Source: Fibrobacterota bacterium (GTDB taxonomy: Bacteria > Fibrobacterota > Fibrobacteria > UBA11236). Taken from it: 64,000 bases of DNA. The notes under the pieces are model-generated. The model was not told the DNA's origin. It searched no databases and saw only the letters and a list, made by a program, of their open reading frames with translations. The translations under genes and the position numbers were made by a program. Every line of letters starts with the position of its first letter. The first letter of the stretch is position 1. This document shows positions 1 to 64,000 of the stretch, one piece after another. The stretch is taken from contig JAQBPO010000062.1 of assembly GCA_028287465.1 (NCBI GenBank), forward strand, positions 62,001 through 126,000. The letters are read 5' to 3'.

Positions 1-1
1 C

Positions 2-469
2 CCCGCCGCGGACGAAGGCGGAGGCTATAACTTCAACGGCACCTCCACCTTGGGGCAGAAAACCAACTACGTCATCGACAACGGTTTCGGCGGCATCATG
101 ATCTGGAACCTGGTGCAGGACGCTCCGGATGGCCGCCTTCTGGGTTCCATCAATTCGGCGGTCAAGGCCAAGGGTTACCTGGTCGAACAGGGGCCGATAA
201 CCGTCGGCCTGGGCCGAGCAGCCGGCGCATACGCCATCCGGCCCGCCAACGGCGACGGCCGCATCCGCATGCGCGCCGCCCCCGGCGCCTACCGTCTCTC
301 CCTGTTCTCGCCGGACGGACGGACCCTTCGCGCCGCCTCGCAGGAAACCCTTAACGGCGATTTGGCCTGGGATCTGCCCGCCCGCTCCTCGGGCCAATAC
401 CTCTATCGATTGGAAAGCAAGGCCGGCAAGGCGGCCCGGGAAACCGGGACGGCGCCTTCGGCCCGATAG
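2..469 (+). CDS. C-terminal end of a GH18 chitinase-like enzyme with a sorting-type tail (partial)
   Basis: The reading frame is open from base 2, so this is the 3' end of a gene that starts before the window. About 155 residues are visible. The segment GGIMIWNLVQD matches the last strand of the GH18 TIM barrel, where the conserved Trp lines the substrate site, and is followed by the usual short closing helix (LLGSINSAVK). After about residue 70 comes a separate beta-rich tail with the pattern YRLSLFSPDGRTL, then GQYLYRLES, which resembles C-terminal beta-sandwich sorting domains of the type IX (Por) kind. A secreted chitin- or GlcNAc-polymer hydrolase is the likely role. The catalytic DxxDxDxE motif lies outside the window, so the family call rests only on the C-terminal strand. 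Confidence 0.6.
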   Translation, partial: PAADEGGGYNFNGTSTLGQKTNYVIDNGFGGIMIWNLVQDAPDGRLLGSINSAVKAKGYLVEQGPITVGLGRAAGAYAIRPANGDGRIRMRAAPGAYRLSLFSPDGRTLRAASQETLNGDLAWDLPARSSGQYLYRLESKAGKAARETGTAPSAR

Positions 470-668
470 GCCCTTTCCAAATCGTCCGCTTCCTGGGGGA
501 AGGGGATACGGTGGTTGAGCATGTCCCCTCCAGGCTCCACCCCGTCCCTTCCCCCTTTATTTTTGGCTGAAAACCGCCTCAAAAACCCATCTCTGCCATT
601 GTATCGCCCTTTCCCGGGATTTTATTTATCCCTGGGGCCGCGGTCGCGGCTTTCCCCTGAAAGGCCGC

Positions 669-3518
669 ATGATCCGACTTCCCCTTTCCACCTACCGGGT
701 GCAGTTCACCAAGGATTTCGGCTTCGCCGCGGCGCGGGACATCGTCCCTTACCTTAAGGACCTGGGGATCTCGGACCTTTACGCGTCCCCAATCTTCAAG
801 GCCAGGGAGGGAAGCACCCATGGCTACGACGTGGTGGACCACAATGCGCCCAATCCGCAATTGGGAACCACGGAGGAAATGGAAAGCCTCTCGCGGGAAC
901 TTCGGGAGCGGTCCATGGGCTGGCTGCAGGACATCGTGCCCAACCACATGGCCTACCATTCCGACAACCGGCAGTTGATGGACGTTCTGGAGAACGGGCC
1001 CCAGTCCCAATACATCAACTTCTTCGACATCGAATGGAACCACCATGACGAGAGCCTCAAGGGGAAATTGCTGGCCCCCATCCTGGGGGGCTTCTTCGGG
1101 GAATGCCTGGAGAACGGCGACATCACCCTGGAATTCAATGAGCGCGGCCTTTTCATCCGGTACTTCGAGACCCAGTTCCCCTTGCGGATCGATTCCTACG
1201 CGGAGGTCCTCGGCGGCAACCTGGGGGTCCTGCGCAAGCGCATGGACCGCAAGCATCCCGACTACGTGAAGCTCATGGGCGTGTTCTACATCCTCAAGAA
1301 TCTGCCCGAGCGCGACGGGACCGGCGAGCGCGACGATCAGATCCGCTTCATCAAGTCCATGTTGTGGGAACTCTACGAATCCAATCCCGTGGTGCGGATG
1401 TTCATGGACGAGAACGTACGCACGCTGAACGGCTCGAAGGGGAACCCCGGCAGCTTCAAGAAGCTCTCCACCCTGTTGTCCCAGCAGTATTACCGTCTGG
1501 CCTTCTGGCGGGTGGGCGTCGAGGAGGTCAATTACCGCCGCTTCTTCGCCGTCAACGATCTCATCTCCCTGCGGGTGGAGGATCGCGAGGTCTTCGATCG
1601 CGTCCACCACCTGCCGTTCCGGCTCCTGAGTTCCGGGATCATCACCGGCCTGCGCGTGGATCATATCGACGGCCTGTACAATCCCCAGCAATACCTGCAG
1701 CGCCTGCGGGAAGGGGCCCCGGAGGCCTTCGTGGTGGTGGAGAAGATCCTGGCCGCGGGCGAACCGCTCAAGCCCAATTGGCCCATCCAGGGCACCACGG
1801 GGTACGAATACCTGAACGCCGCCAACGCCCTGTTCTGCATGTCCGCCAATGCCGATCGCATGGACGCGGCCTACCGAAATTTCACCGGCATCCAGACCTC
1901 CTGCGGCACCATGGCCAACGACGACAAGCGGCTGCTGATCGAAAAGGATCTCTACGGCGGCCTGGAGAACCTGGTGTACCAGCTCAAGGCCATCGCCAGC
2001 CGTTTCACCCATGCCACGGATTTCACCCTGTCCGGCTTCAGGCAGGCCCTGGAAGAGGCTTTCGTCCACTTCCCCGTCTACCGGACCTATATCAACGAAG
2101 AGGGTCTGGACGAACGCGACCGCCAGGTGATCGCCTGGACCATGGAAAAGGCGCGCGCCAGCCTGCCCAGCCACGTGCACGAGCTCAATTTCATCGAACG
2201 CATGCTCCTGGCCCAATCCGTCCCGGAGTTCGGCAAGGAAGAGAAGAAGAATGCCCTGGAATTCTCGATGCGCCTGCAGCAGTTCACCAGCCCGCTGATG
2301 GCCAAGGGCATCGAGGATACCTTCCTCTACGTTTACAACCGGCTCGTCTCCCTCAACGAGGTGGGCGGGAACCCGGATATCTTCGGATCCACCCCGGAGG
2401 AGTTCCACGCTTTCAACCGCCAGCGCTTGGCCGCATGGCCCCACTCCCTCAGCGCGACCGCGACCCACGACACCAAACGCGGCGAGGACATGCGGGCCCG
2501 CATCAACGTGATTTCCGAACTTCCCGACGAGTGGGAAGCCAAGGTGGCGGAATGGCACGCGCTCAACAAATCCTTCAAGCACCGCCGCAACGCCCAATTC
2601 GTGCCGGATCGAAACGATGAATATTTCCTGTACCAGACCCTGGTGGGCGCCTGGCCCATGGCGGAAGGGAGCGACGCGGGTTCCCGGGATAGGGTAACCC
2701 CGGAGTTCCGGGAGCGGGTGCGCGAATACCTGGTCAAGGCCGTGCGCGAAGCCAAGGTCCATACGGTATGGCTCAAGCCCGACCGGGAATACGAAGAGGG
2801 CTTCCTGGATTTCCTCGATCGCCTCCTGGGCCACCACGGCGCCGGCGACCCGGGCGGGGGCGCGCCCAGCCCCTTCCTGGCCTCCTTCCTCCCCTTCCAA
2901 CGCAAGGCGGCCTTCTACGGCATGTTCAACGGCCTCTCCCAGGCCCTGCTGAAAATCGCCTCGCCGGGGATCCCGGATTTCTACCAAGGCGACGAACTTT
3001 GGGATCTGAGCATGGTGGACCCGGACAATCGCCGTCCCGTGGACTACGCCGTCCGCAAATCCATCCTGCAAGGCATCCGCGACCGGGAAGCATCGGATCT
3101 ACCCGGCCTGATGCGGGAATTGCTCGCGAGGCCCGAGGACGGGCGGTGCAAACTCTTCCTCATCTACCGCGCCCTTAAGACCCGCGCGTCCCTGCCCTCC
3201 GTGTTCCAATACGGGGAATACCTGCCCATGGGAACGGAAGGAACCCGTAAGGACAGCGTGGTCGCCTTCGCCCGCACCTTCGGCAAGCATTGGTGCGTTT
3301 CCGTAATGCCGCGCCTGCTGGCCGGATTCGTTCCCGAAGGCCGCATGCCCCTGGGACGGGAGATCTGGGGGGATACCCGGATTAAGATCCCGGGGGACGC
3401 CCCGGTGCGCTGGGTGGACGCCATATCCGGAGAGGAGCTGCAGGTCGAGGCGGGGTCCCTGGCGGTGGGCGATATCCTGGCGAGGTTCCCGGCGGCCATG
3501 CTGGAAGGCCAGACCTGA
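669..3518 (+). CDS. treY: Maltooligosyltrehalose synthase (TreY)
   Basis: TreY is an intracellular GH13 enzyme that converts the reducing-end alpha-1,4 bond of a maltodextrin to the alpha,alpha-1,1 bond of trehalose; TreZ then releases trehalose. The 949-residue protein starts with the TreY signature STYRVQF and has YASPIFKAREGSTHGYDVVD near residues 40-60. The GH13 catalytic triad is visible: Asp331 in GLRVDHIDGL, Glu358 in VVVEKIL and Asp601 in ATHDTKRGED. The 27-residue spacing of the first two agrees with characterised TreY enzymes. The ATG follows an AAAGG about 6 bases upstream. It is somewhat longer than many family members (about 700-950). No treZ is in the window; the other trehalose gene here is treS-mak at 15.5-18.9 kb. 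The gene ends at a strong hairpin. Confidence 0.95.
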   Translation: MIRLPLSTYRVQFTKDFGFAAARDIVPYLKDLGISDLYASPIFKAREGSTHGYDVVDHNAPNPQLGTTEEMESLSRELRERSMGWLQDIVPNHMAYHSDNRQLMDVLENGPQSQYINFFDIEWNHHDESLKGKLLAPILGGFFGECLENGDITLEFNERGLFIRYFETQFPLRIDSYAEVLGGNLGVLRKRMDRKHPDYVKLMGVFYILKNLPERDGTGERDDQIRFIKSMLWELYESNPVVRMFMDENVRTLNGSKGNPGSFKKLSTLLSQQYYRLAFWRVGVEEVNYRRFFAVNDLISLRVEDREVFDRVHHLPFRLLSSGIITGLRVDHIDGLYNPQQYLQRLREGAPEAFVVVEKILAAGEPLKPNWPIQGTTGYEYLNAANALFCMSANADRMDAAYRNFTGIQTSCGTMANDDKRLLIEKDLYGGLENLVYQLKAIASRFTHATDFTLSGFRQALEEAFVHFPVYRTYINEEGLDERDRQVIAWTMEKARASLPSHVHELNFIERMLLAQSVPEFGKEEKKNALEFSMRLQQFTSPLMAKGIEDTFLYVYNRLVSLNEVGGNPDIFGSTPEEFHAFNRQRLAAWPHSLSATATHDTKRGEDMRARINVISELPDEWEAKVAEWHALNKSFKHRRNAQFVPDRNDEYFLYQTLVGAWPMAEGSDAGSRDRVTPEFRERVREYLVKAVREAKVHTVWLKPDREYEEGFLDFLDRLLGHHGAGDPGGGAPSPFLASFLPFQRKAAFYGMFNGLSQALLKIASPGIPDFYQGDELWDLSMVDPDNRRPVDYAVRKSILQGIRDREASDLPGLMRELLARPEDGRCKLFLIYRALKTRASLPSVFQYGEYLPMGTEGTRKDSVVAFARTFGKHWCVSVMPRLLAGFVPEGRMPLGREIWGDTRIKIPGDAPVRWVDAISGEELQVEAGSLAVGDILARFPAAMLEGQT

Positions 3519-3524
3519 AATAAC

Positions 3525-3553
3525 GAAGGGACGGTCGCTATGGCCGTCCCTTC
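3525..3553. terminator. Bidirectional hairpin terminator between treY and a convergent gene
   Basis: A perfect 10-bp stem, GAAGGGACGG against CCGTCCCTTC, encloses a 9-base loop 6 bases after the treY stop. The next gene is convergent, so one hairpin can serve both. There is no long T-tract. The stem core GGGACGG recurs in the hairpin at 28932-28959. Confidence 0.7.
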
Positions 3554-3650
3554 TGGCGGATACGCTCTTTGTGAGCCGCCCCGCTTTTCCGATGTTTCGG
3601 CATTCCCGAGGGTATACTTTAGCCTTTTCCGCCGCCGGTCCAATCGGACC

Positions 3651-4520
3651 TCAGAAGACGGTTCCCGGCATGCTGCCGTTCACGATGACCTTGCCCACCT
3701 TGCCGATGACCACGGTCAGCTTTCCGGTTCCGGTCACGGGTCCGGCCCAGTCCAGGGTCACGGCCTTGGCGTCGTCATTGCCGGCCGCCACCGAGAAGGA
3801 GGAGGAGCCGCTATAGAGGATGCCGGAGTAGGTGTGCAGGGAGCCGTAGGCTTCCAGGGTCACGGTATGGGAGCCGGGAGCGATATAGTCGAAGTAGACG
3901 CTGATGTTCTGGCCCGCCGCGAAGTAGCCCGTGGCGAGGGCGGAATCGCTCTTGATGACGCCGTCCACCTTCAGGACCACGCGGTTCAGGTTCAGCTTGT
4001 CCTTGCCGGTGCCGGAAAGGGCCGAAGCGATGCTGTCCGGCAGGGCGTTGAAGTTGGCCTGGTACATGGAGAACCTGGAGGCCAGGTTGAGGCTAACGGC
4101 CGACGTATCCGCGGGCTTCACGAAAAAGGAGGCGGTGGAACCGGAGTGGATGACCGAGTCCATGCCGTCCACGGTCTTGGCGCTGATGACCCAGTTGCGC
4201 AAGGGCTTCAGGGTCAAGGTCCTCAAGACCGTGATCGCGGCGTTGCCGTCCACCAAGGCCGTGTCCCGCACGGTGTCGGCCGGGGTGGCGCTCGAGACCG
4301 CGGTCAGGATGAGCTTTTTGAGGGTGATGGTGGAAGTCTTGGAAAGGGCGCCGACCTTTCCCAGGAAGATGGTGGAGTTCACCGTGCCGGCGGCTTCCTG
4401 GCTCAGGGAGCCGCTATCGCGGTCCGGGGCGCCTACGGGGTTCTGGCCGCAATGGGCGAAGAAGGCCGGAGCCGTGAAGGCGATGAGGGTCTTGATGATG
4501 TTGAGCTTCATGTTTTTCAT
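3651..4520 (-). CDS. Secreted beta-rich protein, possible lipoprotein, function unknown
   Basis: The 289-residue product begins with a signal-like segment (residues 5-22, hydrophobic) and a cysteine at position 24. The preceding residues, FAH, are a poor lipobox because of the His at -1, so lipidation is uncertain. The mature part is rich in Ser, Thr, Val and Gly with alternating beta patterns, for example GSHTVTLEAYGSLHTYSG and the closing GKLTVVIGKVGKVIVNG, consistent with Ig-like or PEGA-like sandwich domains. No catalytic motif was seen. GGGAGA lies 5 bases before the ATG at 4520. It converges on treY and is followed on the same strand by another lipoprotein gene upstream (4638-5567). Surface or periplasmic location is inferred. 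Confidence 0.65.
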   Translation of the reverse strand: MKNMKLNIIKTLIAFTAPAFFAHCGQNPVGAPDRDSGSLSQEAAGTVNSTIFLGKVGALSKTSTITLKKLILTAVSSATPADTVRDTALVDGNAAITVLRTLTLKPLRNWVISAKTVDGMDSVIHSGSTASFFVKPADTSAVSLNLASRFSMYQANFNALPDSIASALSGTGKDKLNLNRVVLKVDGVIKSDSALATGYFAAGQNISVYFDYIAPGSHTVTLEAYGSLHTYSGILYSGSSSFSVAAGNDDAKAVTLDWAGPVTGTGKLTVVIGKVGKVIVNGSMPGTVF

Positions 4521-4637
4521 TCTTGTCTCCCTGTTCCTTTCCTTATATCGAAGGGGGCGAGGGAAACCTTGATGTAAAACTTGAAGAAGAACCTGAAGGC
4601 GTGCGCGAGGTCACACGGTTGGGTTGTTTGGGAGACC

Positions 4638-5567
4638 TCAGTCCAGGCCGAGGAAATCCGATCCCACGGCTATGTCATCCATATAAAACGTGGACGGCTT
4701 GTAGGGGTCGGCGCAATCGTTCCTCAGGGCGCTGTTGGAATACCAGCCCCCCAGCATGATCTTGTTCAGCTTGGTGTCCGCCCCCGCCTTGCCGCGGAGG
4801 TTGAGGCCTTCCTTGGACCCCATTTCCTTGCCGTCCACCCAGACCCGCACCGACCCGTCCTTGGCCCCCGGCGTGTTCAGGGTGACCGCGTATTCCACCG
4901 CATACCAACGGCCGCGCGCGAACTTCACGGGAACGATGAGGTGGCCCCAATCGTAACCGGCCGGTTTCCCGTTGTAGAACAGGCCCAGATCCGCCATATC
5001 GGTCAGCCCGCATTGATCCGCGTCCCCGGAGCTGCGCACGGTCATGATGATATCGATATCGTTCGCCTGGGTCGCATGGTTGAAGGACCGGATCCGCCCC
5101 ACCTTGATGCCCTGGCCGAAATCGAAATCCGACGCGAAATAATACCAGGCCCGCACGTGCACGGCGTCGGCGGAAAGGGACAGGGTCGCCCCGCCCCGGC
5201 TTTCGTTCTTGTCGAAGGTGACGCGCAGGGACTTGTTGCCGGAATGGCTGGCCTGGCCGTCGGCGAGCAGGGCCGCCGCCGGACCGATGGCGCCCCAGTT
5301 GCCGCAGGGGTTCCTGGCATATCCGTCCGCCGCCCGGTCCCCCCAGCAGCCGGCATCCTGGTCTTCCAGATCCGCGTTGAAGGAGAACGGGTTCGCGCCT
5401 TTGGCCAAGGGAACGCCTTCATCCTTGCCCAGGGCCCCATGCTCCGCGACCTCGGGATCGGATGAGGAGCCTGGTTGGGAATCCCTCAAAAGGGACCCGG
5501 CCAGATCGCAAGCAGTGAAGGCGAGGGAAAAAACCGGGACGAAGAAGAGGATGAGGCGTTGCGACAT
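4638..5567 (-). CDS. Lipoprotein with jelly-roll (polysaccharide lyase/Cip1-like) domain
   Basis: A 309-residue protein with a convincing lipoprotein signal: hydrophobic stretch then FTAC with Cys20. After a short Ser/Pro linker, residues 60-309 look like a concanavalin-type beta jelly-roll as in Cip1-like carbohydrate-binding proteins and some alginate/glucuronan lyases. Visible pattern elements are VRAWYYFASDFDFG, a Trp-Tyr strand RGRWYAVEYAVTLN, DGSVRVWVDGKE, and the closing FYMDDIAVGSDFLG that is common in this fold. Four cysteines in the domain could form disulfides. A role in binding or cutting a plant or microbial polysaccharide at the cell surface is inferred; the catalytic residues cannot be assigned by eye. 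GGAAGGAAG precedes the ATG. Confidence 0.65.
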   Translation of the reverse strand: MSQRLILFFVPVFSLAFTACDLAGSLLRDSQPGSSSDPEVAEHGALGKDEGVPLAKGANPFSFNADLEDQDAGCWGDRAADGYARNPCGNWGAIGPAAALLADGQASHSGNKSLRVTFDKNESRGGATLSLSADAVHVRAWYYFASDFDFGQGIKVGRIRSFNHATQANDIDIIMTVRSSGDADQCGLTDMADLGLFYNGKPAGYDWGHLIVPVKFARGRWYAVEYAVTLNTPGAKDGSVRVWVDGKEMGSKEGLNLRGKAGADTKLNKIMLGGWYSNSALRNDCADPYKPSTFYMDDIAVGSDFLGLD

Positions 5568-5732
5568 GTCTTCCTTCCGATGCGGTTTCCCGATCCGATG
5601 AGAGAATCTAACGTCGGAAAAGGTCCGGGGGAAGCGGTTTCCGATGCGGAACGGAAAAACAGGGAGCGGCGGGCGCCCATTACGGAAAATATTCCGACGG
5701 TCTTTTGCCCGGACGCTACGGAATCGGGCTTT

Positions 5733-6308
5733 TCATTCCTTGGGGATGGAGGCTTTCAGTTTCTTCGCCCATTTGTTCTTGGGTTCCACCTCCAGTACCT
5801 TGGTCAGGTAATTCCTGGCGGAGTCGTATTCCTTTTCCTCGATCTCGAGTTGCCCCATGCTGCCCCACAGGCGCACGTTGAACCCGGAGTCGTTGAAGCC
5901 CTCCGAGAGCAGGCCCGCCTGGTAGGCGTCCCGCGCGGGCTGCTTCAGGTTCAAATCGTTGAACTTGTCCCCCACTTCCAGGCAGGTCCGGGCGGGATTG
6001 GCCTTGAACAGGCAGAACTCCTGATCCTTGCCATTGGCCAGGCGCATGTACTCCCCTTTGTCCACCCCGGGGAACCGGGCATGGTATTCCTTGAAGGCAT
6101 GCTCGTAGAACATCAGGTTCGCATCCACCGAATCGTTATGGGCATTGACCCGGTTCAGCGAATCCAAATCCTGGACCGTCATCACGGACTTGGGCGCGTG
6201 CTTCGGCTTTCCGGCGCAGGCCAGGACCATGGCGATGCAGGCAGCGGCCAGGGCCGCGGGAAGGACCTTGGGATGGGTCCAAGCGAGGATCGGAGCGATT
6301 ATTCTCAT
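5733..6308 (-). CDS. Lipoprotein with TPR-like C-terminus
   Basis: The frame is open further upstream, but the start at 6308 gives a proper signal peptide: a basic N-terminus, then ALAAACIAMVLAC with the lipobox cysteine at residue 31. The 191-residue product ends with a TPR-like helix pair (residues about 130-185) including GSMGQLEIEEKEYDSARNYLTKVLEVEP, which fits the TPR consensus for small and large residues. The upstream part is helical and charged. Probably an outer-membrane or periplasmic scaffolding lipoprotein; no specific partner is suggested. It is divergent from the ArsR gene, and the 178 bases between them hold the ArsR promoter. Confidence 0.65.
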   Translation of the reverse strand: MRIIAPILAWTHPKVLPAALAAACIAMVLACAGKPKHAPKSVMTVQDLDSLNRVNAHNDSVDANLMFYEHAFKEYHARFPGVDKGEYMRLANGKDQEFCLFKANPARTCLEVGDKFNDLNLKQPARDAYQAGLLSEGFNDSGFNVRLWGSMGQLEIEEKEYDSARNYLTKVLEVEPKNKWAKKLKASIPKE

Positions 6309-6435
6309 TGGTTTTCCCGTACGGTGAAGGCTAATCCAAAAGGTGCAAAAAATTTCCCCGGCGGCTCGCCCCTGGCAGGCTAAGTAACCAAAATGCATCG
6401 TCTTAAACCACCCCGGTGATACCGGGTAATCCCGG

Positions 6436-6465
6436 TTGACAAGACCGCTTGGACCGGTGTATATT
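6436..6465 (+). promoter_or_regulatory. Sigma-70-type promoter of the ArsR-SRPBCC operon
   Basis: TTGACA at 6436-6441 is a perfect -35 box and TATATT at 6460-6465 a near-perfect -10 box, separated by 18 bases. Transcription would start near 6472, only about 15 bases before the preferred ATG at 6487. Confidence 0.75.
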
Positions 6466-6472
6466 ACCAATA

Positions 6473-6492
6473 GGTTAATTAACCATATGGTT
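6473..6492. promoter_or_regulatory. Overlapping palindromes covering the arsR-type start codon (putative operator)
   Basis: Two perfect 12-bp palindromes, GGTTAATTAACC (6473-6484) and AACCATATGGTT (6481-6492), overlap by 4 bases. They sit just after the -10 box and include the start codon at 6487. A winged-helix dimer bound here would block transcription initiation, so autoregulation is the natural reading. Confidence 0.6.
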
Positions 6493-6858
6493 CAGCAGCA
6501 TAATACCCCATCCCCCGACCGCCTGAGCGCCATCTTCGGCGCCCTCGCGGATCCGACCCGGCGCGCCATGATCGCCACCCTGCTTACGGGTGAAGCCACG
6601 GTCCAGGAACTGGCGAAGCCCCATGACATGAGCCTTCCGGCCATCTCCAAGCACCTCAAGGTCCTGGAGCGTGCCGGGCTCATCACCCGCGGCAGGGACG
6701 CCCAATGGCGGCCCTGCCGTCTGCAGGCCGCCCCCCTCAAAGAGGTCGCGGACTGGGCCGAGCATTTCCGCCGCTTCTGGAACGAGAGTTTCGATCGCCT
6801 GGACGAGTACCTCAAGGAAATGCAGAAGAAGGAGAAGAAGAATGCCCGGAAAAAATGA
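6487..6858 (+). CDS. ArsR/SmtB-family winged-helix repressor
   Basis: The 123-residue protein (from the ATG at 6487) has the compact ArsR fold. Key segments are LADPTRRAMIATLL, the recognition region MSLPAISKHLKVLERAGLI and the wing TRGRDAQWRPCRL. The C-terminal helix RRFWNESFDRLDEYLKEMQ is typical of the subfamily paired with AHSA1/SRPBCC genes rather than metal sensors; no CxC metal-binding motif is present. An upstream in-frame ATG at 6436 lies inside the -35 box and is rejected. The gene overlaps the next by 17 bases, so the two are translationally coupled. It probably represses its own operon through the palindromes at 6473-6492. The inducer is unknown. Confidence 0.9.
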   Translation: MVQQHNTPSPDRLSAIFGALADPTRRAMIATLLTGEATVQELAKPHDMSLPAISKHLKVLERAGLITRGRDAQWRPCRLQAAPLKEVADWAEHFRRFWNESFDRLDEYLKEMQKKEKKNARKK

Positions 6859-7759
6859 AACCCAGGTCATCGGCGAACGCGAACTCACCACCACGCGGAT
6901 ATTCGACGCTCCCAGGGAGTTCGTCTTCAAGGCCTGGACCGATCCCGCCCACGTGGCCAAGTGGTGGGGGCCTGACGGGTTCACCACCACCATTGAGAAG
7001 ATGGATCTCCGGCCGGGCGGGGAATGGCTGCTGGTGATGCATGGCCCGGACGGGAAGGATTACAAGAACAAGAGCGTATTCAAGGAGGTCTCCGCCCCGG
7101 CCCGTCTGGTCTATGATCATATCTCGGGGCCCAGGTTCCTTTCGACGGTCGCCTTCGACGATTTGGATGGGCGGACCAAGGTCACCATGACCATGGTCTT
7201 CGAGAGCGCCGATCTCCTCAAGCGCACCCTCAAGGAATTCGCGGCCGACGAAGGGGCGAAGCAGACCCTGGGCCGCCTGGAGGCCCATACCCATCGCATG
7301 TCCTGGATCGGGCCGGCGGCCGGGAAGAATTCGGAATTGTACATGACGCGCGTTTTCGATGCGCCGCGCTCCCTGGTTTTCGAGGCCTGGAGCAAGCCGG
7401 AACATATGCCGCGCTGGTTCGCGCCCAAGGGACTGACCATGCCGGGATTCCACATGGACTTCCGCGAAGGAGGCTCCGTGAGCATGACCATGCAAATGCC
7501 CGACGGCACGCGGTCCGAAGGAGAGGGGACCTACGACAGGATCATCCCGCAGGAACTGATCGCCTGGACCTCGGCCCTCAAGTTCCAGGACCCGCCCCTT
7601 ATCGTCGTATCGACCGTCCGGTTCGTGGAATTGGGCGGAAAGACCCTGCTATGCGCGCATCAACTGTACCTCGACTCGGGCAATCCCGAGGGCGCCCTCG
7701 AGGGCTGGAACTCGTCCTTGGGGAATCTGTCCGAAATCCTCCGGGAATCGCGGGGCTGA
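6842..7759 (+). CDS. Tandem AHSA1/SRPBCC-domain protein
   Basis: The 305-residue product consists of two AHSA1-type SRPBCC domains joined head to tail. The first starts at ELTTTRIFDAPREFVFKAWTDP (quoted in part: TRIFDAPREFVFKAW), with the WWGPDGF motif. The second starts near residue 160 with TRVFDAPRSLVFEAWSKP and RWFAPKG. Each carries the usual RPGG/REGG turn before the middle strands. SRPBCC domains form a hydrophobic cavity for ligands; the ligand is unknown. The ATG at 6842 overlaps the end of the ArsR gene, which marks an operon. Most ArsR partners have one such domain, so the fused duplication is somewhat unusual. Confidence 0.88.
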   Translation: MPGKNETQVIGERELTTTRIFDAPREFVFKAWTDPAHVAKWWGPDGFTTTIEKMDLRPGGEWLLVMHGPDGKDYKNKSVFKEVSAPARLVYDHISGPRFLSTVAFDDLDGRTKVTMTMVFESADLLKRTLKEFAADEGAKQTLGRLEAHTHRMSWIGPAAGKNSELYMTRVFDAPRSLVFEAWSKPEHMPRWFAPKGLTMPGFHMDFREGGSVSMTMQMPDGTRSEGEGTYDRIIPQELIAWTSALKFQDPPLIVVSTVRFVELGGKTLLCAHQLYLDSGNPEGALEGWNSSLGNLSEILRESRG

Positions 7760-7816
7760 GGGATTCCGGCCGGTCGGGCACCTTAAAGTCCCTGCTTGGC
7801 CGGGAATCCCGATTCG

Positions 7817-7856
7817 ATTAGTTTCAACCTATCCTCATTAGTTTCATCCTATCCTC
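7817..7856. repeat. Two tandem 20-bp repeats upstream of the DoxX gene
   Basis: ATTAGTTTCAACCTATCCTC at 7817-7836 is followed immediately by a copy with one change (CAACC to CATCC) at 7837-7856. The pair lies 16 bases before the DoxX start codon, in the leader. Confidence 0.85.
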
Positions 7857-7872
7857 GTCAAAGGAATCGTCC

Positions 7873-8349
7873 ATGAACACGTCCGTACAATCCAAGAAAT
7901 CCAGCGTCGCGAACGCATCCAGGCAGGACGTCCTCGCCATGGCCCTGGGCCCCCAATCCGAAAGCGCCTTCGTCTTCCTGCGCGTGGTCGCCGGTCTCAT
8001 GTTCGGGTTCCATGGCCTGCAGATCCTGTTCGGCGTCTTGATGCCGCCGGAAATGGTCCCCAAGGCCATGACCCAGGCCTGGTTCGGCGGGATCATCGAG
8101 CTCGTCACGGGCGTCGCCATCGCGGCGGGCGCCTTCACGCGCTATGCGGCCTTCCTGGCCAGCGGCACCATGGCCGTCGCCTATATCCAGTTCCATTGGA
8201 TGTTCGCCTTCAACGCCAAGTTCTTCCCCGCCGCCAACCAGGGCGAGATGGCCCTTTTGTATTGCGCGCTCTTCCTGTACATGGCCTGCCGCGGCGGGGG
8301 CAAGTGGAGCGTCGACTCCGTGCGGCATCCTTTGGATAGCCGTCCCTGA
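7873..8349 (+). CDS. DoxX-family membrane protein
   Basis: A 158-residue inner-membrane protein with four predicted transmembrane segments. The DoxX signature is seen in LRVVAGLMFGFHGLQILFG and in FGGIIELVTGVAIAAGAFTR, followed by AAFLASGTMAVAYIQFHW. The N-terminal 35 residues are soluble. DoxX proteins are poorly characterised; some associate with thiol or quinol redox functions. AAGGA lies 7 bases before the ATG. It stands alone between the SRPBCC gene and the convergent sigma factor gene, although DoxX genes often sit near ArsR/SRPBCC and DGPF genes, as here. Confidence 0.88.
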   Translation: MNTSVQSKKSSVANASRQDVLAMALGPQSESAFVFLRVVAGLMFGFHGLQILFGVLMPPEMVPKAMTQAWFGGIIELVTGVAIAAGAFTRYAAFLASGTMAVAYIQFHWMFAFNAKFFPAANQGEMALLYCALFLYMACRGGGKWSVDSVRHPLDSRP

Positions 8350-8350
8350 T

Positions 8351-9652
8351 TCAGGCCGGCGGTTCCCGCCTTGGGACCCACCACAGTAATGCGTTAGCGC
8401 AGGCTTCCGCCCGTTCCTGGAGCAATTCCCGCTCGCGCGCGTTCTTCGCCAGGGCCGCGGCCTTGGAGAATTCGGCGCGGGCTTCCGCCCATCGGCCCAG
8501 CTTGGCGAGGAAATCCCCGCGCACGCTGGGCACCAGATGGTACTCCGGCAGCGCGCCCTCCTCGATCAAGGCATCCACCGCTTCCAGGCCGGCCGCGGGC
8601 CCGAACGCCATGGACAGCGCCACCGCCCGGTTCAATTCCACGATCGGGGACGGGGCCGCCTGGGCCAGGGCATCGTAAAGCGCCGCGATCCGCCCCCAGT
8701 CCGTTTCTTCGGGAATGCGCGCCACCGCGTGACAGGAGGCGATGGCCGCCTGGAGCGCGTAAGGCCCGAAGGCGCCGCCCAGATCCCGCGCGCGTTGCAG
8801 GGCGGCCAGGCCGCGATGGATAAGCAACCGATCCCACTTCGCCCGGTTTTGTTCCAGGAGGAGGATGGGCTTGCCGCCCGGTCCCGTGCGCGCGGCGGAA
8901 CGCGACGCCTGGATCTCCATCAGGGCCACCAGGCCATGGACCTCGGCCTCCTTGGGGACCAGGCCGGCCAGGATGCGGCCCATGCGGAGCGCGTCCTCGC
9001 ACAAGGCGGGCCGCATCCAATCGTCCCCGGCGGTGGCGGAATAGCCTTCGTTGAAAATGATGTATAGGACTTCTAGAACCGAGGCCAGGCGTTCGGTACG
9101 CTCCTCGGCCCGCGGGACTTCGAAGGGGACGTTGGCTTCGGCCAGGGTGCGTTTGGCGCGGACGATCCGCTGGGCCACGGTGGCTTCGGGCGACAGGAAG
9201 GCGCGCGCGATTTCCGCCGTGGTAAGCCCTCCCAGCAGGCGCAGGGTCAGGGCGACGCGGGCCTCGGTGGACAGGACCGGATGGCAGGACGTGAAGATCA
9301 GGCTCAGGAGATCGTCGCCGACATCATCGTCCAGGGCCGCGTCCAGGTCGGGCACGGCGGATTCCCGGCGGGATTCCAGCTCGTATCCGAGTTCATCATG
9401 CTTGCGATCGAGCATTTTGGAACGGCGCCACAGGTCGATGGCCCCGTTCTTGGCGGACGCCATCAGCCAGGCGCCCGGGTTGTCCGGAATGCCGGTTTCG
9501 GGCCACTTTTCCAGGGCCTTGACCAAGGCTTCCTGGGCCAGCTCCTCCGCAAGGCCCACGTCGCGGACATAGCGGGCGAGTCCGGCGATGATCCGCGCGG
9601 ACTCGATTCTCCAGACGGCCTCGATGGCGCGATGGGTCGGGGATTCCGTCAT
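8351..9652 (-). CDS. ECF42-type RNA polymerase sigma factor with C-terminal TPR-like extension
   Basis: The 433-residue protein has sigma region 2 at about residues 10-80 (LAEELAQEALVKALEKWP, then NPGAWLMASAKNGAIDLWRR) and region 4 at about 125-175 (LTLRLLGGLTTAEIARAFL, VAQRIVRAKRTL). A long helical extension follows to the C-terminus with TPR-like repeats (EYHLVPSVRGDFLAKLGRWAEA in part). This architecture and the adjacent DGPF gene are diagnostic of group ECF42, which has no anti-sigma factor and is thought to be controlled by its extension. The start is 12 bases after the DGPF stop, so the two form an operon. It converges on the DoxX gene with almost no spacer. Confidence 0.9.
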   Translation of the reverse strand: MTESPTHRAIEAVWRIESARIIAGLARYVRDVGLAEELAQEALVKALEKWPETGIPDNPGAWLMASAKNGAIDLWRRSKMLDRKHDELGYELESRRESAVPDLDAALDDDVGDDLLSLIFTSCHPVLSTEARVALTLRLLGGLTTAEIARAFLSPEATVAQRIVRAKRTLAEANVPFEVPRAEERTERLASVLEVLYIIFNEGYSATAGDDWMRPALCEDALRMGRILAGLVPKEAEVHGLVALMEIQASRSAARTGPGGKPILLLEQNRAKWDRLLIHRGLAALQRARDLGGAFGPYALQAAIASCHAVARIPEETDWGRIAALYDALAQAAPSPIVELNRAVALSMAFGPAAGLEAVDALIEEGALPEYHLVPSVRGDFLAKLGRWAEARAEFSKAAALAKNARERELLQERAEACANALLWWVPRREPPA

Positions 9653-9664
9653 GGCCGGCCGGGA

Positions 9665-10102
9665 CTACGCCTTCGCGTTCTTGGCCACGCCTTTCCCGAT
9701 TTCCATCATCAAAGCGCTTTCCTTTTCGGCGATTTCCGGGCCGAAGTCCGAGGCTTCGAACACCTGGCGGAGCTCGATCATGCCTTCGCCGGCCCCGGGA
9801 GGGGTGGGAACGCGCTTGGCCCATTCGATCGCCTCTTCCCGGGACTTGACCTGGATCATCCAATAGCCGCCGATGATCTCCTTCGATTCCGCGAACGGGC
9901 CGTCGATGACGGCGCCCTTGCCGCCGCCGCCGAACCGGATGCGTGCGCCCTTCTTGCTCGGATGCAGCCCATCGAGCGCGAGCAATACGCCGGCCTTGGT
10001 CAGATCCTCGTTGTATTTCATCATGGCGTGGATGAGGGTTTCGTCGGGCATGGTGCCCTGTTCGGCGGTCTTATCGGGGTATATGAGCATCATGAAACGC
10101 AT
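9665..10102 (-). CDS. YCII-related DGPF-domain protein, partner of ECF42
   Basis: A 145-residue ferredoxin-like alpha+beta protein of the YCII family. The hallmark is VIDGPFAESKEIIGGYW at about residues 64-80, after the opening strand MRFMMLIYPD. AAGGAG lies 7 bases before the ATG. It is first in a two-gene operon with the ECF42 sigma factor, the conserved arrangement for this group. These proteins are assumed to be targets or modulators of the sigma factor; the biochemical activity is unknown. Confidence 0.88.
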   Translation of the reverse strand: MRFMMLIYPDKTAEQGTMPDETLIHAMMKYNEDLTKAGVLLALDGLHPSKKGARIRFGGGGKGAVIDGPFAESKEIIGGYWMIQVKSREEAIEWAKRVPTPPGAGEGMIELRQVFEASDFGPEIAEKESALMMEIGKGVAKNAKA

Positions 10103-10498
10103 GGTTTTCTCCTTGGTTCTGGAGCTTTCCGGCCGGCATTGGCCGGCACCGGACTGCTTCCACCCCTACGACGAATGGCCTTCCGGGAAATCGACACGCA
10201 CAAGGAATCCCCCCCTCGGTCGGGACCCCCTGGACGGATTGAAAAGGCGATTAAAGGCCAATCCCGGGTAGGAACCGAAATATACCCAATCAACCGGGAA
10301 CCTGAAAGCCGGATGGACCGATCCCACGGGGTCGGAAATTCCGGATATACCGGGTTGCCCATGAACGCCCTTTATCGGTTATGGATCCGCAAACAGGCAG
10401 AAAGGACCATTTTTTGTGGTTCCAAGAAGGCAATCGGAACCACTTGTTACACCGGGAGCTTTATTAATATTTAACCTCGAACCAACGAAAGGCCCAGC
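10103..10498. other. Intergenic stretch between divergent DGPF and sulfatase-like genes
   Basis: About 396 bases with no convincing gene. It must hold the promoter of the DGPF-sigma operon on the minus strand and that of the sulfatase-fold gene on the plus strand. The 3' part is AT-richer than the surroundings. One hairpin is evident: GTGGTTCC (10416-10423) and GGAACCAC (10436-10443) with a 12-base loop, preceded by six T residues. Confidence 0.5.
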
Positions 10499-12319
10499 GT
10501 GCCCCGGAACTCCTGGAAAGAAAGCGCTTCTGCGCACGCCTTGATCCTCTCGGAATCGATCCTATGTACGGTAATGGGGCTCTGCTTTTTCTGGAAGTTC
10601 CTGATTTTCCGCCCGACCATCCTCGAACCGTTCCTTCCCGGCCTGTTGAAACACGATTCCGCCATTTTCCTCTGCATCCTTACCGCATACGTTCTCGCGG
10701 GCCTGGCCTCAATCGATGTTTCCACGCGGCCGTCGCTGTTCTTGCCGAAACGGATGTTGGTTTTCCTGTTTCGAACGGCCGCGGTAATCCTCATGCTGAT
10801 ATACGTCCTGGACGTTTTGATGTTCTATTTCTTCGGAACACGCCTATACTTCACCGATGTCATGCTCTTCAAGGGCGAAGCCAATGGCGGCGCCAGCCTG
10901 TTCGCGAGCCTATGGGAAGTGTTGCTGGCCAAAAAACCGATCAAGGTCGCCGCGTTCCTCCTTTTCCTCGGAGCGTTCGCCGTGGCGATCGGGCGCTTCG
11001 TTACCGGAGAACGGTACATCGCCCGGAGGGAAAGGCGCTGGCAATTCGCCGCCTTGGGGGCGTTGGCCATCGCGTTCCTCATCCCGCTCCCGATGCAGAC
11101 CAGCTCCTTCATCTATAAGCCATTGGTGGAAAACGTCTTTGAGAGGAACCGGGAATTGCTCTTCCCCATCCGCTATAGCAAATCCTTCCGGGAGAAGCTC
11201 ATCGCCGGATTCAAGGATGAACCGGTTTGCGGTCCGGGCAGGAACCGGAAAATGGATATCATCGTGGTTATCGTGGAAAGCCTTTCATCCTACCAATCGT
11301 TCAATTCCGCCGGCATCCTGGACTACACGCCCAAGATGGACAGCCTCGCATCCGAATACTCGACCATTCCCGATTTCTACGCGAACGGGTGGACGACCCA
11401 GGGCGGTTTGATTTCGTTGATGACATCGGCCTTCCCCATCGTTCCGGAACGCGCGGAATTCAATGAATTCGGTTCGCCCCGATTGAAGGACTATGCATCG
11501 CCCCTGAAAAGCCTTCCGAGGAGCTTCAGGGATGCGGGATACAAGACCGCATTCTACGGTGCCGGCGACCTTACCTTCATGGATCAATATGAATGGCTCC
11601 GGAGGATCGGCTTCGAGGAGATTTCGGGCGACGACGCGCCGGAATATTCGGGCCAACCCCGGGGGATTTTCAAATCCGTGCCGGACGGTGCCCTCTACTC
11701 CAAGGCGCTCGCGTACAACCGGGAATGGGGAAACGGGGATCGGCATCTATTGGTCCTGGAAACCTTTTGGAGCCATCGCCCGTACACGTCGCCCGAAGGT
11801 GATGGGCCTGCGACCGAGGAAAGCGTATTCAGGTATGTCGACGGCCGGTTCATGGGGTTCTACCATGGCCTCAAGGACCAGGGTTTCTTCCGCAACGGAA
11901 TATTGATCGTCACGGGAGATCACCGGGCAATGCTGCCTTACCGAAAGGAGGAAGTGGCGCGGTACGGCCTGTCCGCGACCACCAGGGTCCCCCTCATCAT
12001 CATTGAGGATTCCCTTGGGCTGCCGCATCGGATTCCGGGCGCATTCTCCCAGAAGGATTTGCTTCCCTCCCTGATCGGCCTCATTTCCGATTCTTCCTGC
12101 CGCTCCGAGTTCGAAGGGGATTTCCTCGCCGCCCGCCCGAAGGAGGCGCCGTGCATTTACCATGCGCGGGGCGATGACCGGGACCGGCTATACGTGAAAT
12201 GCAGGCAGGAGGAAGGCATCGTCGAGTTGAAAGGCGACCTTGCCCATGTCGTATCCGGGAACCTGCGGCATTCCGGCAGGATTATCGACAAAATGCATTA
12301 CGAACGGATCCGGAACTGA
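10499..12319 (+). CDS. Membrane sulfatase-fold phosphoglycerol transferase-like enzyme (LtaS/OpgB-like)
   Basis: The 606-residue protein has about five transmembrane segments in its first 205 residues and then a periplasmic alkaline-phosphatase/sulfatase domain. Metal-site elements are VVIVESLSS with Glu260, the nucleophile region NGWTTQGGL with Thr299/Thr300, and VTGDHR with Asp474 and His475. LtaS and OpgB enzymes use such a Thr to move phosphoglycerol from phosphatidylglycerol to a glycan or lipid; phosphoethanolamine transferases are related but have different motifs. The exact substrate cannot be told. The start is GTG with AAAGG 6 bases upstream. It converges with the phosphoesterase at 12322 with only 2 bases between. 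Confidence 0.8.
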   Translation: MPRNSWKESASAHALILSESILCTVMGLCFFWKFLIFRPTILEPFLPGLLKHDSAIFLCILTAYVLAGLASIDVSTRPSLFLPKRMLVFLFRTAAVILMLIYVLDVLMFYFFGTRLYFTDVMLFKGEANGGASLFASLWEVLLAKKPIKVAAFLLFLGAFAVAIGRFVTGERYIARRERRWQFAALGALAIAFLIPLPMQTSSFIYKPLVENVFERNRELLFPIRYSKSFREKLIAGFKDEPVCGPGRNRKMDIIVVIVESLSSYQSFNSAGILDYTPKMDSLASEYSTIPDFYANGWTTQGGLISLMTSAFPIVPERAEFNEFGSPRLKDYASPLKSLPRSFRDAGYKTAFYGAGDLTFMDQYEWLRRIGFEEISGDDAPEYSGQPRGIFKSVPDGALYSKALAYNREWGNGDRHLLVLETFWSHRPYTSPEGDGPATEESVFRYVDGRFMGFYHGLKDQGFFRNGILIVTGDHRAMLPYRKEEVARYGLSATTRVPLIIIEDSLGLPHRIPGAFSQKDLLPSLIGLISDSSCRSEFEGDFLAARPKEAPCIYHARGDDRDRLYVKCRQEEGIVELKGDLAHVVSGNLRHSGRIIDKMHYERIRN

Positions 12320-12321
12320 CT

Positions 12322-13707
12322 TCAGGGAACCGGCGTTCCGGTCCTGGCCGGGTCAAGCAGGCTTCCGAGATCGTTGACCAAGGCATCGCGCGTGCCGAGC
12401 TGGCCGGTAACGCCCCCCAGCCAATTCCATTCGATGAATCGGACGATGGAGGAATGTTCCATTACTACGTGCGATATGAAGTTCCTGCGGGCAAAAGGGC
12501 CCAATGCCATGAAGGGAACCCGAGCGCCATACGGCTTCCCATCGTAAGGGCTGTTTGGCGGAGGGGAGACGTGGTCAAAGTACCCGCCGGCCTCATCGTA
12601 GGTGATCAATAGCAAGGTGTTCGCCCCATACCTCGAACCGGAAACCTTCCCGAAAACATCCCCTACGAATGCCGACCCGTCGGTAATGCGCGTACCATCC
12701 CCGGGATGCTCCGTTCTATACCCGAGCGGCCTGACCCAGGTTACCGCCGGAAGCGACCCTTTTTCCAAATCCTCCGCGAAGCGGCTCAAGTCCCGGCCCG
12801 GTCCGCTTTCCAGATGCAGGGACGGGAAGTAGGCGAATGGGATATCGCTGGCATCGTATGTGCATGGATAATGCGATGAATGGGCCGGGCAATCGGTGGG
12901 CGGAACGGGGCAGGATTTTCCACCTGCGACCGCTTCGCGCATGGACTCGTATCCCTCGATATATACGCCCCATGAAACACCCGCGGCGACCAACAGGTCC
13001 GCTATCGTCCTTTCCTTGAAGGAGCGGGCTTTCCCGCCTATGCAGGTCAACCCCAAGCCGGGCGGGGCGTATTCGTTGTCCTGGAATACGAAGGCGGCAC
13101 GGGCATAGTACATGTCATTGGCGGAACTGGCTCCCGCATAGGGGTGGAAATAGCGATCCGCAATCGCGAAACGGGAAGCAAGTCCCCAATAGTTTTCCAT
13201 TTCCGGCAAACCGGCCAGGGCGAAATTCCTGGAATGGCCGCAGCCTTCCACGCCGGTTTCAACATATCCGTCCATCCTGCCGCCATGTATGCCCGCTTCG
13301 ACGCATTTGGACATGTGGTCGGGATCGAACGCTCCGTTCTCGGCGTCGGTCAAGGCGATGGGCGACGCTCCCGTTCCCGGCTCGACATCGGGCGCGGCTT
13401 CACAACAACCCCGGCCTACCGAGCATGTCGGATCGCTCCCGGCCGCAGCGGTACAATACCGGCCGTAGTAAGAATCGAAGGAATGGTTTTCGAGCATAAC
13501 CACGACGAGATGCTCGATCCGCGAGGAGGGCGTTCCGAGTCCGCCGTTGACCAGCGGTGCGTCGGGCTTGTGGATGAGGCGCGAGAGCCAGCCATTGAAG
13601 GTATTTCGCCTGGAAAGGACGGAAGCCCCGATGAGTATCAGGCCGATAAGACCGCAGGCAAGCAGAACCGGTACCGCTCGATTTCGGCCGTACGCATGAG
13701 GCTCCAT
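12322..13707 (-). CDS. Phosphoesterase family protein (phospholipase C/AcpA-like)
   Basis: A 461-residue protein with an N-terminal membrane anchor or signal (residues 12-31) and a phosphoesterase domain (PF04185 type). The active-site motif is VVVMLENHSFDSYYG near residue 70, where Glu, Asn and Ser bind metal and act as nucleophile in AcpA. Later elements are NDMYYAR, WGVYIEGY and the metal-binding LITYDEAGGYFDHVSPP with the Asp and His expected. It carries about nine cysteines, consistent with disulfides outside the cytoplasm. Substrates in the family range from phosphatidylcholine to phosphomonoesters, so the specificity is open. A periplasmic or surface location is inferred. Confidence 0.85.
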   Translation of the reverse strand: MEPHAYGRNRAVPVLLACGLIGLILIGASVLSRRNTFNGWLSRLIHKPDAPLVNGGLGTPSSRIEHLVVVMLENHSFDSYYGRYCTAAAGSDPTCSVGRGCCEAAPDVEPGTGASPIALTDAENGAFDPDHMSKCVEAGIHGGRMDGYVETGVEGCGHSRNFALAGLPEMENYWGLASRFAIADRYFHPYAGASSANDMYYARAAFVFQDNEYAPPGLGLTCIGGKARSFKERTIADLLVAAGVSWGVYIEGYESMREAVAGGKSCPVPPTDCPAHSSHYPCTYDASDIPFAYFPSLHLESGPGRDLSRFAEDLEKGSLPAVTWVRPLGYRTEHPGDGTRITDGSAFVGDVFGKVSGSRYGANTLLLITYDEAGGYFDHVSPPPNSPYDGKPYGARVPFMALGPFARRNFISHVVMEHSSIVRFIEWNWLGGVTGQLGTRDALVNDLGSLLDPARTGTPVP

Positions 13708-13777
13708 CGCCCCAATACTAGCAAAGGAGCGGGCCGGAAGAAGGAGGAGGGATGCGGATCGGCGCTCCGGGATCGGG

Positions 13778-15388
13778 CTATCGCATGAATTTCAGGGCAT
13801 GGAGCCTGCCCGTGCCCGGGTCTTCGATGGTGAGGAGGAGAAGCCCGGGTCCGGACCCGCCCAAATCGATCCGCGCGGAGGCGTCCCGAGGGCGCATGGA
13901 CGACAGGGTTTTCCCCGATGCGTCGCTGACCCGGATGGCGCAGCCGGGAGCCATGCCCGCCAAGGTCAGGATCCGGTTCCCATAGCGGGCCGTGATTCCC
14001 GGAGCCTCCCCTTCCGGCGACCGTCCGTCGATTCCGGAAGGCTCCAGCGGAGCCGCCGTGGCCACCACGTATTGATAGGGACCGAGATCCATGGAGGCGC
14101 CGGTCTTGATGACGGACTTGTCGAACCCGTTGTACCAGGTGGCATTGGCCAGATCCGGTGGAAGCGGATATTGGACCTGGCGGTTGCGGACGTTCACCAG
14201 CACCACCACCTTCTCCTTATCGGTCTTCTTCACGAAGGCGCTGACGTTCCCGTTGCTGTATGAGGCCAAGGTTCCACGCCGTATGGCCTCGCTGGCATTG
14301 CGGAACCGGATCAGCTTGATGTACTCGTCGGTTACGGCCTTGTTTTCGTTCCAGACCACGTTCTTGTCGGTGAAGGGGAAGGTCAGGGCATAGTCCAGGG
14401 CGATTTCCTGCCCGTTGTAGATCAGGGGAACGCCCTTGTTGTAGGCCGCCAGGACGAAGGCCGCCATCGATCCCGCCTGGCCTCCCATCACGGTGGCGGG
14501 AGGCCCGTCCCAGCCGTTCACGTCATGGTTGGTGATGTAGCGGACCAGGCGGTTGGACTCCCCCGCCCCCTGGTATTGGGCGTCGTTCTCGCTTTCGACC
14601 TTCAGGGCCGTCATCTGCGCGGGCCCGAACATCTGCTTCAGCCCGTCATAGAAGGAGAACCCGTGGTTGTAATCGAAGGCCTTGTAGTTGGCGGTGCGCC
14701 CGCCTTCCGCGTACAGGATGAATTTGCGGCCGGGGATGGCCCTCAGGTTCGCGTTGGTCTCCACCCAGAAGTCCACGGGGGGACCGTCCGTATAATCGCA
14801 GCGGAACCCGTCCGCGTTCGCGGCGAAGATCCAATAACGCATCGCATCGACCATCCCCTGGCGCATGTCCTTGTTCGAGAAGTCGAGCTGGGCCACGTCG
14901 TTCCAGACGAAGCCGCCCACCTTGGCCGGCACGATGGCGCCGCCCGCATCCTTCATGTACCAGGAGGGATGCTCCGTGATCCAGGGATGATCCCAGGCGG
15001 TATGGTTGGCCACCCAGTCCAGGATGACGGCCATGCCCCGCTTATGGGCTTCCGCGATCAGGGTGCGCAGGTCGGCCAAGGTCCCGAATTCCGGGTTCAC
15101 CTCCTTATAGTTCCTGACGCAATACGGCGAGTTCGCGGTCTTCAATATCCCCACGGGCGTGCAGGGCATCAGGTAAAGGATGTTCACCCCCAAGGCCCGG
15201 ATCTGATCCAGGCGGTTGGTCACGCCCTGGAAATTGCCGGCTTCGCTGAAGGCCCTGATATTCACTTGGTAGATGGAACCGTCCCGCGGGTCGGGAACGC
15301 CCGCGAAAGGGGTCCCGAATTGGGGCGGGTCCTGGCTGAATGAGAAATGGAAAAGGAAAAGGGTTATAAGGACGAATCGGGTTTTCAC
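13778..15388 (-). CDS. Secreted GH13 alpha-amylase-family enzyme with C-terminal sorting-like domain
   Basis: A 536-residue protein with a signal peptide (residues 1-19, ending SFS-QDPP). The GH13 barrel is complete: VILDWVANHT, nucleophile Asp198 in GFRCDYTD, acid/base Glu228 in ILYAEGG and Asp289 in YITNHDV. A C-terminal beta domain covers about 385-455. The last 70 residues form a separate unit with IRVSDASGKTLSSM and PGLLLLTIEDPGTGRL ending in KFMR, very like a type IX sorting domain. It likely hydrolyses or transglycosylates extracellular starch, maltodextrin or a related glucan. Start is GTG after a GGGGGGAA sequence. It lies beside treS-mak on the same strand, 144 bases downstream of its stop. 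Confidence 0.88.
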   Translation of the reverse strand: MKTRFVLITLFLFHFSFSQDPPQFGTPFAGVPDPRDGSIYQVNIRAFSEAGNFQGVTNRLDQIRALGVNILYLMPCTPVGILKTANSPYCVRNYKEVNPEFGTLADLRTLIAEAHKRGMAVILDWVANHTAWDHPWITEHPSWYMKDAGGAIVPAKVGGFVWNDVAQLDFSNKDMRQGMVDAMRYWIFAANADGFRCDYTDGPPVDFWVETNANLRAIPGRKFILYAEGGRTANYKAFDYNHGFSFYDGLKQMFGPAQMTALKVESENDAQYQGAGESNRLVRYITNHDVNGWDGPPATVMGGQAGSMAAFVLAAYNKGVPLIYNGQEIALDYALTFPFTDKNVVWNENKAVTDEYIKLIRFRNASEAIRRGTLASYSNGNVSAFVKKTDKEKVVVLVNVRNRQVQYPLPPDLANATWYNGFDKSVIKTGASMDLGPYQYVVATAAPLEPSGIDGRSPEGEAPGITARYGNRILTLAGMAPGCAIRVSDASGKTLSSMRPRDASARIDLGGSGPGLLLLTIEDPGTGRLHALKFMR

Positions 15389-15532
15389 TGCATTCCCCCC
15401 CGGAAACCGTACGTGCCGCCTGAGACGCTAACATAGGGGGGAAGCGGGGATTTAAAGGCGCGGAACGCGCGGTCCCAGGGGAAAGGGTTCTCTGAAAGGT
15501 GAACGTTGACCGCTTGCGGACAACGGGGCGGC

Positions 15533-18500
15533 TCAGATCAGCCTGAGGATCCCCGCCATCGGGATATGCGCCCAATCCGGCCGGTTGTTCAACTCATAAC
15601 CCAGCTCGTACACGGCCTTTTCCATCAGGTGAGCCCTGAGAAGCGTCTCCCAGTCCTTCTCCGGCGGCACGAAGGCCGCGGTCCCGGCCGTCTCGAGATA
15701 GGCTTCCAGGAACCCGGCCGTCATCCGATCGGGCCACAGCTCCACCCACGGGTCCAGCGCCTTCCGCTCATCCTCGCGCAGCACCACGCTCTTCGGCCAC
15801 GCCGAGTGGATGGCGTAATGGAACGAGCGTAACATCCCTGCTACGTCCTTCCATGGCGATCGCTTGAGCTTACGCTCGCTCATGGGGCGGGCCGGCTCGC
15901 CCTCGAAGTCCAGGATCACGACGTCCTTGCCGGTGTAGAGCACCTGGCCCAGATGATAGTCCCCATGCACGCGGATCTTGACCGTCGGGATCAACCGATC
16001 CAGCAGGCCGCCGAAGGCGCCCATCACCTTGGGCCGGTTCTCCTGGATCCGGCGGCCCAGGTCCGCGGTGCCTTGGGGCAGGCGGGGCATGGCCTTGGAT
16101 AGGCGCTCATAGACCCTCGCCACCTGGTTGCGCATGCTCTGGTATAGGGATCTCTGGTACAGGCGCGAGAAGGGTTCGGGGGCGAAGGCGGGCAGATCGG
16201 ATCGCGAAGCCAAGGCCAGATGCATCTCCGCCGTGCGCTTGCCCAGCAGCCGCGCGAACTCGATGGCGAGCCCGTCCTCGACCATGCCTTCGGGAGTGGC
16301 GTGGGTGGCGGGAGCGCTCGTGTCCCCATGCGCGCGGGGTTGCGCGGGCTGGGCGCGGAAACCGGAAGCCAAGGGGGGAAGCGGTCCCAGGGAGCCGCGG
16401 TTCTCCACGAGCCGGGTCATGTATTCCCCCGCCAGGGTCAGCGCATAGCTCCAGGCATCCTGCTCATGGCCCACCAGGCCTTCGGCGATGGCGATGGAAT
16501 AGGTGGCGTTTGCGCCGGACGCGTACTCGATGGAGCCGACGAAGGGCGGTACGCTGCGGAAACCGGTGCTCTCATCGAAGAAGCGCAGGATTTCCAGTTC
16601 GGGATTCTCGCCCTCCTCCAGGCGGCGCAGGAATTTCACGAAGTGCCGGCCCGGGAAGATGATGGAGGAATTGCTCTGCTCGGCCTTCAGGACCTTGGAT
16701 TCGTCCGCCGGGTCCGGCATGCGATCCTTGAAGGCGTCCGGCTTGGGATGCCCGCGCAATACGCCGGTAAGCCCGGGCCATGCGCCGCCCGCCGCGATCA
16801 GGGCCATCATGCGCGTGCGGAAGGCGGGATTGTGGATGGCTTCGAAGAGGATGGAGGGTCCCTTGCCGCCCTCGACTCCGGCGAGTTCGGTCAGGATGGC
16901 GCCGGGGGCTTCCAGGCGGAGCAGGGCCGCGGCTTCCCCCTCGGCGCGGGCCAAGGGCAGCAGGTAGTTCTCGGGGGAACCGTCCGAATATTCCACGTGC
17001 AGGAAGACCAGGGCCCATTCCCCGCCATCGGGGGGCATGACGCGGTCCTGGATGTCCACGCTGAGGATGGAGCGGCTTTTGCCTCCGAACCAGCGGCAAC
17101 GGGGCAGATAGGCCGGAAGCACTTCGCGCTCCAGCAGCTCCTTGCCCCTTCCTTGCAACAGGTCGATCAGATTGGCCGGATTCATCCCCAAGGTCCTTTC
17201 CGGTTCCGGCCCCTGGGACGGCGAGAGCGCCGGCTTCAGCAGCAGCCAGTAATAACCGTAGGGCCCAAGCATCAAAGGATACGGGCCCGTCGATACCGGG
17301 GGAAATCTAGACAGACTGGAGATTTCTTCCACGTTATACCCGCTGTACGCCGACAAATCCAGGGAGGTCACCTGGGGAGAGGCGGAAAGGTTCACGGCCA
17401 CCAGGATCGAATCCTCGCCGAAGCGGCGCAGGAAGCACAAGACCTTGGGATTGTCGGGATGCAGGAACTCCAAGGTGCCGGCGCCGAATACGGGGAAGCG
17501 CTGGCGCAAGGCCAGGCGGCGGCGCATCCACCAGAGCAGGGACGAAAGGTTGCGTTCCTGGTTCTCGACGTTCACGCTCTCGTAATGGTATTCCGGATCC
17601 ATGATGACCGGCAGATAGAGGCGTTGGGGGTTCGCGTTGGAGAACCCGCCGTTCCGGTCCGGGCTCCATTGCATCGGCGTGCGCACCCCGTTGCGGTCCC
17701 CCAGGAACATATTGTCGCCCATGCCGATCTCGTCCCCGTAATAGATGACCGGGGTGCCCGGCAGGGAGAAGAGCAGGATGTGCAGCAGTTCCACCCTGCG
17801 GCGATCATTGTCGACCAGGGGACCCAAGCGGCGCCTGATGCCCAGGTTGATGCGTGCCTCCTTGTCCCGCGCGTACACGCGGTACATGTAATCACGTTCC
17901 TCGTCGGTCACCATCTCCAGGGTCAGCTCGTCATGGTTGCGCAGGAAAAGCGCCCATTGGCAATTGCCCGGGATGGCCGGGGTCTGCTCCAGGATGTCCA
18001 CGATCGGGAAACGCTCTTCCATGCGCAGGGCCATGAACATGCGCGGCATCAGGGGGAAGTGGAAGGCCATATGGCATTCGTTGCCCTTGCCGAAATAGGC
18101 CACCGCGTCCTCGGGCCATTGGTTGGCCTCGGCCAGCAGCATCTTCTCGTCGCCGTACCGCTCATGGATATGGGCGTTGACCCGCTGCAGGATGTCATGG
18201 GTGGCCTGGAGGTTCTCGCAATTGGTGCCGTCCGACTCGTACAGGTACGGCACCGCGTCCAGGCGCAGGCCGTCCACGCCCATGTCCATCCAGAAGTCCA
18301 GGATGTCCAGCATGGCCTTTTCCACGGCCGGGTTCTCGAAATTGAGATCGGGCTGGTGCGAATAGAACCGATGCCAGAAGTAGGCCTTGGCCACGGGATC
18401 CCAGGTCCAGTTCGAGACCTCGAAATCCTTGAAGATGATGCGCGCTTCCTTGTACTTCTCCGTGGTATCGCTCCACACGTAGAAGTCGCGCTCCGGGCTG

Positions 18501-18883
18501 CCGGGAGGGGCCCGGCGGGAACGCTGGAACCAGGGATGCTGATCCGAGGTATGGTTCATGACCAGTTCGGTGATGACTCGGATGCCGTGCCGGTGGGCCT
18601 CCGCCAGGAAGGCGCGGAAATCGTCGAGGGTGCCGTAAGCCGGGTTCACCGCCTGGTAATCGGCGATATCGTATCCGTCGTCCTTGAGCGGGGACGGGTA
18701 GAAGGGCAGGATCCACAGGGCGGTCACTCCCAGGTCGGCAAGGTAGTCGAGCTTTTTGGTGAGGCCGGCGAAATCGCCGATGCCGTCCCCATTACTATCG
18801 TAAAAGCTTTTGACATGGGCCTGGTAGATCACCGCTTCCCGGTACCAGGGGGGATGCGCCGCATGGGTCGGTTCAGGCTTCAC
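15533..18883 (-). CDS. treS: Trehalose synthase-maltokinase fusion (TreS-Mak)
   Basis: A 1116-residue bifunctional protein. Residues 1-550 are the GH13 trehalose synthase that interconverts maltose and trehalose: YQAHVKSFYDSNGDGIGDF, nucleophile Asp209 in GLRLDAVPYL, Glu252 in LLAEANQWPED and Asp318 in FLRNHDELT. From about 580 the maltokinase half starts (LPRCRWFGGKSRSI) and shows the aminoglycoside-phosphotransferase-like site in VHGDYHLGQVLYTG and VVILDFEGEPARP; it makes maltose 1-phosphate for the GlgE glucan pathway. The fusion is common in bacteria. Start is GTG after AAAGG. GlgE is not in this window. Together with treY it gives two trehalose-linked routes in 18 kb. Confidence 0.95.
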   Translation of the reverse strand: MKPEPTHAAHPPWYREAVIYQAHVKSFYDSNGDGIGDFAGLTKKLDYLADLGVTALWILPFYPSPLKDDGYDIADYQAVNPAYGTLDDFRAFLAEAHRHGIRVITELVMNHTSDQHPWFQRSRRAPPGSPERDFYVWSDTTEKYKEARIIFKDFEVSNWTWDPVAKAYFWHRFYSHQPDLNFENPAVEKAMLDILDFWMDMGVDGLRLDAVPYLYESDGTNCENLQATHDILQRVNAHIHERYGDEKMLLAEANQWPEDAVAYFGKGNECHMAFHFPLMPRMFMALRMEERFPIVDILEQTPAIPGNCQWALFLRNHDELTLEMVTDEERDYMYRVYARDKEARINLGIRRRLGPLVDNDRRRVELLHILLFSLPGTPVIYYGDEIGMGDNMFLGDRNGVRTPMQWSPDRNGGFSNANPQRLYLPVIMDPEYHYESVNVENQERNLSSLLWWMRRRLALRQRFPVFGAGTLEFLHPDNPKVLCFLRRFGEDSILVAVNLSASPQVTSLDLSAYSGYNVEEISSLSRFPPVSTGPYPLMLGPYGYYWLLLKPALSPSQGPEPERTLGMNPANLIDLLQGRGKELLEREVLPAYLPRCRWFGGKSRSILSVDIQDRVMPPDGGEWALVFLHVEYSDGSPENYLLPLARAEGEAAALLRLEAPGAILTELAGVEGGKGPSILFEAIHNPAFRTRMMALIAAGGAWPGLTGVLRGHPKPDAFKDRMPDPADESKVLKAEQSNSSIIFPGRHFVKFLRRLEEGENPELEILRFFDESTGFRSVPPFVGSIEYASGANATYSIAIAEGLVGHEQDAWSYALTLAGEYMTRLVENRGSLGPLPPLASGFRAQPAQPRAHGDTSAPATHATPEGMVEDGLAIEFARLLGKRTAEMHLALASRSDLPAFAPEPFSRLYQRSLYQSMRNQVARVYERLSKAMPRLPQGTADLGRRIQENRPKVMGAFGGLLDRLIPTVKIRVHGDYHLGQVLYTGKDVVILDFEGEPARPMSERKLKRSPWKDVAGMLRSFHYAIHSAWPKSVVLREDERKALDPWVELWPDRMTAGFLEAYLETAGTAAFVPPEKDWETLLRAHLMEKAVYELGYELNNRPDWAHIPMAGILRLI

Positions 18884-18966
18884 GAATGCCTTTCGGGGGA
18901 GGTTTGGACGGTCTCTACCTGGGAATATAAATGTTGGCCGGGGGGAGGGATGAATAACCCTTTAAT

Positions 18967-18994
18967 GGAACCGCCGGAGTGGAACCACCGGAGA
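18967..18994. repeat. Two adjacent 14-bp direct repeats
   Basis: GGAACCGCCGGAGT (18967-18980) and GGAACCACCGGAGA (18981-18994), two mismatches, in the divergent spacer between treS-mak and the small gene at 19060. Confidence 0.7.
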
Positions 18995-19059
18995 CCGGGT
19001 TCCGGAATCCTCCGAATTAGGTATTTTTCCTTTTCCCGATACTTTACCAGGAGGACCCC

Positions 19060-19374
19060 ATGGAGCCCGACAACCCCGCCGGAAAAAGCACGGCCGCACC
19101 CGGTGCGGCTTCAAAAGGCGAATGCGACCACTTCCAGCCCGCGGATCTGGCGCGTCTCGCGGAGGAATACCTGAACGGAAAGTCCATCCCGGCCGAGCGT
19201 TGGGAAGGCTCCCGGTTCGGCTACGGGGCGGGCGGCGGCTCCGGTCCCTTCAAGGCCGTCATCACGGAAGTGGAACGCAAAAAAGGCGATTGGGTGGTGG
19301 TCCGCCTGGACCGCCGCAAGGAGGCCCTGCCGGACGCGGATGCGGGGTTCAAGGTGGTCCGGGACGCGCAATGA
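19060..19374 (+). CDS. Small conserved-looking hypothetical protein
   Basis: A 104-residue soluble protein with a strong AGGAGG 6 bases before the ATG, which supports that it is expressed. The N-terminal 20 residues are low complexity. Residues 25-45 form a helix (FQPADLARLAEEYLNG) and the rest looks like a small beta barrel, with FKAVITEVERKKGDWVVVRLDR in two strands (quoted as VITEVERKKGDWVVVRLDR). No family was recognised. Hairpins follow the stop codon at 19438-19480. Confidence 0.6.
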   Translation: MEPDNPAGKSTAAPGAASKGECDHFQPADLARLAEEYLNGKSIPAERWEGSRFGYGAGGGSGPFKAVITEVERKKGDWVVVRLDRRKEALPDADAGFKVVRDAQ

Positions 19375-19437
19375 AAGGCCGAGGGCGGCCCGGTATTGCG
19401 GCGGGGCATGCCATCGCCGCATCCAGGGGTCGGCAGG

Positions 19438-19480
19438 GGACCGGACCTCCGGTCCGGCCGGGCCTTCCGTCCGGCCCGCC
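19438..19480 (+). terminator. Two consecutive GC-rich hairpins, possible terminator
   Basis: GGACCGG (19438-19444) pairs with CCGGTCC (19449-19455), and GGCCGGGC around 19456-19463 can pair with GGCCCG downstream, followed by CCCTTGTTT. The position after the small gene fits a terminator, but the U-run is weak. Confidence 0.35.
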
Positions 19481-19516
19481 CTTGTTTATCGGCCCAACCC
19501 TTGGTAGAATCAGGAC

Positions 19517-22393
19517 TTGCGTAGCCTCGTCCTTTTCAACCTTAGCTGCCTTAGCTGCCTTAACCGCCTTGGCCTGCTTCTCCTCCTCTGCCTTTCCCAG
19601 GCCTGGTGCCTGCGGCCGGGTATCCCCCGCGTTACCTGGACCACCGACCACTTCACCCTGACCATCGACGAAAAGAAGCAGGACCTCCTGCCCGGGCTCG
19701 CCTCCCTCGCCGAGGAATGCTGGGCCAAGGAAAACGCCTTCTTCGGATACGCCCCTCCGGGGCGCATCCAGATGGTCTTCCTGGACGAACAGGATTACGC
19801 CAACGGCTTCGCCTACCCGCCCCAGAAATGGGTGGTCATCCACCTGCACTCGGCCGAGCATCTCCTGCGCGGCCGCACCCGCTGGCTGCAGGGCGTGATG
19901 TCCCACGAGATCGGGCATATCTTCACCCTGCGCCGGATGGGCGAGGATTCCCGCTTCCTGGGCGTGGACCTGTTCCATGCCTGGCGCGGCAAGAGCGAAT
20001 CGTCCTTCGAGGAATCCTTCGCCTGGCGCTACGGCCTCATCCCGCCCTGGCTGGCGGAGGGCTTGGCGCAATACGCAGCGGGGGTCTGCGGGTACGATAC
20101 CCTGGACACCCACCGCCAGATGGTCCTACGCGTGGCCGCCGCTTCCGGCACCCTGATGAGCCTGGCCGAATTGAAAACCTTCGCCTGGGACGGGCGGCGC
20201 AACGAGATGATATACGCCCAAGGATACGGCCTGGTCTCCCATTGCTACCGGACCTACGGGCCCAAGGCCGCCAACCGCTACCTGGAACTGGCGGCCGGCC
20301 AAGGCTGGCGCCGGGCCTTCCGGACCGCCTTCGGAAAGCCCATCGAGGACATCTACCAGGATTGGCGCAAGGACCTGGAAACCCGCTCCCGCGGATCCGA
20401 AGGCGCCGGGGACGGGGACTACCTCCTGCCGGAACCGCCGGGCCCCTACACGGTCGAATCGTTTCCGGCGCCGCTCCCCGGAAAGGGATTCCTCTATCTC
20501 TCTTCCGGCGACAACGATAATGGCCGGACCGACCTCCGCCTCGCGGACGGCGAAGGCGGCTCGCGCCAGGTCTTCGAACGCGCCACCTCGGTCCTTCCCG
20601 CCGAGGACGGGCAGCCGGCCCTGTTCACCGCCACGCGTTACGCCTTCGCCCAAGGCGACGTCGTCTCGGATCTCTATTCCTACGCGCCCTCCACCGGGGA
20701 CGTCGAGCGGCTCACGCGCGGGGGCCGCATCATCCGGGGCTGCCGGTCGGGCGGCCAGGTCTATGGCATCCGCAACAACGACGCCCGCACTACCATAGTC
20801 CGGATCGCCGGAGGGGAATGGACCACGGTCTTCGCCCCGCCGGACTCCATGGAAATCACGGATCTGGCGCCGGGACGCTCCCCCGGCAGCCTGACCCTGG
20901 GAACCACCTCCGGGTTCGGCGAGGACCTCCGCGAACTCGACCTGGCATCGGGGGAATTGTCGCCGCTCGCCGTCTCCCCCCAGGAGGAACGCGATCCCAG
21001 CTGGCATGGGGACACCCTGTATTTCTCCGCCGACTATTCCGGCATCTTCGATGTCTATGCCCTCGCGGGCGAAACCCTCATCCGCTGCACCCATGTGGCC
21101 GGCGGAGCCTTCCATCCCCAGCCCAGGGAGGACGGCATCTGGTTCTCCTCCTACGGCCCCAAGGGATTCCGCCTGGCGCGGGCCAGGCCCCTCGGGGACG
21201 CGGCCCCTTCCTTCGTGGTGGAACTTCCCGTGCCCGGGTGGAAGCCGCCCCCCGCCGCGGAATACGAAAGCGACGCGTTCGATCGCACCAACCTGGGCCT
21301 CCTGGGCTTCAATCTTTCCCTAGGGTTCATCCGCAGCCCCGGCTTCGAGAGCCCGGAACTCGATTCGGCCCTCGGCGCATCCGCCTTCGCCTACGGCGCC
21401 GGAACCCGCACCCTCACCAGCGTCGGGTTCTATTGGCAGAATCCCACGGGCGTCGCCGACGCGAGCGTGATCCTGGGGCTCTCGCGGCCGTTGGATTACC
21501 AAGGGCCCATGCACCTGGACGCCACCGCCTTCCGGTTGAGCGTGAACGCCTTCCTGCCGACCCTGGTCCTGGAGGGCCGATACGACGCTTTCGATTTCCC
21601 GGATGTCCGGCTCAGCGGCCGGAAGGACATCTTCTACCAGGGGTATCTTGCCGGTTACGTAGGGCCGGACCTCCGCCTTTCGGAGCATTGGGACCTTTCC
21701 GGCCGCTTCTCGGTCGAGAACGGTTTCGGGTTCCAGGGGAGTTCCGGCGACAAGGTGACCGATACCGACCCGCGATTCGGCGGCTTGGCCGATCTGGACT
21801 ATACCGCCTTGGAGTTAGGCAAGGACGGGGTGACCCAAGGGTTCTCCGCCTTCCTCCACGGGGAGAAACCCCCTAAGCTCACGCGCGCGGTCCCGGAGTT
21901 CAGCGCCACGGCCGGCGCCACCGCCTATGCCAGCATGCGCCGGGCGCTTTTCCTGCGGGCGTCGCTCTACCATACCGAGGATTGGGGACCGGAGGAAAAG
22001 GGATGGCTCTACGGAGGCGCCTCCGCCTACTACGCGGTCCCCCTGGGCATGCAGCTGGGAACCCGGGGCGGCTCCGGGCTTTTCCTGGATCAGGCGTATC
22101 CCGGAATCGAATACCGGGACATGTCCCGGTTCACCCTGGGCGGTGGAACGGGATCCGCCGCGGGCTTCCTACCGGGACCTGCGGCCGGGCCGGAAAGCGG
22201 CCAAGGCTATTCGCCCCGGTCGCGCGCCTTCACCTCCATGATCAACCGGGTGGCCTCCCATGAGGTGGGCGTGACCTTGGCCCTTAAGACCCTGACCTTC
22301 TTCCCCCGACCGGAGACGTGGGAGGCGGGCCTCTTCTTCGACGCCGCCGACTTCGGACGGCGGCCGGTCTGGTCGGTCCGGGTATCCCTTTAG
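19517..22393 (+). CDS. Peptidase MA-like / beta-propeller / outer-membrane barrel fusion
   Basis: A 958-residue protein with a signal peptide and three regions. Residues 30-290 are a zinc metallopeptidase of the gluzincin peptidase-MA type: HEIGH at 130-134 and the third ligand Glu181 in WLAEGLAQY. Residues about 300-575 hold repeated strands with DLYSYAPSTGDVERLTRGG and FDVYALAGETLIRCTH, as in TolB-like propellers. From about 595 to the end, alternating strands ending in Phe/Leu (final VWSVRVSL) look like an outer-membrane beta barrel. The start is TTG at 19517; an in-frame stop at 19505 and the absence of ATG/GTG before the signal peptide leave no better choice. Its function is unknown; cell-surface processing of peptides is one possibility. 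Confidence 0.75.
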   Translation: MRSLVLFNLSCLSCLNRLGLLLLLCLSQAWCLRPGIPRVTWTTDHFTLTIDEKKQDLLPGLASLAEECWAKENAFFGYAPPGRIQMVFLDEQDYANGFAYPPQKWVVIHLHSAEHLLRGRTRWLQGVMSHEIGHIFTLRRMGEDSRFLGVDLFHAWRGKSESSFEESFAWRYGLIPPWLAEGLAQYAAGVCGYDTLDTHRQMVLRVAAASGTLMSLAELKTFAWDGRRNEMIYAQGYGLVSHCYRTYGPKAANRYLELAAGQGWRRAFRTAFGKPIEDIYQDWRKDLETRSRGSEGAGDGDYLLPEPPGPYTVESFPAPLPGKGFLYLSSGDNDNGRTDLRLADGEGGSRQVFERATSVLPAEDGQPALFTATRYAFAQGDVVSDLYSYAPSTGDVERLTRGGRIIRGCRSGGQVYGIRNNDARTTIVRIAGGEWTTVFAPPDSMEITDLAPGRSPGSLTLGTTSGFGEDLRELDLASGELSPLAVSPQEERDPSWHGDTLYFSADYSGIFDVYALAGETLIRCTHVAGGAFHPQPREDGIWFSSYGPKGFRLARARPLGDAAPSFVVELPVPGWKPPPAAEYESDAFDRTNLGLLGFNLSLGFIRSPGFESPELDSALGASAFAYGAGTRTLTSVGFYWQNPTGVADASVILGLSRPLDYQGPMHLDATAFRLSVNAFLPTLVLEGRYDAFDFPDVRLSGRKDIFYQGYLAGYVGPDLRLSEHWDLSGRFSVENGFGFQGSSGDKVTDTDPRFGGLADLDYTALELGKDGVTQGFSAFLHGEKPPKLTRAVPEFSATAGATAYASMRRALFLRASLYHTEDWGPEEKGWLYGGASAYYAVPLGMQLGTRGGSGLFLDQAYPGIEYRDMSRFTLGGGTGSAAGFLPGPAAGPESGQGYSPRSRAFTSMINRVASHEVGVTLALKTLTFFPRPETWEAGLFFDAADFGRRPVWSVRVSL

Positions 22394-22486
22394 CGCGGAA
22401 CCCGTTCCCGGCGTCGGCGCCGGTAAGGTTGCGGTACCGTCGCCTCCGCAGCCGGCGGCTTCCGGCAAGAAGGGAAACGGCCTGCA

Positions 22487-22514
22487 TTGATCAGCCTACC
22501 TTGATTAGCCTACC
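22487..22514. repeat. Tandem 14-bp duplication over a stop codon
   Basis: TTGATCAGCCTACC (22487-22500) is followed directly by TTGATTAGCCTACC (22501-22514). The second copy contains the stop codon and last codons of the minus-strand gene at 22505. Confidence 0.8.
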
Positions 22515-23401
22515 TTGTAGACGCCTTTGAGCTTGCCCCAGTCCACGGGCTTGCGGAGCATCCAGGTTTCCCGCAAGACCAAGGTCGCCCCGGGCAGCAC
22601 GCCCTGGGTGGCCCCCATGGTCTCCATCTCCACCATGAAGTTCTTCTTGCCCGAATAGTAGGCGAGATTGCATCCCATGGGGTAATCCGCCCCGTCCACG
22701 AACTGCGATTGCTTGAGGAAGCTGATCTTCTCCCCCGGATCGGTCATGCCGATGATCCCTTGGGGGGCCTGGACCATGCGCTTGCTGATTTGGCCTTTGG
22801 GGCGGATGATCATGCAATCTTCGGTAAGGCGCACGGCGGGATCGTTCACCCGCGAGTTCTGGGCGCCGGCCCAGCGCTTGGGGTACCCGATCAGGAAGAT
22901 GTCCCAGGCTCCTTCCCGCCCCAGGGGGATGCCATAGGAGGTGTTCGCCGTGGGCAAGGTGGCGGTAAGCCCCCATACTCCGCCGGACCAGACCATTTCC
23001 GACTCGTTGGTGATGCGGCTGTCCACCTGCAGGGTATCGTCGGCCAGCACCTTGATGCCGATCGACTTGCGGGTGCGGAATACCGGATGGACCGCGCCCT
23101 TGATGTCGACGCCGGTGGCGGTGGCGCGCACGGAGCAGACCTCGTTGTCGTCCGCATAGGTCTCTTCGGCCTCGTCGGCCAGGGGACGCGTGGCCCATAC
23201 GCGGTGACCGCCCATCAGGCGCCATTCCCCGCGCTTGTATTTGCGGATGAAATCCCAGAAGAGGAGGTTGCGCCCATTGCGGGTCCCGAAATGGGCGATG
23301 CGGGGGCCCATGGACGTGACCACGATTAACCGGGCCTTGGAGGTCAAAATCTCCACCGCGTCCATGCCGTCGAATTCCATCCTGCGAATGCTCACTGCCA
23401 T
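22505..23401 (-). CDS. Galactose-mutarotase-like/DUF4380-type protein
   Basis: A 298-residue cytoplasmic protein without signal peptide. The opening SIRRMEFDGMDAVEILTSKA and RLIVVTSMGPRIAHFG match the start of aldose-epimerase-like beta-supersandwich proteins, where the second strand carries an Arg/Pro turn. Further elements are WRLMGGHRVWATRP and the long run of strands ending in a Trp-rich stretch (LVLRETWMLRKP). The mutarotase catalytic His/Glu set could not be placed, so it may be a non-enzymatic sugar-binding relative. It converges on the peptidase fusion at 22393. It probably forms its own transcription unit, since the next minus-strand gene upstream is 105 bases away. Confidence 0.65.
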   Translation of the reverse strand: MAVSIRRMEFDGMDAVEILTSKARLIVVTSMGPRIAHFGTRNGRNLLFWDFIRKYKRGEWRLMGGHRVWATRPLADEAEETYADDNEVCSVRATATGVDIKGAVHPVFRTRKSIGIKVLADDTLQVDSRITNESEMVWSGGVWGLTATLPTANTSYGIPLGREGAWDIFLIGYPKRWAGAQNSRVNDPAVRLTEDCMIIRPKGQISKRMVQAPQGIIGMTDPGEKISFLKQSQFVDGADYPMGCNLAYYSGKKNFMVEMETMGATQGVLPGATLVLRETWMLRKPVDWGKLKGVYKVG

Positions 23402-23506
23402 GCGTAACTTCCCCGGTTGATGCCCGCCCTCAATATCGAATTCTAAGCGTGGCGGCGCGGGTAATTAGTTAGCGAAACGGGACCGGAAGTTCGAGACGTG
23501 AAAACG

Positions 23507-24130
23507 TCATCCCGCGGCTTTTTTCCCCAAGAACCAGAATAGGCCGGCGATCAGGATGACCACGCCGAACATGAGGAACCCGTTCGCAAAGCCTTTCGCG
23601 GTGGCCCCGGTGAGCGCATAGAGCAGGGCGGCCGGCGCGGACCCGGCCAGGGCGGCCAGGGTCATCCTGCCCCAGCCCATGGGTGAGGCTCCCGCAAGGA
23701 TGGAGACGGTTTCCGCCATCAGGGGGACGGGACGGGTGATGAGGATGGCCAAGGCCCCCCATTTCGCGAGCAGGGCGTCGGCCCGGGCCTTCTCCTCCTC
23801 CGAGACCATGCGGGTCAGCATGGGTCCGCCGCGGCGGCCGACCGCGAAGCCGAACAGGGTAGCGCCCACGCTACCCAGGAGGGAAAGAGCGGTCCCCATC
23901 CATACCCCGAACAGGGCCCCATGGGCGATCATGACCAGGCTGGAGGGAACGGGAAGGAAGACGTCCGCGATGAGCAGGCCCACGCCCGTGATAGCAGCGG
24001 CGATCCCGCCGCGCTGGTGCAGCCAACCGGTCGGGTCTTCCAGGAAGGCCACGTGCATGGCCGACATGATGCCGAAGGTCGCGAGGAAGAAGGCCAGCAT
24101 CAGGCCCGTGAGGATCCAATAACGTTTCAC
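23507..24130 (-). CDS. VTT (TVP38/DedA-like) integral membrane protein
   Basis: From the GTG at 24130 the product is 207 residues with about five transmembrane helices. The VTT/SNARE-associated motif is visible: FLPVPSSLVMIAHGALFG, then GSVGATLFGFAVGRRGG, and ITRPVPLMAETVSILAGAS with the conserved Arg-Pro. Family members include lipid scramblase-like and transport proteins of the inner membrane. The frame is open to 24211, but that would run into the upstream gene (stop at 24144), so the start just after that stop is preferred. It is probably co-transcribed with 24144-24644. Confidence 0.8.
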   Translation of the reverse strand: MKRYWILTGLMLAFFLATFGIMSAMHVAFLEDPTGWLHQRGGIAAAITGVGLLIADVFLPVPSSLVMIAHGALFGVWMGTALSLLGSVGATLFGFAVGRRGGPMLTRMVSEEEKARADALLAKWGALAILITRPVPLMAETVSILAGASPMGWGRMTLAALAGSAPAALLYALTGATAKGFANGFLMFGVVILIAGLFWFLGKKAAG

Positions 24131-24143
24131 GCGGATCCGCCGA

Positions 24144-24644
24144 TCAGCCCTGCTGGGCGGGAGGACGGTAACCGTCCTGCCACTCGCCATCGGAATCCTG
24201 GGCCGGATCATAAGCGGCGGCCAATTGGGCCTCCAGGCGGCGGACGCGATCGTCCGCTATGGCCAGGCGGCGCTCATAGGCCATCTTCACCATCTGGAGT
24301 TCCCCGCCCCCTTCCACCCAACGGCCGAGGCCCTGGAAGAAGGTGAAGATGGGCCGATCCAGCCGGCGGCGCGCGTTCACCCAATCGTATTCCAGGTTGA
24401 TGCGCACCCAGACCATCCAGGCCAGGGCCGGCACGATCGCGAAGAACAACCAGGAGGAATGCCACAGGTTCTCCCGCAACGGGCTATGGCTGAACCACTC
24501 CCCCAGGCCGAAAGGCTTCACGGTATCCATCCATCGGAAGATGAAGGTGTCGAAGTGATCGGAAAAGAAACGGCCCAGGGCGAGGATGCCCGCCAGGGGC
24601 AGAAGGAAGTCGTAGAAGAAGAAATGGCGCTTGCTCATATCCAT
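24144..24644 (-). CDS. Hypothetical membrane protein with two TM segments and a C-terminal coil
   Basis: A 166-residue protein. The first hydrophobic segment is FLLPLAGILALG (residues 13-24) and the second SSWLFFAIVPALAWMVWV (about 63-80). After that a basic linker and a helical coil (VKMAYERRLAIADDRVRRLEAQLAAAY in two parts) end in a polar tail. No family was recognised. It precedes the VTT gene by 13 bases on the same strand, which suggests an operon. Confidence 0.55.
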   Translation of the reverse strand: MDMSKRHFFFYDFLLPLAGILALGRFFSDHFDTFIFRWMDTVKPFGLGEWFSHSPLRENLWHSSWLFFAIVPALAWMVWVRINLEYDWVNARRRLDRPIFTFFQGLGRWVEGGGELQMVKMAYERRLAIADDRVRRLEAQLAAAYDPAQDSDGEWQDGYRPPAQQG

Positions 24645-24786
24645 TCTCCGGGAGGGGTGGGGGCAGCCAAGAGAACAAATTCAATAGGGTCTGGCAAGCG
24701 TTTATTATCAAGGAGTTACGGGAGGGAAACGAAGGCGGCGAAAGGGCTCGCCCCGGGGCCCGGCATACCGATCGATTCCCAAAATC

Positions 24787-25650
24787 CTAAGCCAGGTAAC
24801 GGGAACGTATCTCCTGGCACCAGGCGGTTTCCTCCGCCTTTCCGCGCTTTTCGCAACCCGCATGGTAGATGCGGAGCTTTTCCCGCAGCGCGTCCATGGC
24901 CAGGGCCCGGCGGCCCTCATCGAGGGTATTCCCGTCCAACAATAGAGCAATCGCGCGGATGCGGAACCGGTCCTGGGCGGGAAAGCGGGTGGAAAGCTGG
25001 TCCGCGTGACCTCCGTAACGGATCATCATGGCTTTGGGAATCAGTCCCACCGTGAATCTCCGGGTGATGCGCAGCCACATCTCGAAATCCTCGCATGCCG
25101 GGAATTCGGGATTGAAGCCCCCCGCTTCCTCGAACAGGGCGCGCGTCATCAGGACCGAGGATGGGGTGATCATGCAATGGTTCAGGGAGAGGGCGAAAAG
25201 GTCCCCGCCCCGTTTCACGTAATGGGCCGGTTGATTGACCCTGACTCCGTTGCGGATCCAGATCTCCTCGGTCTGGCAGATCTGCAGGCGCTCTTCCTCC
25301 ATCAACCGCACCTGGGCGGCCAGTTTCCCGGGCAGCCATTCGTCGTCGGAATCCAGGAAGGCGAGCAGAGGCGATCGGCTCGCGGCCACCGCGGCGTTGC
25401 GGGCGCGGCAGACCCCTCCATGCGGCAGGGAAAGGACGCTCACCCGCGGATCGGAAGCGTAACGCGAGAGGACGGCGTCCGTCCCGTCCGTGGAACCATC
25501 GTCCGCGATCAGCACGTGGAAATCCGCCCCCTTCTGCGCGAGCGCGGATTCGACGGCCCGGGGCAGGAGCCCGGCGCGATCGTGGGTGGGTATTATGACG
25601 GTTACGTGGGCGGGCGGAACCTGATGATCCGCCGGCGTCAGCGCGGCCAT
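24787..25650 (-). CDS. Family 2 glycosyltransferase
   Basis: A 287-residue GT-A enzyme. VTVIIPTHDRAGLLPRAVES opens the nucleotide-binding fold, IADDGSTDGT follows, and LAFLDSDDEWLPGKL contains the DxD metal-binding motif. The acceptor side has PACEDFEMWLRI with the ED motif expected for the catalytic base. It has no transmembrane segment, so it likely works at the cytoplasmic face on a surface or storage glycan. The ATG at 25650 lies inside murB: the two overlap by 13 bases, so translation is coupled. Its frame is open far upstream, but that part is antisense-free shadow of murB and has no family similarity. Confidence 0.9.
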   Translation of the reverse strand: MAALTPADHQVPPAHVTVIIPTHDRAGLLPRAVESALAQKGADFHVLIADDGSTDGTDAVLSRYASDPRVSVLSLPHGGVCRARNAAVAASRSPLLAFLDSDDEWLPGKLAAQVRLMEEERLQICQTEEIWIRNGVRVNQPAHYVKRGGDLFALSLNHCMITPSSVLMTRALFEEAGGFNPEFPACEDFEMWLRITRRFTVGLIPKAMMIRYGGHADQLSTRFPAQDRFRIRAIALLLDGNTLDEGRRALAMDALREKLRIYHAGCEKRGKAEETAWCQEIRSRYLA

Positions 25651-26525
25651 GGGAGGAATTCGCCGATGAAGATGACCTCCCGTTCCAAGGTGGTGCCGGT
25701 GGCCTCTTTGACGCGCCGGATGACCTCGGAGGAGAGATCGTGGATGTCCTGGGCCGTGGCGCCCCCGGCGTTCACGGTGAAATTGGAATGCTTCTCCGAG
25801 ATCATGGCCCCTCCCATGCGGAAGCCCTTCAGCCCGGTCCGCTCGATGAGCACCCCGGCGTACTGCCCGGGCGGCCGCTTGAACATGCTGCCGGCGTTCG
25901 GGAGGTTCAAGGGCTGCTTCTCCTTGCGCTTGCGCAGGGTCTCGCGCATCTCGGCCCGCAGGGCGTCCGGATCGCCGGGAACCAGCTCCAGCGCCGTCTC
26001 CAGGATGATTTCGTTCAAATGGAAGAAATGGGAATGGCGATAGGCGAAGCCGCACTCCTCATTCGTCCGCTGCACCAGCTTGCCGTCCATGGTCGTGGAG
26101 GTCACGAAAACGATGACCTCCTTGAGTTCCTGCCCGAAGGCGCCCGCATTGATGTAGGTGCCCCCGCCCATGGTGCCGGGGATTCCCGCAAGGTGCTGGA
26201 TGCCGGCCATGCCGTTCCCGACCGATTGGGTCACCACGGTGTGCAGTAGGGCACCGGCTTGCGCCCTCACGCGATTGCCTTCCCAGGCGATGCCGTGGAA
26301 GGACTTGCCCGTATAGAGGACCAGACCCGGGAAACCCTGGTCGGAAAAGACCAGATTGGTGCCCTTGCCCAGGATGAAGGTCTCCAGGCCCTTCTGCCTG
26401 GCCCATCCCAGGGCCTCGGAGAACTCCTCCGGCGTCGACGGTTCCACGAAATACCGCGCGGGACCGCCTACCTTGAAGGAGATGAGCGGGGCTAGGGGGA
26501 TGTTCTCACGGACGAGGATGGACAT
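25638..26525 (-). CDS. murB: UDP-N-acetylenolpyruvoylglucosamine reductase (MurB)
   Basis: MurB is the FAD enzyme that reduces the enolpyruvyl group to make UDP-MurNAc in peptidoglycan synthesis. The 295-residue protein begins MSILVRENIPLAP and then TSFKVGG-like ISFKVGGPARYFVEP. The FAD fold is marked by LGKGTNLVFSDQGF and GIPGTMGGGTYINAGAFGQE; the active site by FAYRHSHF, the catalytic Ser in NAGSMFKRP and the final Glu in VIFIGEF. Its size fits the family. The long open frame upstream is rejected because homology starts here. It is divergent from the primase-like gene with a 55-base spacer and overlaps the glycosyltransferase downstream. Confidence 0.95.
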   Translation of the reverse strand: MSILVRENIPLAPLISFKVGGPARYFVEPSTPEEFSEALGWARQKGLETFILGKGTNLVFSDQGFPGLVLYTGKSFHGIAWEGNRVRAQAGALLHTVVTQSVGNGMAGIQHLAGIPGTMGGGTYINAGAFGQELKEVIVFVTSTTMDGKLVQRTNEECGFAYRHSHFFHLNEIILETALELVPGDPDALRAEMRETLRKRKEKQPLNLPNAGSMFKRPPGQYAGVLIERTGLKGFRMGGAMISEKHSNFTVNAGGATAQDIHDLSSEVIRRVKEATGTTLEREVIFIGEFLPWPR

Positions 26526-26580
26526 GGCTGGGATCAAGGTAGCAAACCCCGCCGTTTGGATTTTTACCTTATGTTCAGCC

Positions 26581-27894
26581 ATGGACAAAGCGGACATCGA
26601 GGCCGTAAAGGCGGCCAACCCCATCTTCGACGTCCTGCGGGACCTGGGCCTCCCCGTCCAGAACGGCCGCATACGCTGCCCCAGACCGGAGAACCATGCG
26701 AACGGGGACCGTACCCCGTCGGTTTCCGTCTGGCCCGATCGCGGCCAGTTCAAATGCTGGGTCTGCGCGGACGTAAAAGGCGACGTCATCGACCTGGTAC
26801 GCCTGGCCCGGGGCTGCACCTTCCGCGAGGCCCTGGAATACCTGGCGCGCAACAATCTGGGCGACGCGGTCCTGCCTCCCCTGCGCCATCCCAAGGCCCC
26901 GGGTCGGGGCCGGATTCCCCTCCCTCCCGATCCCGGCCCCGACCCCCGGTTCCGCGATCGCTCCCCGCTCCACGCACCCCAGGATGCGCCGGCTTCCCGG
27001 GAAGCCGGCCCCGCGCCATCCCTTTTCCCGGATTCCGATCCGTCCCGGGAGGCCCCACCCGCGGAGGGCCGGCCCCCGACCGCTCCCGCCCCGTATCCGG
27101 AAAAAACCGGCTCGCCCCCCCATGGGGATGCCCGAGAAACCGCTTCCGGGTCCGCGAAGATCGCCGCTCCGGCGCCTCCCGCACCGCACCGCCCATACCG
27201 CGGCGGACGTACCCCGGAGGAGGATCTCGAGGAAGAACTCCTGCGGCAACGCATCCTGCAGGCCCTCATCGAAGCCTGCCCGCCCGTTTCGGGAAAGGTG
27301 GCGCAGTACCTGCAGAAACGCCGCATCTTCAAACGCACTTGGGATCGTCAAGGCATCAGGATGATCGACGATTACGCCGGGGTGAGCCGCAAGCTTGAAG
27401 CCGCCTTCGGGCGCGCCGACCTCGAACGCGCGGGTTTCTTCAACGCGGCCGGCCACCTGCGCTATTACCGCCACAAGCTGCTCTTCCCCTATTTCGATCC
27501 GCAAGGCCGCCCCGTCTACATGCAGGCGCGCGCCATCGATGCGGATGCGGTGCCCAAGGAGCTCTCCATGTCCGGGCCGATACCCCTGCCTTACAATTGC
27601 CGCCTGCTCGACGGCGAGCCCGGCCAGATCTACCTGTGCGAAGGGGTCATCGATACCCTCACCCTGCTCGAGCAGGGGTTCCCGTCCATCGGCGTTCCGG
27701 GCGCGGCCAACTTCAAGCCTGGGTGGGCCCCTTTGTTCCGGAACAAATCCGTGCATGTGGCCTTCGATCCGGACGGTCCGGGCGAGTCCGGCGCGGCCAA
27801 GACCATCGAGCGCCTGCAGGCTTACGGCATCGAGGCGCGGCGGCTTACCCCGCCTACGGGCATGGACCTGAACGATTGGTTCCGCAAGGGCTGA
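26581..27894 (+). CDS. Solitary CHC2 zinc-finger/TOPRIM primase-like protein
   Basis: The 437-residue product has a DnaG-type zinc finger at residues 33-62 (Cys33, His39, Cys59, Cys62 in RCPRPENH and FKCWVC), a helical DVIDLVRL segment, then a Pro/Arg-rich linker of about 115 residues. A C-terminal domain from residue 215 includes PYFDPQGRPVYMQARA, a TOPRIM core with LCEGVIDTLTLLEQG (conserved Glu) and VAFDPDGPGESGA (DxD). The arrangement resembles phage and plasmid primases more than chromosomal DnaG, which is separately present at 42026. No helicase or DnaB-binding tail is seen. No phage genes are nearby. The ATG at 26581 is the only sensible start. Function as a primase or a repair factor is uncertain. 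Confidence 0.8.
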   Translation: MDKADIEAVKAANPIFDVLRDLGLPVQNGRIRCPRPENHANGDRTPSVSVWPDRGQFKCWVCADVKGDVIDLVRLARGCTFREALEYLARNNLGDAVLPPLRHPKAPGRGRIPLPPDPGPDPRFRDRSPLHAPQDAPASREAGPAPSLFPDSDPSREAPPAEGRPPTAPAPYPEKTGSPPHGDARETASGSAKIAAPAPPAPHRPYRGGRTPEEDLEEELLRQRILQALIEACPPVSGKVAQYLQKRRIFKRTWDRQGIRMIDDYAGVSRKLEAAFGRADLERAGFFNAAGHLRYYRHKLLFPYFDPQGRPVYMQARAIDADAVPKELSMSGPIPLPYNCRLLDGEPGQIYLCEGVIDTLTLLEQGFPSIGVPGAANFKPGWAPLFRNKSVHVAFDPDGPGESGAAKTIERLQAYGIEARRLTPPTGMDLNDWFRKG

Positions 27895-27916
27895 ACCTTT
27901 TAAGTACTCTTTCACC

Positions 27917-28906
27917 GTGCGCCCGCATATCGCTTCGATTGTTTCCCGCCCTCCGTTCCTTCGCGCGTTCTTTTTCGCGTCCCTCTTGATCGCGTTCTCA
28001 GGGACGCCTCGCGGCCAATCGGCCTACAAGCCGAACGGGAGGATCCACGCGGAACAATTCATGCTGCCCTGGGACGGCCCGGGCGCGGCCGTCTTCAATC
28101 CGGCCATGGCGGCGGAAACCGATCGCGTCGATTTCCGCGCGGCGACCTTCGGATCCGTGAGCGGCAAATCCGGGTGGGACTTCTACCAGGCGACGGCGGG
28201 GATATACGGCGGCCTGTTCGCTGGCATCGCCTACCTTTCGACGGAAAGCGCCGTCGACGGATCGAACGCTTTGTATGAAACGTCCATCCTGACTCCCATG
28301 GTCGCCTTCGCCCTGGACAGCCTGGCGGGATCCGGATACTCCCTGGACATCGGGCTCGCCATTCCCAGGCACGAGTTCAACGCCTTCAATGTGGTGACCA
28401 GCTCGTCTTCGGCCCTGGATTTCGGGGCGCATATCGCCTTTCCCTCCTTCGGGAAATCGGGCGTCCTTCATGCCGGATTGACGGTCAGGAACCTTGCCGC
28501 CGGAAAAGCCGGATTGCCGTCCGATCCCGGCATGGACGACGGCTTCCGGGCCTTGCTGCCCAATTACGATTTCTCCCTGTTTTGGGGTTCCCTCCTGGAT
28601 CGCGTGGATCTGTATGGCGAAATGAACCTCCACGAACATCAGGACGCTTCGGAAGGCCCGGACAGGGAGGACATCTCCATTCTGAAATCCATGGGCCTGG
28701 AAGTGCGCCCCATTCCAATGCTCGGGTTGAAGGTGGAGCGCACTTGGATAAAGACCTGGCTTGCCGGGGTGATCTTGCGCGTCCCAGTAAAGGATATCCT
28801 GTCGCTCGGCGCGGAAATGAACGTATCCCATGACAAATTCTTCTCGGAAGCGGATGAGGGGCGCGGATGGTTGTGGTCCGCGGCCCTGGACATCGGGCTT
28901 TATTGA
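27917..28906 (+). CDS. Outer-membrane beta-barrel protein, PorV/PorQ-like
   Basis: A 329-residue protein with a signal peptide (hydrophobic residues 14-29, ending RGQSA). The mature start FMLPWDGPGAAVFNPAMAAE matches the pattern of PorV/OmpP1-FadL-like proteins in which an N-terminal Asn-Pro-Ala motif plugs the barrel. Alternating strands follow to the terminal ALDIGLY, an outer-membrane insertion signal. In Bacteroidota PorV and PorQ act in type IX secretion, which would suit the sorting-like tails at 1-469 and 13778; that link is inference. Start is GTG at 27917, 23 bases after the primase-like stop, so the two may be cotranscribed. It ends at a strong hairpin. Confidence 0.65.
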   Translation: MRPHIASIVSRPPFLRAFFFASLLIAFSGTPRGQSAYKPNGRIHAEQFMLPWDGPGAAVFNPAMAAETDRVDFRAATFGSVSGKSGWDFYQATAGIYGGLFAGIAYLSTESAVDGSNALYETSILTPMVAFALDSLAGSGYSLDIGLAIPRHEFNAFNVVTSSSSALDFGAHIAFPSFGKSGVLHAGLTVRNLAAGKAGLPSDPGMDDGFRALLPNYDFSLFWGSLLDRVDLYGEMNLHEHQDASEGPDREDISILKSMGLEVRPIPMLGLKVERTWIKTWLAGVILRVPVKDILSLGAEMNVSHDKFFSEADEGRGWLWSAALDIGLY

Positions 28907-28931
28907 GGCCTGCCGTTCCCGGTAAAACGGA

Positions 28932-28959
28932 AAAGGGACGGTCTTGCGACCGTCCCTTT
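28932..28959. terminator. Strong bidirectional hairpin terminator
   Basis: A perfect 12-bp stem, AAAGGGACGGTC and GACCGTCCCTTT, with a TTGC loop, lies between the convergent barrel gene and EF-G. On the minus strand it is followed by a T-rich CCGTTTTACC. Confidence 0.85.
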
Positions 28960-29012
28960 CGATTTCAGTACCGGGAAGCCCCGGAAGGTTCCGCGCCTTG
29001 GCGCGGCGGACC

Positions 29013-31160
29013 TTACTCCAGACGCTTGCTTGCGTTCGAGCTGTACTTCTTGATGAGCTCTTCGCCCACGTTCTTGGGAACGGGAGCGTACTTGAGGAAC
29101 TCCATGGTGAACTCCGCCTTGCCCTGGGTCAGGGACCGCAGCTGGGTGGCGTAGCCGAACATTTCCGCGAGGGGAACTTCGGAATTGACGATAGTGAAGT
29201 TCTGCTCTTCGACGGATCCGGTGATGACGCCGCGCTTCTGGTTGATCTGGCCCACCACCGAACCCTGGAATTCGGTCGGGGTGGAGACTTCGAGCTTCAT
29301 GATGGGCTCGAGGATCTGGGGCTTGGCGCGGGCGTAGGCCTCACGGAAGCCGCCGCGGGCCGCCAACTGGAAAGCGATATCGGAGGAATCGACGGGATGC
29401 ATGGCGCCGTCGTTGACGACCGCGCGCACGTTCACGATCGGGAATCCGATGATGGAACCGAAGCCAAGGCAAGCCTTGAAGCCCTTGTCGCAAGACGGGA
29501 TGAATTCCCGGGGAATCGCGCCGCCGACGATATCGTCGACGAACTCATAGTCCGGCGGATCCGGGACTTCCTCGGTGGGGACGATGGGCTCGATATAGCC
29601 GGCCACTTTCGCGTACTGGCCCGAACCGCCCGTCTGCTTCTTATGGGTATAGTTGAAGTCGGCGCGCTGGTTGATGGTTTCGCGATAAGCCACCTGGGGG
29701 CGGCCGGTCGTGAGTTCCACGCCGTATTCGCGGCGCATGCGCTCGATGTACACTTCCAGATGCAACTCGCCCATGCCGGAAACGATGGTCTGGCCGGATT
29801 CCTCGTCCAGCTTGACGCGGAAGGTCGGATCCTCTTTCGTGAAGCGGTTGAGCGCCTTGGAAAGGTTGGCCAGATGGTCGCGGTTCTTGGCCTCGATGAC
29901 GAGGTCGATAACGGCGTTGGGGACGTGCATGGAGGTCATGTTGACTTCCAGGGTGCCGTCCGTGAAGGTGGTACCCGTGGCGCAATCGATGCCGAACAGG
30001 GCGACGATATCGCCGGCCTCGGCGCTCTGGATTTCGCCCATTTCATTGGCATGCATGCGGACCAGGCGGCCCACGTTATGCTTCTTCTTCGTGGTCATGT
30101 TGAAGATGGGCTTGCCCTTGTCCACGCGGCCCTGATAGACGCGCAGGTAGGTCAGCTGGCCGAAGCGGCCTTCTTCGAGCTTGAACGCATAGCCTACGAA
30201 AGGCTTGGTCGCGTCCGAGTACATCTCGATCTTCTCTTCGCTCTTGGTGGTGATGTCCAAGGCGTAATTGGATACATCGTACGGGGACGGCAGGAAATCC
30301 GTGACGCCGTCGAGCAGGAACTGCACGCCTTTGTTCTTGAAGGCCGAGCCCATGAACACCGGGGTCAGCTCCATCTTGATGGTCGCGGCGCGGATGACGT
30401 TCTTGAGCAGGACGAGGGGAATCTCCTTTTCCTCCAGGACCAGCTCCATGAGCTCATCGGAGAAGATGGAAAGCGCGTCCAGCATGATGGTGCGGCGTTC
30501 CTTGGCCGTTTCGGCCAAATCGTCCGGGATCGGGATTTCGGTGATGGTTTCGCCGTTGGGGCCGGAGAAGGTATAGGCCTTCATGGTCAACAGGTCGACC
30601 AGGCCATTGTGCTTGTCTTCCAGGCCGATGGGGATCTGGACCATGACGGCGTTGTGGCTCAGCTTGGTGCGCAGCTGTTCCGTGACGCGGTAGGGATTGG
30701 CGCCGGAACGGTCGAGCTTATTGATGAAGGCGACGCGGGGCACGTTGTACCGGCGCATCTGGCGATCCACCGTGATGGACTGGGACTGCACGCCGGAAAC
30801 GCCGCAAAGCACCAGGATGGCGCCGTCGAGCACGCGCAGGGAGCGTTCCACCTCGATGGTGAAATCCACGTGCCCGGGGGTGTCGATGATGTTGATGTGG
30901 GTACCGTCGGATTCGGCATGATCCAGGTAATAGGCGGACTTGGTCCACTTGACGCGGGTGGCCGCGGACTGGATGGTGATGCCGCGTTCGCGTTCCAGAT
31001 CCATGGAATCCATGGTCGCGCCGACGCCATCCTTGCCCTTCACTTCGTGAATCTGGTGGATCATGCCGGTGTAGAACAGAATACGCTCGGTCAGGGTGGT
31101 CTTGCCCGAATCGATGTGGGCGCTGATGCCGATATTCCGGAGGTTATCTAAAGGTCTCAT
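29013..31160 (-). CDS. fusA: Translation elongation factor G, spd/mitochondrial-like subtype
   Basis: EF-G is the GTPase that moves tRNA and mRNA through the ribosome. The 715-residue protein has all five domains. The P-loop is AHIDSGKTT with Ser18 where most bacterial EF-Gs have Ala, and switch 1 reads [12 protein letters not shown] with Gln64 in place of Thr. Both are marks I associate with mitochondrial EF-G1 and the spirochaete/planctomycete (spdEFG1) branch. [16 protein letters not shown] and domain [10 protein letters not shown] are intact. It is not next to rpsL, rpsG or tuf here, and a second EF-G may exist elsewhere. The ATG at 31160 fits the family start. A terminator lies downstream at 28932. 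Confidence 0.93.
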
Positions 31161-31344
31161 GGCTGTGTTTCCAAAGTAAAGTATAGGGTCGAAACGACTA
31201 TAACTGAGAGCCGACCAACTTAGTAAAATAGGCCGGATCGGCCAAGGGAGCCGGGCCCCATGGCAAATCGCCCGATTTCGCGGGCTGGCGCGGTTCGGAA
31301 AGGAGGAATCGGAGTCCCCAATAATCTATAAAACCACCCCGCCG

Positions 31345-31366
31345 GGACCACCTCGGGGCGTGGTCC
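31345..31366 (-). terminator. Hairpin terminator after the rel operon
   Basis: GGACCAC (31345-31351) pairs with GTGGTCC (31360-31366) around an 8-base loop, just past the stop of the 31372 gene. A GGTTTTAT run follows on the minus strand. Confidence 0.55.
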
Positions 31367-31371
31367 GGCCC

Positions 31372-31938
31372 TCAGGTCGGAAGTGGGGCCTTCGGAGCCT
31401 TGTTGAGGATGATGTCGAAGAGCTTGTCCCCGATCCTGTACCGCTCCTCCATGATCTGGATCAGCTTCTCTATCTCGATGAATTCGGTCTGGGTCATGGC
31501 GTCCAGGGAATCCAGGATATTGGCCAGGAACCCGCTGCCGCCGGGGGAGTGCGACTGGAGGCGGCTCAGCCTTTCGCGGTAGATGTTGATCTTGAGATCC
31601 GTTTCCAGCCTCTTCTTGAGGAACTGGGAACTGCTGATCATCTCCTCGAGGAAATAGGTCAGGACGATTTCCTCTTCCAGGACCCCGAACGCCTTGTCCA
31701 CGCGGTACATGCCCAGCTTCCGGCGCTTGAGGCCGCGGATCGCGTCGGATGCGTGCTGGAGGGTGACTTCCAATTGCTTGATGTATTCCTCCAGCTGGCG
31801 GATCATGTCCTTGGGCTGGAAGGGATTCTGCCTGGAAATCTCCTGGAGCTTTTTGAACACCGCATGGGCTTTCTGGTAGTTCCCGTTGCGCATCTTGCTG
31901 AAGAAGGGGCGGTTCTTGATGAAAATGTTCGCGAACAT
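31372..31938 (-). CDS. Hypothetical helical protein, last gene of the rel operon
   Basis: A 188-residue, highly helical and charged protein with no signal peptide. An N-terminal TPR-like pair (NGNYQKAHAVFKKLQEISRQ) is followed by coiled-coil segments (DMIRQLEEYIKQLEVTLQHA) and a C-terminal helix ending in PKAPLPT. I did not recognise a family. It follows the DUF4388 gene by 11 bases and likely forms one transcription unit with it and rel. The longer open frame to 33360 is a shadow of rel and is not used. A scaffold or signalling role is only a guess. Confidence 0.6.
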   Translation of the reverse strand: MFANIFIKNRPFFSKMRNGNYQKAHAVFKKLQEISRQNPFQPKDMIRQLEEYIKQLEVTLQHASDAIRGLKRRKLGMYRVDKAFGVLEEEIVLTYFLEEMISSSQFLKKRLETDLKINIYRERLSRLQSHSPGGSGFLANILDSLDAMTQTEFIEIEKLIQIMEERYRIGDKLFDIILNKAPKAPLPT

Positions 31939-31949
31939 GGGCGCGGGCC

Positions 31950-32462
31950 TCAGGCTTTCTTCTTGGGTTTGCGGTCCATCCAGAGCATGATGATGTCCAC
32001 CACCTCCAGGCCCGAAAAGGAAACGGAATCCTCCAGAGTCTGCTCGTAGAATTCGAAATCGCCCTCGACCAGGTCCATCATCATGAACATGGCGTCCATG
32101 CCGTCCTTGCCGCGGTATGAATTCTTGTAGACGCGCCCGTCCTTGAGGACGATGCGGCCCGTGCGGCGGCCGCTCACCAGCTCCAGGATGCCGGACTTGT
32201 GGCCCAGGGACAGGTACTGGAGGAGATCGTAAAGCGGAGTCTGGGCCAGGTTCCCCTGAAGCCCGGCCGTACGCTTTTCCGGCTTGATGGCGGGATCCGG
32301 GGACGTGCGCATGATGGCCGGGAACTTGTCGGTGAGGCGCTGCACCATGGCGATGTCCATGGCCGCCTGGCCTCCGGGGGTCAGGTTCTTGCGCCACAAT
32401 AGGTAGCCCCCTACGGCGAGGCCGGCCAGGCCTCCCGCCAAGGCGAGGATCCACGCGATCAT
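31950..32462 (-). CDS. DUF4388 (PATAN-type) protein with N-terminal membrane anchor
   Basis: A 170-residue protein. Residues 2-22 form one transmembrane helix (AWILALAGGLAGLAVGGYLL). After a linker, residues about 65-165 match DUF4388: LQGNLAQTPLYDLLQYLSLGH, SGILELVSGRRTGRIVLKDG, then a helical part with FMMMDLVEGDFEFYE. Such domains are frequent in bacterial signalling proteins, often with response regulators or GTPases. It sits between rel and the small helical gene, 15 bases after the rel stop, so a tie to stress signalling or cell-surface events is possible but unproven. Confidence 0.8.
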   Translation of the reverse strand: MIAWILALAGGLAGLAVGGYLLWRKNLTPGGQAAMDIAMVQRLTDKFPAIMRTSPDPAIKPEKRTAGLQGNLAQTPLYDLLQYLSLGHKSGILELVSGRRTGRIVLKDGRVYKNSYRGKDGMDAMFMMMDLVEGDFEFYEQTLEDSVSFSGLEVVDIIMLWMDRKPKKKA

Positions 32463-32477
32463 AGGGTACCCGGAAGG

Positions 32478-34871
32478 TTACGTTCCGGACTGGCGCCGTG
32501 AGACAGAGGCGATCCCTTTCAGCTTGCGGAGCTGGGTCATGGTCTTGTCCAGCTGATCCAGGTCCGATACCAGGATGCGGAAACGGTTGCGCACCTGGTC
32601 GCGGACGGTGACGATGGAGGCCCGTTGCACGTTGATGCGCGATTTGGAGAAAACGTCGGTGATGTCGCGCAGGAGATCCGGCCGGTCCCTGCCGGCGATC
32701 TCCACCACTACCTCGAACTGCTGGCCGGCCTCGGTCTTCCACTGCACGGGGATGATGCGGTCCTGATCCTTCATCAGCAGCATGCCTTCGGGGCAGTTGG
32801 CGCGATGGATGGACACGCCGCGTCCGCGCGTCACGTAGCCCAGGATCTTGTCGCCGGGCACGGGATGGCAGCAGGTGGCGTAGCGGATGAGCATGTTCTG
32901 CATGCCGGAGACCAGCACGGAATTCTCGGACTTGGGCGGGCGCTTGAAGGTGAGCCGGTCCAGGACGCTGGGCTTCTTCCGGTTCGGATTGAGCTCCTGC
33001 ACGAAGGTGGAGATCGCCCCCAGGGTGATTTCCCCGTGGCCGATCTTCTCCCACAGGCTTTCCCAGTCCTTGACCTGGAATTTCTCGGAAAAGGGCTTCA
33101 GATCCTTCTCGATATTGGGCGGGATGTGCGCCTGGCGGAATTCGCGCTCGAGCATCTCCTTGCCCAGCTGGATGCTGTGGGCGATTTCCTCCGTGCGCAT
33201 CCAGCGGCGGATGGCGCTCTTGGCCTTGGTGGTGGTCACCACGGAGAGCCAGTCCTTGGAAGGGCGCTGGGAATCGGACTTGAGGATCTCCAGGCGTTCG
33301 CCCGTCTTCAGCTCGCGGTGGAGCGGGACCACGTTGCCGTCCACCTTGGCCCCGATGCAATGCAGGCCGATGGCGGAATGCAGCGCGAAGGCGAAGTCGA
33401 GGGCGGTAGCCCCTTTGGGAAGCTGGATCAGATCGCCCGTGGGCGTGAACACGTAGATTTCCCCGGAGACCAGGTCCCCGCGGAAATATTCCATGAATTC
33501 ATGGGAGTCGGTGAGGTCCTGCTGCCATTCCAGGAACTGGGTGAGCCACTTGTTCTCCTTGCCCAGGGTCCTTGGCGATACGCCCTCCTTATAGCCCCAG
33601 TGGGCGGCGATGCCCTGTTCGGCGATCAGATCCATCTCTTCGGTGCGGATCTGGATCTCGATGGGCTTGCCGCCCGGGCCGATCAAGGTGGTATGCAGGC
33701 TCTGGTACATGTTGGATTTGGGCGTGGCGATGTAATCCTTGAAGCGCGATTGCAGCGGGGTCCAGATGGAATGGACCAGGCCCAGGACCGCGTAGCAATC
33801 CCCGACGGAATTCACGATGATGCGCAGGGCGTATAGATCGTAGATGTCCTCGAAGCTGCATTGGCGCGTCTGCATCTTCTGCCAGATGCTGTACAGGTGC
33901 TTGGGCCGCCCGAACACCTTGCCCTGCAGTTCGGCCTTCCTGAGATGCTCCTTGACCGGGCCCAGGATGCTGCGGATGTAGTCCTCGCGCTCCTGGCGCT
34001 TTTCGACAACCTTCTTCACCAGGTTCTTGTACGCGTCCGAATTCAGGTGCTTGAAAGCCAGATCCTCCAGCTCCCATTTGATCTTGGCGAGACCGAAGCG
34101 ATGGGCCAGGGGCGCGTAGACTTCCATGGTCTCCGCGGCGATGGCCTTCTTGCGCTCCTCCTGCATGTAGGTCAGGGTACGCATGTTGTGGAGCCGATCC
34201 GCGAACTTGATCATGATGACGCGGATGTCCTTGGCCATGGAGATCAGCATCTTGCGGAAGGTCTCGGCCTGTTGGTCCGCGCGGGACTTGGACTTGATGG
34301 CGGAGATCTTGGTGACGGCCTCCACCAGGAAGGCCACCTCTTCGCCGAAGATGGATTTGATCTCCTGGGTGGAATGGCCCGTATCCTCCACCACGTCATG
34401 CAATAGGCCCGCGGCGATGGTGACGGTGTCCATGTTGAGATCGGCGAGAAGCTTCGCGACCTCGAAAGGGTGCTCCGCATAGGGCATGCCCGATTTGCGG
34501 AACTGGTTCTTGTGGGCGATCATGGTGAAGTCGATGGCGCGCTGGATGAGATCGCGGTTGAAGTTGGGGCTGCGCTCGCCGATATAGGCCAGCAGGTTCT
34601 CTTTGGCGCGATCCAGGCTGCGTTCGATTTCGGGGGCCTTGATGTCCAGATCCGTACCGGTGCCGTCGTCCGGCAGGGCCGCGGCCACCACGGGAATGGT
34701 CCCGTTCGGATCGGCCAGGGTCGAGGGCAGGTCGGAAGGGTCGCTGACGACGGCGGGTATGGCCCCTTCCCCGGCAATCAAGGCGGGAAGGTTATCCGAA
34801 GCGATGGCGGAGTCGGCCGGGGCCGCACCTTTCGCGTGGACTTTTTTTCCGGAACCTTGCTTCTTGTCCAT
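32478..34871 (-). CDS. rel: Bifunctional (p)ppGpp synthetase/hydrolase (Rel/SpoT)
   Basis: The 797-residue enzyme makes and degrades (p)ppGpp. The hydrolase HD domain is intact, with HPFEVAKLLADL and the catalytic LLHDVVEDT. The synthetase domain has DRLHNMRTL between and SNMYQSLHTT in the active region. TGS follows (YVFTPTGDLIQLPKGATALD), then a Cys-containing linker (ATCCHPVPGDKILGY) and an ACT domain. So both activities should be present. An N-terminal Ala/Pro/Asp-rich extension of about 85 residues precedes the HD domain and is longer than usual. A TTG 4 codons upstream is possible, but the ATG at 34871 has a better placed GGCGGGA. It heads a three-gene operon. Confidence 0.95.
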   Translation of the reverse strand: MDKKQGSGKKVHAKGAAPADSAIASDNLPALIAGEGAIPAVVSDPSDLPSTLADPNGTIPVVAAALPDDGTGTDLDIKAPEIERSLDRAKENLLAYIGERSPNFNRDLIQRAIDFTMIAHKNQFRKSGMPYAEHPFEVAKLLADLNMDTVTIAAGLLHDVVEDTGHSTQEIKSIFGEEVAFLVEAVTKISAIKSKSRADQQAETFRKMLISMAKDIRVIMIKFADRLHNMRTLTYMQEERKKAIAAETMEVYAPLAHRFGLAKIKWELEDLAFKHLNSDAYKNLVKKVVEKRQEREDYIRSILGPVKEHLRKAELQGKVFGRPKHLYSIWQKMQTRQCSFEDIYDLYALRIIVNSVGDCYAVLGLVHSIWTPLQSRFKDYIATPKSNMYQSLHTTLIGPGGKPIEIQIRTEEMDLIAEQGIAAHWGYKEGVSPRTLGKENKWLTQFLEWQQDLTDSHEFMEYFRGDLVSGEIYVFTPTGDLIQLPKGATALDFAFALHSAIGLHCIGAKVDGNVVPLHRELKTGERLEILKSDSQRPSKDWLSVVTTTKAKSAIRRWMRTEEIAHSIQLGKEMLEREFRQAHIPPNIEKDLKPFSEKFQVKDWESLWEKIGHGEITLGAISTFVQELNPNRKKPSVLDRLTFKRPPKSENSVLVSGMQNMLIRYATCCHPVPGDKILGYVTRGRGVSIHRANCPEGMLLMKDQDRIIPVQWKTEAGQQFEVVVEIAGRDRPDLLRDITDVFSKSRINVQRASIVTVRDQVRNRFRILVSDLDQLDKTMTQLRKLKGIASVSRRQSGT

Positions 34872-34954
34872 GATTCCCGCCAATCCGACACCGCTCGCGC
34901 GGACGCCCGAACGTCCGTTCGACCCGCGTGGAAAAGACCCAAACTCCTAGACGG

Positions 34955-34970
34955 CGGGGGCATGCCCCCG
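34955..34970. repeat. 16-bp perfect palindrome upstream of rel
   Basis: CGGGGGCATGCCCCCG at 34955-34970 lies about 85 bases upstream of the rel start. It could be an operator or a small hairpin in the leader. Confidence 0.45.
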
Positions 34971-35004
34971 GGAGAAAGGTCCCTCAGGTTCTACTAACAT
35001 AGCA

Positions 35005-35027
35005 CCTTGGATAGGGAAAATCCAAGG
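35005..35027 (-). terminator. Hairpin after the GH53 gene
   Basis: CCTTGGAT (35005-35012) and ATCCAAGG (35020-35027) form an 8-bp stem with a 7-base loop, 2 bases past the GH53 stop. The U-run is weak. Confidence 0.55.
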
Positions 35028-35029
35028 AT

Positions 35030-36283
35030 TTATGGCACAATGGCCGGGAGCGCCCGCTGTCCCAGGGGAGTGAAAAGGGAACCGGGAGCGCCTTCGGGAG
35101 GAAGAAGCAATAGCATCGGATGGCCGCCCGTCCTGGCCGTCGGCGCCTTGCCGGGAGAGGACCGACCCCTGGGACCGGAATGGATGGCCACGATGCCATC
35201 GAAAACCTTGAGGCCAGGCCTTGCGTTCCTTTGAAGGTCGAAAAGGCCCCGGGGCGTTCCCAGGTAATCGTCCCCGGTGGGTTCCCACCATAGGAATCCC
35301 TTCCCTCGCCCGCCCGGAGTCCCGCGCACGATTTTATCGATTTCCCGGAGGTATTGGGCCTGCCCCTCAGCGGTAAGCGGAAAAGGGGAGCTTCCATCAG
35401 GGAAGGCGGTAAAGGCCGTCTCGACCACAACGATATCCTTGCCGTACCGGCCGGCCATGAAAGCCATGTTGCGGCGCAGATCATCCAGGGTCCCATGCCA
35501 GAGCGGGTAATAGCATTGCCCGATCACGTCGTACTTGATCCCGGATTTCCCGGCATTGTCGAAGAACCATTTCGTCGCGGAGGTATCCCCTCCGCAGGCG
35601 ATGTGCAGCATGATGCGCGGAGCGGGCCCCTCTCCCCTGCCCGAGTCCACCCCGCTCACCCCGGCCTTCAGCAGATCCGCCTGCCGGTTCCAATCGCCCT
35701 TGCCGTCCGGCCAGATCATCCCATTGTTGATCTCATTGCCGACCTGGACCATGTCGGGCAGGGCGCCTTCGGCGCGGAACCGCGCGATCACGTCGCGGGT
35801 GTACCGGTAGACGGAGTCGACGAGGCCGGCATGATCGAGGCCGGCCCAAGCCTTCGGGACGGCCTGGCTGCCCGGATCGGCCCAGGTATCCGAATAGTGG
35901 AAATCGAGCAGGAAGCGGTATCCCATGGCCTTGGCCTGCTTGGCCATGGCCAGGGTATACGGCAGGGAATTGGGCAGGGAGGCCGGGGTATGGAACAGGC
36001 GCAGGCGGATCCAGTTGTAGCCGTGCCGTCTGAAAAGGACGAGGCCCGGAGAAACGATTCCCTCGTCCTTGAATTCCTTTCCGGCGTCCTCTTGCTGTTT
36101 CAGAAAGGAAAGATCCGCGCCGATTGCGTAGTCGTCCGCCATGGAGGCCCGGACCGGGACGCCGGGCCACGCTTCCAAGGCCAGCGCCACGGCCAGGGCG
36201 GCCATCCGTCCGACCGCGGACCGGGCCGCATTCCGATCCCGGATTCCGGAATCCGGGATCGTCCGGCCGATTGGATTTTCCAT
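35030..36283 (-). CDS. GH53 arabinogalactan endo-beta-1,4-galactanase
   Basis: A 417-residue secreted GH53 enzyme, expected to cut beta-1,4-galactan side chains of pectin. A signal peptide spans residues 27-46 (MAALAVALALEAWPGVPVRA). The TIM barrel opens with YAIGADLSFLKQQEDAG, typical of GH53, and has RLRLFHTP, LLDFHYSDTWADP, acid/base Glu184 in VQVGNEINNGMIWP and nucleophile Glu288 in IVVVETAF; LWWEPTGD closes the site. About 45 residues after the barrel are Gly/Pro-rich and unassigned; no sorting domain is evident. The ATG at 36283 is chosen for its GGAGGAGCC site over the longer open frame. It stands alone between two terminators. Confidence 0.92.
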   Translation of the reverse strand: MENPIGRTIPDSGIRDRNAARSAVGRMAALAVALALEAWPGVPVRASMADDYAIGADLSFLKQQEDAGKEFKDEGIVSPGLVLFRRHGYNWIRLRLFHTPASLPNSLPYTLAMAKQAKAMGYRFLLDFHYSDTWADPGSQAVPKAWAGLDHAGLVDSVYRYTRDVIARFRAEGALPDMVQVGNEINNGMIWPDGKGDWNRQADLLKAGVSGVDSGRGEGPAPRIMLHIACGGDTSATKWFFDNAGKSGIKYDVIGQCYYPLWHGTLDDLRRNMAFMAGRYGKDIVVVETAFTAFPDGSSPFPLTAEGQAQYLREIDKIVRGTPGGRGKGFLWWEPTGDDYLGTPRGLFDLQRNARPGLKVFDGIVAIHSGPRGRSSPGKAPTARTGGHPMLLLLPPEGAPGSLFTPLGQRALPAIVP

Positions 36284-36422
36284 GGCTCCTCCGGATTGGA
36301 ATCTAAGGCCGGGAAGAGGCGCGGGCACGGATCTTTTCGTGGAGCTGTCGGACTTCACCCCCATCGGTCCGATCGCGGCCGGATTCCGGCCGAAAGCGAC
36401 GGGCAATGGAGAGGAGCGGATT

Positions 36423-36450
36423 CCTCGAGGGCCGTAGCCGGCCCTCGAGG
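36423..36450 (-). terminator. Strong hairpin after the coiled-coil gene
   Basis: A perfect 12-bp stem (CCTCGAGGGCCG against CGGCCCTCGAGG) with a TAGC loop abuts the stop codon of the coiled-coil gene on the minus strand. Confidence 0.75.
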
Positions 36451-38889
36451 TCAGCCCTTCGGCTTCAGGCGCTTCAGGTTGGCGATGGCGGAATCGGCTT
36501 CGCCGATCAGGAATTCGAGTTCCGAGGCCTTTGACACGGCCGCGGTGATCTTCTGCTCCTCCTCGGAGGCGTTCCGGATCTCGGTCTTCAGGTCGTCGAT
36601 CATGAGACGCAGGCTCTGGATCTGGGCCTGGGCCTCCTGGATGCGGAGGCGTTCCTGGGTCAATACCTTGGCCTTCTCCTCCACCTCGGCCATGACGGTC
36701 ATGATGCCCGCGACCGCTTCCTGGGTCTTGGTGACCATGCCTTCCTCCGACTTGAGGTCCGCGATCCGATCCTGGACCGATTTCATCATTACGTGCAGGG
36801 ACTCGACGGAACGGCGCGCGTCCTGGATGACGCTCTTTTCGCTGCGCAGGACGGTCATGCGGGCTTCCACGTCCTCCACCGCCTTGAACACTTCGCCCAT
36901 CTTCCCGTCCAATGCCGTCATGGCGGTCTGGCGGGTTTCCAGGGAAGCCATGTTCTCCTCCATGGCCAGCAGGAAGCCGTCCACGGTCTTGAGCTTCTCC
37001 TCGGCCTTCCTGATGGTCGCGTTATGCCCGGCTATGGACGCGAGGCCGGCGCCGATCTCGTCCTGCAGGCCCTTGAGCTTCTCCCGGTCCGCGGCGAACC
37101 GGTTGAGCGCTTCCTTGTTCTCTCCGCCGAACTTCAGGCGCCCCTCCTCGGATTCCTTCGCGAGCTGGCGGTAGGCTTCCATCGATTCGCGGAACAACGC
37201 TTCCTGCTTGGCGACGGCCTCCTTCTGCGCGGCGATGCGGGCGTAGGCGGCATCGGCTTCCGCGCGGGCGCGATCGACCTCGGCGAGGCGGTTCTCCAAC
37301 CCGCGGAGCCGGTCCCCATGCTGGAACAATTCGCGCGTCCGGGCCTCCATGGCCGCGGCGCTTTCCATGGTCTCGTCGATGCGGGCCCCAAGTTCGGTCA
37401 GCGCCGGGTGGCGTGCCACCTGGTCCTGGATCTTGGCATCGGTCTCCCGTATCAGGGATTCGACCTTGCCCATCTTCCCTTCCAATACGGAGAAGCCGTC
37501 CAGCTTCGCCTCCACGTCCTTGATCCTCGTCTGCGTCTGGGCCAGGAACCCGTTCAGCGAATCCACGCGATCGTCCACCTGGGAGATCTCGTCCTGCCTG
37601 TTCCGCAGGAACTCCAGGTTGTTGATGACGGTCTCGGATTGCTTGCGGGCGTCCTCGGCCAGTCCGCCGATGGAGGACATCTCCTCGCGCCTGGCCTCCA
37701 GGGTCTCCATGGTCCGGAACAGATCGCCTTCGCTCTGGCGTATGTCCTCGATCTTCCGTTCCACCTTCTTGAGCTCGTCTCCGAGATGGGACGCCACCGC
37801 CAGTTCCTGCTGGAATCCCTTGACCCATTCCTCCAGCTTGGCGATCTTGCCTTCCAGCTTTTCCACCGAGTTCCATTGCTTGTGGATCCGCTCGACCTTC
37901 TTGTCGATGCCGCTCAACGCCTCCTGGAAACCGTCGATGACCTTCTTCGCGTTCTCCAGCTGGCCATTGTTCTTCAGGATGGTGTTCATGGTCGCGTCCA
38001 TGCCCTTGACGATATTGGCCGCCTCCTTGGCCCGGTTGGAGGCTTCCTCGATGGTCAGGCGGCTCTTCTGGAATTCGGCCAGCTTCAACTGCACCTCTTC
38101 CCCCAGCCGGCCCATCTCCTCGACGCTCTGCTTGCTCTGCTTCAGGATGGTCTCGTAGCGATCCACCCGTTCCAGCCCGTTCTTGCTGTCCCGCAGGCGG
38201 GCTTCCAGCGCCTCGATATTCCCCTGGGTCTTCGCGATGAGCTTGTTCTGGTTGCCCATTTCGCGCACCTTCTCTTCCATCTCCCAGAAGAGGGTGGTCA
38301 GCCTGCCGTTCTCGATGTTCGCGCGCTCGACCACCATGCGCTGCTTGCCCAGGGATTGGATCTTGGAATCGATCCAGGTACGCTGCGCGCTGATCTGGTC
38401 CATCTTGACCTTGAGGTCCGAGATCTCCTTCTGCTTGGCGGTCATGTCGTCCACCTGCTTCGACAGGGTCCGGGACTGCCCAAGGACCTCGGCGAACTTG
38501 GATTCGAGCTCGTTGGCGCTTTCCCCGGCCTTTGCGAACCGCTTCTCCAGCTGCTTCAGGCCCTCCAGATCAGGAATGGGCCCCACCACCGTCGCGGTAT
38601 GGATCCCGTCCTCGTTCTTCAGTTCCGTGATGACCGCGCGCACTGCGGTCTTGAGATCCTGGTCGGCGCGAAGGGATGCGTTCTCGGACAGCATCCGAAG
38701 CAGGGTCTCGTGGCCCCGTTTCAGGGCCTCGTTCTCCTTCGCCAGCGCATCCAGTTCCGCTCGCATGCGGATCTGCTCGGCGATCAACCCCATGGTCTCC
38801 TGCGCGGACGCGTCCGGATCCCCGGCCTGGGACCAGGAAGCCTCTGCCTTGCCGTTCTCGTCTTCGCGGTTGTCCGATGCGTTTCTCAT
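36451..38889 (-). CDS. Large cytoplasmic coiled-coil protein
   Basis: An 812-residue protein, nearly all heptad-patterned helix, with frequent Lys, Glu, Gln and evenly spaced Met/Leu. Segments such as IAEQIRMRAELDALAKENEAL and EEVQLKLAEFQKSRLTIEEA show the pattern (shown in part). There is no signal peptide, Walker motif or terminal globular domain, so it is not an SMC-type ATPase; a cytoskeletal or scaffolding filament protein is likelier. The ATG at 38889 has GGAG 6 bases upstream and lies 2 bases after the stop of the L,D-transpeptidase gene, so both are co-transcribed from the promoter at 40275. A role in cell shape or envelope growth follows only from that partner. Confidence 0.75.
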   Translation of the reverse strand: MRNASDNREDENGKAEASWSQAGDPDASAQETMGLIAEQIRMRAELDALAKENEALKRGHETLLRMLSENASLRADQDLKTAVRAVITELKNEDGIHTATVVGPIPDLEGLKQLEKRFAKAGESANELESKFAEVLGQSRTLSKQVDDMTAKQKEISDLKVKMDQISAQRTWIDSKIQSLGKQRMVVERANIENGRLTTLFWEMEEKVREMGNQNKLIAKTQGNIEALEARLRDSKNGLERVDRYETILKQSKQSVEEMGRLGEEVQLKLAEFQKSRLTIEEASNRAKEAANIVKGMDATMNTILKNNGQLENAKKVIDGFQEALSGIDKKVERIHKQWNSVEKLEGKIAKLEEWVKGFQQELAVASHLGDELKKVERKIEDIRQSEGDLFRTMETLEARREEMSSIGGLAEDARKQSETVINNLEFLRNRQDEISQVDDRVDSLNGFLAQTQTRIKDVEAKLDGFSVLEGKMGKVESLIRETDAKIQDQVARHPALTELGARIDETMESAAAMEARTRELFQHGDRLRGLENRLAEVDRARAEADAAYARIAAQKEAVAKQEALFRESMEAYRQLAKESEEGRLKFGGENKEALNRFAADREKLKGLQDEIGAGLASIAGHNATIRKAEEKLKTVDGFLLAMEENMASLETRQTAMTALDGKMGEVFKAVEDVEARMTVLRSEKSVIQDARRSVESLHVMMKSVQDRIADLKSEEGMVTKTQEAVAGIMTVMAEVEEKAKVLTQERLRIQEAQAQIQSLRLMIDDLKTEIRNASEEEQKITAAVSKASELEFLIGEADSAIANLKRLKPKG

Positions 38890-38891
38890 GC

Positions 38892-40265
38892 TCACTCCGT
38901 GATGATTAACCAACCGCCCGGGCCTTCTTCCAGCCGCAAGCTCTTCATGTCCGAGCTCCGCTGGCTTCCCAGGGGCCCGTCAGCCAGGTAATCCTGGCGG
39001 AAGGTGATCCTGGCGCGCGAATAGCCTTCCGACTCGATGCGCGCGTCCCGTATTTCCATTTCGATCTTGCTCTTGGATTCGAAGATCTTCCGCTTTCGAT
39101 CCAGGAAGGTCTCCCGGTCCCGTCCCATGCGGTCCTTGAACAAGGGATCGTAATTGGAGGCGTATGCATCGATGGAGCGGCTGGCCCAATCGGATTTCCA
39201 TTTGTCCAGACGGGCCATGATGGCCTTCTTGGCTTCCGGCGAGAGGTCCTGCATCGCGAGCTCCGGGAAGGCTTTCGCCTCCTTGGCCACGAAGGCCCTG
39301 GCGCGCTTGAGCGTTTCCTCCTTGGCGACGGTGTCCTGGCGCGTGCGGCGCATATGCGCCGACATGATGGACGGGTACTCCCTTTCCATCCCCGCCACGT
39401 CGATCTGGCGGACCGGATCGGGGGACAGGGAATCGGGGAGGATGACGACAGGGGTGCCGATGTCGGCGAAGGCGGACAAGGCCACCACGTCCTCGTTGGC
39501 GAGGGACAGGCATCCATGGGTGAAGGTGGGCAGCTTGCCGACGGGGACGCCGTGGATCCAGATGCCCTGCCCCGTCTTCCCTTCGGCGGCGTCTCCCGGG
39601 CGCGGGTAGTTCAGGGTATAGACCAGCGGGCCGTAGAGCGGTCCCTTCATTTCCCCGGCGACCAGTCCGTTGATCCAGAAGCGGCCTTCCGGCGTCCTCA
39701 TGTCACCCGCATCGCCTTTGTCGCCGGAGTTGCGGCCGATCGCCATGGGGTAGGCCGCGGTCCGTTCCCAATGCGCGCCGTCCCGTTTATATACGTACAG
39801 GGTGCGATCCCGCTTGCAAGCCATCAGGCAGAATCCCTTTTGCGGGAAGACGACCGGAGCGGGTTCCGATGCCGGGGCCGCCACCAGGGACGCGGCGGTA
39901 GGAATGGCCGGCTCGGGCGCGGACGTTTTTACGGGCTTATCCGATGCCGGCGGCATGGTGGGCATTGCCGGCGTAAGCGGCGCGCCGAGTTCGTCCCGCA
40001 GGCGCGTTTCCTCATCGGCAACGGTCGGGGTTCCATAATGGCGATAGGCGGCAAGGCCGCCCGCTAGGGCCGCGATCAGCAACGAAAGGCGGATCAAGCG
40101 TGCCTTGCGGGCGGCGGGGGAGCGCCAGCGGAAAACGCCGTCGAGCCCTTGCGGATCGCGGAAAGCGTCGGCGACGGCCTTGTTGTCGCGCCTGACGCCC
40201 CAGGATACGAAAGCGGAATGGACCGTTTTTTGGAACAGGTAATCGGGACGGAAATGGAGGCGCAT
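38892..40265 (-). CDS. L,D-transpeptidase (YkuD) with Cds6-like C-terminal domain
   Basis: A 457-residue protein anchored by one helix (residues about 56-73) with the rest periplasmic. A Pro/Ala-rich linker leads to the YkuD domain (about 140-275) with IWIHGVPVGKLPTFTHGCLSL, quoted here as IWIHGVP and THGCLSL: His238 and the catalytic Cys252 are present. L,D-transpeptidases make 3-3 peptidoglycan crosslinks or attach proteins to the wall. The C-terminal 130 residues look like an NTF2/SnoaL-like fold (WASRSIDAYASNYDPLF; LEEGPGGWLIITE), as in Cds6-type enzymes. It precedes the coiled-coil gene by 2 bases. Its promoter at 40275-40304 would give a nearly leaderless transcript. Confidence 0.88.
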   Translation of the reverse strand: MRLHFRPDYLFQKTVHSAFVSWGVRRDNKAVADAFRDPQGLDGVFRWRSPAARKARLIRLSLLIAALAGGLAAYRHYGTPTVADEETRLRDELGAPLTPAMPTMPPASDKPVKTSAPEPAIPTAASLVAAPASEPAPVVFPQKGFCLMACKRDRTLYVYKRDGAHWERTAAYPMAIGRNSGDKGDAGDMRTPEGRFWINGLVAGEMKGPLYGPLVYTLNYPRPGDAAEGKTGQGIWIHGVPVGKLPTFTHGCLSLANEDVVALSAFADIGTPVVILPDSLSPDPVRQIDVAGMEREYPSIMSAHMRRTRQDTVAKEETLKRARAFVAKEAKAFPELAMQDLSPEAKKAIMARLDKWKSDWASRSIDAYASNYDPLFKDRMGRDRETFLDRKRKIFESKSKIEMEIRDARIESEGYSRARITFRQDYLADGPLGSQRSSDMKSLRLEEGPGGWLIITE

Positions 40266-40274
40266 TCAATCCTG

Positions 40275-40304
40275 ATTATAAGACTTGCGCGATGCCGGCT
40301 TCAA
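40275..40304 (-). promoter_or_regulatory. Promoter of the L,D-transpeptidase/coiled-coil operon
   Basis: On the minus strand TTGAAG (40304-40299) and a perfect TATAAT (40280-40275) are 18 bases apart. The start site would fall near 40268, about 3 bases before the ATG at 40265. Confidence 0.6.
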
Positions 40305-40478
40305 TCGGGAACTGCGGTCAGGAGCGCTCCGGGGACGCTGGCGGGCCCGACTGGTATCAAGAAACCCTGGTTGGCCAAAAAACCCAAGGGAACGCCGGGG
40401 CGGGAAGGGGAAGTAGCGGCCTGCATGGGCGCCCACGCGGTACCGTACCGGAAAAGATACCTGGACCGCATGAAAAAA

Positions 40479-40501
40479 GCCTCCCGGAAATTCCGGGAGG
40501 C
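40479..40501 (-). terminator. Intrinsic terminator of dnaG-rpoD
   Basis: GCCTCCCGG (40479-40487) pairs with CCGGGAGGC (40493-40501), and on the minus strand six T residues follow directly (40478-40473). It is a textbook rho-independent terminator about 30 bases past the rpoD stop. Confidence 0.9.
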
Positions 40502-40529
40502 CTTGATCCTCATCGCGTCCGGGCCGGGT

Positions 40530-42029
40530 TCAGCCCAGGCAGATGTCCTCTATATCGGTGCTCCACCCTTCCAACTGCTTGATGCGGCTGGGGTGCTGGA
40601 GCTTGGCCAGGGCCTTCGATTCTATCTGGCGCACGCGTTCCCGGGAGATCCGGTACTTGTCGCCGATCTCCTTCAGGGTCTTCACCAGGCCGTCGTCGAG
40701 GCCGAAGCGCATGCGCACGATGGCCTGTTCCTTGGCGTCGAGCGAGGACAGTACGCCGTCGATCTGCTTGCGGAGCATGCGCATGTTGACGCTCTGCGAG
40801 GGCTTCTCGGCGGTCTTGTCCTCGATGAACTCGGAGAAGGTGTTGTTCTGATCGCCCGTGACGTAATCGTCCAGGGAGATGGGGTCCTGGGACACGTCCA
40901 TGGCCAGCTGCACCTTCTTGATGGAGCAACCGACCTTGGTTGCGACCTCTTCCGGATTGGGATCCTTGCCGGTGGACTGCTGCAGCTCGCGGCAGACGCG
41001 CATCACCTTGCGGACGATGTCCAGCATGTTCGCCGGCACGCGCACGGTCTTGGCCTTGTCCGCGATGGCGCGGGTGATGGACTGCTTGATCCACCAGGTG
41101 GCGTAGGTCGAGAACTTGTAGCCCTTGGTGTAGTCGAAATTCTCCACGGCGCGGATGAGGCCGCTATTGCCTTCCTGGATCAAATCGATGAGCTCGAGGC
41201 CTTTCGACGTATAACGCTTGGCGATGGAGACCACCAGGCGCACGTTGGCCTCGACGATCTCCTCCTTGGCGCGGTCGCGGACGACCTCCCATTGCTTGAT
41301 TCGGTGCAGGCGCTCGAGCTCCTGTTCGGTCGAACCCTGCTCTTCCTTGTACTTGCCCACCAGGCGGTCGATTTGCTTGTGGTTCAGTTTGAAGGCCACG
41401 CAATCGTTGACCAGGCGCATCTCCACGTTCTCGATCTCCGAGGCCAGGGCCTGCTGGTCGCCGCCTTCGGTCTGCACCTCCTGGTACTGGAGGCTCATCT
41501 CCTCGAGCTTGGAGTAGTTCTTGCGCATGCGCGTGATCGCGGCGATCGCCTTTTCCTTTTCCGAATCGTAGACCTTGGGATCCGTCCAGGCATCGTTGTC
41601 GATCTGGAGGATTTCCTCGATCCGCAGGTCCTCTTCCAGCACCTGGCGGCCCAGGTCCAGGACCATGGCGACCATGCTCTTGGAACGGAAGATGATGGCG
41701 CCGATGCGTTTCTGCACCTCTTCGATGCGCTTGGCGATGTTGATTTCCTCTTCGCGGGAGAGGAGCGGGACCTTGCCCACGGAATTCAGGTAGACCCAGG
41801 TGGGGTCGTTGTAGCGGGCGAGCTTCTTGAGGCTGTCGGGCTTGGTCGGCTTGCGGGCCTTGACCACGAACTCCGAGACCTGCACCGACTGGTCGACGAA
41901 GAACTGGCGCAACTGCGCGTATTCCTCGTCGGACCTGGACAGCGCCTTGATCTGGTTCTCGGCGATGAAACCCTGCAGCTTGGCTTGCTTCTGGAGCCTT
42001 CTTAGGATCTGACCATCTTGTTCGTTCAT
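40530..42029 (-). CDS. rpoD: Primary RNA polymerase sigma factor (RpoD)
   Basis: The 499-residue protein is the housekeeping sigma-70. Region 1.2 is at about 75-110 ([15 protein letters not shown]). Regions 2.1-2.4 include [53 protein letters not shown] and the -10-reading helix. Region 3 starts [11 protein letters not shown], and region 4.2 has [18 protein letters not shown]. The variant NSGL replaces the usual NIGL in region 2.3. Region 1.1 is shorter and different from E. coli's, and a nonconserved insert of moderate length lies before region 2. The ATG overlaps the dnaG stop by 4 bases (ATGA), as in the macromolecular synthesis operon; rpsU is missing. Confidence 0.97.
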
Positions 42030-43852
42030 TGTGCCCCGCCTTTGCTTTTCGATTGAAGCTCGCGAATCCGCCTTTGGATCCCAACGTATTTAGTCAAATC
42101 CTTTTCCAGGGTCATCCGCTTCTGGAGATGGCGGAGTTCCAAGGCGAACAGGATCCCGGTAAAATGCTTGCGCTCCTGCTCGGCATCCATGCCTTCGAGC
42201 AAGCGTACCCCCCCGACCGTGTCCTGCTGATCCTGGGACAGGCGATCGAGGAATTCCTTGATGGCGAACGACCCGCGCTCCTCGACGAAGGCGAGAAGAT
42301 GGTCGACAAGGTCGCGCACGACGTCCACCTGCAGCCATTCCAGCTTGACGCTGTCGAGGGCGGCGATGCAGACCGGAGGCGAGGAAATCAAAAGCTGCAG
42401 CAACTGCCATTCGGCCAAGGCCTCGTCCCTCGGGCGGCCTCCCGGAATGGCTCCTGAAAAGACGGCGACCATGTCGGCCTTCTCCACGCCCGCGTCGGCG
42501 GCCTTGGAAAGGGGGGCGGCCGCGTTGGCGGATCCCGGGAAGGCGGGGCGGGCCACCTTCACGTTCATGGTCTTGAGGGAGAGTTTCTTGCTGAGTTCGG
42601 TCACGTATTGGTCCCGGACGTTCGGGGAAGGCATGAGCTGCAGGAGCGCCAGGCAATCCTGCAACAGGCTTTCCTTCTCCTCCGGGCTCATGGCGTCCAC
42701 GGGCTTGGCCGCGGATCGCAAGAGGAAGGCCACGATGTCTTCGCTCTGGGCGAACAATTCCTTCACCTTCTCCCCGCCGTGCTTGCGGGTGAAGCTGTCC
42801 GGATCCTCCGGGGAGGGAAGCACCGGGATCTTGACTTCCAGGCCCTGGGCCAGGAGCGGTTCCAGGCTTCGGCGCACGGCCTTGCGGCCCGGCTCGTCCC
42901 CATCGAGGAACATGAAGACTTTTTTGGAGAAGCGCGAAAGGATTTGCACATGGTCCTTGGTCAGGGCGGTTCCGGAAACCGCCACGGCATTGCGGATGCC
43001 GGCCTGCCAGAGAGCCAGCAGGTCCATATATCCTTCGACGATCACGGCCTCGCCGGCCTTGTCCATGGGATTGCGCGCGAAATTGAGGCCGTACAGGACC
43101 TTGCTCTTATGGTAGAAAGGGGATTCCGGGGAATTCACGTATTTGGGCGAATGCGGATCCTTGGGCGCGCCCTCCGGAGTCAGGATGCGGCCCCCGAATC
43201 CGATCACGTGCCCGCTCATGTTCCAAATCGGGAAAATCAGTCGTCCGGAGAAGCGGTCGTAAAGGCGCCCTCCCGCCGCCTCGCCCATGATGCCGGCGTC
43301 GATGAAGGCCTGGTTGGGAAGCCCTTTGGCGGCGGCTTTTTTAAGGAGCTTTTCCGGGGTCTGGGGCGCGAGGCCGAGTTGGAAATGCTTCCGGGTCTCG
43401 TCATTGATGCCCCGTTTGGCGACGTAGGCGAGGATCTCGGGGTTGCCGGCGAGCTCCTCCTGATAGAGTTGGCAGGCCAATTGGTTGGCGGCCAGAGCCT
43501 GGCTGGCCTTGCCTTTGTCCTCGTCGTCCTTGGCGAACCCGATATGCTCCGGGATGGGGATGCCGGCCTTGGCAGCCACAATCCTCAGGGCGTCGATGAA
43601 ATCCAGTTTTTCGTATTCCTGCACGAATTTCAGGATATCCCCGCCCGCGCCGCAAGCGAAGCATTTGTAGATGCCCATCTGAGGGGTGACGTTCATGCTG
43701 GGGCTGCGGTCGTGATGGAAGGGGCAGAGGCCCAGGTAGCGGGCGCCGGCTTTTTTCAACGGAACATACTGTCCGATGATTTGGACGATGTCCGCGTTTT
43801 CCTTCACCTGGAGGATGATGTCGCGAAGGGTGGCGGTCAGAAATGGCTCCAA
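42026..43852 (-). CDS. dnaG: DNA primase (DnaG)
   Basis: DnaG makes RNA primers for replication. The zinc finger is [14 protein letters not shown] with [11 protein letters not shown], followed by the RNA polymerase core and TOPRIM ([35 protein letters not shown]). A C-terminal helicase-binding region extends to the end. I place the start at the TTG at 43852, giving 608 residues, since family similarity begins about 10 residues later ([20 protein letters not shown] in part). The open frame reaches an ATG at 44029, but that ATG lies within a -10-like box (GATAAT, 44033-44028), so it could not be translated from that promoter. The stop overlaps rpoD by 4 bases. Confidence 0.93.
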
Positions 43853-44027
43853 TTCGGTACCTGCGGAATAATACCCATCCTGGCATTCATCCCGTAGGGT
43901 GGGAAAATGCGGAAACTTAAGGGTTGAGGACCCCTGGACCGAATACCTACACGCACCTTGCGTCGGCAATCCGATACCTCCTGCATCAAGTTCGAGCCTG
44001 GAATCGATGGAACTCTTCGTCAAGGCC

Positions 44028-44057
44028 ATTATCGTATTCCCGCGGAGCCGGGTTCAA
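44028..44057 (-). promoter_or_regulatory. Putative dnaG-rpoD promoter
   Basis: On the minus strand TTGAAC (44057-44052) and GATAAT (44033-44028) are 18 bases apart. A start near 44021 would leave a leader of about 170 bases before the TTG at 43852. Confidence 0.5.
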
Positions 44058-44128
44058 CTTGATTTTTTTAAGCATTTTGAGGCAATTCATTTAGACCAAT
44101 CGAAGGCTATCAGTTACGTTATCTCCTG

Positions 44129-45229
44129 ATGAACCAAGGCGTTGCCCAACCCTCCCGCACAAATGAATATACTGCCGAGACCCCGATTTTGGTTCTCGGC
44201 CTCCCGGGAGTTCCCGGATTCAATGCTTTTTTCAATTTAAGGGCGCTTTTCCCCGGCTTGACCTTGGGAGCGGCGCCGCCCAATGCCCCGGAATTGACCG
44301 CTGCGGGCTCGCCTTTCGGACCCGGCATTCTGGCCGCGGATCCAGAAAACCCAAGGGAACTGGCCGCCCTTTTCGAGACCCATAACATCAGGACGGTCAT
44401 AGATGCCTCCGGATGGTGCGCCCTCAAATCCTGCGAATTCGACCCGGTTCTGGCCCGTCGCCTCAATGTCGGGATCGGCCTAAACGCCATGGAAATGGCA
44501 CGCCGCCATGGGGCCCGATTGATCCGCCTTTCGACCGATCTCGTGTTCGACGGGAATCCCTGGCTAAAGGACGGGGAATGGGTCCTGGGGGGATACCGCG
44601 AGGATAGCCCCGTATCTCCCGTCACGGTTTACGGTAAATTGATGGCGGAAGCGGAGACGGTGATCACGGAGGGATATCCCGAGACGGCCATCCTGCGCGT
44701 AGCCCTGCCCATGGGACCCTCTCTGAACGGCCATGCGGGCGCGGTCGACTGGATCGAGTCGCGATTCCGCAAGGGCCGGCCCGCCACCCTGTATTTCGAC
44801 GAGGTCCGGAGCAATCTCTATGTACAGGATCTGAACAGGGTCCTGCACCATTTCATCCGGAACGATGCCAGGGGCATCTGGCATGTGGGAGGCCCCCGCC
44901 CCTTGAGCCTCTACCAGGTCGCCCAAACCATCAACAAGCTGGGCAACTATCCCCCGGAGTTGCTGATGGGTTGCCCTCGCGCCGCGGCCGGTCCCATGCC
45001 GCCCCGGGCAGGGGATGTCAGCATGGATATTTCCAAATTGACCGCTACCTTGCAGCCCGGCACCATGAGGCCTTGGCCGGCGCTCGAGGACCATGTGCCT
45101 ACCGACATCGAGTGGCATGCCCGGCGCGGGGATGATTTCCCCGCCGGTTCGGTCGTGCGCCATTTGTACGGGGTGGATGCGGGAGGTTGGGACCATCCGA
45201 TAGGATTGATCCCGGGAGCGGGAGACTAG
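44129..45229 (+). CDS. RmlD-like dTDP-sugar reductase/SDR protein
   Basis: A 366-residue extended short-chain dehydrogenase of the RmlD_sub_bind type. The N-terminal strand PILVLGLPGVPGFNAFFNL holds a modified GxxGxxG nucleotide-binding turn. RLIRLSTDLVFDG matches the RmlD Ser/Thr-Asp motif, and VTVYGKLMAEAE supplies the catalytic YxxxK. NLYVQDLNRVLHHFI and GIWHVGG follow the family order. In RmlD this makes dTDP-L-rhamnose; because the glycine motif and C-terminus differ, another NAD(P)H-dependent sugar reduction is possible. It is divergent from dnaG with about 100 AT-rich bases between and is followed by the convergent pilin operon. No other rml genes are present. Confidence 0.78.
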   Translation: MNQGVAQPSRTNEYTAETPILVLGLPGVPGFNAFFNLRALFPGLTLGAAPPNAPELTAAGSPFGPGILAADPENPRELAALFETHNIRTVIDASGWCALKSCEFDPVLARRLNVGIGLNAMEMARRHGARLIRLSTDLVFDGNPWLKDGEWVLGGYREDSPVSPVTVYGKLMAEAETVITEGYPETAILRVALPMGPSLNGHAGAVDWIESRFRKGRPATLYFDEVRSNLYVQDLNRVLHHFIRNDARGIWHVGGPRPLSLYQVAQTINKLGNYPPELLMGCPRAAAGPMPPRAGDVSMDISKLTATLQPGTMRPWPALEDHVPTDIEWHARRGDDFPAGSVVRHLYGVDAGGWDHPIGLIPGAGD

Positions 45230-45244
45230 GGCACGATCGCCCGG

Positions 45245-46786
45245 TTATTCACGACCGCCCCAGCTTCCCCATTTACCTCCGGCGCGGACGCTGGGGATAC
45301 GGATGGCCGGTTTCGAAGTCGTGACCGTGCCCGACCCGGTGGTCCCCGTAGAAGGAGTCGCCGTACCGGTGGTCACCGTGGTGGTCACCACGGGCTGGGG
45401 AGGCGGGGGGTAGGTGTCCATCCAAGGCCCGTCTATCCAAACCCCCGTCCAACCGCCGCAGGTTCCGCCTGAACCCGTGGGGGTATAGGTGGCGCTGCAT
45501 CCTTTGTATTGCGCGCAGGCATGATCCCATCCGGACCCGGTCATGCCGCAATACCATTTTCCATCTTCCTTATTGTGTGCGGTGATGACCTTGCCATTGG
45601 TCCCGCATTGGATTTGATCCCAATCCCAGATTTCCAGGGGCATCATGCAGCAATCGGAGGCTTTGCTGATTTGGGAGCAGATTTCGGCATGGGGGTTCGG
45701 CGTCCCGCCTTGGTTGATGACGCCCCAGTATTCGCGGCAACAGGTGGGCGTAAGCGCCTGGCACTCTGATTTGATGGTCGCGCAGGCTGAATTGGTGCAC
45801 ATGGTCTTCACATCGCCCCAGCCCGCGACCGTTCCGGGAATGGCCGTTCCATCGCAAAAGTTCCCGTTCGCGCAATCGAAGAAATCGTTCCACCAGCCGC
45901 CGTCGCATACGCCCTCGGGCGGGGTGCAGGTGCTTCCGTCCTGGTGTTGGCATTCGATGCAGACCTGGGCGCAGACGCTTCCCGGTTTGCATTCGCCCGC
46001 CGCGATGGCCGCACAGCATTGGTCGCTGCTCTTCCAGGGAGCGATGGCGCAGAAGTCGGTATGGCAAGACGAATTCCATTCGGTCATGTGCACCGAACCC
46101 GTCATGGCGCAGCGGTACAGGCACTTTTCATCGATTCCGTCTTCCGGCCGGATGCCCGGATCCGCGAAGAACTTGTCCATGAAGCCGCAACATTGCCCCG
46201 GGTCATAGCAATTGAAGGAGTTCAGCTTGACCTGGTTCTGGGCCACGGAGGACGCGCCCACGGCCTCGATACGCGCCTTGAGCATGGCGTAGTTGGATGC
46301 CTCCGCGTCCCTTTCCGCCTGGGTCGAGACCTGGCCCAGTTTGTTCTTGGAGGAAAGGTGCGGCGCGATCAGGGTGGCGAACTGCCGGCCCGCGGTGAAA
46401 GCGCCTCCCGAGACAAGGCCCACTTCCACCTCGAGACCCACCACGGCCGTATCAGGGATGCCGGCGATGGAGGGTTTGGGGAAGGTGCGGAAACGGTACT
46501 GGTATTCGCCGGATCCGATCTCGGCGGGGGCGCTCCAGGCCAGGTAAGGGGATCCGGCCTCGGTCAGGGTGGAAACGGCCAGGGCGCTCAGACGCTCGGC
46601 GGTCACGGTGACCGCATCGGTCAGGGCCTTGACCTGGGCCGTCTCCTTCTGGTTGGCGATCACGCCGTGGAAGGCCTTGGTGCCTACCATGGCCAGGATC
46701 ATGAATACCACGAGACCGGTCATGGTCTCGATCAACCCGAAACCGGATTGTCCCTTAGGCACGTATAGATGCATCGTCTTCCTCAT
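45245..46786 (-). CDS. Cysteine-rich PilV-like minor pilin, copy 2
   Basis: A 513-residue class III prepilin. The leader peptide ends SG and the mature protein would begin FGLIETMTGLVVFMILAMVG with Glu at position 5 as required for assembly. A PilV-like region runs to about residue 190. Then comes a long domain with 30 cysteines, including four CC pairs, with WWNDFFDC and CC(A)AIAAG motifs; a Thr/Ser/Pro-rich tail of 80 residues ends in RAGGKWGSWGGRE. It is a tandem paralogue of the gene at 46783, with the same cysteine count, and overlaps its stop by 4 bases. Extracellular disulfide-bonded tip adhesin is my reading; the cysteine domain matches no family I know. Confidence 0.85.
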   Translation of the reverse strand: MRKTMHLYVPKGQSGFGLIETMTGLVVFMILAMVGTKAFHGVIANQKETAQVKALTDAVTVTAERLSALAVSTLTEAGSPYLAWSAPAEIGSGEYQYRFRTFPKPSIAGIPDTAVVGLEVEVGLVSGGAFTAGRQFATLIAPHLSSKNKLGQVSTQAERDAEASNYAMLKARIEAVGASSVAQNQVKLNSFNCYDPGQCCGFMDKFFADPGIRPEDGIDEKCLYRCAMTGSVHMTEWNSSCHTDFCAIAPWKSSDQCCAAIAAGECKPGSVCAQVCIECQHQDGSTCTPPEGVCDGGWWNDFFDCANGNFCDGTAIPGTVAGWGDVKTMCTNSACATIKSECQALTPTCCREYWGVINQGGTPNPHAEICSQISKASDCCMMPLEIWDWDQIQCGTNGKVITAHNKEDGKWYCGMTGSGWDHACAQYKGCSATYTPTGSGGTCGGWTGVWIDGPWMDTYPPPPQPVVTTTVTTGTATPSTGTTGSGTVTTSKPAIRIPSVRAGGKWGSWGGRE

Positions 46787-48291
46787 TCTCGACCGCCTTT
46801 GGAATCTTTAACGGTGCCGCTCCGGTCTGAGCCGGTGCGGCCCTTTCCGCCTGAAGTCGTGGTGGTGCCGCCCGTAGTCGTGGTGGACCCATCGCTCGTT
46901 CCCATCGAACTCGGGAAGGAATGCACGCCGCCTGAACTCGGATCGGGATCGGCCCAGGGATCGGTGGTCCCCGATGGCCAGGCGCCGCATCCGCCGACCC
47001 ACGACGGAGTAAAGGTGGCCGGGCATCCCTGGTTCACCCTGCAATACCGGTCCCAATCGGATCCCGGCGGGGCGCCGCAGTAAATGATGTTCTTGTTGTA
47101 GTACCGGGTCGCGATCACCTTGCCGTCGGCGCTGCATTGGAATTCGTAGAAACCCGCCATCAGCTGGGAATTGCAGCATTGATCCGGGGTGGTGAGGGTG
47201 GCGCAGATCTCGGCTCCGGCCCAAGGCTCCAACCCACCCGCCTTGCGCTGCCAATAGCCGCTGCAGCAGGAAAACACCATGCTTCCGCAGCTCGCGGGGA
47301 TGACCGCGCATTTGGAGGTTTTGCACATGGCCTTCACATTGCCCCATTCCGGGACGATGTCCGGTATGGGCTGGCCGTTGCACAGGGTATTGTTGCCGCA
47401 GTCGAAGAAATCGTTCCACCACCCGTCGTCGCAGGTGACATTGGTATTGCAGGTGCTGCCGTCCTCGCCCAGGCAATCGATGCAGACGTTGGCGCAGATG
47501 CTGCCGGGTTTGCACGTACCCGCCGCGATGGCGGCGCAACAGGACTCCTTAGTCTTCCAGGGAGCCAGGGCGCAGAAATCCGTGCCGCAGGCGCCGTTCC
47601 AAGCCTTGATCTTCACGTCCCCGGCCATGGCGCAACGATAGAGGCATTTCTCATCCAGCCCATCCTGGGGATTCAGGGTCTGATCCTTGAAATAGGACTC
47701 CATGAAGCCGCAACATTGGCCCTTATCGTAACAGCTGAAGGAGTTCAGGCGCAATTGGTTGATGTCGATGGCCGAGGTCGTCACGTTCTGGATCCGGGCC
47801 TGGAGATCCGAATAGAAGGCCGCTTCTGCCGCGCGTTCGGGGGCGGTCGAAACCTTTCCGAGTTTGTCCCGGGAATTGAGATGCGGCGCGATCAGGGTGG
47901 CGAACGAGCGGGACGGGACGAAGGCGCCGGCGCCCGCGTTCCCGATTTCGACCTGGAGCCCGACGACGCTCGTATCCGGGGCCCCGGAAATGGAAGGCGT
48001 GGGGAAGGTGCGGTAGCGGAACCGGTACTCTCCGGACCCGATGTTCTCCGGTGCGCTCCAGGACAGGTATTTCGACCCCCCTTCGGTCAGGGCGGAAACC
48101 GTCAGGGCGCTCAGGCCCTCGGCGGTGACGGTGACCGCATCGGTCAGGGCCTTTACCTGGGCAGTCTCCTTCTGATTCGCGATCACGCCCTTGAACGCCT
48201 TGGTGCCCACCATGGCCAGGATCATGAATACGACGAGACCGGTAAGGGTCTCAAGCAGTCCGAATCCGGATTGCCTTCCGCTTCGCTTCAA
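46783..48291 (-). CDS. Cysteine-rich PilV-like minor pilin, copy 1
   Basis: A 502-residue paralogue of the adjacent gene. The prepilin site is GRQSG then FGLLETLTGLVVFMILAMVG, with Glu5. The pilin stalk (residues 10-180) is almost identical to copy 2 near the N-terminus (GVIANQKETAQVKALTDAVT) and diverges later. The C-terminal domain again has 30 cysteines in the same order (CYDKGQCCGFM, KCLYRCAM, CCAAIAAGTCKPGS, WWNDFFDCG). The tail has Gly/Thr/Ser repeats. The ATG overlaps the PilX-like stop by 4 bases. A duplication inside a minor-pilin operon with retained cysteine framework suggests a heteromeric tip or two-domain specificity. Function unverified. Confidence 0.85.
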   Translation of the reverse strand: MKRSGRQSGFGLLETLTGLVVFMILAMVGTKAFKGVIANQKETAQVKALTDAVTVTAEGLSALTVSALTEGGSKYLSWSAPENIGSGEYRFRYRTFPTPSISGAPDTSVVGLQVEIGNAGAGAFVPSRSFATLIAPHLNSRDKLGKVSTAPERAAEAAFYSDLQARIQNVTTSAIDINQLRLNSFSCYDKGQCCGFMESYFKDQTLNPQDGLDEKCLYRCAMAGDVKIKAWNGACGTDFCALAPWKTKESCCAAIAAGTCKPGSICANVCIDCLGEDGSTCNTNVTCDDGWWNDFFDCGNNTLCNGQPIPDIVPEWGNVKAMCKTSKCAVIPASCGSMVFSCCSGYWQRKAGGLEPWAGAEICATLTTPDQCCNSQLMAGFYEFQCSADGKVIATRYYNKNIIYCGAPPGSDWDRYCRVNQGCPATFTPSWVGGCGAWPSGTTDPWADPDPSSGGVHSFPSSMGTSDGSTTTTGGTTTTSGGKGRTGSDRSGTVKDSKGGRE

Positions 48292-50276
48292 AAGCTCTTC
48301 CTTTTGTAGCCGACGATTTGGGAGGGATTGCGGTCATCCACAACGGGCGCGGGGAACTTCGGGGGATAGGCGACGCCCAGATTGTCGTCGTAGCTCCAGG
48401 ATACGCGGGTGGGATCGCCGTTGCAATCCCAGCCGAGGCTGCACTGGTCCTTGGGGCCCTTGGATCCGTAATTCCGGGTGATGAGCGACCCTTCGAAGGT
48501 GAGCTTCCACCTGGCCCCTTTGGTCCGAGGGAAGGCCAGCACGGCGAACCCGTACTCTTCCAGGATGATGTTGGGGCAGGTCCCGTCCTTGCGGCATTCC
48601 TCTTCGGGCTCCCGCCCGAATCCGGATTGCGCGACGCGGCCGTCGTCCCAGATGTAATTGTCGGAGATGTATTTGGAGAAGTCGACCGTGCTGCCCGGGG
48701 CCGGCACGTTGGCGGGATCGAAGACCTCGCGCCGGCAGACATAGCCGTATTTCCAATCCGGGTCCGAGCCCCCGCCGTCGACGCGGTCGTCATAGACGAT
48801 CTCGTCATTCTCGGCCAGGATGGCCGCCCGGATGGTCAGGTCCCGCGAGGAGCTTTCATGCACGTAGACGCGGTCCTGCGCGATAAGGCCCAAGGTGACC
48901 GGGAGGTTGTTCGCGTCCACCTCGGTCTTTTCGGGACCGATGAAATCCCCGTACAGGAAGATATCGTCCCCGGCCGCGATGGTGATGGGGATTTGCTTGA
49001 GTTTGCCGGTTACGTAGATGTCGCCCGGGAAGTAAAGGATCGCGTTGTCCTTGAAATCGCTCAGCTTGCGGACGTATTTGCGCGCGGGGGTTCCCAGCAC
49101 GAACCAGTCCAGGCCGTCCCCGCCGGCATCGTAGACCACGGGGGAAACGGTGACCTCGATGTTCCCGCCGTTGATCACGATCTGCGACAGGTCGATGGCC
49201 ACGGCGCTTCCGGCCACCACCACGGGGCTGCGGCGGGTGCGGCTCAGGGTATCGTAGCATCCCAAGAAAAGAGTATCGCAAGGCCCGGTGGTATGGCAGC
49301 CGCCGGGCCCGCCGTTCAGCCTGGACCAGGAAGGGTTCTTGGGTCCGGCATCGTTCCCGAACAGCTCGATGCCGCCGTTACGGGCCATGTATTGGAAGGT
49401 GGACGAGTACTTGCTGTTGTCGTAGAGGTAGTTGTCCCAGGAATTGATATGCACGTGGTTCAACGTCGGGATATCCGTCTGCTTCTCGCGGAATCCGAAA
49501 TCGTATTGGCCGGCGGGCCGGTTCTGGATGCCGCCGCCCGTGCTGACCAGGCGCGTGAAGGTCACGGTGGGACTGGTGAGATCGATGTCCCCGGCGACGA
49601 GGATTTCCCCGTCCACCAGGGTCCCGCCGGTATAGACCAGGGTGCTGGGGCCTTCCACGTATCTGGCGTATTTCGCGAGACTGGGTACGCGGAGCACGCC
49701 TTGCACCGATTCATACCGTGAGCGGGGCTTGGTCGGGTCCTTCACCCCCTGGACGTTCAACTCGATGGAAAGCGGCACGTCGGTGACCTGGAAGGTCTGA
49801 AGGCGGAAACTTCCCATCTCCGTGCTCCCGAACCCGATGCGCTGCCACCCGAGGCCCGATTGGGTCCCCAGGAACTGGCGCACCAGCTTGGCCCCGCCTT
49901 GACGGTTCAGCTCGGTCACCCGGGTCTTGATATAGTTGAAGCCCGCGTCCGCCAGGTAGAACTCCTGGGTCGCCTTCATGGTCTTGACGGTATCGACCCG
50001 GCTCCGGCCGCTGCGGCCCGCCACCAGGAATAGAGTCAGACCCAGGACCAGGCCGATGCCCAGGACGACCGCGAGGGTTGCCCCGCGCTGGGCTTGGAGG
50101 CGGTCAGCGGAAGAAGGATTCTTGCAAATCGGAAATCGAAAATTGGAATTCGAAAACCGGCTTATTGCCCGCTCTTTGGGCTCAAACCGTTTTCCGGGAC
50201 CAAAGGGAGCAGGTCCCTGTCTTCCGATTTGCAGTTTGCAATTTCCGATTTCCGATTTGCAAAGCCGTTTTCGCAT
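48288..50276 (-). CDS. PilX-like minor pilin with repeat-derived N-terminus
   Basis: The 662-residue protein has a hydrophobic segment GATLAVVLGIGLVLGLTLFL at about residues 66-85 followed by EFYLADAGFNYIKTRV, the PilX pattern where AxAG ends the stalk. The rest is beta-rich with QFPL-like strands, VVVAGSAVAI, a long region of Asp/Gly turns and a C-terminal QIVGYKRKSF. The first about 55 residues, from the only available ATG at 50276, are encoded by a repeat (see 50122-50262) and look unlike any pilin leader. Either the true start is different or the repeat has been incorporated. It is second in the operon after PilW and overlaps copy 1 by 4 bases. Confidence 0.75.
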   Translation of the reverse strand: MRKRLCKSEIGNCKLQIGRQGPAPFGPGKRFEPKERAISRFSNSNFRFPICKNPSSADRLQAQRGATLAVVLGIGLVLGLTLFLVAGRSGRSRVDTVKTMKATQEFYLADAGFNYIKTRVTELNRQGGAKLVRQFLGTQSGLGWQRIGFGSTEMGSFRLQTFQVTDVPLSIELNVQGVKDPTKPRSRYESVQGVLRVPSLAKYARYVEGPSTLVYTGGTLVDGEILVAGDIDLTSPTVTFTRLVSTGGGIQNRPAGQYDFGFREKQTDIPTLNHVHINSWDNYLYDNSKYSSTFQYMARNGGIELFGNDAGPKNPSWSRLNGGPGGCHTTGPCDTLFLGCYDTLSRTRRSPVVVAGSAVAIDLSQIVINGGNIEVTVSPVVYDAGGDGLDWFVLGTPARKYVRKLSDFKDNAILYFPGDIYVTGKLKQIPITIAAGDDIFLYGDFIGPEKTEVDANNLPVTLGLIAQDRVYVHESSSRDLTIRAAILAENDEIVYDDRVDGGGSDPDWKYGYVCRREVFDPANVPAPGSTVDFSKYISDNYIWDDGRVAQSGFGREPEEECRKDGTCPNIILEEYGFAVLAFPRTKGARWKLTFEGSLITRNYGSKGPKDQCSLGWDCNGDPTRVSWSYDDNLGVAYPPKFPAPVVDDRNPSQIVGYKRKSF
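50122..50262. repeat. 17-bp inverted repeat pair and iterated AT-rich motif
   Basis: TTGCAAATCGGAAATCG at 50122-50138 recurs as its exact reverse complement at 50246-50262, with 107 bases between. On the minus strand around 50220-50275 the motif AAATCGGAAAT/TGCAAA is iterated imperfectly. It lies within the coding frame of the PilX-like gene. Confidence 0.8.
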
Positions 50277-50303
50277 TCTTATTCCTTGTTTCCCGCTATC
50301 ACT

Positions 50304-51110
50304 TCAGAATCCCCTCACGAACACCGTCTGATCCGATCGCCTGGCCAAGGTGATGTTGGATCGCTGGGTCTTGGACGCGAAGGTCAGCGAGTAGGCGATC
50401 TGGCCCGCCTGCCGATCGATGGATTTGACCTTGAATTCCAGGGAATCCCCCGGATGGCTGCTGGGAACGAAATCACGGTTGAATCCGGGCGCGCCGTTCG
50501 CCCCTTCCCGCGATACCTGGAGGGTCTGATTCTGGCCGCGGTAGATGCGCACTCGCTCCAGGGGGAAGATCATGGTGCCCTTGGGATAGTACGCGAAGAA
50601 ATCGTTCTCGAAGGAAACGGTCGTTCCGCTGATGGAGGTCACGCGGGTCACCTCCTGGGCGCTTCCCGCGTAGATGTAGGCGTATCCGCCCACCTTGAAG
50701 AGCCCGGGCTTGTCTGTCTTGAGCCACCGCTGGTTCTTGTTGAGGACCGGCACCTCGAGGAACCCTGCGCTGCCGGAATAGTTGCCGTAAACGGAAAGGG
50801 AGGTGGAGTCCGGGGTCACTTCGAAAACCCGGTGCCCGCCGTTGATGATGGGCGAGGAAAGCTTGCGATGCGGATCGAAGAAAAGGGAGTCCCCGGAAAC
50901 GCCTCCCGCCACGAGGTAGCGGTTGATGCACTCCACGGAATTGCGGAGCGCTTCCTGCAGGCTCGTCACCTGCTTTTGGCGTTCCAGATGCGCCATGAAA
51001 TTCCGGTAGAAGGTGAAGGCGACGGTGCAAACGATGGAAGTGATGACCAGGGTCACCAGTATTTCCACCAGGGTCATTCCCCGGCTCTTTTCGAAGGTGT
51101 TTTTTTGCAT
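50304..51110 (-). CDS. PilW-like minor pilin
   Basis: A 268-residue class III prepilin, first gene of the operon. The leader ends KSRG and the mature end is MTLVEILVTLVITSIVCTVAF with Glu5, so it should be cleaved and methylated by the prepilin peptidase. The helical stalk is followed by a beta-rich head (SLSVYGNYSGSAGFLEVPVL; GGYAYIYAGSAQEVTRV). One Cys lies in the stalk. PilW initiates minor pilin complexes that cap type IV pili or type II-like pseudopili. The ATG at 51110 is chosen for the leader length; longer starts to 51272 lack a leader. A minus-strand -10 TATAAT at 51183-51178 lies 68 bases upstream. Confidence 0.85.
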   Translation of the reverse strand: MQKNTFEKSRGMTLVEILVTLVITSIVCTVAFTFYRNFMAHLERQKQVTSLQEALRNSVECINRYLVAGGVSGDSLFFDPHRKLSSPIINGGHRVFEVTPDSTSLSVYGNYSGSAGFLEVPVLNKNQRWLKTDKPGLFKVGGYAYIYAGSAQEVTRVTSISGTTVSFENDFFAYYPKGTMIFPLERVRIYRGQNQTLQVSREGANGAPGFNRDFVPSSHPGDSLEFKVKSIDRQAGQIAYSLTFASKTQRSNITLARRSDQTVFVRGF

Positions 51111-51416
51111 ATCCCAGCGTCGGCAACCCATTGGGGCGGAAAATTCCGCCACGCAACCCCACCGCCACTTTCGCTGAATTATATAGCCTGCCCAACAACT
51201 CCAACCATATATCTCGCGACGGATCGCGGATTTGACCTGATAGTGGCGTTGGGCCCCGGGGATTGGCCCCATCCGGGGATGTCCTCCGGCGTTTTTTAAT
51301 TAAATTCACCCTAATCAGGGCGCGCCGAATCGCGCCTGCGCTTCGCTATCGTCGCGGGATTCCTACTCCGGCGCTGGGTAATTTGGGATTATAGGGAAAA
51401 AAGAGTTCGCCAAAGC
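51111..51416. other. Divergent spacer between the pilin operon and alaS
   Basis: About 306 bases without a gene. On the minus strand a TATAAT at 51183-51178 with a TTGGAG 15 bases upstream (51204-51199) may drive the pilin operon; the spacing is short. Palindrome GGCGGAA-AA-TTCCGCC (51135-51150) lies between it and pilW. The alaS side is AT-rich at 51294-51310 and has a hairpin GGCGCG/CGCGCC at 51319-51336. No T-box-like specifier structure was recognised. Confidence 0.4.
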
Positions 51417-54146
51417 ATGACCACACATACCGATTCATCGTCCATCGCGCCGGCCCAGAACGCCGGTTTCGGCATTCCTTCCCTCACCGGCAAGCAGATC
51501 CGGCAGGGTTTCATCGACTTCTTCGCCGGGAAAGGCCACGTCTTCGTGCCTTCCGCGCCCGTCGTGCCGCATGATGATCCCACCCTGCTCTTCACCAATG
51601 CGGGGATGAACCAGTTCAAGTCCGCCCTCCTCGGCGACAACCGCGAGGGATGGAAGCGCGTGGCCAACTCCCAGAAGTGCATCCGAGTGTCGGGAAAACA
51701 CAATGACCTGGACGAAGTGGGCCGCGACACCTATCACCACACCTTTTTCGAAATGCTCGGCAACTGGTCCTTCGGCGACTACTACAAGAAGGACGCCATC
51801 AAGTGGTCCTGGGAGCTGCTGACGGAAGTCTGGAAGCTCCCCAAGGAACGCTTGTTCGTCACCGTCTACAAGAACGACGACGAGGCGGAAAACCTCTGGA
51901 AGACCGAGACGGACATCGCCCATGAACGCATCATGCGCTTCGGGGAAAAATCGAACTTCTGGGAAATGGGCGAGGTCGGACCCTGCGGTCCCTGCACGGA
52001 AATCCATTTCGACATGGGCGATCCGGCCACCCAGGCGGCCACCTTCGCCGATCCCGTCGAAGGCGTCAACGGGACCAATGCCCGCTACATCGAACTCTGG
52101 AACAACGTGTTCATGCAGAGCGAACGGCTCCAGAGCGGGGAGCTCAAGCCCCTGAAGAACCAGAACGTGGACACGGGCATGGGCTTCGAGCGCATCGTCT
52201 CCGTAATCCAGGGTTCCGGCTCCAATTACGAGACCGACGTCTTCCAGCCCATCATCACCCGCATCGCCGAACTCTCCGGGGTCCCCTATTCAAAGGGCCC
52301 GGAAGGGACTCCCCACCGGGTCATGGCCGATCACGTGCGCGCCCTGTCCTTCGCCATAGCGGACGGCGCCACCCCCGGCAATGAAGGCCGCGGGTACGTT
52401 CTGCGCCGCATCCTGCGCCGTGCCTCCCGCTTCGCCCGCAACCTGGGCCAGCGCGAACCCTTCCTGGTCAAGCTGGTGCAGGTCATCGCCGATACCATGG
52501 GCGACGCCTATCCGGAACTCATCCAGCGCCGCAGCTATATCGAACAGGTTATCCGCGCCGAGGAGGATCGCTTCATGCGTACCTTGGACCAGGGCCTGGA
52601 TCGCTTCGCCAGGATCGCGGCCGAGACCAAGGCCAAGAAGGACGCCAACGGGGTTATCGGCGGGGCGGAAGTCTTCCTCCTCTACGATACCTACGGATTC
52701 CCCACCGATCTGACCCGCGTCATCGCGGAAGAGCAGGGCCTGACCATCGACGAGGCCGGTTACTCGAAATACATGGAAGAGCAGCGCGAACGCGCCCGCG
52801 GCGCCGCCAAGTTCGACGGCAGCTTCGCCAGCGACGAGGGCTGGACCATTCTCTCCCCCGCCCTGGACACGGAGTTCATCGGCTATACCACCTTGGTGGC
52901 GGACGTGAACGTGCGCCGCTACCGCGAGGTGGGCGATCAGGTGCTGGTCGTGCTCGACAAGACCCCGTTCTACGCGGAAGCCGGCGGCCAGGTGGGCGAT
53001 ACGGGAACCTTGACCGGGAAGCCGGGTCCAGCCGGAGCGCCCTCGGTGCAGCTGCGCGTGATCGATACGGTCAAGATGTTCGACATGGTTCTGCACAAGT
53101 GCGACCTGTTGGGCGGAGTCCTGAGCCCCGAGACCATGAAAGGCCTGAAGGCGGAAGTGGACAAGGAGAACCGGTTCAAGACGGTGCGGAACCACAGCGC
53201 CACCCATCTCCTGCATTCCGCCTTGCGCGAAGTCCTCGGCGACCACGTTCAGCAGCAGGGTTCCCGCGTCGCGCCGGATTCCCTCCGCTTCGACTTCACC
53301 CATTTCCAGGGAATGACGCCCGAAGAGATCAAGCGGGTGGAATACCGCGTCAACCACGCCATCGAGGAAAACCATTCCATAAGCCATGCCGTCCACGGCA
53401 TCGAAGAAGCCAAGAAGATGGGCGCCATGGCCCTGTTCGGCGAGAAGTACGGGGACAAGGTCCGCGTCATCACCATGGGCGACGTGAGCATGGAACTCTG
53501 CGGCGGCACCCATGCCAACGCCACGGGGGATATCGGATTCCTCAAAATCACCGGCGAAAGCTCCATAGCCGCCGGCGTCCGCCGCATCGAGGCCGTGACC
53601 GGCCTTGGCGCCCTGGAAATGGTCCAGCGCAACTTCAACGCCTTGTCCGATATCGCGAAGGTGTTCAAGGCCAAGCCCGGACAGGAAATCGAGAAGGTGG
53701 TGGAAGCGACGGCCCGCATCAAGGCCCTCGAAAAGGAAGTGCTGGAACTGCGCCAGGCCCAGGCCAGGCTCCAGGCGGCGACCCTGATCGCCGAGCGCGG
53801 CAAGGACATGAACGGGACCATGGTCATCGTTTCCAGGCTCGATGAGAAGTCCTTCCCCAAGGAAACCATAGGCCTCCTGGTGGACGGTCTCGCGGGGCAA
53901 CTGCGCAATGGCGTGGCGGTGCTGACCCAGGTTTCCGGCGACTCCCTCAGCATCTACGCCGTGGCCGGCAAGGAAGCCCAGGCCAAGGTCAAGGCGGGCG
54001 ATTTGATCAAGGCCATCGGCCCCGTGGCCGACGCCAAGGGCGGCGGCAAGCCCGATCGGGCCCAAGCAGGTTCCAAGTCCCCGGACAAGGAGCCGCTGGT
54101 GCTCGCGGAAGCCGGGAAATTCCTCAAGCAAGCCCTGGGGGCATGA
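51417..54146 (+). CDS. alaS: Alanyl-tRNA synthetase
   Basis: AlaRS charges tRNA-Ala. The 909-residue protein has the class II core (FFAGKGHVFVPSAPVV, LFTNAGMNQFK, GDYYKKDAI), the GFERIVSVIQG motif 3 region, the editing domain with HSATHLLHSAL and CGGTHANATGD, and the C-Ala domain to the end with ERGKDMNG and GGGKPDRAQAG (the conserved GGGGR-like turn). The first 25 residues before LTGKQIRQGF are extra. Editing His and Cys residues are intact, so mischarged Ser and Gly should be cleared. The next gene starts inside its stop codon, indicating coupling. alaS here is not beside recA or recX. Confidence 0.97.
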   Translation: MTTHTDSSSIAPAQNAGFGIPSLTGKQIRQGFIDFFAGKGHVFVPSAPVVPHDDPTLLFTNAGMNQFKSALLGDNREGWKRVANSQKCIRVSGKHNDLDEVGRDTYHHTFFEMLGNWSFGDYYKKDAIKWSWELLTEVWKLPKERLFVTVYKNDDEAENLWKTETDIAHERIMRFGEKSNFWEMGEVGPCGPCTEIHFDMGDPATQAATFADPVEGVNGTNARYIELWNNVFMQSERLQSGELKPLKNQNVDTGMGFERIVSVIQGSGSNYETDVFQPIITRIAELSGVPYSKGPEGTPHRVMADHVRALSFAIADGATPGNEGRGYVLRRILRRASRFARNLGQREPFLVKLVQVIADTMGDAYPELIQRRSYIEQVIRAEEDRFMRTLDQGLDRFARIAAETKAKKDANGVIGGAEVFLLYDTYGFPTDLTRVIAEEQGLTIDEAGYSKYMEEQRERARGAAKFDGSFASDEGWTILSPALDTEFIGYTTLVADVNVRRYREVGDQVLVVLDKTPFYAEAGGQVGDTGTLTGKPGPAGAPSVQLRVIDTVKMFDMVLHKCDLLGGVLSPETMKGLKAEVDKENRFKTVRNHSATHLLHSALREVLGDHVQQQGSRVAPDSLRFDFTHFQGMTPEEIKRVEYRVNHAIEENHSISHAVHGIEEAKKMGAMALFGEKYGDKVRVITMGDVSMELCGGTHANATGDIGFLKITGESSIAAGVRRIEAVTGLGALEMVQRNFNALSDIAKVFKAKPGQEIEKVVEATARIKALEKEVLELRQAQARLQAATLIAERGKDMNGTMVIVSRLDEKSFPKETIGLLVDGLAGQLRNGVAVLTQVSGDSLSIYAVAGKEAQAKVKAGDLIKAIGPVADAKGGGKPDRAQAGSKSPDKEPLVLAEAGKFLKQALGA

Positions 54147-54898
54147 TGGCCGTTGGATCGATTGAAACCCGGCTGATCCAGTCCCTGGAAAAGGTCCGTT
54201 CGCTCTTCTTCGTCCTGCTCGATCCGGATTCGGATTCGCCCGACGGGATCATCGAAGCGGGCCTGCGCGCCGCCAAGCATGGCGCGGACGCCTTGCTCCT
54301 GGGCGGTTCCTTCATCGGCAATCCCGCGTTCCAGAAGATCGCCGCCGGCCTGAAAAAGGAAACCCAGATCCCGGTGATCCTTTTCCCGGGCGGTTGCTCC
54401 CATGTCACCCCCGGCCCGGACGCCATCCTTTTCACCACCCTTATCAGCGGCCGCAATCCCCAATACCTCATCGATGAACAGGTCAAGGGCGCGGTCCTGG
54501 TGCGCAGCCTCCGCATGGAAGCCATCCCGACCGCCTATATGCTCATCGAATCCGGCCGCACCACCGCGGTGGAATACATCAGCAATACCCGTCCCATTCC
54601 CGCGGACAAGCCGGCCATCGCCGCCGCCCACGCCATGGCCGCGGAGCTTATGGGACAGCGTTGGATCTATCTCGAAGCCGGTTCCGGCGCCCTGAATGCA
54701 GTGCCCGCCCCCATGGTCAAGATGGTGCGCGCCTCGGTAGGGCTCCATGTCATCGTTGGCGGCGGCATCCGCACCCCCGAGCAGGCCCGGGAGCGCGCCG
54801 AGGCGGGAGCCCATGCCATCGTGGTGGGCAACCATTTCGAGACCAGCAAGGACGGAAGCCTGATCAAGGAGTTCGCCGCAGCCGTCCACGGGGCTTAG
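54143..54898 (+). CDS. Geranylgeranylglyceryl/heptaprenylglyceryl phosphate synthase-like protein
   Basis: A 251-residue TIM-barrel protein of the GGGPS/PcrB family, which joins an isoprenyl diphosphate to glycerol 1-phosphate in archaeal-type ether lipid synthesis. Recognisable parts are FFVLLDPDSDSPD, ADALLLGGSFIG, IPVILFPGGCSHVTPGPDAI in part, WIYLEAGSGA, VIVGGGIRTPEQA and AIVVGNHFE, which bind the phosphate. The sequence is closer in feel to the group II (archaeal/Bacteroidota) enzymes than to PcrB of Bacillus; that is judged by motif only. The ATG at 54143 overlaps the alaS stop; a second ATG is at 54146. No partner G1P dehydrogenase is in the window. Confidence 0.85.
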   Translation: MMAVGSIETRLIQSLEKVRSLFFVLLDPDSDSPDGIIEAGLRAAKHGADALLLGGSFIGNPAFQKIAAGLKKETQIPVILFPGGCSHVTPGPDAILFTTLISGRNPQYLIDEQVKGAVLVRSLRMEAIPTAYMLIESGRTTAVEYISNTRPIPADKPAIAAAHAMAAELMGQRWIYLEAGSGALNAVPAPMVKMVRASVGLHVIVGGGIRTPEQARERAEAGAHAIVVGNHFETSKDGSLIKEFAAAVHGA

Positions 54899-54945
54899 GC
54901 CTCTCAGCCGTAAAACGGGCACCCGACCCGTAACCAATCCTTCCC

Positions 54946-54961
54946 GGACCGTTTCCGGTCC
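54946..54961 (+). terminator. Small hairpin after the GGGPS-like gene
   Basis: GGACCG (54946-54951) and CGGTCC (54956-54961) with a TTTC loop. No U-tract, so it is only a candidate terminator for alaS and its partner. Confidence 0.35.
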
Positions 54962-55112
54962 CACCCTCCCTTTCGGCGCGCAATCCCGCGCCCATCGATT
55001 CCCCGCTTATCTCCCGTAATCAAAGGCGATCCTGGGGCCCGCAGGGCGGATTTCCCCTCCGGTTCCGCGATATCTTCATCCCATCGCCCGAAACGCCCCC
55101 CTGAGGAATGCC

Positions 55113-55742
55113 ATGCGAATCATCCCGAAATTCCTGCGCCCCGCCCCGCCGCCCGCACCCAAGCCGCGCCCGGTCATCAGCGCCCCCATGAACCCCCGGC
55201 CCTATGGCCATCCCATCATCAGCGCACCCATCAACCCGCGCCCGTTCGGCCTGCCGGATCCCAATGCGGGCGCCAGGCGCGGCCTGCCCGAACCCGTAGG
55301 CCCGAACGCGTACAAGCGCCTGGTGGAAATGGATCCGTCGAATGCGGACAGGTACAGCCCGAACTACCCCGTCGAATACGCCTACCCGTTTCCCACGGAT
55401 GGCTCGAGAGGTTTGCCCACCATCCTATCGGGCCCATCCAGGCTGCGCGCCGGGGAGAAGCTGGAAGGGCCCATAGACTACGCGAACACCGGGGATATCG
55501 CGCTTCGGCCCGATTCGCACCTGGAGGGGTTGCCCGCAGGGAACGCCTTGGGGCGCTCCGCGAGCGTAAGCCGCTTCCTGCCCGGCGGGGCGCCGCCGGA
55601 CGCGGAGGGCAAGCCGACCCTGCCCCACAAGGGAAACGCCATCGCGCCGCCCAAACTCCCCTCGACGCCGGAAAACCCGTTCGGATTGCCCGGTCCGGAC
55701 GGCGGACCGGATCTGATGAGAAGCGTACTGGGGCCGGATTGA
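55113..55742 (+). CDS. Proline-rich hypothetical protein with a duplicated N-terminal motif
   Basis: A 209-residue protein of high Pro, Gly and Arg content with no signal peptide or transmembrane segment. Near the start the motif ISAPMNPRPYG is followed after a few residues by ISAPINPRPFG. The rest is low complexity with short polar blocks, so it is probably disordered. Codon use agrees with neighbours: third positions are GC-rich while the other frames give no better product. A hairpin closes the gene at 55750-55767. No family or function can be assigned; it could also be a spurious frame. Confidence 0.4.
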   Translation: MRIIPKFLRPAPPPAPKPRPVISAPMNPRPYGHPIISAPINPRPFGLPDPNAGARRGLPEPVGPNAYKRLVEMDPSNADRYSPNYPVEYAYPFPTDGSRGLPTILSGPSRLRAGEKLEGPIDYANTGDIALRPDSHLEGLPAGNALGRSASVSRFLPGGAPPDAEGKPTLPHKGNAIAPPKLPSTPENPFGLPGPDGGPDLMRSVLGPD

Positions 55743-55749
55743 AGCCCTG

Positions 55750-55767
55750 GGTAACGCCTGGGTTACC
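55750..55767. terminator. Hairpin between convergent genes
   Basis: GGTAAC (55750-55755) and GTTACC (55762-55767) with a 6-base loop lie between the proline-rich gene and the convergent AraC gene. Confidence 0.45.
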
Positions 55768-55781
55768 TCACGGGGAATGGA

Positions 55782-56582
55782 TCATGGGCGTACGGCCCGC
55801 TCGCCCGGCGAGGCGAGCCAGGGCATGGGCGGACCCTTCACGCCCGCGTACTTCTTGCGGTAGGCGCTTGGAGACATTTCCATCTGCCCTTTGAACTGAC
55901 GGTTGAAATGGCTCAGATCATAGAAGCCGTTGTTGAGCGCGATGTCCGAGATGCGCTCGCCTCCTTCGGCCAGCGCCTGGCAGGCCGCATGGATGCGCAC
56001 CATGGTGATGTACTTGAGCGGCGAAATCTTGAAGAGGGATTTGAAGCGCCGCTCGAACTGGCTGATGGAAAGGCATACGATGGACGCGAGCTTGGCCATA
56101 TCGATGGATTCCGGGTAATGCTCCATCACGTAGTCGAATACCTCGCCCATCTCGGTGAAATGGCGCGCCCCGGATTCCATCTTCTTGATGTCGCGGGTGA
56201 TTCCCGCAAGCCCGATGATCTTGCCGGTCTCGTTCCGCACCGGAACCTTGGTGGTGGAATACCAGTCCGTGGCCTTGCCCGTATGGATCACGAGTTCGAT
56301 GACGTTCACGAGGGGTTCGCCCGTGCGCCTCACCTGGGTATCGTCGCGGACGTACTTCTCGGCCAGGTGGCGCGGGAACACCTCGTAATCCGTGAGGCCC
56401 AGGAGGTCCTCGGCCTTTTTCATCCCGCATTTTTCGACGAAGATCCGGTTCACCATGGTGAAGCGGCCTTCCATATCCTTGGCGAAGAGGAATACGTCGG
56501 GCAGATGCTCGAACAACTCAAGCAAAACGGGCTTCACGCCCCATGCCTCCGAATTCCAGGATCCCTGCGCTTTTACTGCCAT
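55782..56582 (-). CDS. PAS-AraC transcriptional regulator
   Basis: A 266-residue regulator. Residues about 18-125 form a PAS domain (LFEHLPDVFLFAKDMEGRFTMVN in part; DWYSTTKVPVRNETGKIIGLAGITRD in part), which binds a ligand or senses redox/light. Residues 165-255 form the AraC/XylS double helix-turn-helix: LASIVCLSISQFERRFKSLF for the first and RISDIALNNGFYDLSHFNRQFK for the second (shown in parts), then GMSPSAYRKKY-like MSPSAYRKKY. The combination with PAS in one chain is less common than with AraC-type cupin domains. No adjacent target gene is obvious: upstream lies a 530-base spacer and then rplM. Confidence 0.9.
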   Translation of the reverse strand: MAVKAQGSWNSEAWGVKPVLLELFEHLPDVFLFAKDMEGRFTMVNRIFVEKCGMKKAEDLLGLTDYEVFPRHLAEKYVRDDTQVRRTGEPLVNVIELVIHTGKATDWYSTTKVPVRNETGKIIGLAGITRDIKKMESGARHFTEMGEVFDYVMEHYPESIDMAKLASIVCLSISQFERRFKSLFKISPLKYITMVRIHAACQALAEGGERISDIALNNGFYDLSHFNRQFKGQMEMSPSAYRKKYAGVKGPPMPWLASPGERAVRP

Positions 56583-57113
56583 TCCGAAACTCCCATGCCT
56601 TCGCCCGTTCCGCTTCCGTGATCACGGTTGGAGAACGCCCGCCGCCGTGGACGCAATGATGCGTTCAGCGACGTTTCCCAATTATAGTACTGACCCGCGG
56701 GGTTACCATGAGGCATCTTCGCCAAAACGCGGATTCCAGCCATCCAATGCGGTTTTCTTACAAGCCTGCCTCCGAAAAGCATGGTCCCGGGAATCCTGCG
56801 CCACATCTCCCAGGGTAGGAAGCGAATGGTCCGGGCGGTGATTGCGCCAAGGACCGAGGGTCCGGCACGCCATTTCCTGGAAGGGTCGAACGGATTTGAC
56901 TCGGATTTTCCCGGGGGGAAGCACCCCTTTGTCCAAAAAATCGCCGGTATGAGGCGGGATTGGGCTTTCCCCGGCCCAATTACATGGCAGTAAACCCCGG
57001 TTTTGGCTATAATTATGGGCTCTTGAGGAACCGGAATTCGGGGCCTTCGGGTTGACCGGAAAGCGGGGCGTTATTAACTTAACCTGTCTAATTTTTTTAG
57101 TAATAGGGCAGAA
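56583..57113. other. Intergenic region between the PAS-AraC gene and rplM
   Basis: About 531 bases without a recognisable gene. On the minus strand TATAAT (56686-56681) lies 100 bases upstream of the AraC gene. On the plus strand a perfect TATAAT at 57008-57013 lies about 100 bases upstream of rplM, with no good -35 box in the 17-base position. The last 50 bases before rplM are AT-rich. No tRNA or sRNA structure was seen. Confidence 0.45.
57008..57013 (+). promoter_or_regulatory. Putative -10 box of the rplM operon
   Basis: A perfect TATAAT about 100 bases before rplM. The -35 position reads TGGCAG, a poor match, so an activator or a different start site may be involved. Confidence 0.4.
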
Positions 57114-57545
57114 ATGAAAACGGTTACGGTGAATCCTACGACCATTTCGACCAAATGGTTCATTATCGATGCGAACGACGTGGTACTCGGCCGCCTTGCG
57201 AGCAAAACCGCCGCCATCCTCATGGGCAAGAACAAGACGGCTTGGTCCCCCAACCAGGATCTCGGCGACCATGTCATCATTATCAACGCGGACAAGGTGG
57301 CCTTGACGGGCAAGAAGCGCGAGACCATGCGCTACTTCAACCACTCCACCCATCCGGGCGGATGGCGCGAACTGTCCGTGGCCCAGGCCCAGGCGATCCG
57401 CCCCGGCTATCCGGTCCGCCACGCGATCCGCGGCATGCTCCCCCATACCATCCTGGGCGAACACATGGCCAAGAAGCTTCACATCTACGGTGGCGAGAGC
57501 CACCCTCACGCGGCCCAAAAGCCCGAGGTGCTGGCCCTCAAGTAG
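57114..57545 (+). CDS. rplM: 50S ribosomal protein L13
   Basis: The 143-residue protein is L13 of the large subunit. WFIIDANDVVLGRLASKTAAIL and GKNKTAWSPNQDLGDHVIIIN (both quoted in parts) are family signatures, with HPGGWRELSVAQA and RGMLPHTILGEHMAKKLHIYGG following. It starts with KTVTVNPTT and ends LALK, with the expected length. AGGG lies upstream of the ATG. It is the first gene of the rplM-rpsI-rpsB-tsf block and precedes rpsI by 27 bases. Confidence 0.97.
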   Translation: MKTVTVNPTTISTKWFIIDANDVVLGRLASKTAAILMGKNKTAWSPNQDLGDHVIIINADKVALTGKKRETMRYFNHSTHPGGWRELSVAQAQAIRPGYPVRHAIRGMLPHTILGEHMAKKLHIYGGESHPHAAQKPEVLALK

Positions 57546-57561
57546 GCCGGCAAGGAATAAC

Positions 57562-57567
57562 AGGAGG
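57562..57567 (+). promoter_or_regulatory. Ribosome binding site that places the rpsI start at ATC
   Basis: A perfect AGGAGG at 57562-57567 is followed, after 5 bases, by ATC at 57573. No ATG, GTG or TTG occurs in this frame between the upstream TAA at 57558 and the conserved S9 N-terminus. Confidence 0.8.
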
Positions 57568-57572
57568 ATATC

Positions 57573-57968
57573 ATCGCAACTCAGGATACCTACCGGGCAA
57601 CCGGCCGTCGCAAAACCGCCATCGCGCGGGTGATTTTGAAGCCCGGTACGGGCAAGCGGACCATCAATGACCGCACCTTCACCGAGTTCTTCGCAAATGC
57701 CATCCGCGAGATGATCGTGGAACAACCCCTGACCATTCTCAACCTCAACAAGCAGTGGGACGTGATCGTCACGTCCAACGGCGGTGGTGTGAATGGAACG
57801 GCCGGCGCGGTCCGTCTGGGCATCGCCCGGGCCCTCGTCGCCTACAAGCCCGAATACCGGGCCGCCATGCGCGAGCATGGACTCATGACGCGCGACTCCC
57901 GCGCCGTGGAACGTAAGAAATACGGCAAGTCCGGCGCACGCCGCAGCTTCCAGTTCTCCAAGCGCTAA
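57573..57968 (+). CDS. rpsI: 30S ribosomal protein S9, apparent ATC start codon
   Basis: The product from 57573 is 131 residues, the usual S9 length: (M)ATQDTYRATGRRKTAIARV, then IND/TFTEFF region, NGGGVNGTAGAVRLGIARAL and the basic tail KYGKSGARRSFQFSKR that reaches the P site. The frame has no standard start: the first is a GTG at 57630, which would delete the invariant TGRRK(T)AIARV strand. The perfect AGGAGG points to the ATC at 57573. Either this gene initiates at a rare ATC, or one base is wrong in the assembly. All other residues are intact, so it is not a pseudogene. It sits between rplM and rpsB as expected. Confidence 0.9.
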   Translation: MATQDTYRATGRRKTAIARVILKPGTGKRTINDRTFTEFFANAIREMIVEQPLTILNLNKQWDVIVTSNGGGVNGTAGAVRLGIARALVAYKPEYRAAMREHGLMTRDSRAVERKKYGKSGARRSFQFSKR

Positions 57969-57994
57969 TAGAGTCAGAAGGATAGAGGATCAGT

Positions 57995-58753
57995 ATGTCA
58001 GTACCCGAAATCAAAGAGATGTTGGAAGCCGGTATCCATTTTGGGCATCTCACCAAGCGGTGGAATCCCAAGATGAAGAAGTTCATTCTCACCGAGAAGA
58101 ACGGGATCTACGTTATCGACCTGTCCAAGACGCAGGAATGCCTCCAGAAGGCGACCGATGCGGTGAAGAAAATCCGCCATTCCGGCAAGTCCATCCTCTT
58201 CGTCGGAACCAAGAAGACGATCAAGGAGTGCATGAAGGAAGAGGCCGTACGTTGCGGCCAATACTACGTGACCGAGCGCTGGCTCGGCGGCATGCTCACC
58301 AATTTCTCCACCGTCAAGAAGTCCATCAAGCGCCTCGAAGAGATCGAGAAGATGGAAACCGACGGGCTCTTCAAGGAAATCACCAAGAAGGAAGTGCTGT
58401 CCCTGAATAAGGAACGCGCCAAGCTCGAAGGCATCTTCAGCGGTATCCGCAATATGAAGACCCTCCCGGGCGCCCTCTTCGTGGTCGATTCCGAGCATGA
58501 GGAAATCGCCGTTCACGAGGCCAACCGTCTCAAGATTCCCGTGTTCGCCATCGTGGACACGAATTCGGATCCGGACAAGGTCGCCTACCCGATTCCCGGC
58601 AACGATGACGCCATCAAGTCCGTGGGCCTCCTGACCCGCGTGTTCTCCGATGCCATCGTCGGCGTCAAGGCCATGACCGTGGAAGATCAGCAGAAGGCCG
58701 CCGCCGCTGCCGCCGCTCCCGCTCTGGCAGAAGTGCTGGAAGGGGCCGAGTAA
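57995..58753 (+). CDS. rpsB: 30S ribosomal protein S2
   Basis: The 252-residue S2 begins SVPEIKEMLEAGIHFGHLTKRWNPKM (quoted in part: EAGIHFGHLTKRWNPKM) and has the core motifs KKFILTEKNGIYVIDLSKT, GTKKTIKECMKEEA, RWLGGMLTNFSTVKKSI and PGALFVVDSEHEEIAVHEA, PVFAIVDTNSDPD. The C-terminus is Ala-rich. AAGGATAGAGGAT precedes the ATG. Its TAA overlaps the tsf start by one base (TAATG), the tight coupling typical of rpsB-tsf. Confidence 0.97.
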   Translation: MSVPEIKEMLEAGIHFGHLTKRWNPKMKKFILTEKNGIYVIDLSKTQECLQKATDAVKKIRHSGKSILFVGTKKTIKECMKEEAVRCGQYYVTERWLGGMLTNFSTVKKSIKRLEEIEKMETDGLFKEITKKEVLSLNKERAKLEGIFSGIRNMKTLPGALFVVDSEHEEIAVHEANRLKIPVFAIVDTNSDPDKVAYPIPGNDDAIKSVGLLTRVFSDAIVGVKAMTVEDQQKAAAAAAAPALAEVLEGAE

Positions 58754-59619
58754 TGGCGGAAGTCACCGCGCAAACGGTGGCTGAGCTTCGGGAAAAGACC
58801 GGGCTCGGCATCCTTCAGTGCAAAAAGGCCCTCACCGAGACCTCCGGTGACATGGAAAAGGCGATCGAATTCCTGCGCAAGCAGGGAGCCGCCGTCGCCG
58901 CGAAGCGCGTCGGTAAAGAAACCAAGGAAGGCAAGGTTATCCTCGCCTCCGGTCCCGACGCCGTTTGCGCTGTCGAGATCAACTGCGAAACGGACTTCGT
59001 GGCCGCTTCCGACGACTTCAAGGCTTTCACCGCCAAGGTCGCCAAGGTCATCCTCGAGAAGAAGCCTTCCGACCCGGAAGCCCTCAAGAGCCAGCCTCTG
59101 GACGGCACCACGGTCGGCGAAGTGAACACCGCCGTCATCGCCAAGATCGGCGAGCTTATCACCATCCGCCGCTTCGCGCTGGAAAAGGTGGGAGCCAACG
59201 AGCTGGCCGAGACCTACTCGCATATGCAGGGCAAGATCGGCGTGATCGTCAAGCTCGGCTATGCCGGCGAGCTCAAGGACCGGACCGTATTGTCGGGCTT
59301 GGCCAAGGATCTCGCCATGCAGGTCGCCGCCAGCTTCCCCATCGCCATCGAGCCCAAGGATGTCCCCGCTTCCGTCATCGAGAAGGAAAAGGAGATCGCC
59401 CGCGAGCTCACCCTCAAAGAGGGAAAGACCGGCGACGTGGTCGACAAGATCGTGGAAGGCAAGGTTTCCAAGTTCTACAAAGAGAACTGCCTGATCAACC
59501 AGGTCTACATCAAAGACACCAAGCAGACGGTTGACAAATTGCTGGTCTCCACGGCCAAGTCGCAGGGACTGGAATCCATCCGGGTTCTGAGCTTCCATCG
59601 GCTGCAATTGGGTCAATAG
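58753..59619 (+). CDS. tsf: Translation elongation factor Ts
   Basis: EF-Ts recycles EF-Tu by releasing GDP. The 288-residue protein has the N-terminal domain ELREKTGLGILQCKKALTE and the TDFVA motif in INCETDFVAAS, where the Asp-Phe contacts EF-Tu. The coil region MQGKIGVIVKLGYAG is followed by the second half with SFPIAIEPKDVPA and an ending LGQ. Its length is typical. Translation is coupled with rpsB, and pyrH follows 3 bases after the stop. Confidence 0.96.
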   Translation: MAEVTAQTVAELREKTGLGILQCKKALTETSGDMEKAIEFLRKQGAAVAAKRVGKETKEGKVILASGPDAVCAVEINCETDFVAASDDFKAFTAKVAKVILEKKPSDPEALKSQPLDGTTVGEVNTAVIAKIGELITIRRFALEKVGANELAETYSHMQGKIGVIVKLGYAGELKDRTVLSGLAKDLAMQVAASFPIAIEPKDVPASVIEKEKEIARELTLKEGKTGDVVDKIVEGKVSKFYKENCLINQVYIKDTKQTVDKLLVSTAKSQGLESIRVLSFHRLQLGQ

Positions 59620-59622
59620 CCC

Positions 59623-60345
59623 GTGTCCGCCCTGAAGTACAAGCGCGTCCTCCTCAAGCTCAGCGGGGAGGCCTTCGCTGGCGATAAGGACGGCGGAATC
59701 GACCCCGAAACCATCCGTGCCATCGCCGAAGAGGTCGCCGCCGTCTACCAGAGCGGCGTCCAGGTAGGCGTGGTCATCGGCGGCGGCAACATGATCCGGG
59801 GCGGCACCCTCAGCAAATACGGTTTCGACCGCGTTTCCGCGGACCAGATGGGCATGCTCGCCACCGTCATCAACTGCCTCGCCATGCAGGACGCCCTGGA
59901 AAAACTGGGCATCTACACGCGCGTGATGAGCGCCATCAAGATGTCCTCGATCGCCGAGTTCTACATCCGCCGCCGCGCGGTGCGCCACCTCGAAAAAGGC
60001 CGCATCACCCTTTTCGCGGCCGGTACGGGAAATCCGTACTTCACCACCGACAGCGCCGCGACCTTGCGCGCCATCGAGTGCAATTGCGATATTATCATGA
60101 AGGCCACCAATGTGGACGGGATCTACGACAAGGACCCGAACAAGCACAAGGACGCAGTCAAGTACGAGACCATAACCTATACCGAGGCCATCAACCGCCA
60201 GCTGAAGGTCATGGACACGTCGGCGTTCGCCCTGTGCCGGGAGAACAACATCCCCATCCTGGTGTTCGACATGAACGTGAGCGGGAACCTGGCCAAGGCC
60301 GCGCGCGGAGAGAAGATCGGGACCCTGGTCACGAGCGGGGAGTAA
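59623..60345 (+). CDS. pyrH: UMP kinase
   Basis: PyrH phosphorylates UMP to UDP and is feedback-controlled by UTP and GTP in many bacteria. The 240-residue protein has the amino-acid-kinase motifs [27 protein letters not shown], the bacterial UMPK segment [14 protein letters not shown] and [16 protein letters not shown], with [13 protein letters not shown] at the nucleotide site. The start is GTG at 59623, 3 bases after tsf; no better ATG exists. frr follows by 4 bases. Confidence 0.96.
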
Positions 60346-60349
60346 TACC

Positions 60350-60901
60350 ATGTTGGACGAAGCCTCCATCAAAGAACGCATGCAGAAGACGGTGGAGAAC
60401 GTCCGCCGGGATCTCGCCAAGATCCGCACCGGCACGGCCTCGCCGGCCATCCTCGACAATGTCTTCGTGGACTACTACGGGACCAAGACCCCCATCGCCC
60501 AGGTCGCGGCCATCACCATTCCGGAACCCCGCTGCCTGGCCATCAAGCCGTGGGAGAAGAACATGATGCAGGCCGTCGAGAAGGCCATCCTGACGAGCAA
60601 TATCGGCGTCAATCCCGTGAACGACGGGACCTTCATCCGCCTGAACATGCCCGTCCTGACCGGCGAACGCCGCAAGGAACTGGCCAAGCAGGCCAAGGGA
60701 ATCGGTGAGGACGGCAAGGTAGCGATCCGCAATATCCGCCGCGACGAGAACGAGGGCCTCAAGAAGGAGCTCACCGGCAAGGGCCACTCGGAAGACGAAT
60801 TGAAGGGTTGGATGGACAAAGTCCAGGCCCTCACCGACAAGTTCATCGCCGAGGTGGACAAGGTGATCGCGGAAAAGGAAAAGGACATCCTGACCGTCTG
60901 A
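60350..60901 (+). CDS. frr: Ribosome recycling factor
   Basis: RRF splits the post-termination ribosome with EF-G. The 183-residue protein fits the family length and shows RMQKTVENVRRDLAKIRTGTASP-type helix I (quoted in part: NVRRDLAKIRTGTASP), DYYGTKTPIAQVAAITIPEPR, SNIGVNPVNDGTFIRLNMP and VAIRNIRRDENEGLKK. The three-helix bundle and the hinge sequence are all present. It lies between pyrH and uppS, the conserved order. Confidence 0.97.
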   Translation: MLDEASIKERMQKTVENVRRDLAKIRTGTASPAILDNVFVDYYGTKTPIAQVAAITIPEPRCLAIKPWEKNMMQAVEKAILTSNIGVNPVNDGTFIRLNMPVLTGERRKELAKQAKGIGEDGKVAIRNIRRDENEGLKKELTGKGHSEDELKGWMDKVQALTDKFIAEVDKVIAEKEKDILTV

Positions 60902-60915
60902 ACAGGAGCAGTCCT

Positions 60916-61626
60916 TTGCGCGAACCCCCCACTCATATCGCCATCATCATGGATGGCAACGGCCGATGGGCCAAGAAGCGCCTGCTTCCCCGCGTCATGG
61001 GCCATCGGGAAGGCACCAAGGCCACCAAGAAAATCGTCCGCGCGGCCGGCGAGCTCGGCGTCAAATACCTGACCATCTACGTCTTCTCCTCCGAGAATTG
61101 GGAACGCCCCCTTCCGGAAGTCGATGCCCTCATGAACCTGCTCGTGGACATGGTGCGCCAGGAAATCCAGGACCTGATGGACAACAACGTCCGCCTATGC
61201 GCCCTGGGAAACCTGAACAAGCTCCCGGAAGTGACGCGCAGGGAACTCGAGTGGGGCATCGAGCGGACCAAGGACAATACCGGACTGCAATTGAACCTCG
61301 CCGTCTCCTATGGCGGCCGCGAGGAAATCCTGGACGCCGCCCGCGCCCTGGCCGAAAAGGTCAGGCTCGGCGAAATCCAGCCCTCGGACATCAATGAGCA
61401 GACCTTCGGCGCCAATCTATACCTGCCCGAAGTCCCCGACCCGGAACTCCTGATCCGCACGGGCGGCGACCAGCGCATTTCGAACTACCTGCTTTGGCAG
61501 ATAGCCTATACCGAGCTCTACGTCACCCCCACCCTATGGCCCGATTTCGACAAGGCCGGCCTGGTGGAAGCCATCGACGAATACCATTCCCGACAGCGCC
61601 GTTTCGGCAAAGTCCTGGAAAGCTGA
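60916..61626 (+). CDS. uppS: Undecaprenyl diphosphate synthase (UppS)
   Basis: UppS condenses FPP with eight IPP units to make the C55 lipid carrier for peptidoglycan. The 236-residue cis-prenyltransferase begins REPPTHIAIIMDGNGRWAKKR with the catalytic Asp in MDGNGRW, then YLTIYVFSSENWERP, NLAVSYGGREEILDAAR and LIRTGGDQRISNYLLWQIAYTE (in parts). The start is TTG at 60916, with AGGAG 7 bases upstream; the first ATG in frame is inside the catalytic motif. It lies 14 bases after frr and 2 bases before cdsA. Confidence 0.96.
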   Translation: MREPPTHIAIIMDGNGRWAKKRLLPRVMGHREGTKATKKIVRAAGELGVKYLTIYVFSSENWERPLPEVDALMNLLVDMVRQEIQDLMDNNVRLCALGNLNKLPEVTRRELEWGIERTKDNTGLQLNLAVSYGGREEILDAARALAEKVRLGEIQPSDINEQTFGANLYLPEVPDPELLIRTGGDQRISNYLLWQIAYTELYVTPTLWPDFDKAGLVEAIDEYHSRQRRFGKVLES

Positions 61627-61628
61627 CC

Positions 61629-62531
61629 TTGCCCCTTTCCGCCAACCTGAAGGTGCGCCTCATTTCGGCCGCGGTCATGGTCGTCGTCATCTACGGCGCC
61701 CTGGTCCTGAGCGAATACACCCGCTGGGCCATGATGGCGGCCATCCTGACCCTCGGCGCCTGGGAATACGCGCGGATGGTCTCGTCCAAGTTCAACGGCT
61801 CCGCCGGAGCCGCGGTTCCCCCCGGCGCCGAGGCTTCCGCCCCGAAAAAGGGTCCCGGCGTCGCATGGCTGGCGGGACTGGTGACCTTCGTATTCGCCAT
61901 CCCGCACTTCCCCGGCCTGCTCGACAACTCCATAGCCCTCTCCGCCTCCCCGGACATCTGGCTCTGGGGCGTTTCCATCGCCGCCGTTCTCCTCTTCACC
62001 CTCATCGGATTCCGCTTCGTCGACATCTCAGAAATGGCCCCCTGGATCTACCTGCAATTGTTCGGGTGCGCCTACTTCGGCATCTATGCCGCCGGCATCT
62101 TCGGCCTTCTCACCGACTATTCCGGATGGAGGGGTATCTTCCCCTTGCTGATGGTCCAGATCGCCATCGCCACCGCGGACAGCGGCGCCTATTTCACCGG
62201 CCGCAGGTTCGGCAAGAACAAACTCGCCCCCTCCATCAGTTCCGGCAAGACCATCGAAGGCGCGCTGGGCGGTGCGGCGCTCACCGTCCTGGTCGTATCC
62301 CTCCTCGGGCCCAAACTGCTTCACACGGGCTTCCTGGCCAACCTGGGCCTGGGCCTCATCCTCTGCCTCACCGCCATAGTCGGCGACCTCTTCATCTCCA
62401 TCCTCAAGCGCTACACGGGCACCAAGGACTCGTCCAACCTGATCCCGGGCCATGGCGGCGTCCTCGACCGCTTCGACGCCCTCTTCTTCTCGGCCCCCGT
62501 AGCCGTCTTCTACCTGCAACTCGTGCAGTAG
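61629..62531 (+). CDS. cdsA: Phosphatidate cytidylyltransferase (CdsA)
   Basis: CdsA makes CDP-diacylglycerol for phospholipid synthesis at the inner membrane. From the TTG at 61629 the product is 300 residues with about eight hydrophobic segments. The CdsA signature is complete at the C-terminus: SGKTIEGALGG and LKRYTGTKDSSNLIPGHGGVLDRFDALFFSAP (quoted as KRYTGTKDSSNLIPGHGG and LDRFDALFFSAP). A loop of Pro/Ala residues at about 60-75 is extra. The TTG follows the uppS stop by 2 bases, which suggests coupled translation; an ATG at 61676 would remove part of the first helix. Confidence 0.93.
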   Translation: MPLSANLKVRLISAAVMVVVIYGALVLSEYTRWAMMAAILTLGAWEYARMVSSKFNGSAGAAVPPGAEASAPKKGPGVAWLAGLVTFVFAIPHFPGLLDNSIALSASPDIWLWGVSIAAVLLFTLIGFRFVDISEMAPWIYLQLFGCAYFGIYAAGIFGLLTDYSGWRGIFPLLMVQIAIATADSGAYFTGRRFGKNKLAPSISSGKTIEGALGGAALTVLVVSLLGPKLLHTGFLANLGLGLILCLTAIVGDLFISILKRYTGTKDSSNLIPGHGGVLDRFDALFFSAPVAVFYLQLVQ

Positions 62532-62568
62532 AACCAACCCCATTCTCCTCCGCTCTTCCGCTCCTCCC

Positions 62569-62667
62569 CCCTGCACTCAACGCCCCCTGCATCCAACGCT
62601 CCCTGCATCCAACGCTCCCTGTATCCCAACGCTCCCTGTATCCCAACGATCCCTGTATCCCAACGAT
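62569..62667. repeat. Tandem repeat array of six 16-17 bp units
   Basis: Six head-to-tail units start with CCCTG: three of 16 bases (like CCCTGCATCCAACGCT) followed by three of 17 (CCCTGTATCCCAACGCT or ...GAT). A seventh partial unit follows. The last two full units are identical and earlier ones drift, as expected for stepwise duplication. Confidence 0.9.
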
Positions 62668-62869
62668 CCCTGAAGCGCGCCGCCGCAGGCGGCCAACGCG
62701 CCCTTGGCGACAAAGCCCCCTGAGCCTAACGCCCACCCGAACCGACCCACTCCCAGGGACCACCCCACCCCGGAAAAATCGAATCGTCCCCAGTCTTTTA
62801 GACCCACCGACCCGACAAACCGACGGACGTTCCCCAAGGACGATTCATGGGACCTGCGGATCCCGGGGC

Positions 62870-62897
62870 GGGCGGGTCCCGGACGCGCCTGCCGGGC
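62870..62897. repeat. 28-bp inverted repeat, left copy
   Basis: The exact reverse complement of these 28 bases occurs at 63068-63095, 170 bases further on. It contains GGGCGGGTCCC at one end and GCCTGCCGGGC at the other. Confidence 0.85.
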
Positions 62898-63004
62898 ATG
62901 AGAGCGCAGCCCTTTGGCAGGCCTGACGAGGGAGGGCGAGCGAGCGTCTGCGAGACCGCGCTGCGAGAGGCTTCCATTCGCGAGTGAGCGCGGCCGAAAC
63001 AAAG

Positions 63005-63027
63005 AACCGGCCCGAGGAAGGCCGGTT
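63005..63027 (-). terminator. Hairpin terminator for the lipoprotein gene
   Basis: AACCGGCC (63005-63012) and GGCCGGTT (63020-63027) with a 7-base loop. On the minus strand TTCTTTGTTTC follows. It lies about 95 bases past the lipoprotein stop. Confidence 0.55.
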
Positions 63028-63067
63028 GAATCACCGTATCAGAATAGCCAATGGGCGGAGCGAACCC

Positions 63068-63095
63068 GCCCGGCAGGCGCGTCCGGGACCCGCCC
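63068..63095. repeat. 28-bp inverted repeat, right copy
   Basis: Perfect reverse complement of 62870-62897. It ends 26 bases before the lipoprotein stop codon. The segment between the copies holds no gene and no transposase fragment. Confidence 0.85.
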
Positions 63096-63121
63096 AGCCG
63101 CGCGACCCACCGTCAAGAGCA

Positions 63122-63598
63122 TCAGTCCTTGCGGAACACCACCGGCTGCCCCTCTTCCACCACGGTCCAAGCCGACCCTTTCACATTGATCGCCTTGGTC
63201 TTGGACAACGGCTCCCGGCAGGCCGTCTCTCCGGTAGGCTGCATCGTCGCGGGATCCTTGTATTCGCACGTCGTCTTCACGCTCACCATGTTCCCGTTCT
63301 CGACCTTCCAGGTCCAATATTCCTTGGAGGTTTCCACGAAATCATTCGGGCTCGGTTGGCCGGTGGCCAGGCGCTGGGACAACAGCATGGTGCCCGCCGC
63401 GTCCACCTGCATGGTCAGCTTGATGTCCAGGGGAGGATTGGGCACGACGATATCGGCCCGCCAGATGCCGACCACGGTGGCCGCGGTGGCCGGCTGGGCG
63501 GTGTCATCGTCCGTCTTCTTGATTTGGGTCAGATCGCAGCCGGAAAAGGCCAGTCCAAGCGCCAATCCAAGACCGAGTTTGAGGGATACGTGACGCAT
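63122..63598 (-). CDS. Small lipoprotein, function unknown
   Basis: A 158-residue protein with a clear lipoprotein signal: LGLGLALGLAFSGC with Cys21, then a polar Asp/Thr linker. The remainder (residues 40-158) has about nine short strands, beginning VVGIWRADIVV and ending AWTVVEEGQPVVFRKD, which suggests a lipocalin-like or small barrel fold as in many DUF-type proteins with an opening GxW motif. Two cysteines (TCEYK, ACREP) may form a disulfide. AAGGA lies 8 bases before the ATG at 63598. It is divergent from the TonB-dependent receptor at 63750. Confidence 0.75.
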   Translation of the reverse strand: MRHVSLKLGLGLALGLAFSGCDLTQIKKTDDDTAQPATAATVVGIWRADIVVPNPPLDIKLTMQVDAAGTMLLSQRLATGQPSPNDFVETSKEYWTWKVENGNMVSVKTTCEYKDPATMQPTGETACREPLSKTKAINVKGSAWTVVEEGQPVVFRKD

Positions 63599-63749
63599 GG
63601 CGGATTCCTTCCGGATGGGCCGGGATCGAATTTGACCGGGCCTGGGCAATGGTATCAGGCGGCGGTCAAATCCTTCAACCCCCAGTTCCGGAACTTCGGT
63701 CAAGGTTGCCAATTCCCCCTGTCGGACCATACAATGGAACGGGTATTCG

Positions 63750-64000
63750 ATGAAATTGGGAAAATTGGGAAACGCCTTCATCGCGGCCGGTCTGGCCCAT
63801 GCGGCGGCGATCCCCTGCCGGGCGGAAACGGATGTGGACCTCACCGCCCTGTCCCTGAAACGGATCATGGATCTGGACGTGACTTCGGTTTCCAAGCGCA
63901 CGCAGAAGATGCGGGACGTGGCGACCTCCATCTACGTCATCAACGAAGAGGATATCCGGCGGTCCGGGGCCACGCGCCTGCAGGACGTCCTGAAACTGGC
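63750..64000 (+). CDS. TonB-dependent receptor, N-terminal fragment (runs off the window)
   Basis: The ATG at 63750 opens a frame that continues to the end of the window, about 83 residues. It has a signal peptide (GNAFIAAGLAHAAAIPCRA, cleaved before ETD), the preceding LSLKRIMDLDVTSVSKR that often precedes the plug in vitamin B12/siderophore-type receptors, and the first plug segment VATSIYVINEEDIRRSGATRLQD, quoted as SIYVINEEDIRRSGATRLQD. Outer-membrane uptake of a large substrate powered by TonB is the role. The rest of the barrel is outside. There is no clear RBS; the start could be slightly different. Confidence 0.85.
   Translation, partial: MKLGKLGNAFIAAGLAHAAAIPCRAETDVDLTALSLKRIMDLDVTSVSKRTQKMRDVATSIYVINEEDIRRSGATRLQDVLKL

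Follow-up and report, generated by a model that had tools for sequence, protein, structure and literature searches.

Two adjacent genes for PilV-like pilins, each extended by a module with 30 cysteines, raise the question of what such a module does on a pilin. They lie in the 64,000-nucleotide stretch of Fibrobacterota DNA analysed here (the window), and the gene pair claimed by the original prediction is real, with exact coordinates and reading frames. The features of the locus, including the two genes upstream, are as follows (a slash marks the prepilin cleavage site).

45245..46786, minus strand: P0001, second-copy Cys pilin, 513 aa
45458..46210, minus strand: 30-Cys module of P0001, C193 to C443
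46783..48291, minus strand: P0002, first-copy Cys pilin, 502 aa, TTG start
46987..47733, minus strand: 30-Cys module of P0002, C187 to C435
48288..50276, minus strand: P0003, PilX/GspK-like minor pilin, 662 aa, G/ATLAVV site
50304..51110, minus strand: P0004, PilW/GspJ-like minor pilin, probable start Met55 at 51110

Architecture of the gene pair and its neighbours

P0001 is organised as a prepilin leader, an alpha-1 stalk, a PilV/GspI-like head, the 30-Cys domain (residues 193–443) and a tail ending in GGRE, and P0002 has the same layout with its domain at residues 187–435. The module, of about 250 residues, sits C-terminal to the pilin head, past residue 190, and is followed in both proteins by a low-complexity tail. 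The prepilin sites, QSG/FGLIE in P0001 (cleavage after G15, with E20 at +5) and QSG/FGLLE in P0002, show the class III prepilin signature: G at −1, E at +5 and a hydrophobic helix behind them. The Pfam N_methyl model matched P0001 with an E-value of 5.5e-4, slightly short of the Pfam cut-off, and exceeded it when the genome was searched (C100:108685-108756). P0001 and P0002 are very likely modular minor pilins. They are 59% identical over 449 residues, with identity falling from 93% in alpha-1 (residues 13–66) to 63% in the remaining pilin head, 50% in the Cys domain and 35% in the tail. The claim of a near-identical pilin stalk and prepilin site therefore stands for alpha-1 and fails for the rest of the head, while the low-complexity tails diverge as had been described, yet share a common end. 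This end, R....R.G....S.GGRE, closes all eight Cys pilins found (GGHE in one copy) after the variable tail, those encoded by the final gene of an operon included, raising the question of a docking or sorting peptide.

The TTG start of P0002 overlaps the pilX stop and the ATG of P0001 overlaps the P0002 stop, so that the three genes are probably translationally coupled. The upstream partners PilW and PilX are the counterparts of GspJ and GspK. K subunits lack Glu5, as does the PilX protein P0003, whose eight ectodomain cysteines are kept in four of four orthologues. The open frame of the PilW gene (P0004) starts at 51272, but translation of the prepilin probably begins at Met55 (51110), yielding MQKNTFEKSRG/MTLVE. 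The region coding for the long N-terminal leader of PilX (window positions 50122–50262) contains a pair of 39-base inverted repeats, 82% complementary and 63 bases apart; a similar-looking leader is found in the G159 orthologue, and the element may be a mobile intergenic repeat translated in frame.

The 30-cysteine domain

P0001 and P0002 each contain 30 cysteines in the same order and with nearly equal spacing, including the four CC pairs and the WWNDFFDC motif, in agreement with the original prediction. All 30 are invariant in eight homologues from four genomes, none of which has an extra cysteine; outside the cysteines, 43 of the domain's 216 gap-free columns are invariant. This pattern is not due to chance. 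An even number, complete conservation and the lack of stray cysteines fit 15 disulfides in an exported protein, and the cysteines are likely to be fully paired. DsbA-like proteins are encoded by all six genomes of the genus, in which VKOR was not found. Adjoining the pilB-pilT-pilC genes is a gene (L074:8068-8580) for a lipoprotein-like product that has a WCQPC site of the thioredoxin type.

The high cysteine content, with one CxxC in each Cys pilin, could alternatively reflect binding of metal or haem, the pilin then being a redox or electron-transfer part. We consider this very improbable: neither P0001 nor P0002 has a CxxCH haem-binding motif, the domain has no invariant His and just four invariant Asp in the eight homologues, and an even set of 30 with no extra cysteine is what full pairing predicts. 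A haem or metal protein was thus rejected as the main reading for want of CxxCH.

The domain, searched with its eight members, had no match in Pfam, and no sequence relative was found in NCBIfam, PHROG or the PDB. No curated model of the EGF, TIL or lectin families matched either, a comparison made at the sequence level that leaves room for a common fold; the framework is, as had been suspected, unlike these described families. Apart from N_methyl, P0001 and P0002 had no Pfam match, and the PF05567 beta-propeller of PilY1/PilC adhesins is absent from both. Profile self-comparison detected no internal repeats in the domain, the viral contigs and plasmids searched held no relatives of the Cys pilins, and the literature searched, with partial coverage, contained no description of minor pilins with this framework. 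Structure prediction, which the original prediction had put forward for this domain, yielded a model, though one of low confidence: modelled alone, the domain reached a pLDDT of 60.9, its secondary structure consisting of short helices plus a small sheet at the C-terminus. A fold search with it returned no match, an outcome that does not distinguish a new fold from a known one, and the module showed no recognisable ligand-binding residues.

Distribution, loss and evolution of the operon

The search of Fibrobacterota for the cysteine framework recovered the eight homologues from four of the six genomes of the genus (G000, G155, G157 and G159) and no further copy of the domain in the other 162 of the 168 Fibrobacterota genomes searched. 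Elsewhere in the phylum, profile matches had E-values of 0.001–1 only and covered mostly the prepilin N-terminus; a weak match in G033 contained internal stop codons and was taken as chance. A pattern scan of genome contigs, which picks up close relatives only and so leaves lower-identity relatives in other phyla possible, identified two loci on contigs named as Fibrobacteres/Fibrobacteria MAGs, and these are those of G159 and G155. The 30-Cys domain has so far been found in one Fibrobacterota genus only.

Gene order is the same in the four operon-bearing genomes, with a divergent alaS, then pilW, pilX and the Cys pilins, of which one copy is seen in G155, two each in G000 and G159, and three in G157. 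Checked as the original prediction had suggested, the domain follows PilW and PilX at 4/4 loci, and no operon of this context was found without it: it accompanies the pilW-pilX pair throughout and is missing where the pair is missing. The genes rmlD, dnaG and rpoD lie downstream in three of the four loci, whereas the G155 contig continues otherwise. There, beside the single-copy operon, a kelch-like repeat protein with WVIGG..NDVW.S.DGK.W repeats (L029:1-1380) is found in place of rmlD-dnaG.

The entire operon is missing from G156 and G158, in which alaS, rmlD, dnaG and rpoD are intact and adjacent and the alaS-rmlD gap measures 58 and 262 bases, respectively. When the flanking proteins are placed on a tree, the nearest relative of G158 is G159 and the sister of G156 is G157; each of these relatives carries the operon, and loss on two occasions is the most parsimonious account. 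The operon behaves as a single functional unit that is lost whole.

Fibrobacterota are known for polymer attachment, and a polysaccharide ligand had been proposed to match glycoside hydrolases encoded nearby. The gene context does not bear out this link. The operon is flanked by housekeeping genes (alaS on one side; rmlD, dnaG and rpoD on the other) and comes and goes independently of them, and a scan of ten window proteins brought up a single glycoside hydrolase, an alpha-amylase-type domain at a distance of some 42 kb. Nearby glycoside hydrolases were therefore rejected as evidence for such a ligand.

The two parts of the Cys pilins have had different histories. The stalk (residues 13–66) clusters by genome, save for the long-branched single copy of G155, whereas the Cys domain and the tail cluster by operon position across genomes, tail divergence showing the same position-wise pattern as the domain. 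Compared in this way, the first copies from three genomes share 71–73% identity with one another and 45–53% with the remaining copies in the same genome. In the G000/G159 quartet, informative sites grouping the copies by genome or by position stand at 13:2 in the stalk and 18:101 in the Cys domain (Fisher p 4e-8), and at 7:1 and 8:27 when third codon positions alone are counted (p 0.001). Other genome pairs agree over all sites (p 1e-8 to 2e-5); the third-position test was not significant for G159 versus G157. Judging from these site patterns, the uniformity of the stalk within a genome is likely caused by gene conversion. Such conversion suits copies that must fit the same filament yet expose different modules, and the contrast of a homogenised stalk with modules conserved separately is direct evolutionary evidence for different jobs of the two parts.

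The same data bear on whether the module could be mainly a structural cap or a force sensor. The module is disulfide-rich and would occupy a force-exposed position, and surface signalling in P. aeruginosa requires a cysteine in the vWA domain of PilY1, as cited in PMC13190605. However, the module lineages have been kept over the genus and copies are only about 50% identical to one another, which suggests different partners, and a mere cap would need none; we consider a cap or sensor quite unlikely.

Place in the filament and comparison with known systems

The model of the full Cys pilin was weak (mean pLDDT 49.8), with a pilin head at a pLDDT of about 60–79 that forms one long helix and four strands. 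Five of the six top structural matches of this part of the weak model were I subunits (GspI, XcpV, EpsI), as read from entry title and chain length, with middling Z scores of 5.7–6.5, rmsd of 2.7–3.6 and 77–88 residues aligned; the sixth was a chain of a whole-pseudopilus model. None of the NCBIfam PilV/GspI models scored above cut-off for the Cys pilins. The middling I-subunit score agrees with the gene order, and the pilin part may be said, on a weak model, to have a GspI/PilV-type fold.

This resemblance supports the main rival explanation, in which the Cys pilins would belong to a type II secretion pseudopilus and the periplasmic module would capture or push secretion substrates. The head is most like GspI, PilW and PilX correspond to GspJ and GspK, and the genome has several GspE/PilB-type ATPases, there being eight PilB/PilT/GspE-family matches in all. 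On the other hand, GspI proteins are small, the solved chains having about 80–90 residues and no 250-residue Cys module, and I-subunit modules of such size are not described in the literature searched. In addition, species differ in how many Cys pilin copies they have, the operon includes no linked substrate gene, and PilT-type ATPases and PilM in the genome make a true pilus available. The genome holds a PilB-PilT-PilC set, and its PilM is clustered with a PilN-like protein and a secretin. A role in secretion is thus unlikely in our view, if worth keeping in mind.

We favour, with a probability of roughly 0.55, the explanation that PilV-class modular minor pilins, together with PilW and PilX, display distinct disulfide-locked ligand-binding modules on a common stalk at the tip of a pilus. 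Each Cys pilin would be cleaved by prepilin peptidase and brought into the filament by its alpha-1 stalk, and, as a protein of the PilV/GspI (I-subunit) class, would form a tip complex with the J-like PilW and the K-like PilX of its operon, partners that are encoded with it at all four loci; the operon has neither an H (FimU) gene nor a major pilin gene. The module of about 250 residues beyond the head would fold in the periplasm, locked by 15 disulfides, and be followed by a flexible Thr/Ser/Gly/Pro tail with its conserved end. By analogy with other modular pilins, the module most likely serves as a rigid head at the tip of the pilus, where it would bind a ligand (surface, polymer or partner cell) and withstand pulling force, and the disulfide-rigid tip adhesin first suggested for this locus is plausible. 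The two or three copies per genome would carry distinct modules of long standing, which probably differ in their ligands or partners, the common stalk being kept uniform by gene conversion.

The closest precedent is the set of modular pilins of S. sanguinis, PilB with a vWA module and PilC with a lectin module, whose adhesive modules were modelled at the tip (PMC8179133, PMC9934059). Like them, the Cys pilins carry a class III signal peptide and an added C-terminal module, come as several members of one system and are expected at the tip; they differ in their 30-Cys module of no known family, PilV/GspI-like head, tandem arrangement, homogenised stalk and diderm host. The type IVa PilV-PilW-PilX-FimU/PilY1 tip complex of Pseudomonas and Myxococcus likewise combines PilW and PilX with a PilV-like subunit, as this operon does. 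Unlike that complex, the operon has no PilY1, and the PilV-like subunit itself bears the large Cys module. Some PilY1 proteins are themselves Cys-rich, with 7 to 30 or more cysteines (PMC13190605). The Pfam PilY1 model (PF05567) matched none of the 168 Fibrobacterota genomes, and no control genome either. In CofB, TcpB and ComZ, too, a minor pilin carries a large extra domain through which a binding function is displayed or recruited (PMC8179133); these domains are beta-rich and lack the 30-Cys framework, and no sequence relation to the Cys pilins was found.

Modular pilins as such are already known, and the 30-Cys module on them is new. Many modules undefined in databases are expected on modular pilins (PMC8179133), and the 30-Cys domain would be one of them, with an unusually dense conserved disulfide framework. 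Going further, and only tentatively, one may picture a genus-specific tip system in which two to three PilV-class pilins share one gene-converted stalk and carry separate 15-disulfide modules of new fold, so that several rigid heads per pilus replace PilY1; we hold this possible rather than probable. With a single stalk that naturally bears two to three tip modules, and operon-less close relatives as natural controls, the locus offers a clean test case.

The same genome encodes a separate FimU/PilV/PilW/PilX-like set in which the PilX-like minor pilin has a PA14 domain (L072:7280-9076, on contig C73 of G000). PA14 domains bind carbohydrate elsewhere, and this protein is another modular pilin, with a module that is likely carbohydrate-binding; modular minor pilins are thus used at least twice in this genome.

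Follow-up and report, generated by a model that had tools for sequence, protein, structure and literature searches.

A conserved AUC/AUU start codon on the ribosomal protein S9 gene of Fibrobacteria, paired with a strong Shine-Dalgarno sequence

Comparison of rpsI, the gene for ribosomal protein S9, across the phylum Fibrobacterota strongly supports a real, class-wide and non-canonical start codon, AUC or AUU, on this essential ribosomal protein gene in the class Fibrobacteria. The locus lies in a 64-kb stretch of contig JAQBPO010000062.1 (the window), which we assign to this class; the source assembly is a draft of 5.8 Mb in 100 contigs, 98% complete. The start is conserved, specific to rpsI, coupled to the strength of the Shine-Dalgarno (SD) sequence and accompanied by a normal initiator tRNA. 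It is likely that this weak start, rescued by its SD, attenuates S9 translation and that it is probably sensitive to initiation factor IF3.

The features of the locus are collected in Table 1. Between the in-frame TAA and the S9 core the codons read CAG GAG GAT ATC ATC GCA ACT CAG GAT ACC TAC CGG GCA, followed by TGRRKTAIARV. Codon reading bears out the earlier note, which had found no ATG, GTG, TTG or CTG in this interval, a perfect AGGAGG ahead of ATC 57573, and as the first standard in-frame start a GTG whose use would delete the conserved first strand, TGRRK. The SD and the start codon are separated by ATATC. The rpsI product matches PF00380 above the cut-off and is the one S9 match in the window's genome, with rplM immediately 5', and the gene is therefore regarded as the working copy. 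Further upstream, between alaS and the rplM-rpsI pair, lies an ORF (54143-54898, +) whose product resembles a geranylgeranylglyceryl phosphate synthase.

Table 1. Features of the rpsI locus, in window coordinates
Feature	Position	Strand	Basis or remark
rplM (ribosomal protein L13)	57114..57545	+	ORF, ATG start; upstream partner of rpsI
In-frame TAA, upstream limit of the rpsI frame	57558..57560	+	Sequence and translation
Shine-Dalgarno (SD) sequence AGGAGG	57562..57567	+	5 nt 5' of the start codon
First of the tandem ATC codons; spacer, not the homologous start	57570..57572	+	
rpsI start codon ATC	57573..57575	+	AUC/AUU here in 72/106 genomes of the window's class
rpsI CDS (S9, 131 aa plus stop)	57573..57968	+	
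First standard in-frame start, GTG	57630..57632	+	ORF 57630-57968; S9 fold truncated if used
rpsB (S2), 3' control gene	57995..58753	+	ORF, ATG start

The phylum was sampled with 167 genomes, of which 147 gave an S9 match and 143 a readable rpsI start (110 in a first batch and 33 later). The four unread starts are those of G139, where the core was not found in a short stretch, and of G106, G120 and G135, where the matches were cut or weak. Among the 106 starts read in the window's class, 66 are AUC, 6 AUU and 34 AUG; the AUC/AUU starts span two families and occupy the homologous codon. The window's genus (six genomes) shows AUC five times and AUU once. Starts in the rest of the phylum (n = 37) are UUG, apart from a single GUG, and AUA was never seen among the 143 Fibrobacterota starts. 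The rpsI start of G061 is TTG and was counted as such, and the first batch holds 46 AUC/AUU loci. In a quick-method tree built from L13, S9 and S2, the state of rpsI changed between AUC/AUU and AUG at least five times within the class. The presence of AUG in 34 of the 106 genomes implies that the AUC/AUU start is dispensable in some lineages.

Outgroup phyla were represented by 80 named S9 loci, one of which proved to be Fibrobacterota; three of the other 79 were unreadable. A standard in-frame start is available in all 76 loci read, with an in-frame ATG in 69 (in three of them more than 45 codons upstream) and GTG or TTG alone, among the starts listed within 45 codons, in the remaining 7. As a side observation, the TTG of the 36 genomes from the rest of the phylum (L056-L091) also departs from the ATG usual in other phyla, and in one genome with such a TTG-type rpsI, G091, several further ribosomal protein genes likewise start with TTG.

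The unusual start is confined to rpsI among the genes compared. As a control, 27 genes of the S10-spc-alpha region were read in eight genomes (216 cases), five of which carry an AUC/AUU rpsI (G003, G001, G008, G025 and G018); with rplM and rpsB, 29 genes were covered. The window's own genome stands outside the S10-spc-alpha set because L2 was not found there. By rule, 207 of the 216 cases have a standard start at the conserved N-terminus, and inspection of the printed proteins showed that in each of the nine flagged cases a standard start lies just within the BLAST alignment edge, by a few codons. No AUH start was found in the 27 genes of the eight genomes, and a class-wide laxity in start choice was rejected on these 216 cases. 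The neighbours of rpsI conform as well: rplM starts with ATG in 46/46 genomes of the class with an AUC/AUU rpsI, and rpsB in 28/28; in the other 18 genomes no match to rpsB fell within the stretch.

The AUC/AUU state is coupled to a strong SD. GGAGG or AGGAGG is retained in nearly all AUC/AUU relatives, and the SD duplex energy in the window's genus is -10.3 kcal/mol. The mean energy is -9.5 kcal/mol over 27 unique AUC/AUU sites versus -5.6 over 19 unique AUG sites (Mann-Whitney p 4e-8, for rows that are related by kinship). With strong defined as -8 kcal/mol or lower, 44 of 46 AUC/AUU loci qualify, versus 1 of 27 AUG loci. Across five independent pairs on the tree, SD strength agrees with the start state in three to four and opposes it in none. 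The score is 4:0 plus one tie, or 3:0 plus two ties, at a median p of 0.125, which is not significant because five pairs are too few. G164 is an exception, with an AUG start and yet a strong SD; G027 (L329, absent from the tree) is a further AUG case and carries GGAG rather than GGAGG. At the AUG-type sites of the large genus g4 (G027/L329; G032, G052/L029, L030), the ribosome binding site is rebuilt in a weaker form (GGAG), and the difference is thus more than a C-to-G change of the start.

This co-variation of SD strength and start codon would also be expected if the AUC/AUU start were real but served no regulation, i.e. if it had been fixed by drift and a stronger SD compensated for it, leaving the rate of S9 synthesis normal and constant. 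Such compensation is described for GUG and UUG starts (PMC5622118). Still, we regard this explanation as rather unlikely. AUG is just one base away, but AUC/AUU persists on rpsI over many genera, and the 27 operon genes in eight genomes show none. Moreover, selection for AUG is reported to be strongest in conserved, highly expressed genes (PMC5622118); it is thus expected to be strongest in ribosomal protein genes, which makes a class-wide AUC/AUU start on rpsI unexpected. According to the same source, one of 61,358 ancestral AUG starts became AUU (Belinky et al., PMC5622118).

Initiation at ATC 57573, as proposed in the earlier note, is well supported by the conservation of AUC/AUU, the placement of the SD, the lack of an alternative start and the codon periodicity downstream. 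The homologous start is assigned to 57573 rather than 57570 because relatives read ACC-ATT, CCC-ATC or TCT-ATC; the position of the first tandem ATC is occupied by ACC, CCC, TCT, TAT or GCT. In an alignment of family f3 (24 unique sequences), entropy by codon position 3' of the AUC is 0.44/0.38/0.76, the mark of coding sequence, and 5' of it 0.75, 0.86 and 0.75, i.e. without periodicity; the A and T of the start are invariant in this family. Of the 46 first-batch AUC/AUU loci, 38 have U at position -1 and the other 8 have C. Initiation elsewhere, whether at GTG 57630, further upstream, or through frameshifting or read-through from rplM, is accordingly hard to sustain and considered very unlikely. 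GTG 57630 is what gene callers restricted to ATG, GTG and TTG would pick, but it would cost the protein its TGRRK strand, and in most loci an in-frame stop lies close upstream of the rpsI start. No ATG, GTG or TTG occurs in any frame 3-13 nt past the SD in 46/46 first-batch AUC/AUU loci, and the ATG of the AUG relatives sits at the codon homologous to ATC 57573. In G033, one of the 72 AUC/AUU cases, a TTG is present in frame, but it is located 5' of the SD and lacks an SD of its own; in the first batch the check for standard starts covered the last 36 codons ahead of the S9 core.

A dedicated initiator tRNA with anticodon GAU, or an mRNA edit matching AUC/AUU, would account for the restriction to AUC and AUU, as these two codons, and never AUA, are what a GAU anticodon would read. 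The absence of AUA may, however, merely reflect that changes between C and T are transitions. A search pattern in which the anticodon was left free returned a single initiator tRNA per genome, with anticodon CAT, in 13/13 genomes, AUG-rpsI and AUC-rpsI types alike, and ARAGORN confirmed the CAT initiator in two of the genomes. The pattern could miss a second initiator of divergent sequence, but the explanation as a whole is judged highly improbable. A single-base assembly error, in which an ATG would have been recorded as ATC, was the alternative put forward in the earlier note. Independently assembled genomes from dozens of species refute it, and it retains next to no probability despite the draft state of the 100-contig genome: the comparison of relatives that the note had proposed did not return ATG throughout but ATC (four) or ATT (one) in the other five assemblies of the genus, and most of the class agrees.

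Known modes of autoregulation by ribosomal protein leaders were considered and rejected. Near rpsI (56600-58100), no Rfam leader was matched at E values up to 1, and the fold at the start region is no better than that of shuffled sequences (z 0.24 and -0.11). As to the initiation machinery, IF3 is represented with both domains by PF00707 and PF05198 matches in G000, and the IF3 of the window's genome carries the RGRE motif. G048 and G073 gave more than one IF3_N match per genome, possibly due to a second copy or contamination.

The reading that we favour, a weak, SD-rescued start that attenuates S9 translation, can be outlined as follows. The ordinary fMet initiator tRNA (CAU) would read AUC 57573, or AUU in some relatives, with the third codon base mismatched. 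The strong SD would hold the 30S subunit and position the start codon, so that AUC is accepted often enough, and the weak start would cap S9 output per mRNA. IF3 is reported to reject weak third-base pairs (PMC10158994). By the precedent of infC and sigR, S9 synthesis would be predicted to rise when IF3 discrimination relaxes and to fall under IF3 excess. We infer both the reduced initiation rate and the IF3 sensitivity of rpsI, the latter by analogy with these two genes.

The tail of S9 contacts the P-site tRNA. A feedback in which S9-poor ribosomes initiate more at AUC is attractive for this protein, although the abstract of a bacterial S9-tail study reportedly makes no mention of increased AUU/AUC initiation when the tail is lacking. 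Such a loop is disfavoured, and not relied on here, because mutants of the yeast uS9 tail are described as lowering UUG initiation more than AUG initiation (PMC6344880).

The start codon of infC was compared over 76 loci, 45 of them in the window's class (44 readable) and 31 in other Fibrobacterota (21 readable). In the window's class, infC starts with TTG after an SD in 41 loci, with ATG in two (G057 and G161) and with GTG in one (G045); the infC of the window's own genome (L127) is among those with the UUG pattern, and some infC genes of the class have an ATG without SD a few codons further in. Conversely, the homologous codon is ATT or ATC in 21/21 readable loci outside the class, with no clear SD in G071 by the rule used. 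Ten rest-of-phylum loci gave no motif, one of which (G091) is ATC by separate reading. The two genes are thus reversed, with UUG on infC and AUC/AUU on rpsI in the window's class, versus AUU/AUC on infC and UUG on rpsI in the rest of the phylum. As this reversal may reflect a single evolutionary event, it hints at a functional link but does not prove one. The AUU/AUC starts of infC make it plausible that the phylum uses IF3-type discrimination, and its UUG start in the window's class points to a probable change of IF3 autoregulation in that class. A shift of the IF3-gated start codon from infC to rpsI in this class is raised tentatively, as a possible but doubtful scenario.

The infC gene, with a start of the AUU/AUC/AUA type and autoregulation by IF3 as in E. 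coli, is a close precedent. Like infC, rpsI combines a conserved AUH start, mismatched at the third base with the CAU initiator, with a strong and well-spaced SD on a gene of the translation apparatus. Unlike infC, it encodes a structural ribosomal protein rather than a discriminating factor, so that any feedback would be indirect; and infC itself is UUG in the window's class. In Streptomyces, infC is reported to start with ATC, and IF3 is described as autoregulating infC and as repressing sigR at its GTC start (PMC5472188). As in sigR, a rare start is conserved with an extensive ribosome binding site on a gene other than infC (PMC5472188). However, sigR encodes a stress sigma factor and its IF3 dependence was tested, whereas rpsI, known here from its sequence, is essential and its product needed in ribosome quantities. 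S. aureus infC starts with AUA, and in this species AUU or AUA starts with an extended SD, as on cvfC1 (AUU) and ccpN (AUA), are described as initiating below AUG and reducing reporter output (PMC13009471). The genes cvfC1 and ccpN resemble rpsI in their conserved, non-canonical start and extended SD, but are non-ribosomal and belong to a different phylum. Finally, the pairing of a weak start with a strong SD follows the compensation described by Belinky et al. (PMC5622118), with the difference that their cases are GUG and UUG starts, whereas on rpsI AUC/AUU is maintained across a class. Among the listings and abstract openings covered by a literature search, no paper dealt with non-canonical initiation of rpsI or with S9 starts in Fibrobacter.

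For annotation, the finding means that gene callers limited to ATG, GTG and TTG will truncate S9 in these genomes. The class-wide AUC/AUU start points to selection for weak initiation, and the relatives that switched to AUG provide a natural comparison. If the start codon shifted from infC to rpsI, it would constitute a fidelity-to-ribosome-supply circuit of which no description was found in the literature searched, and the stringency of initiation would be reflected in how much is made of S9, a 30S protein that contacts the P-site initiator tRNA through its tail. If rpsI is IF3-gated, control by IF3 would extend from infC and sigR to ribosome assembly.
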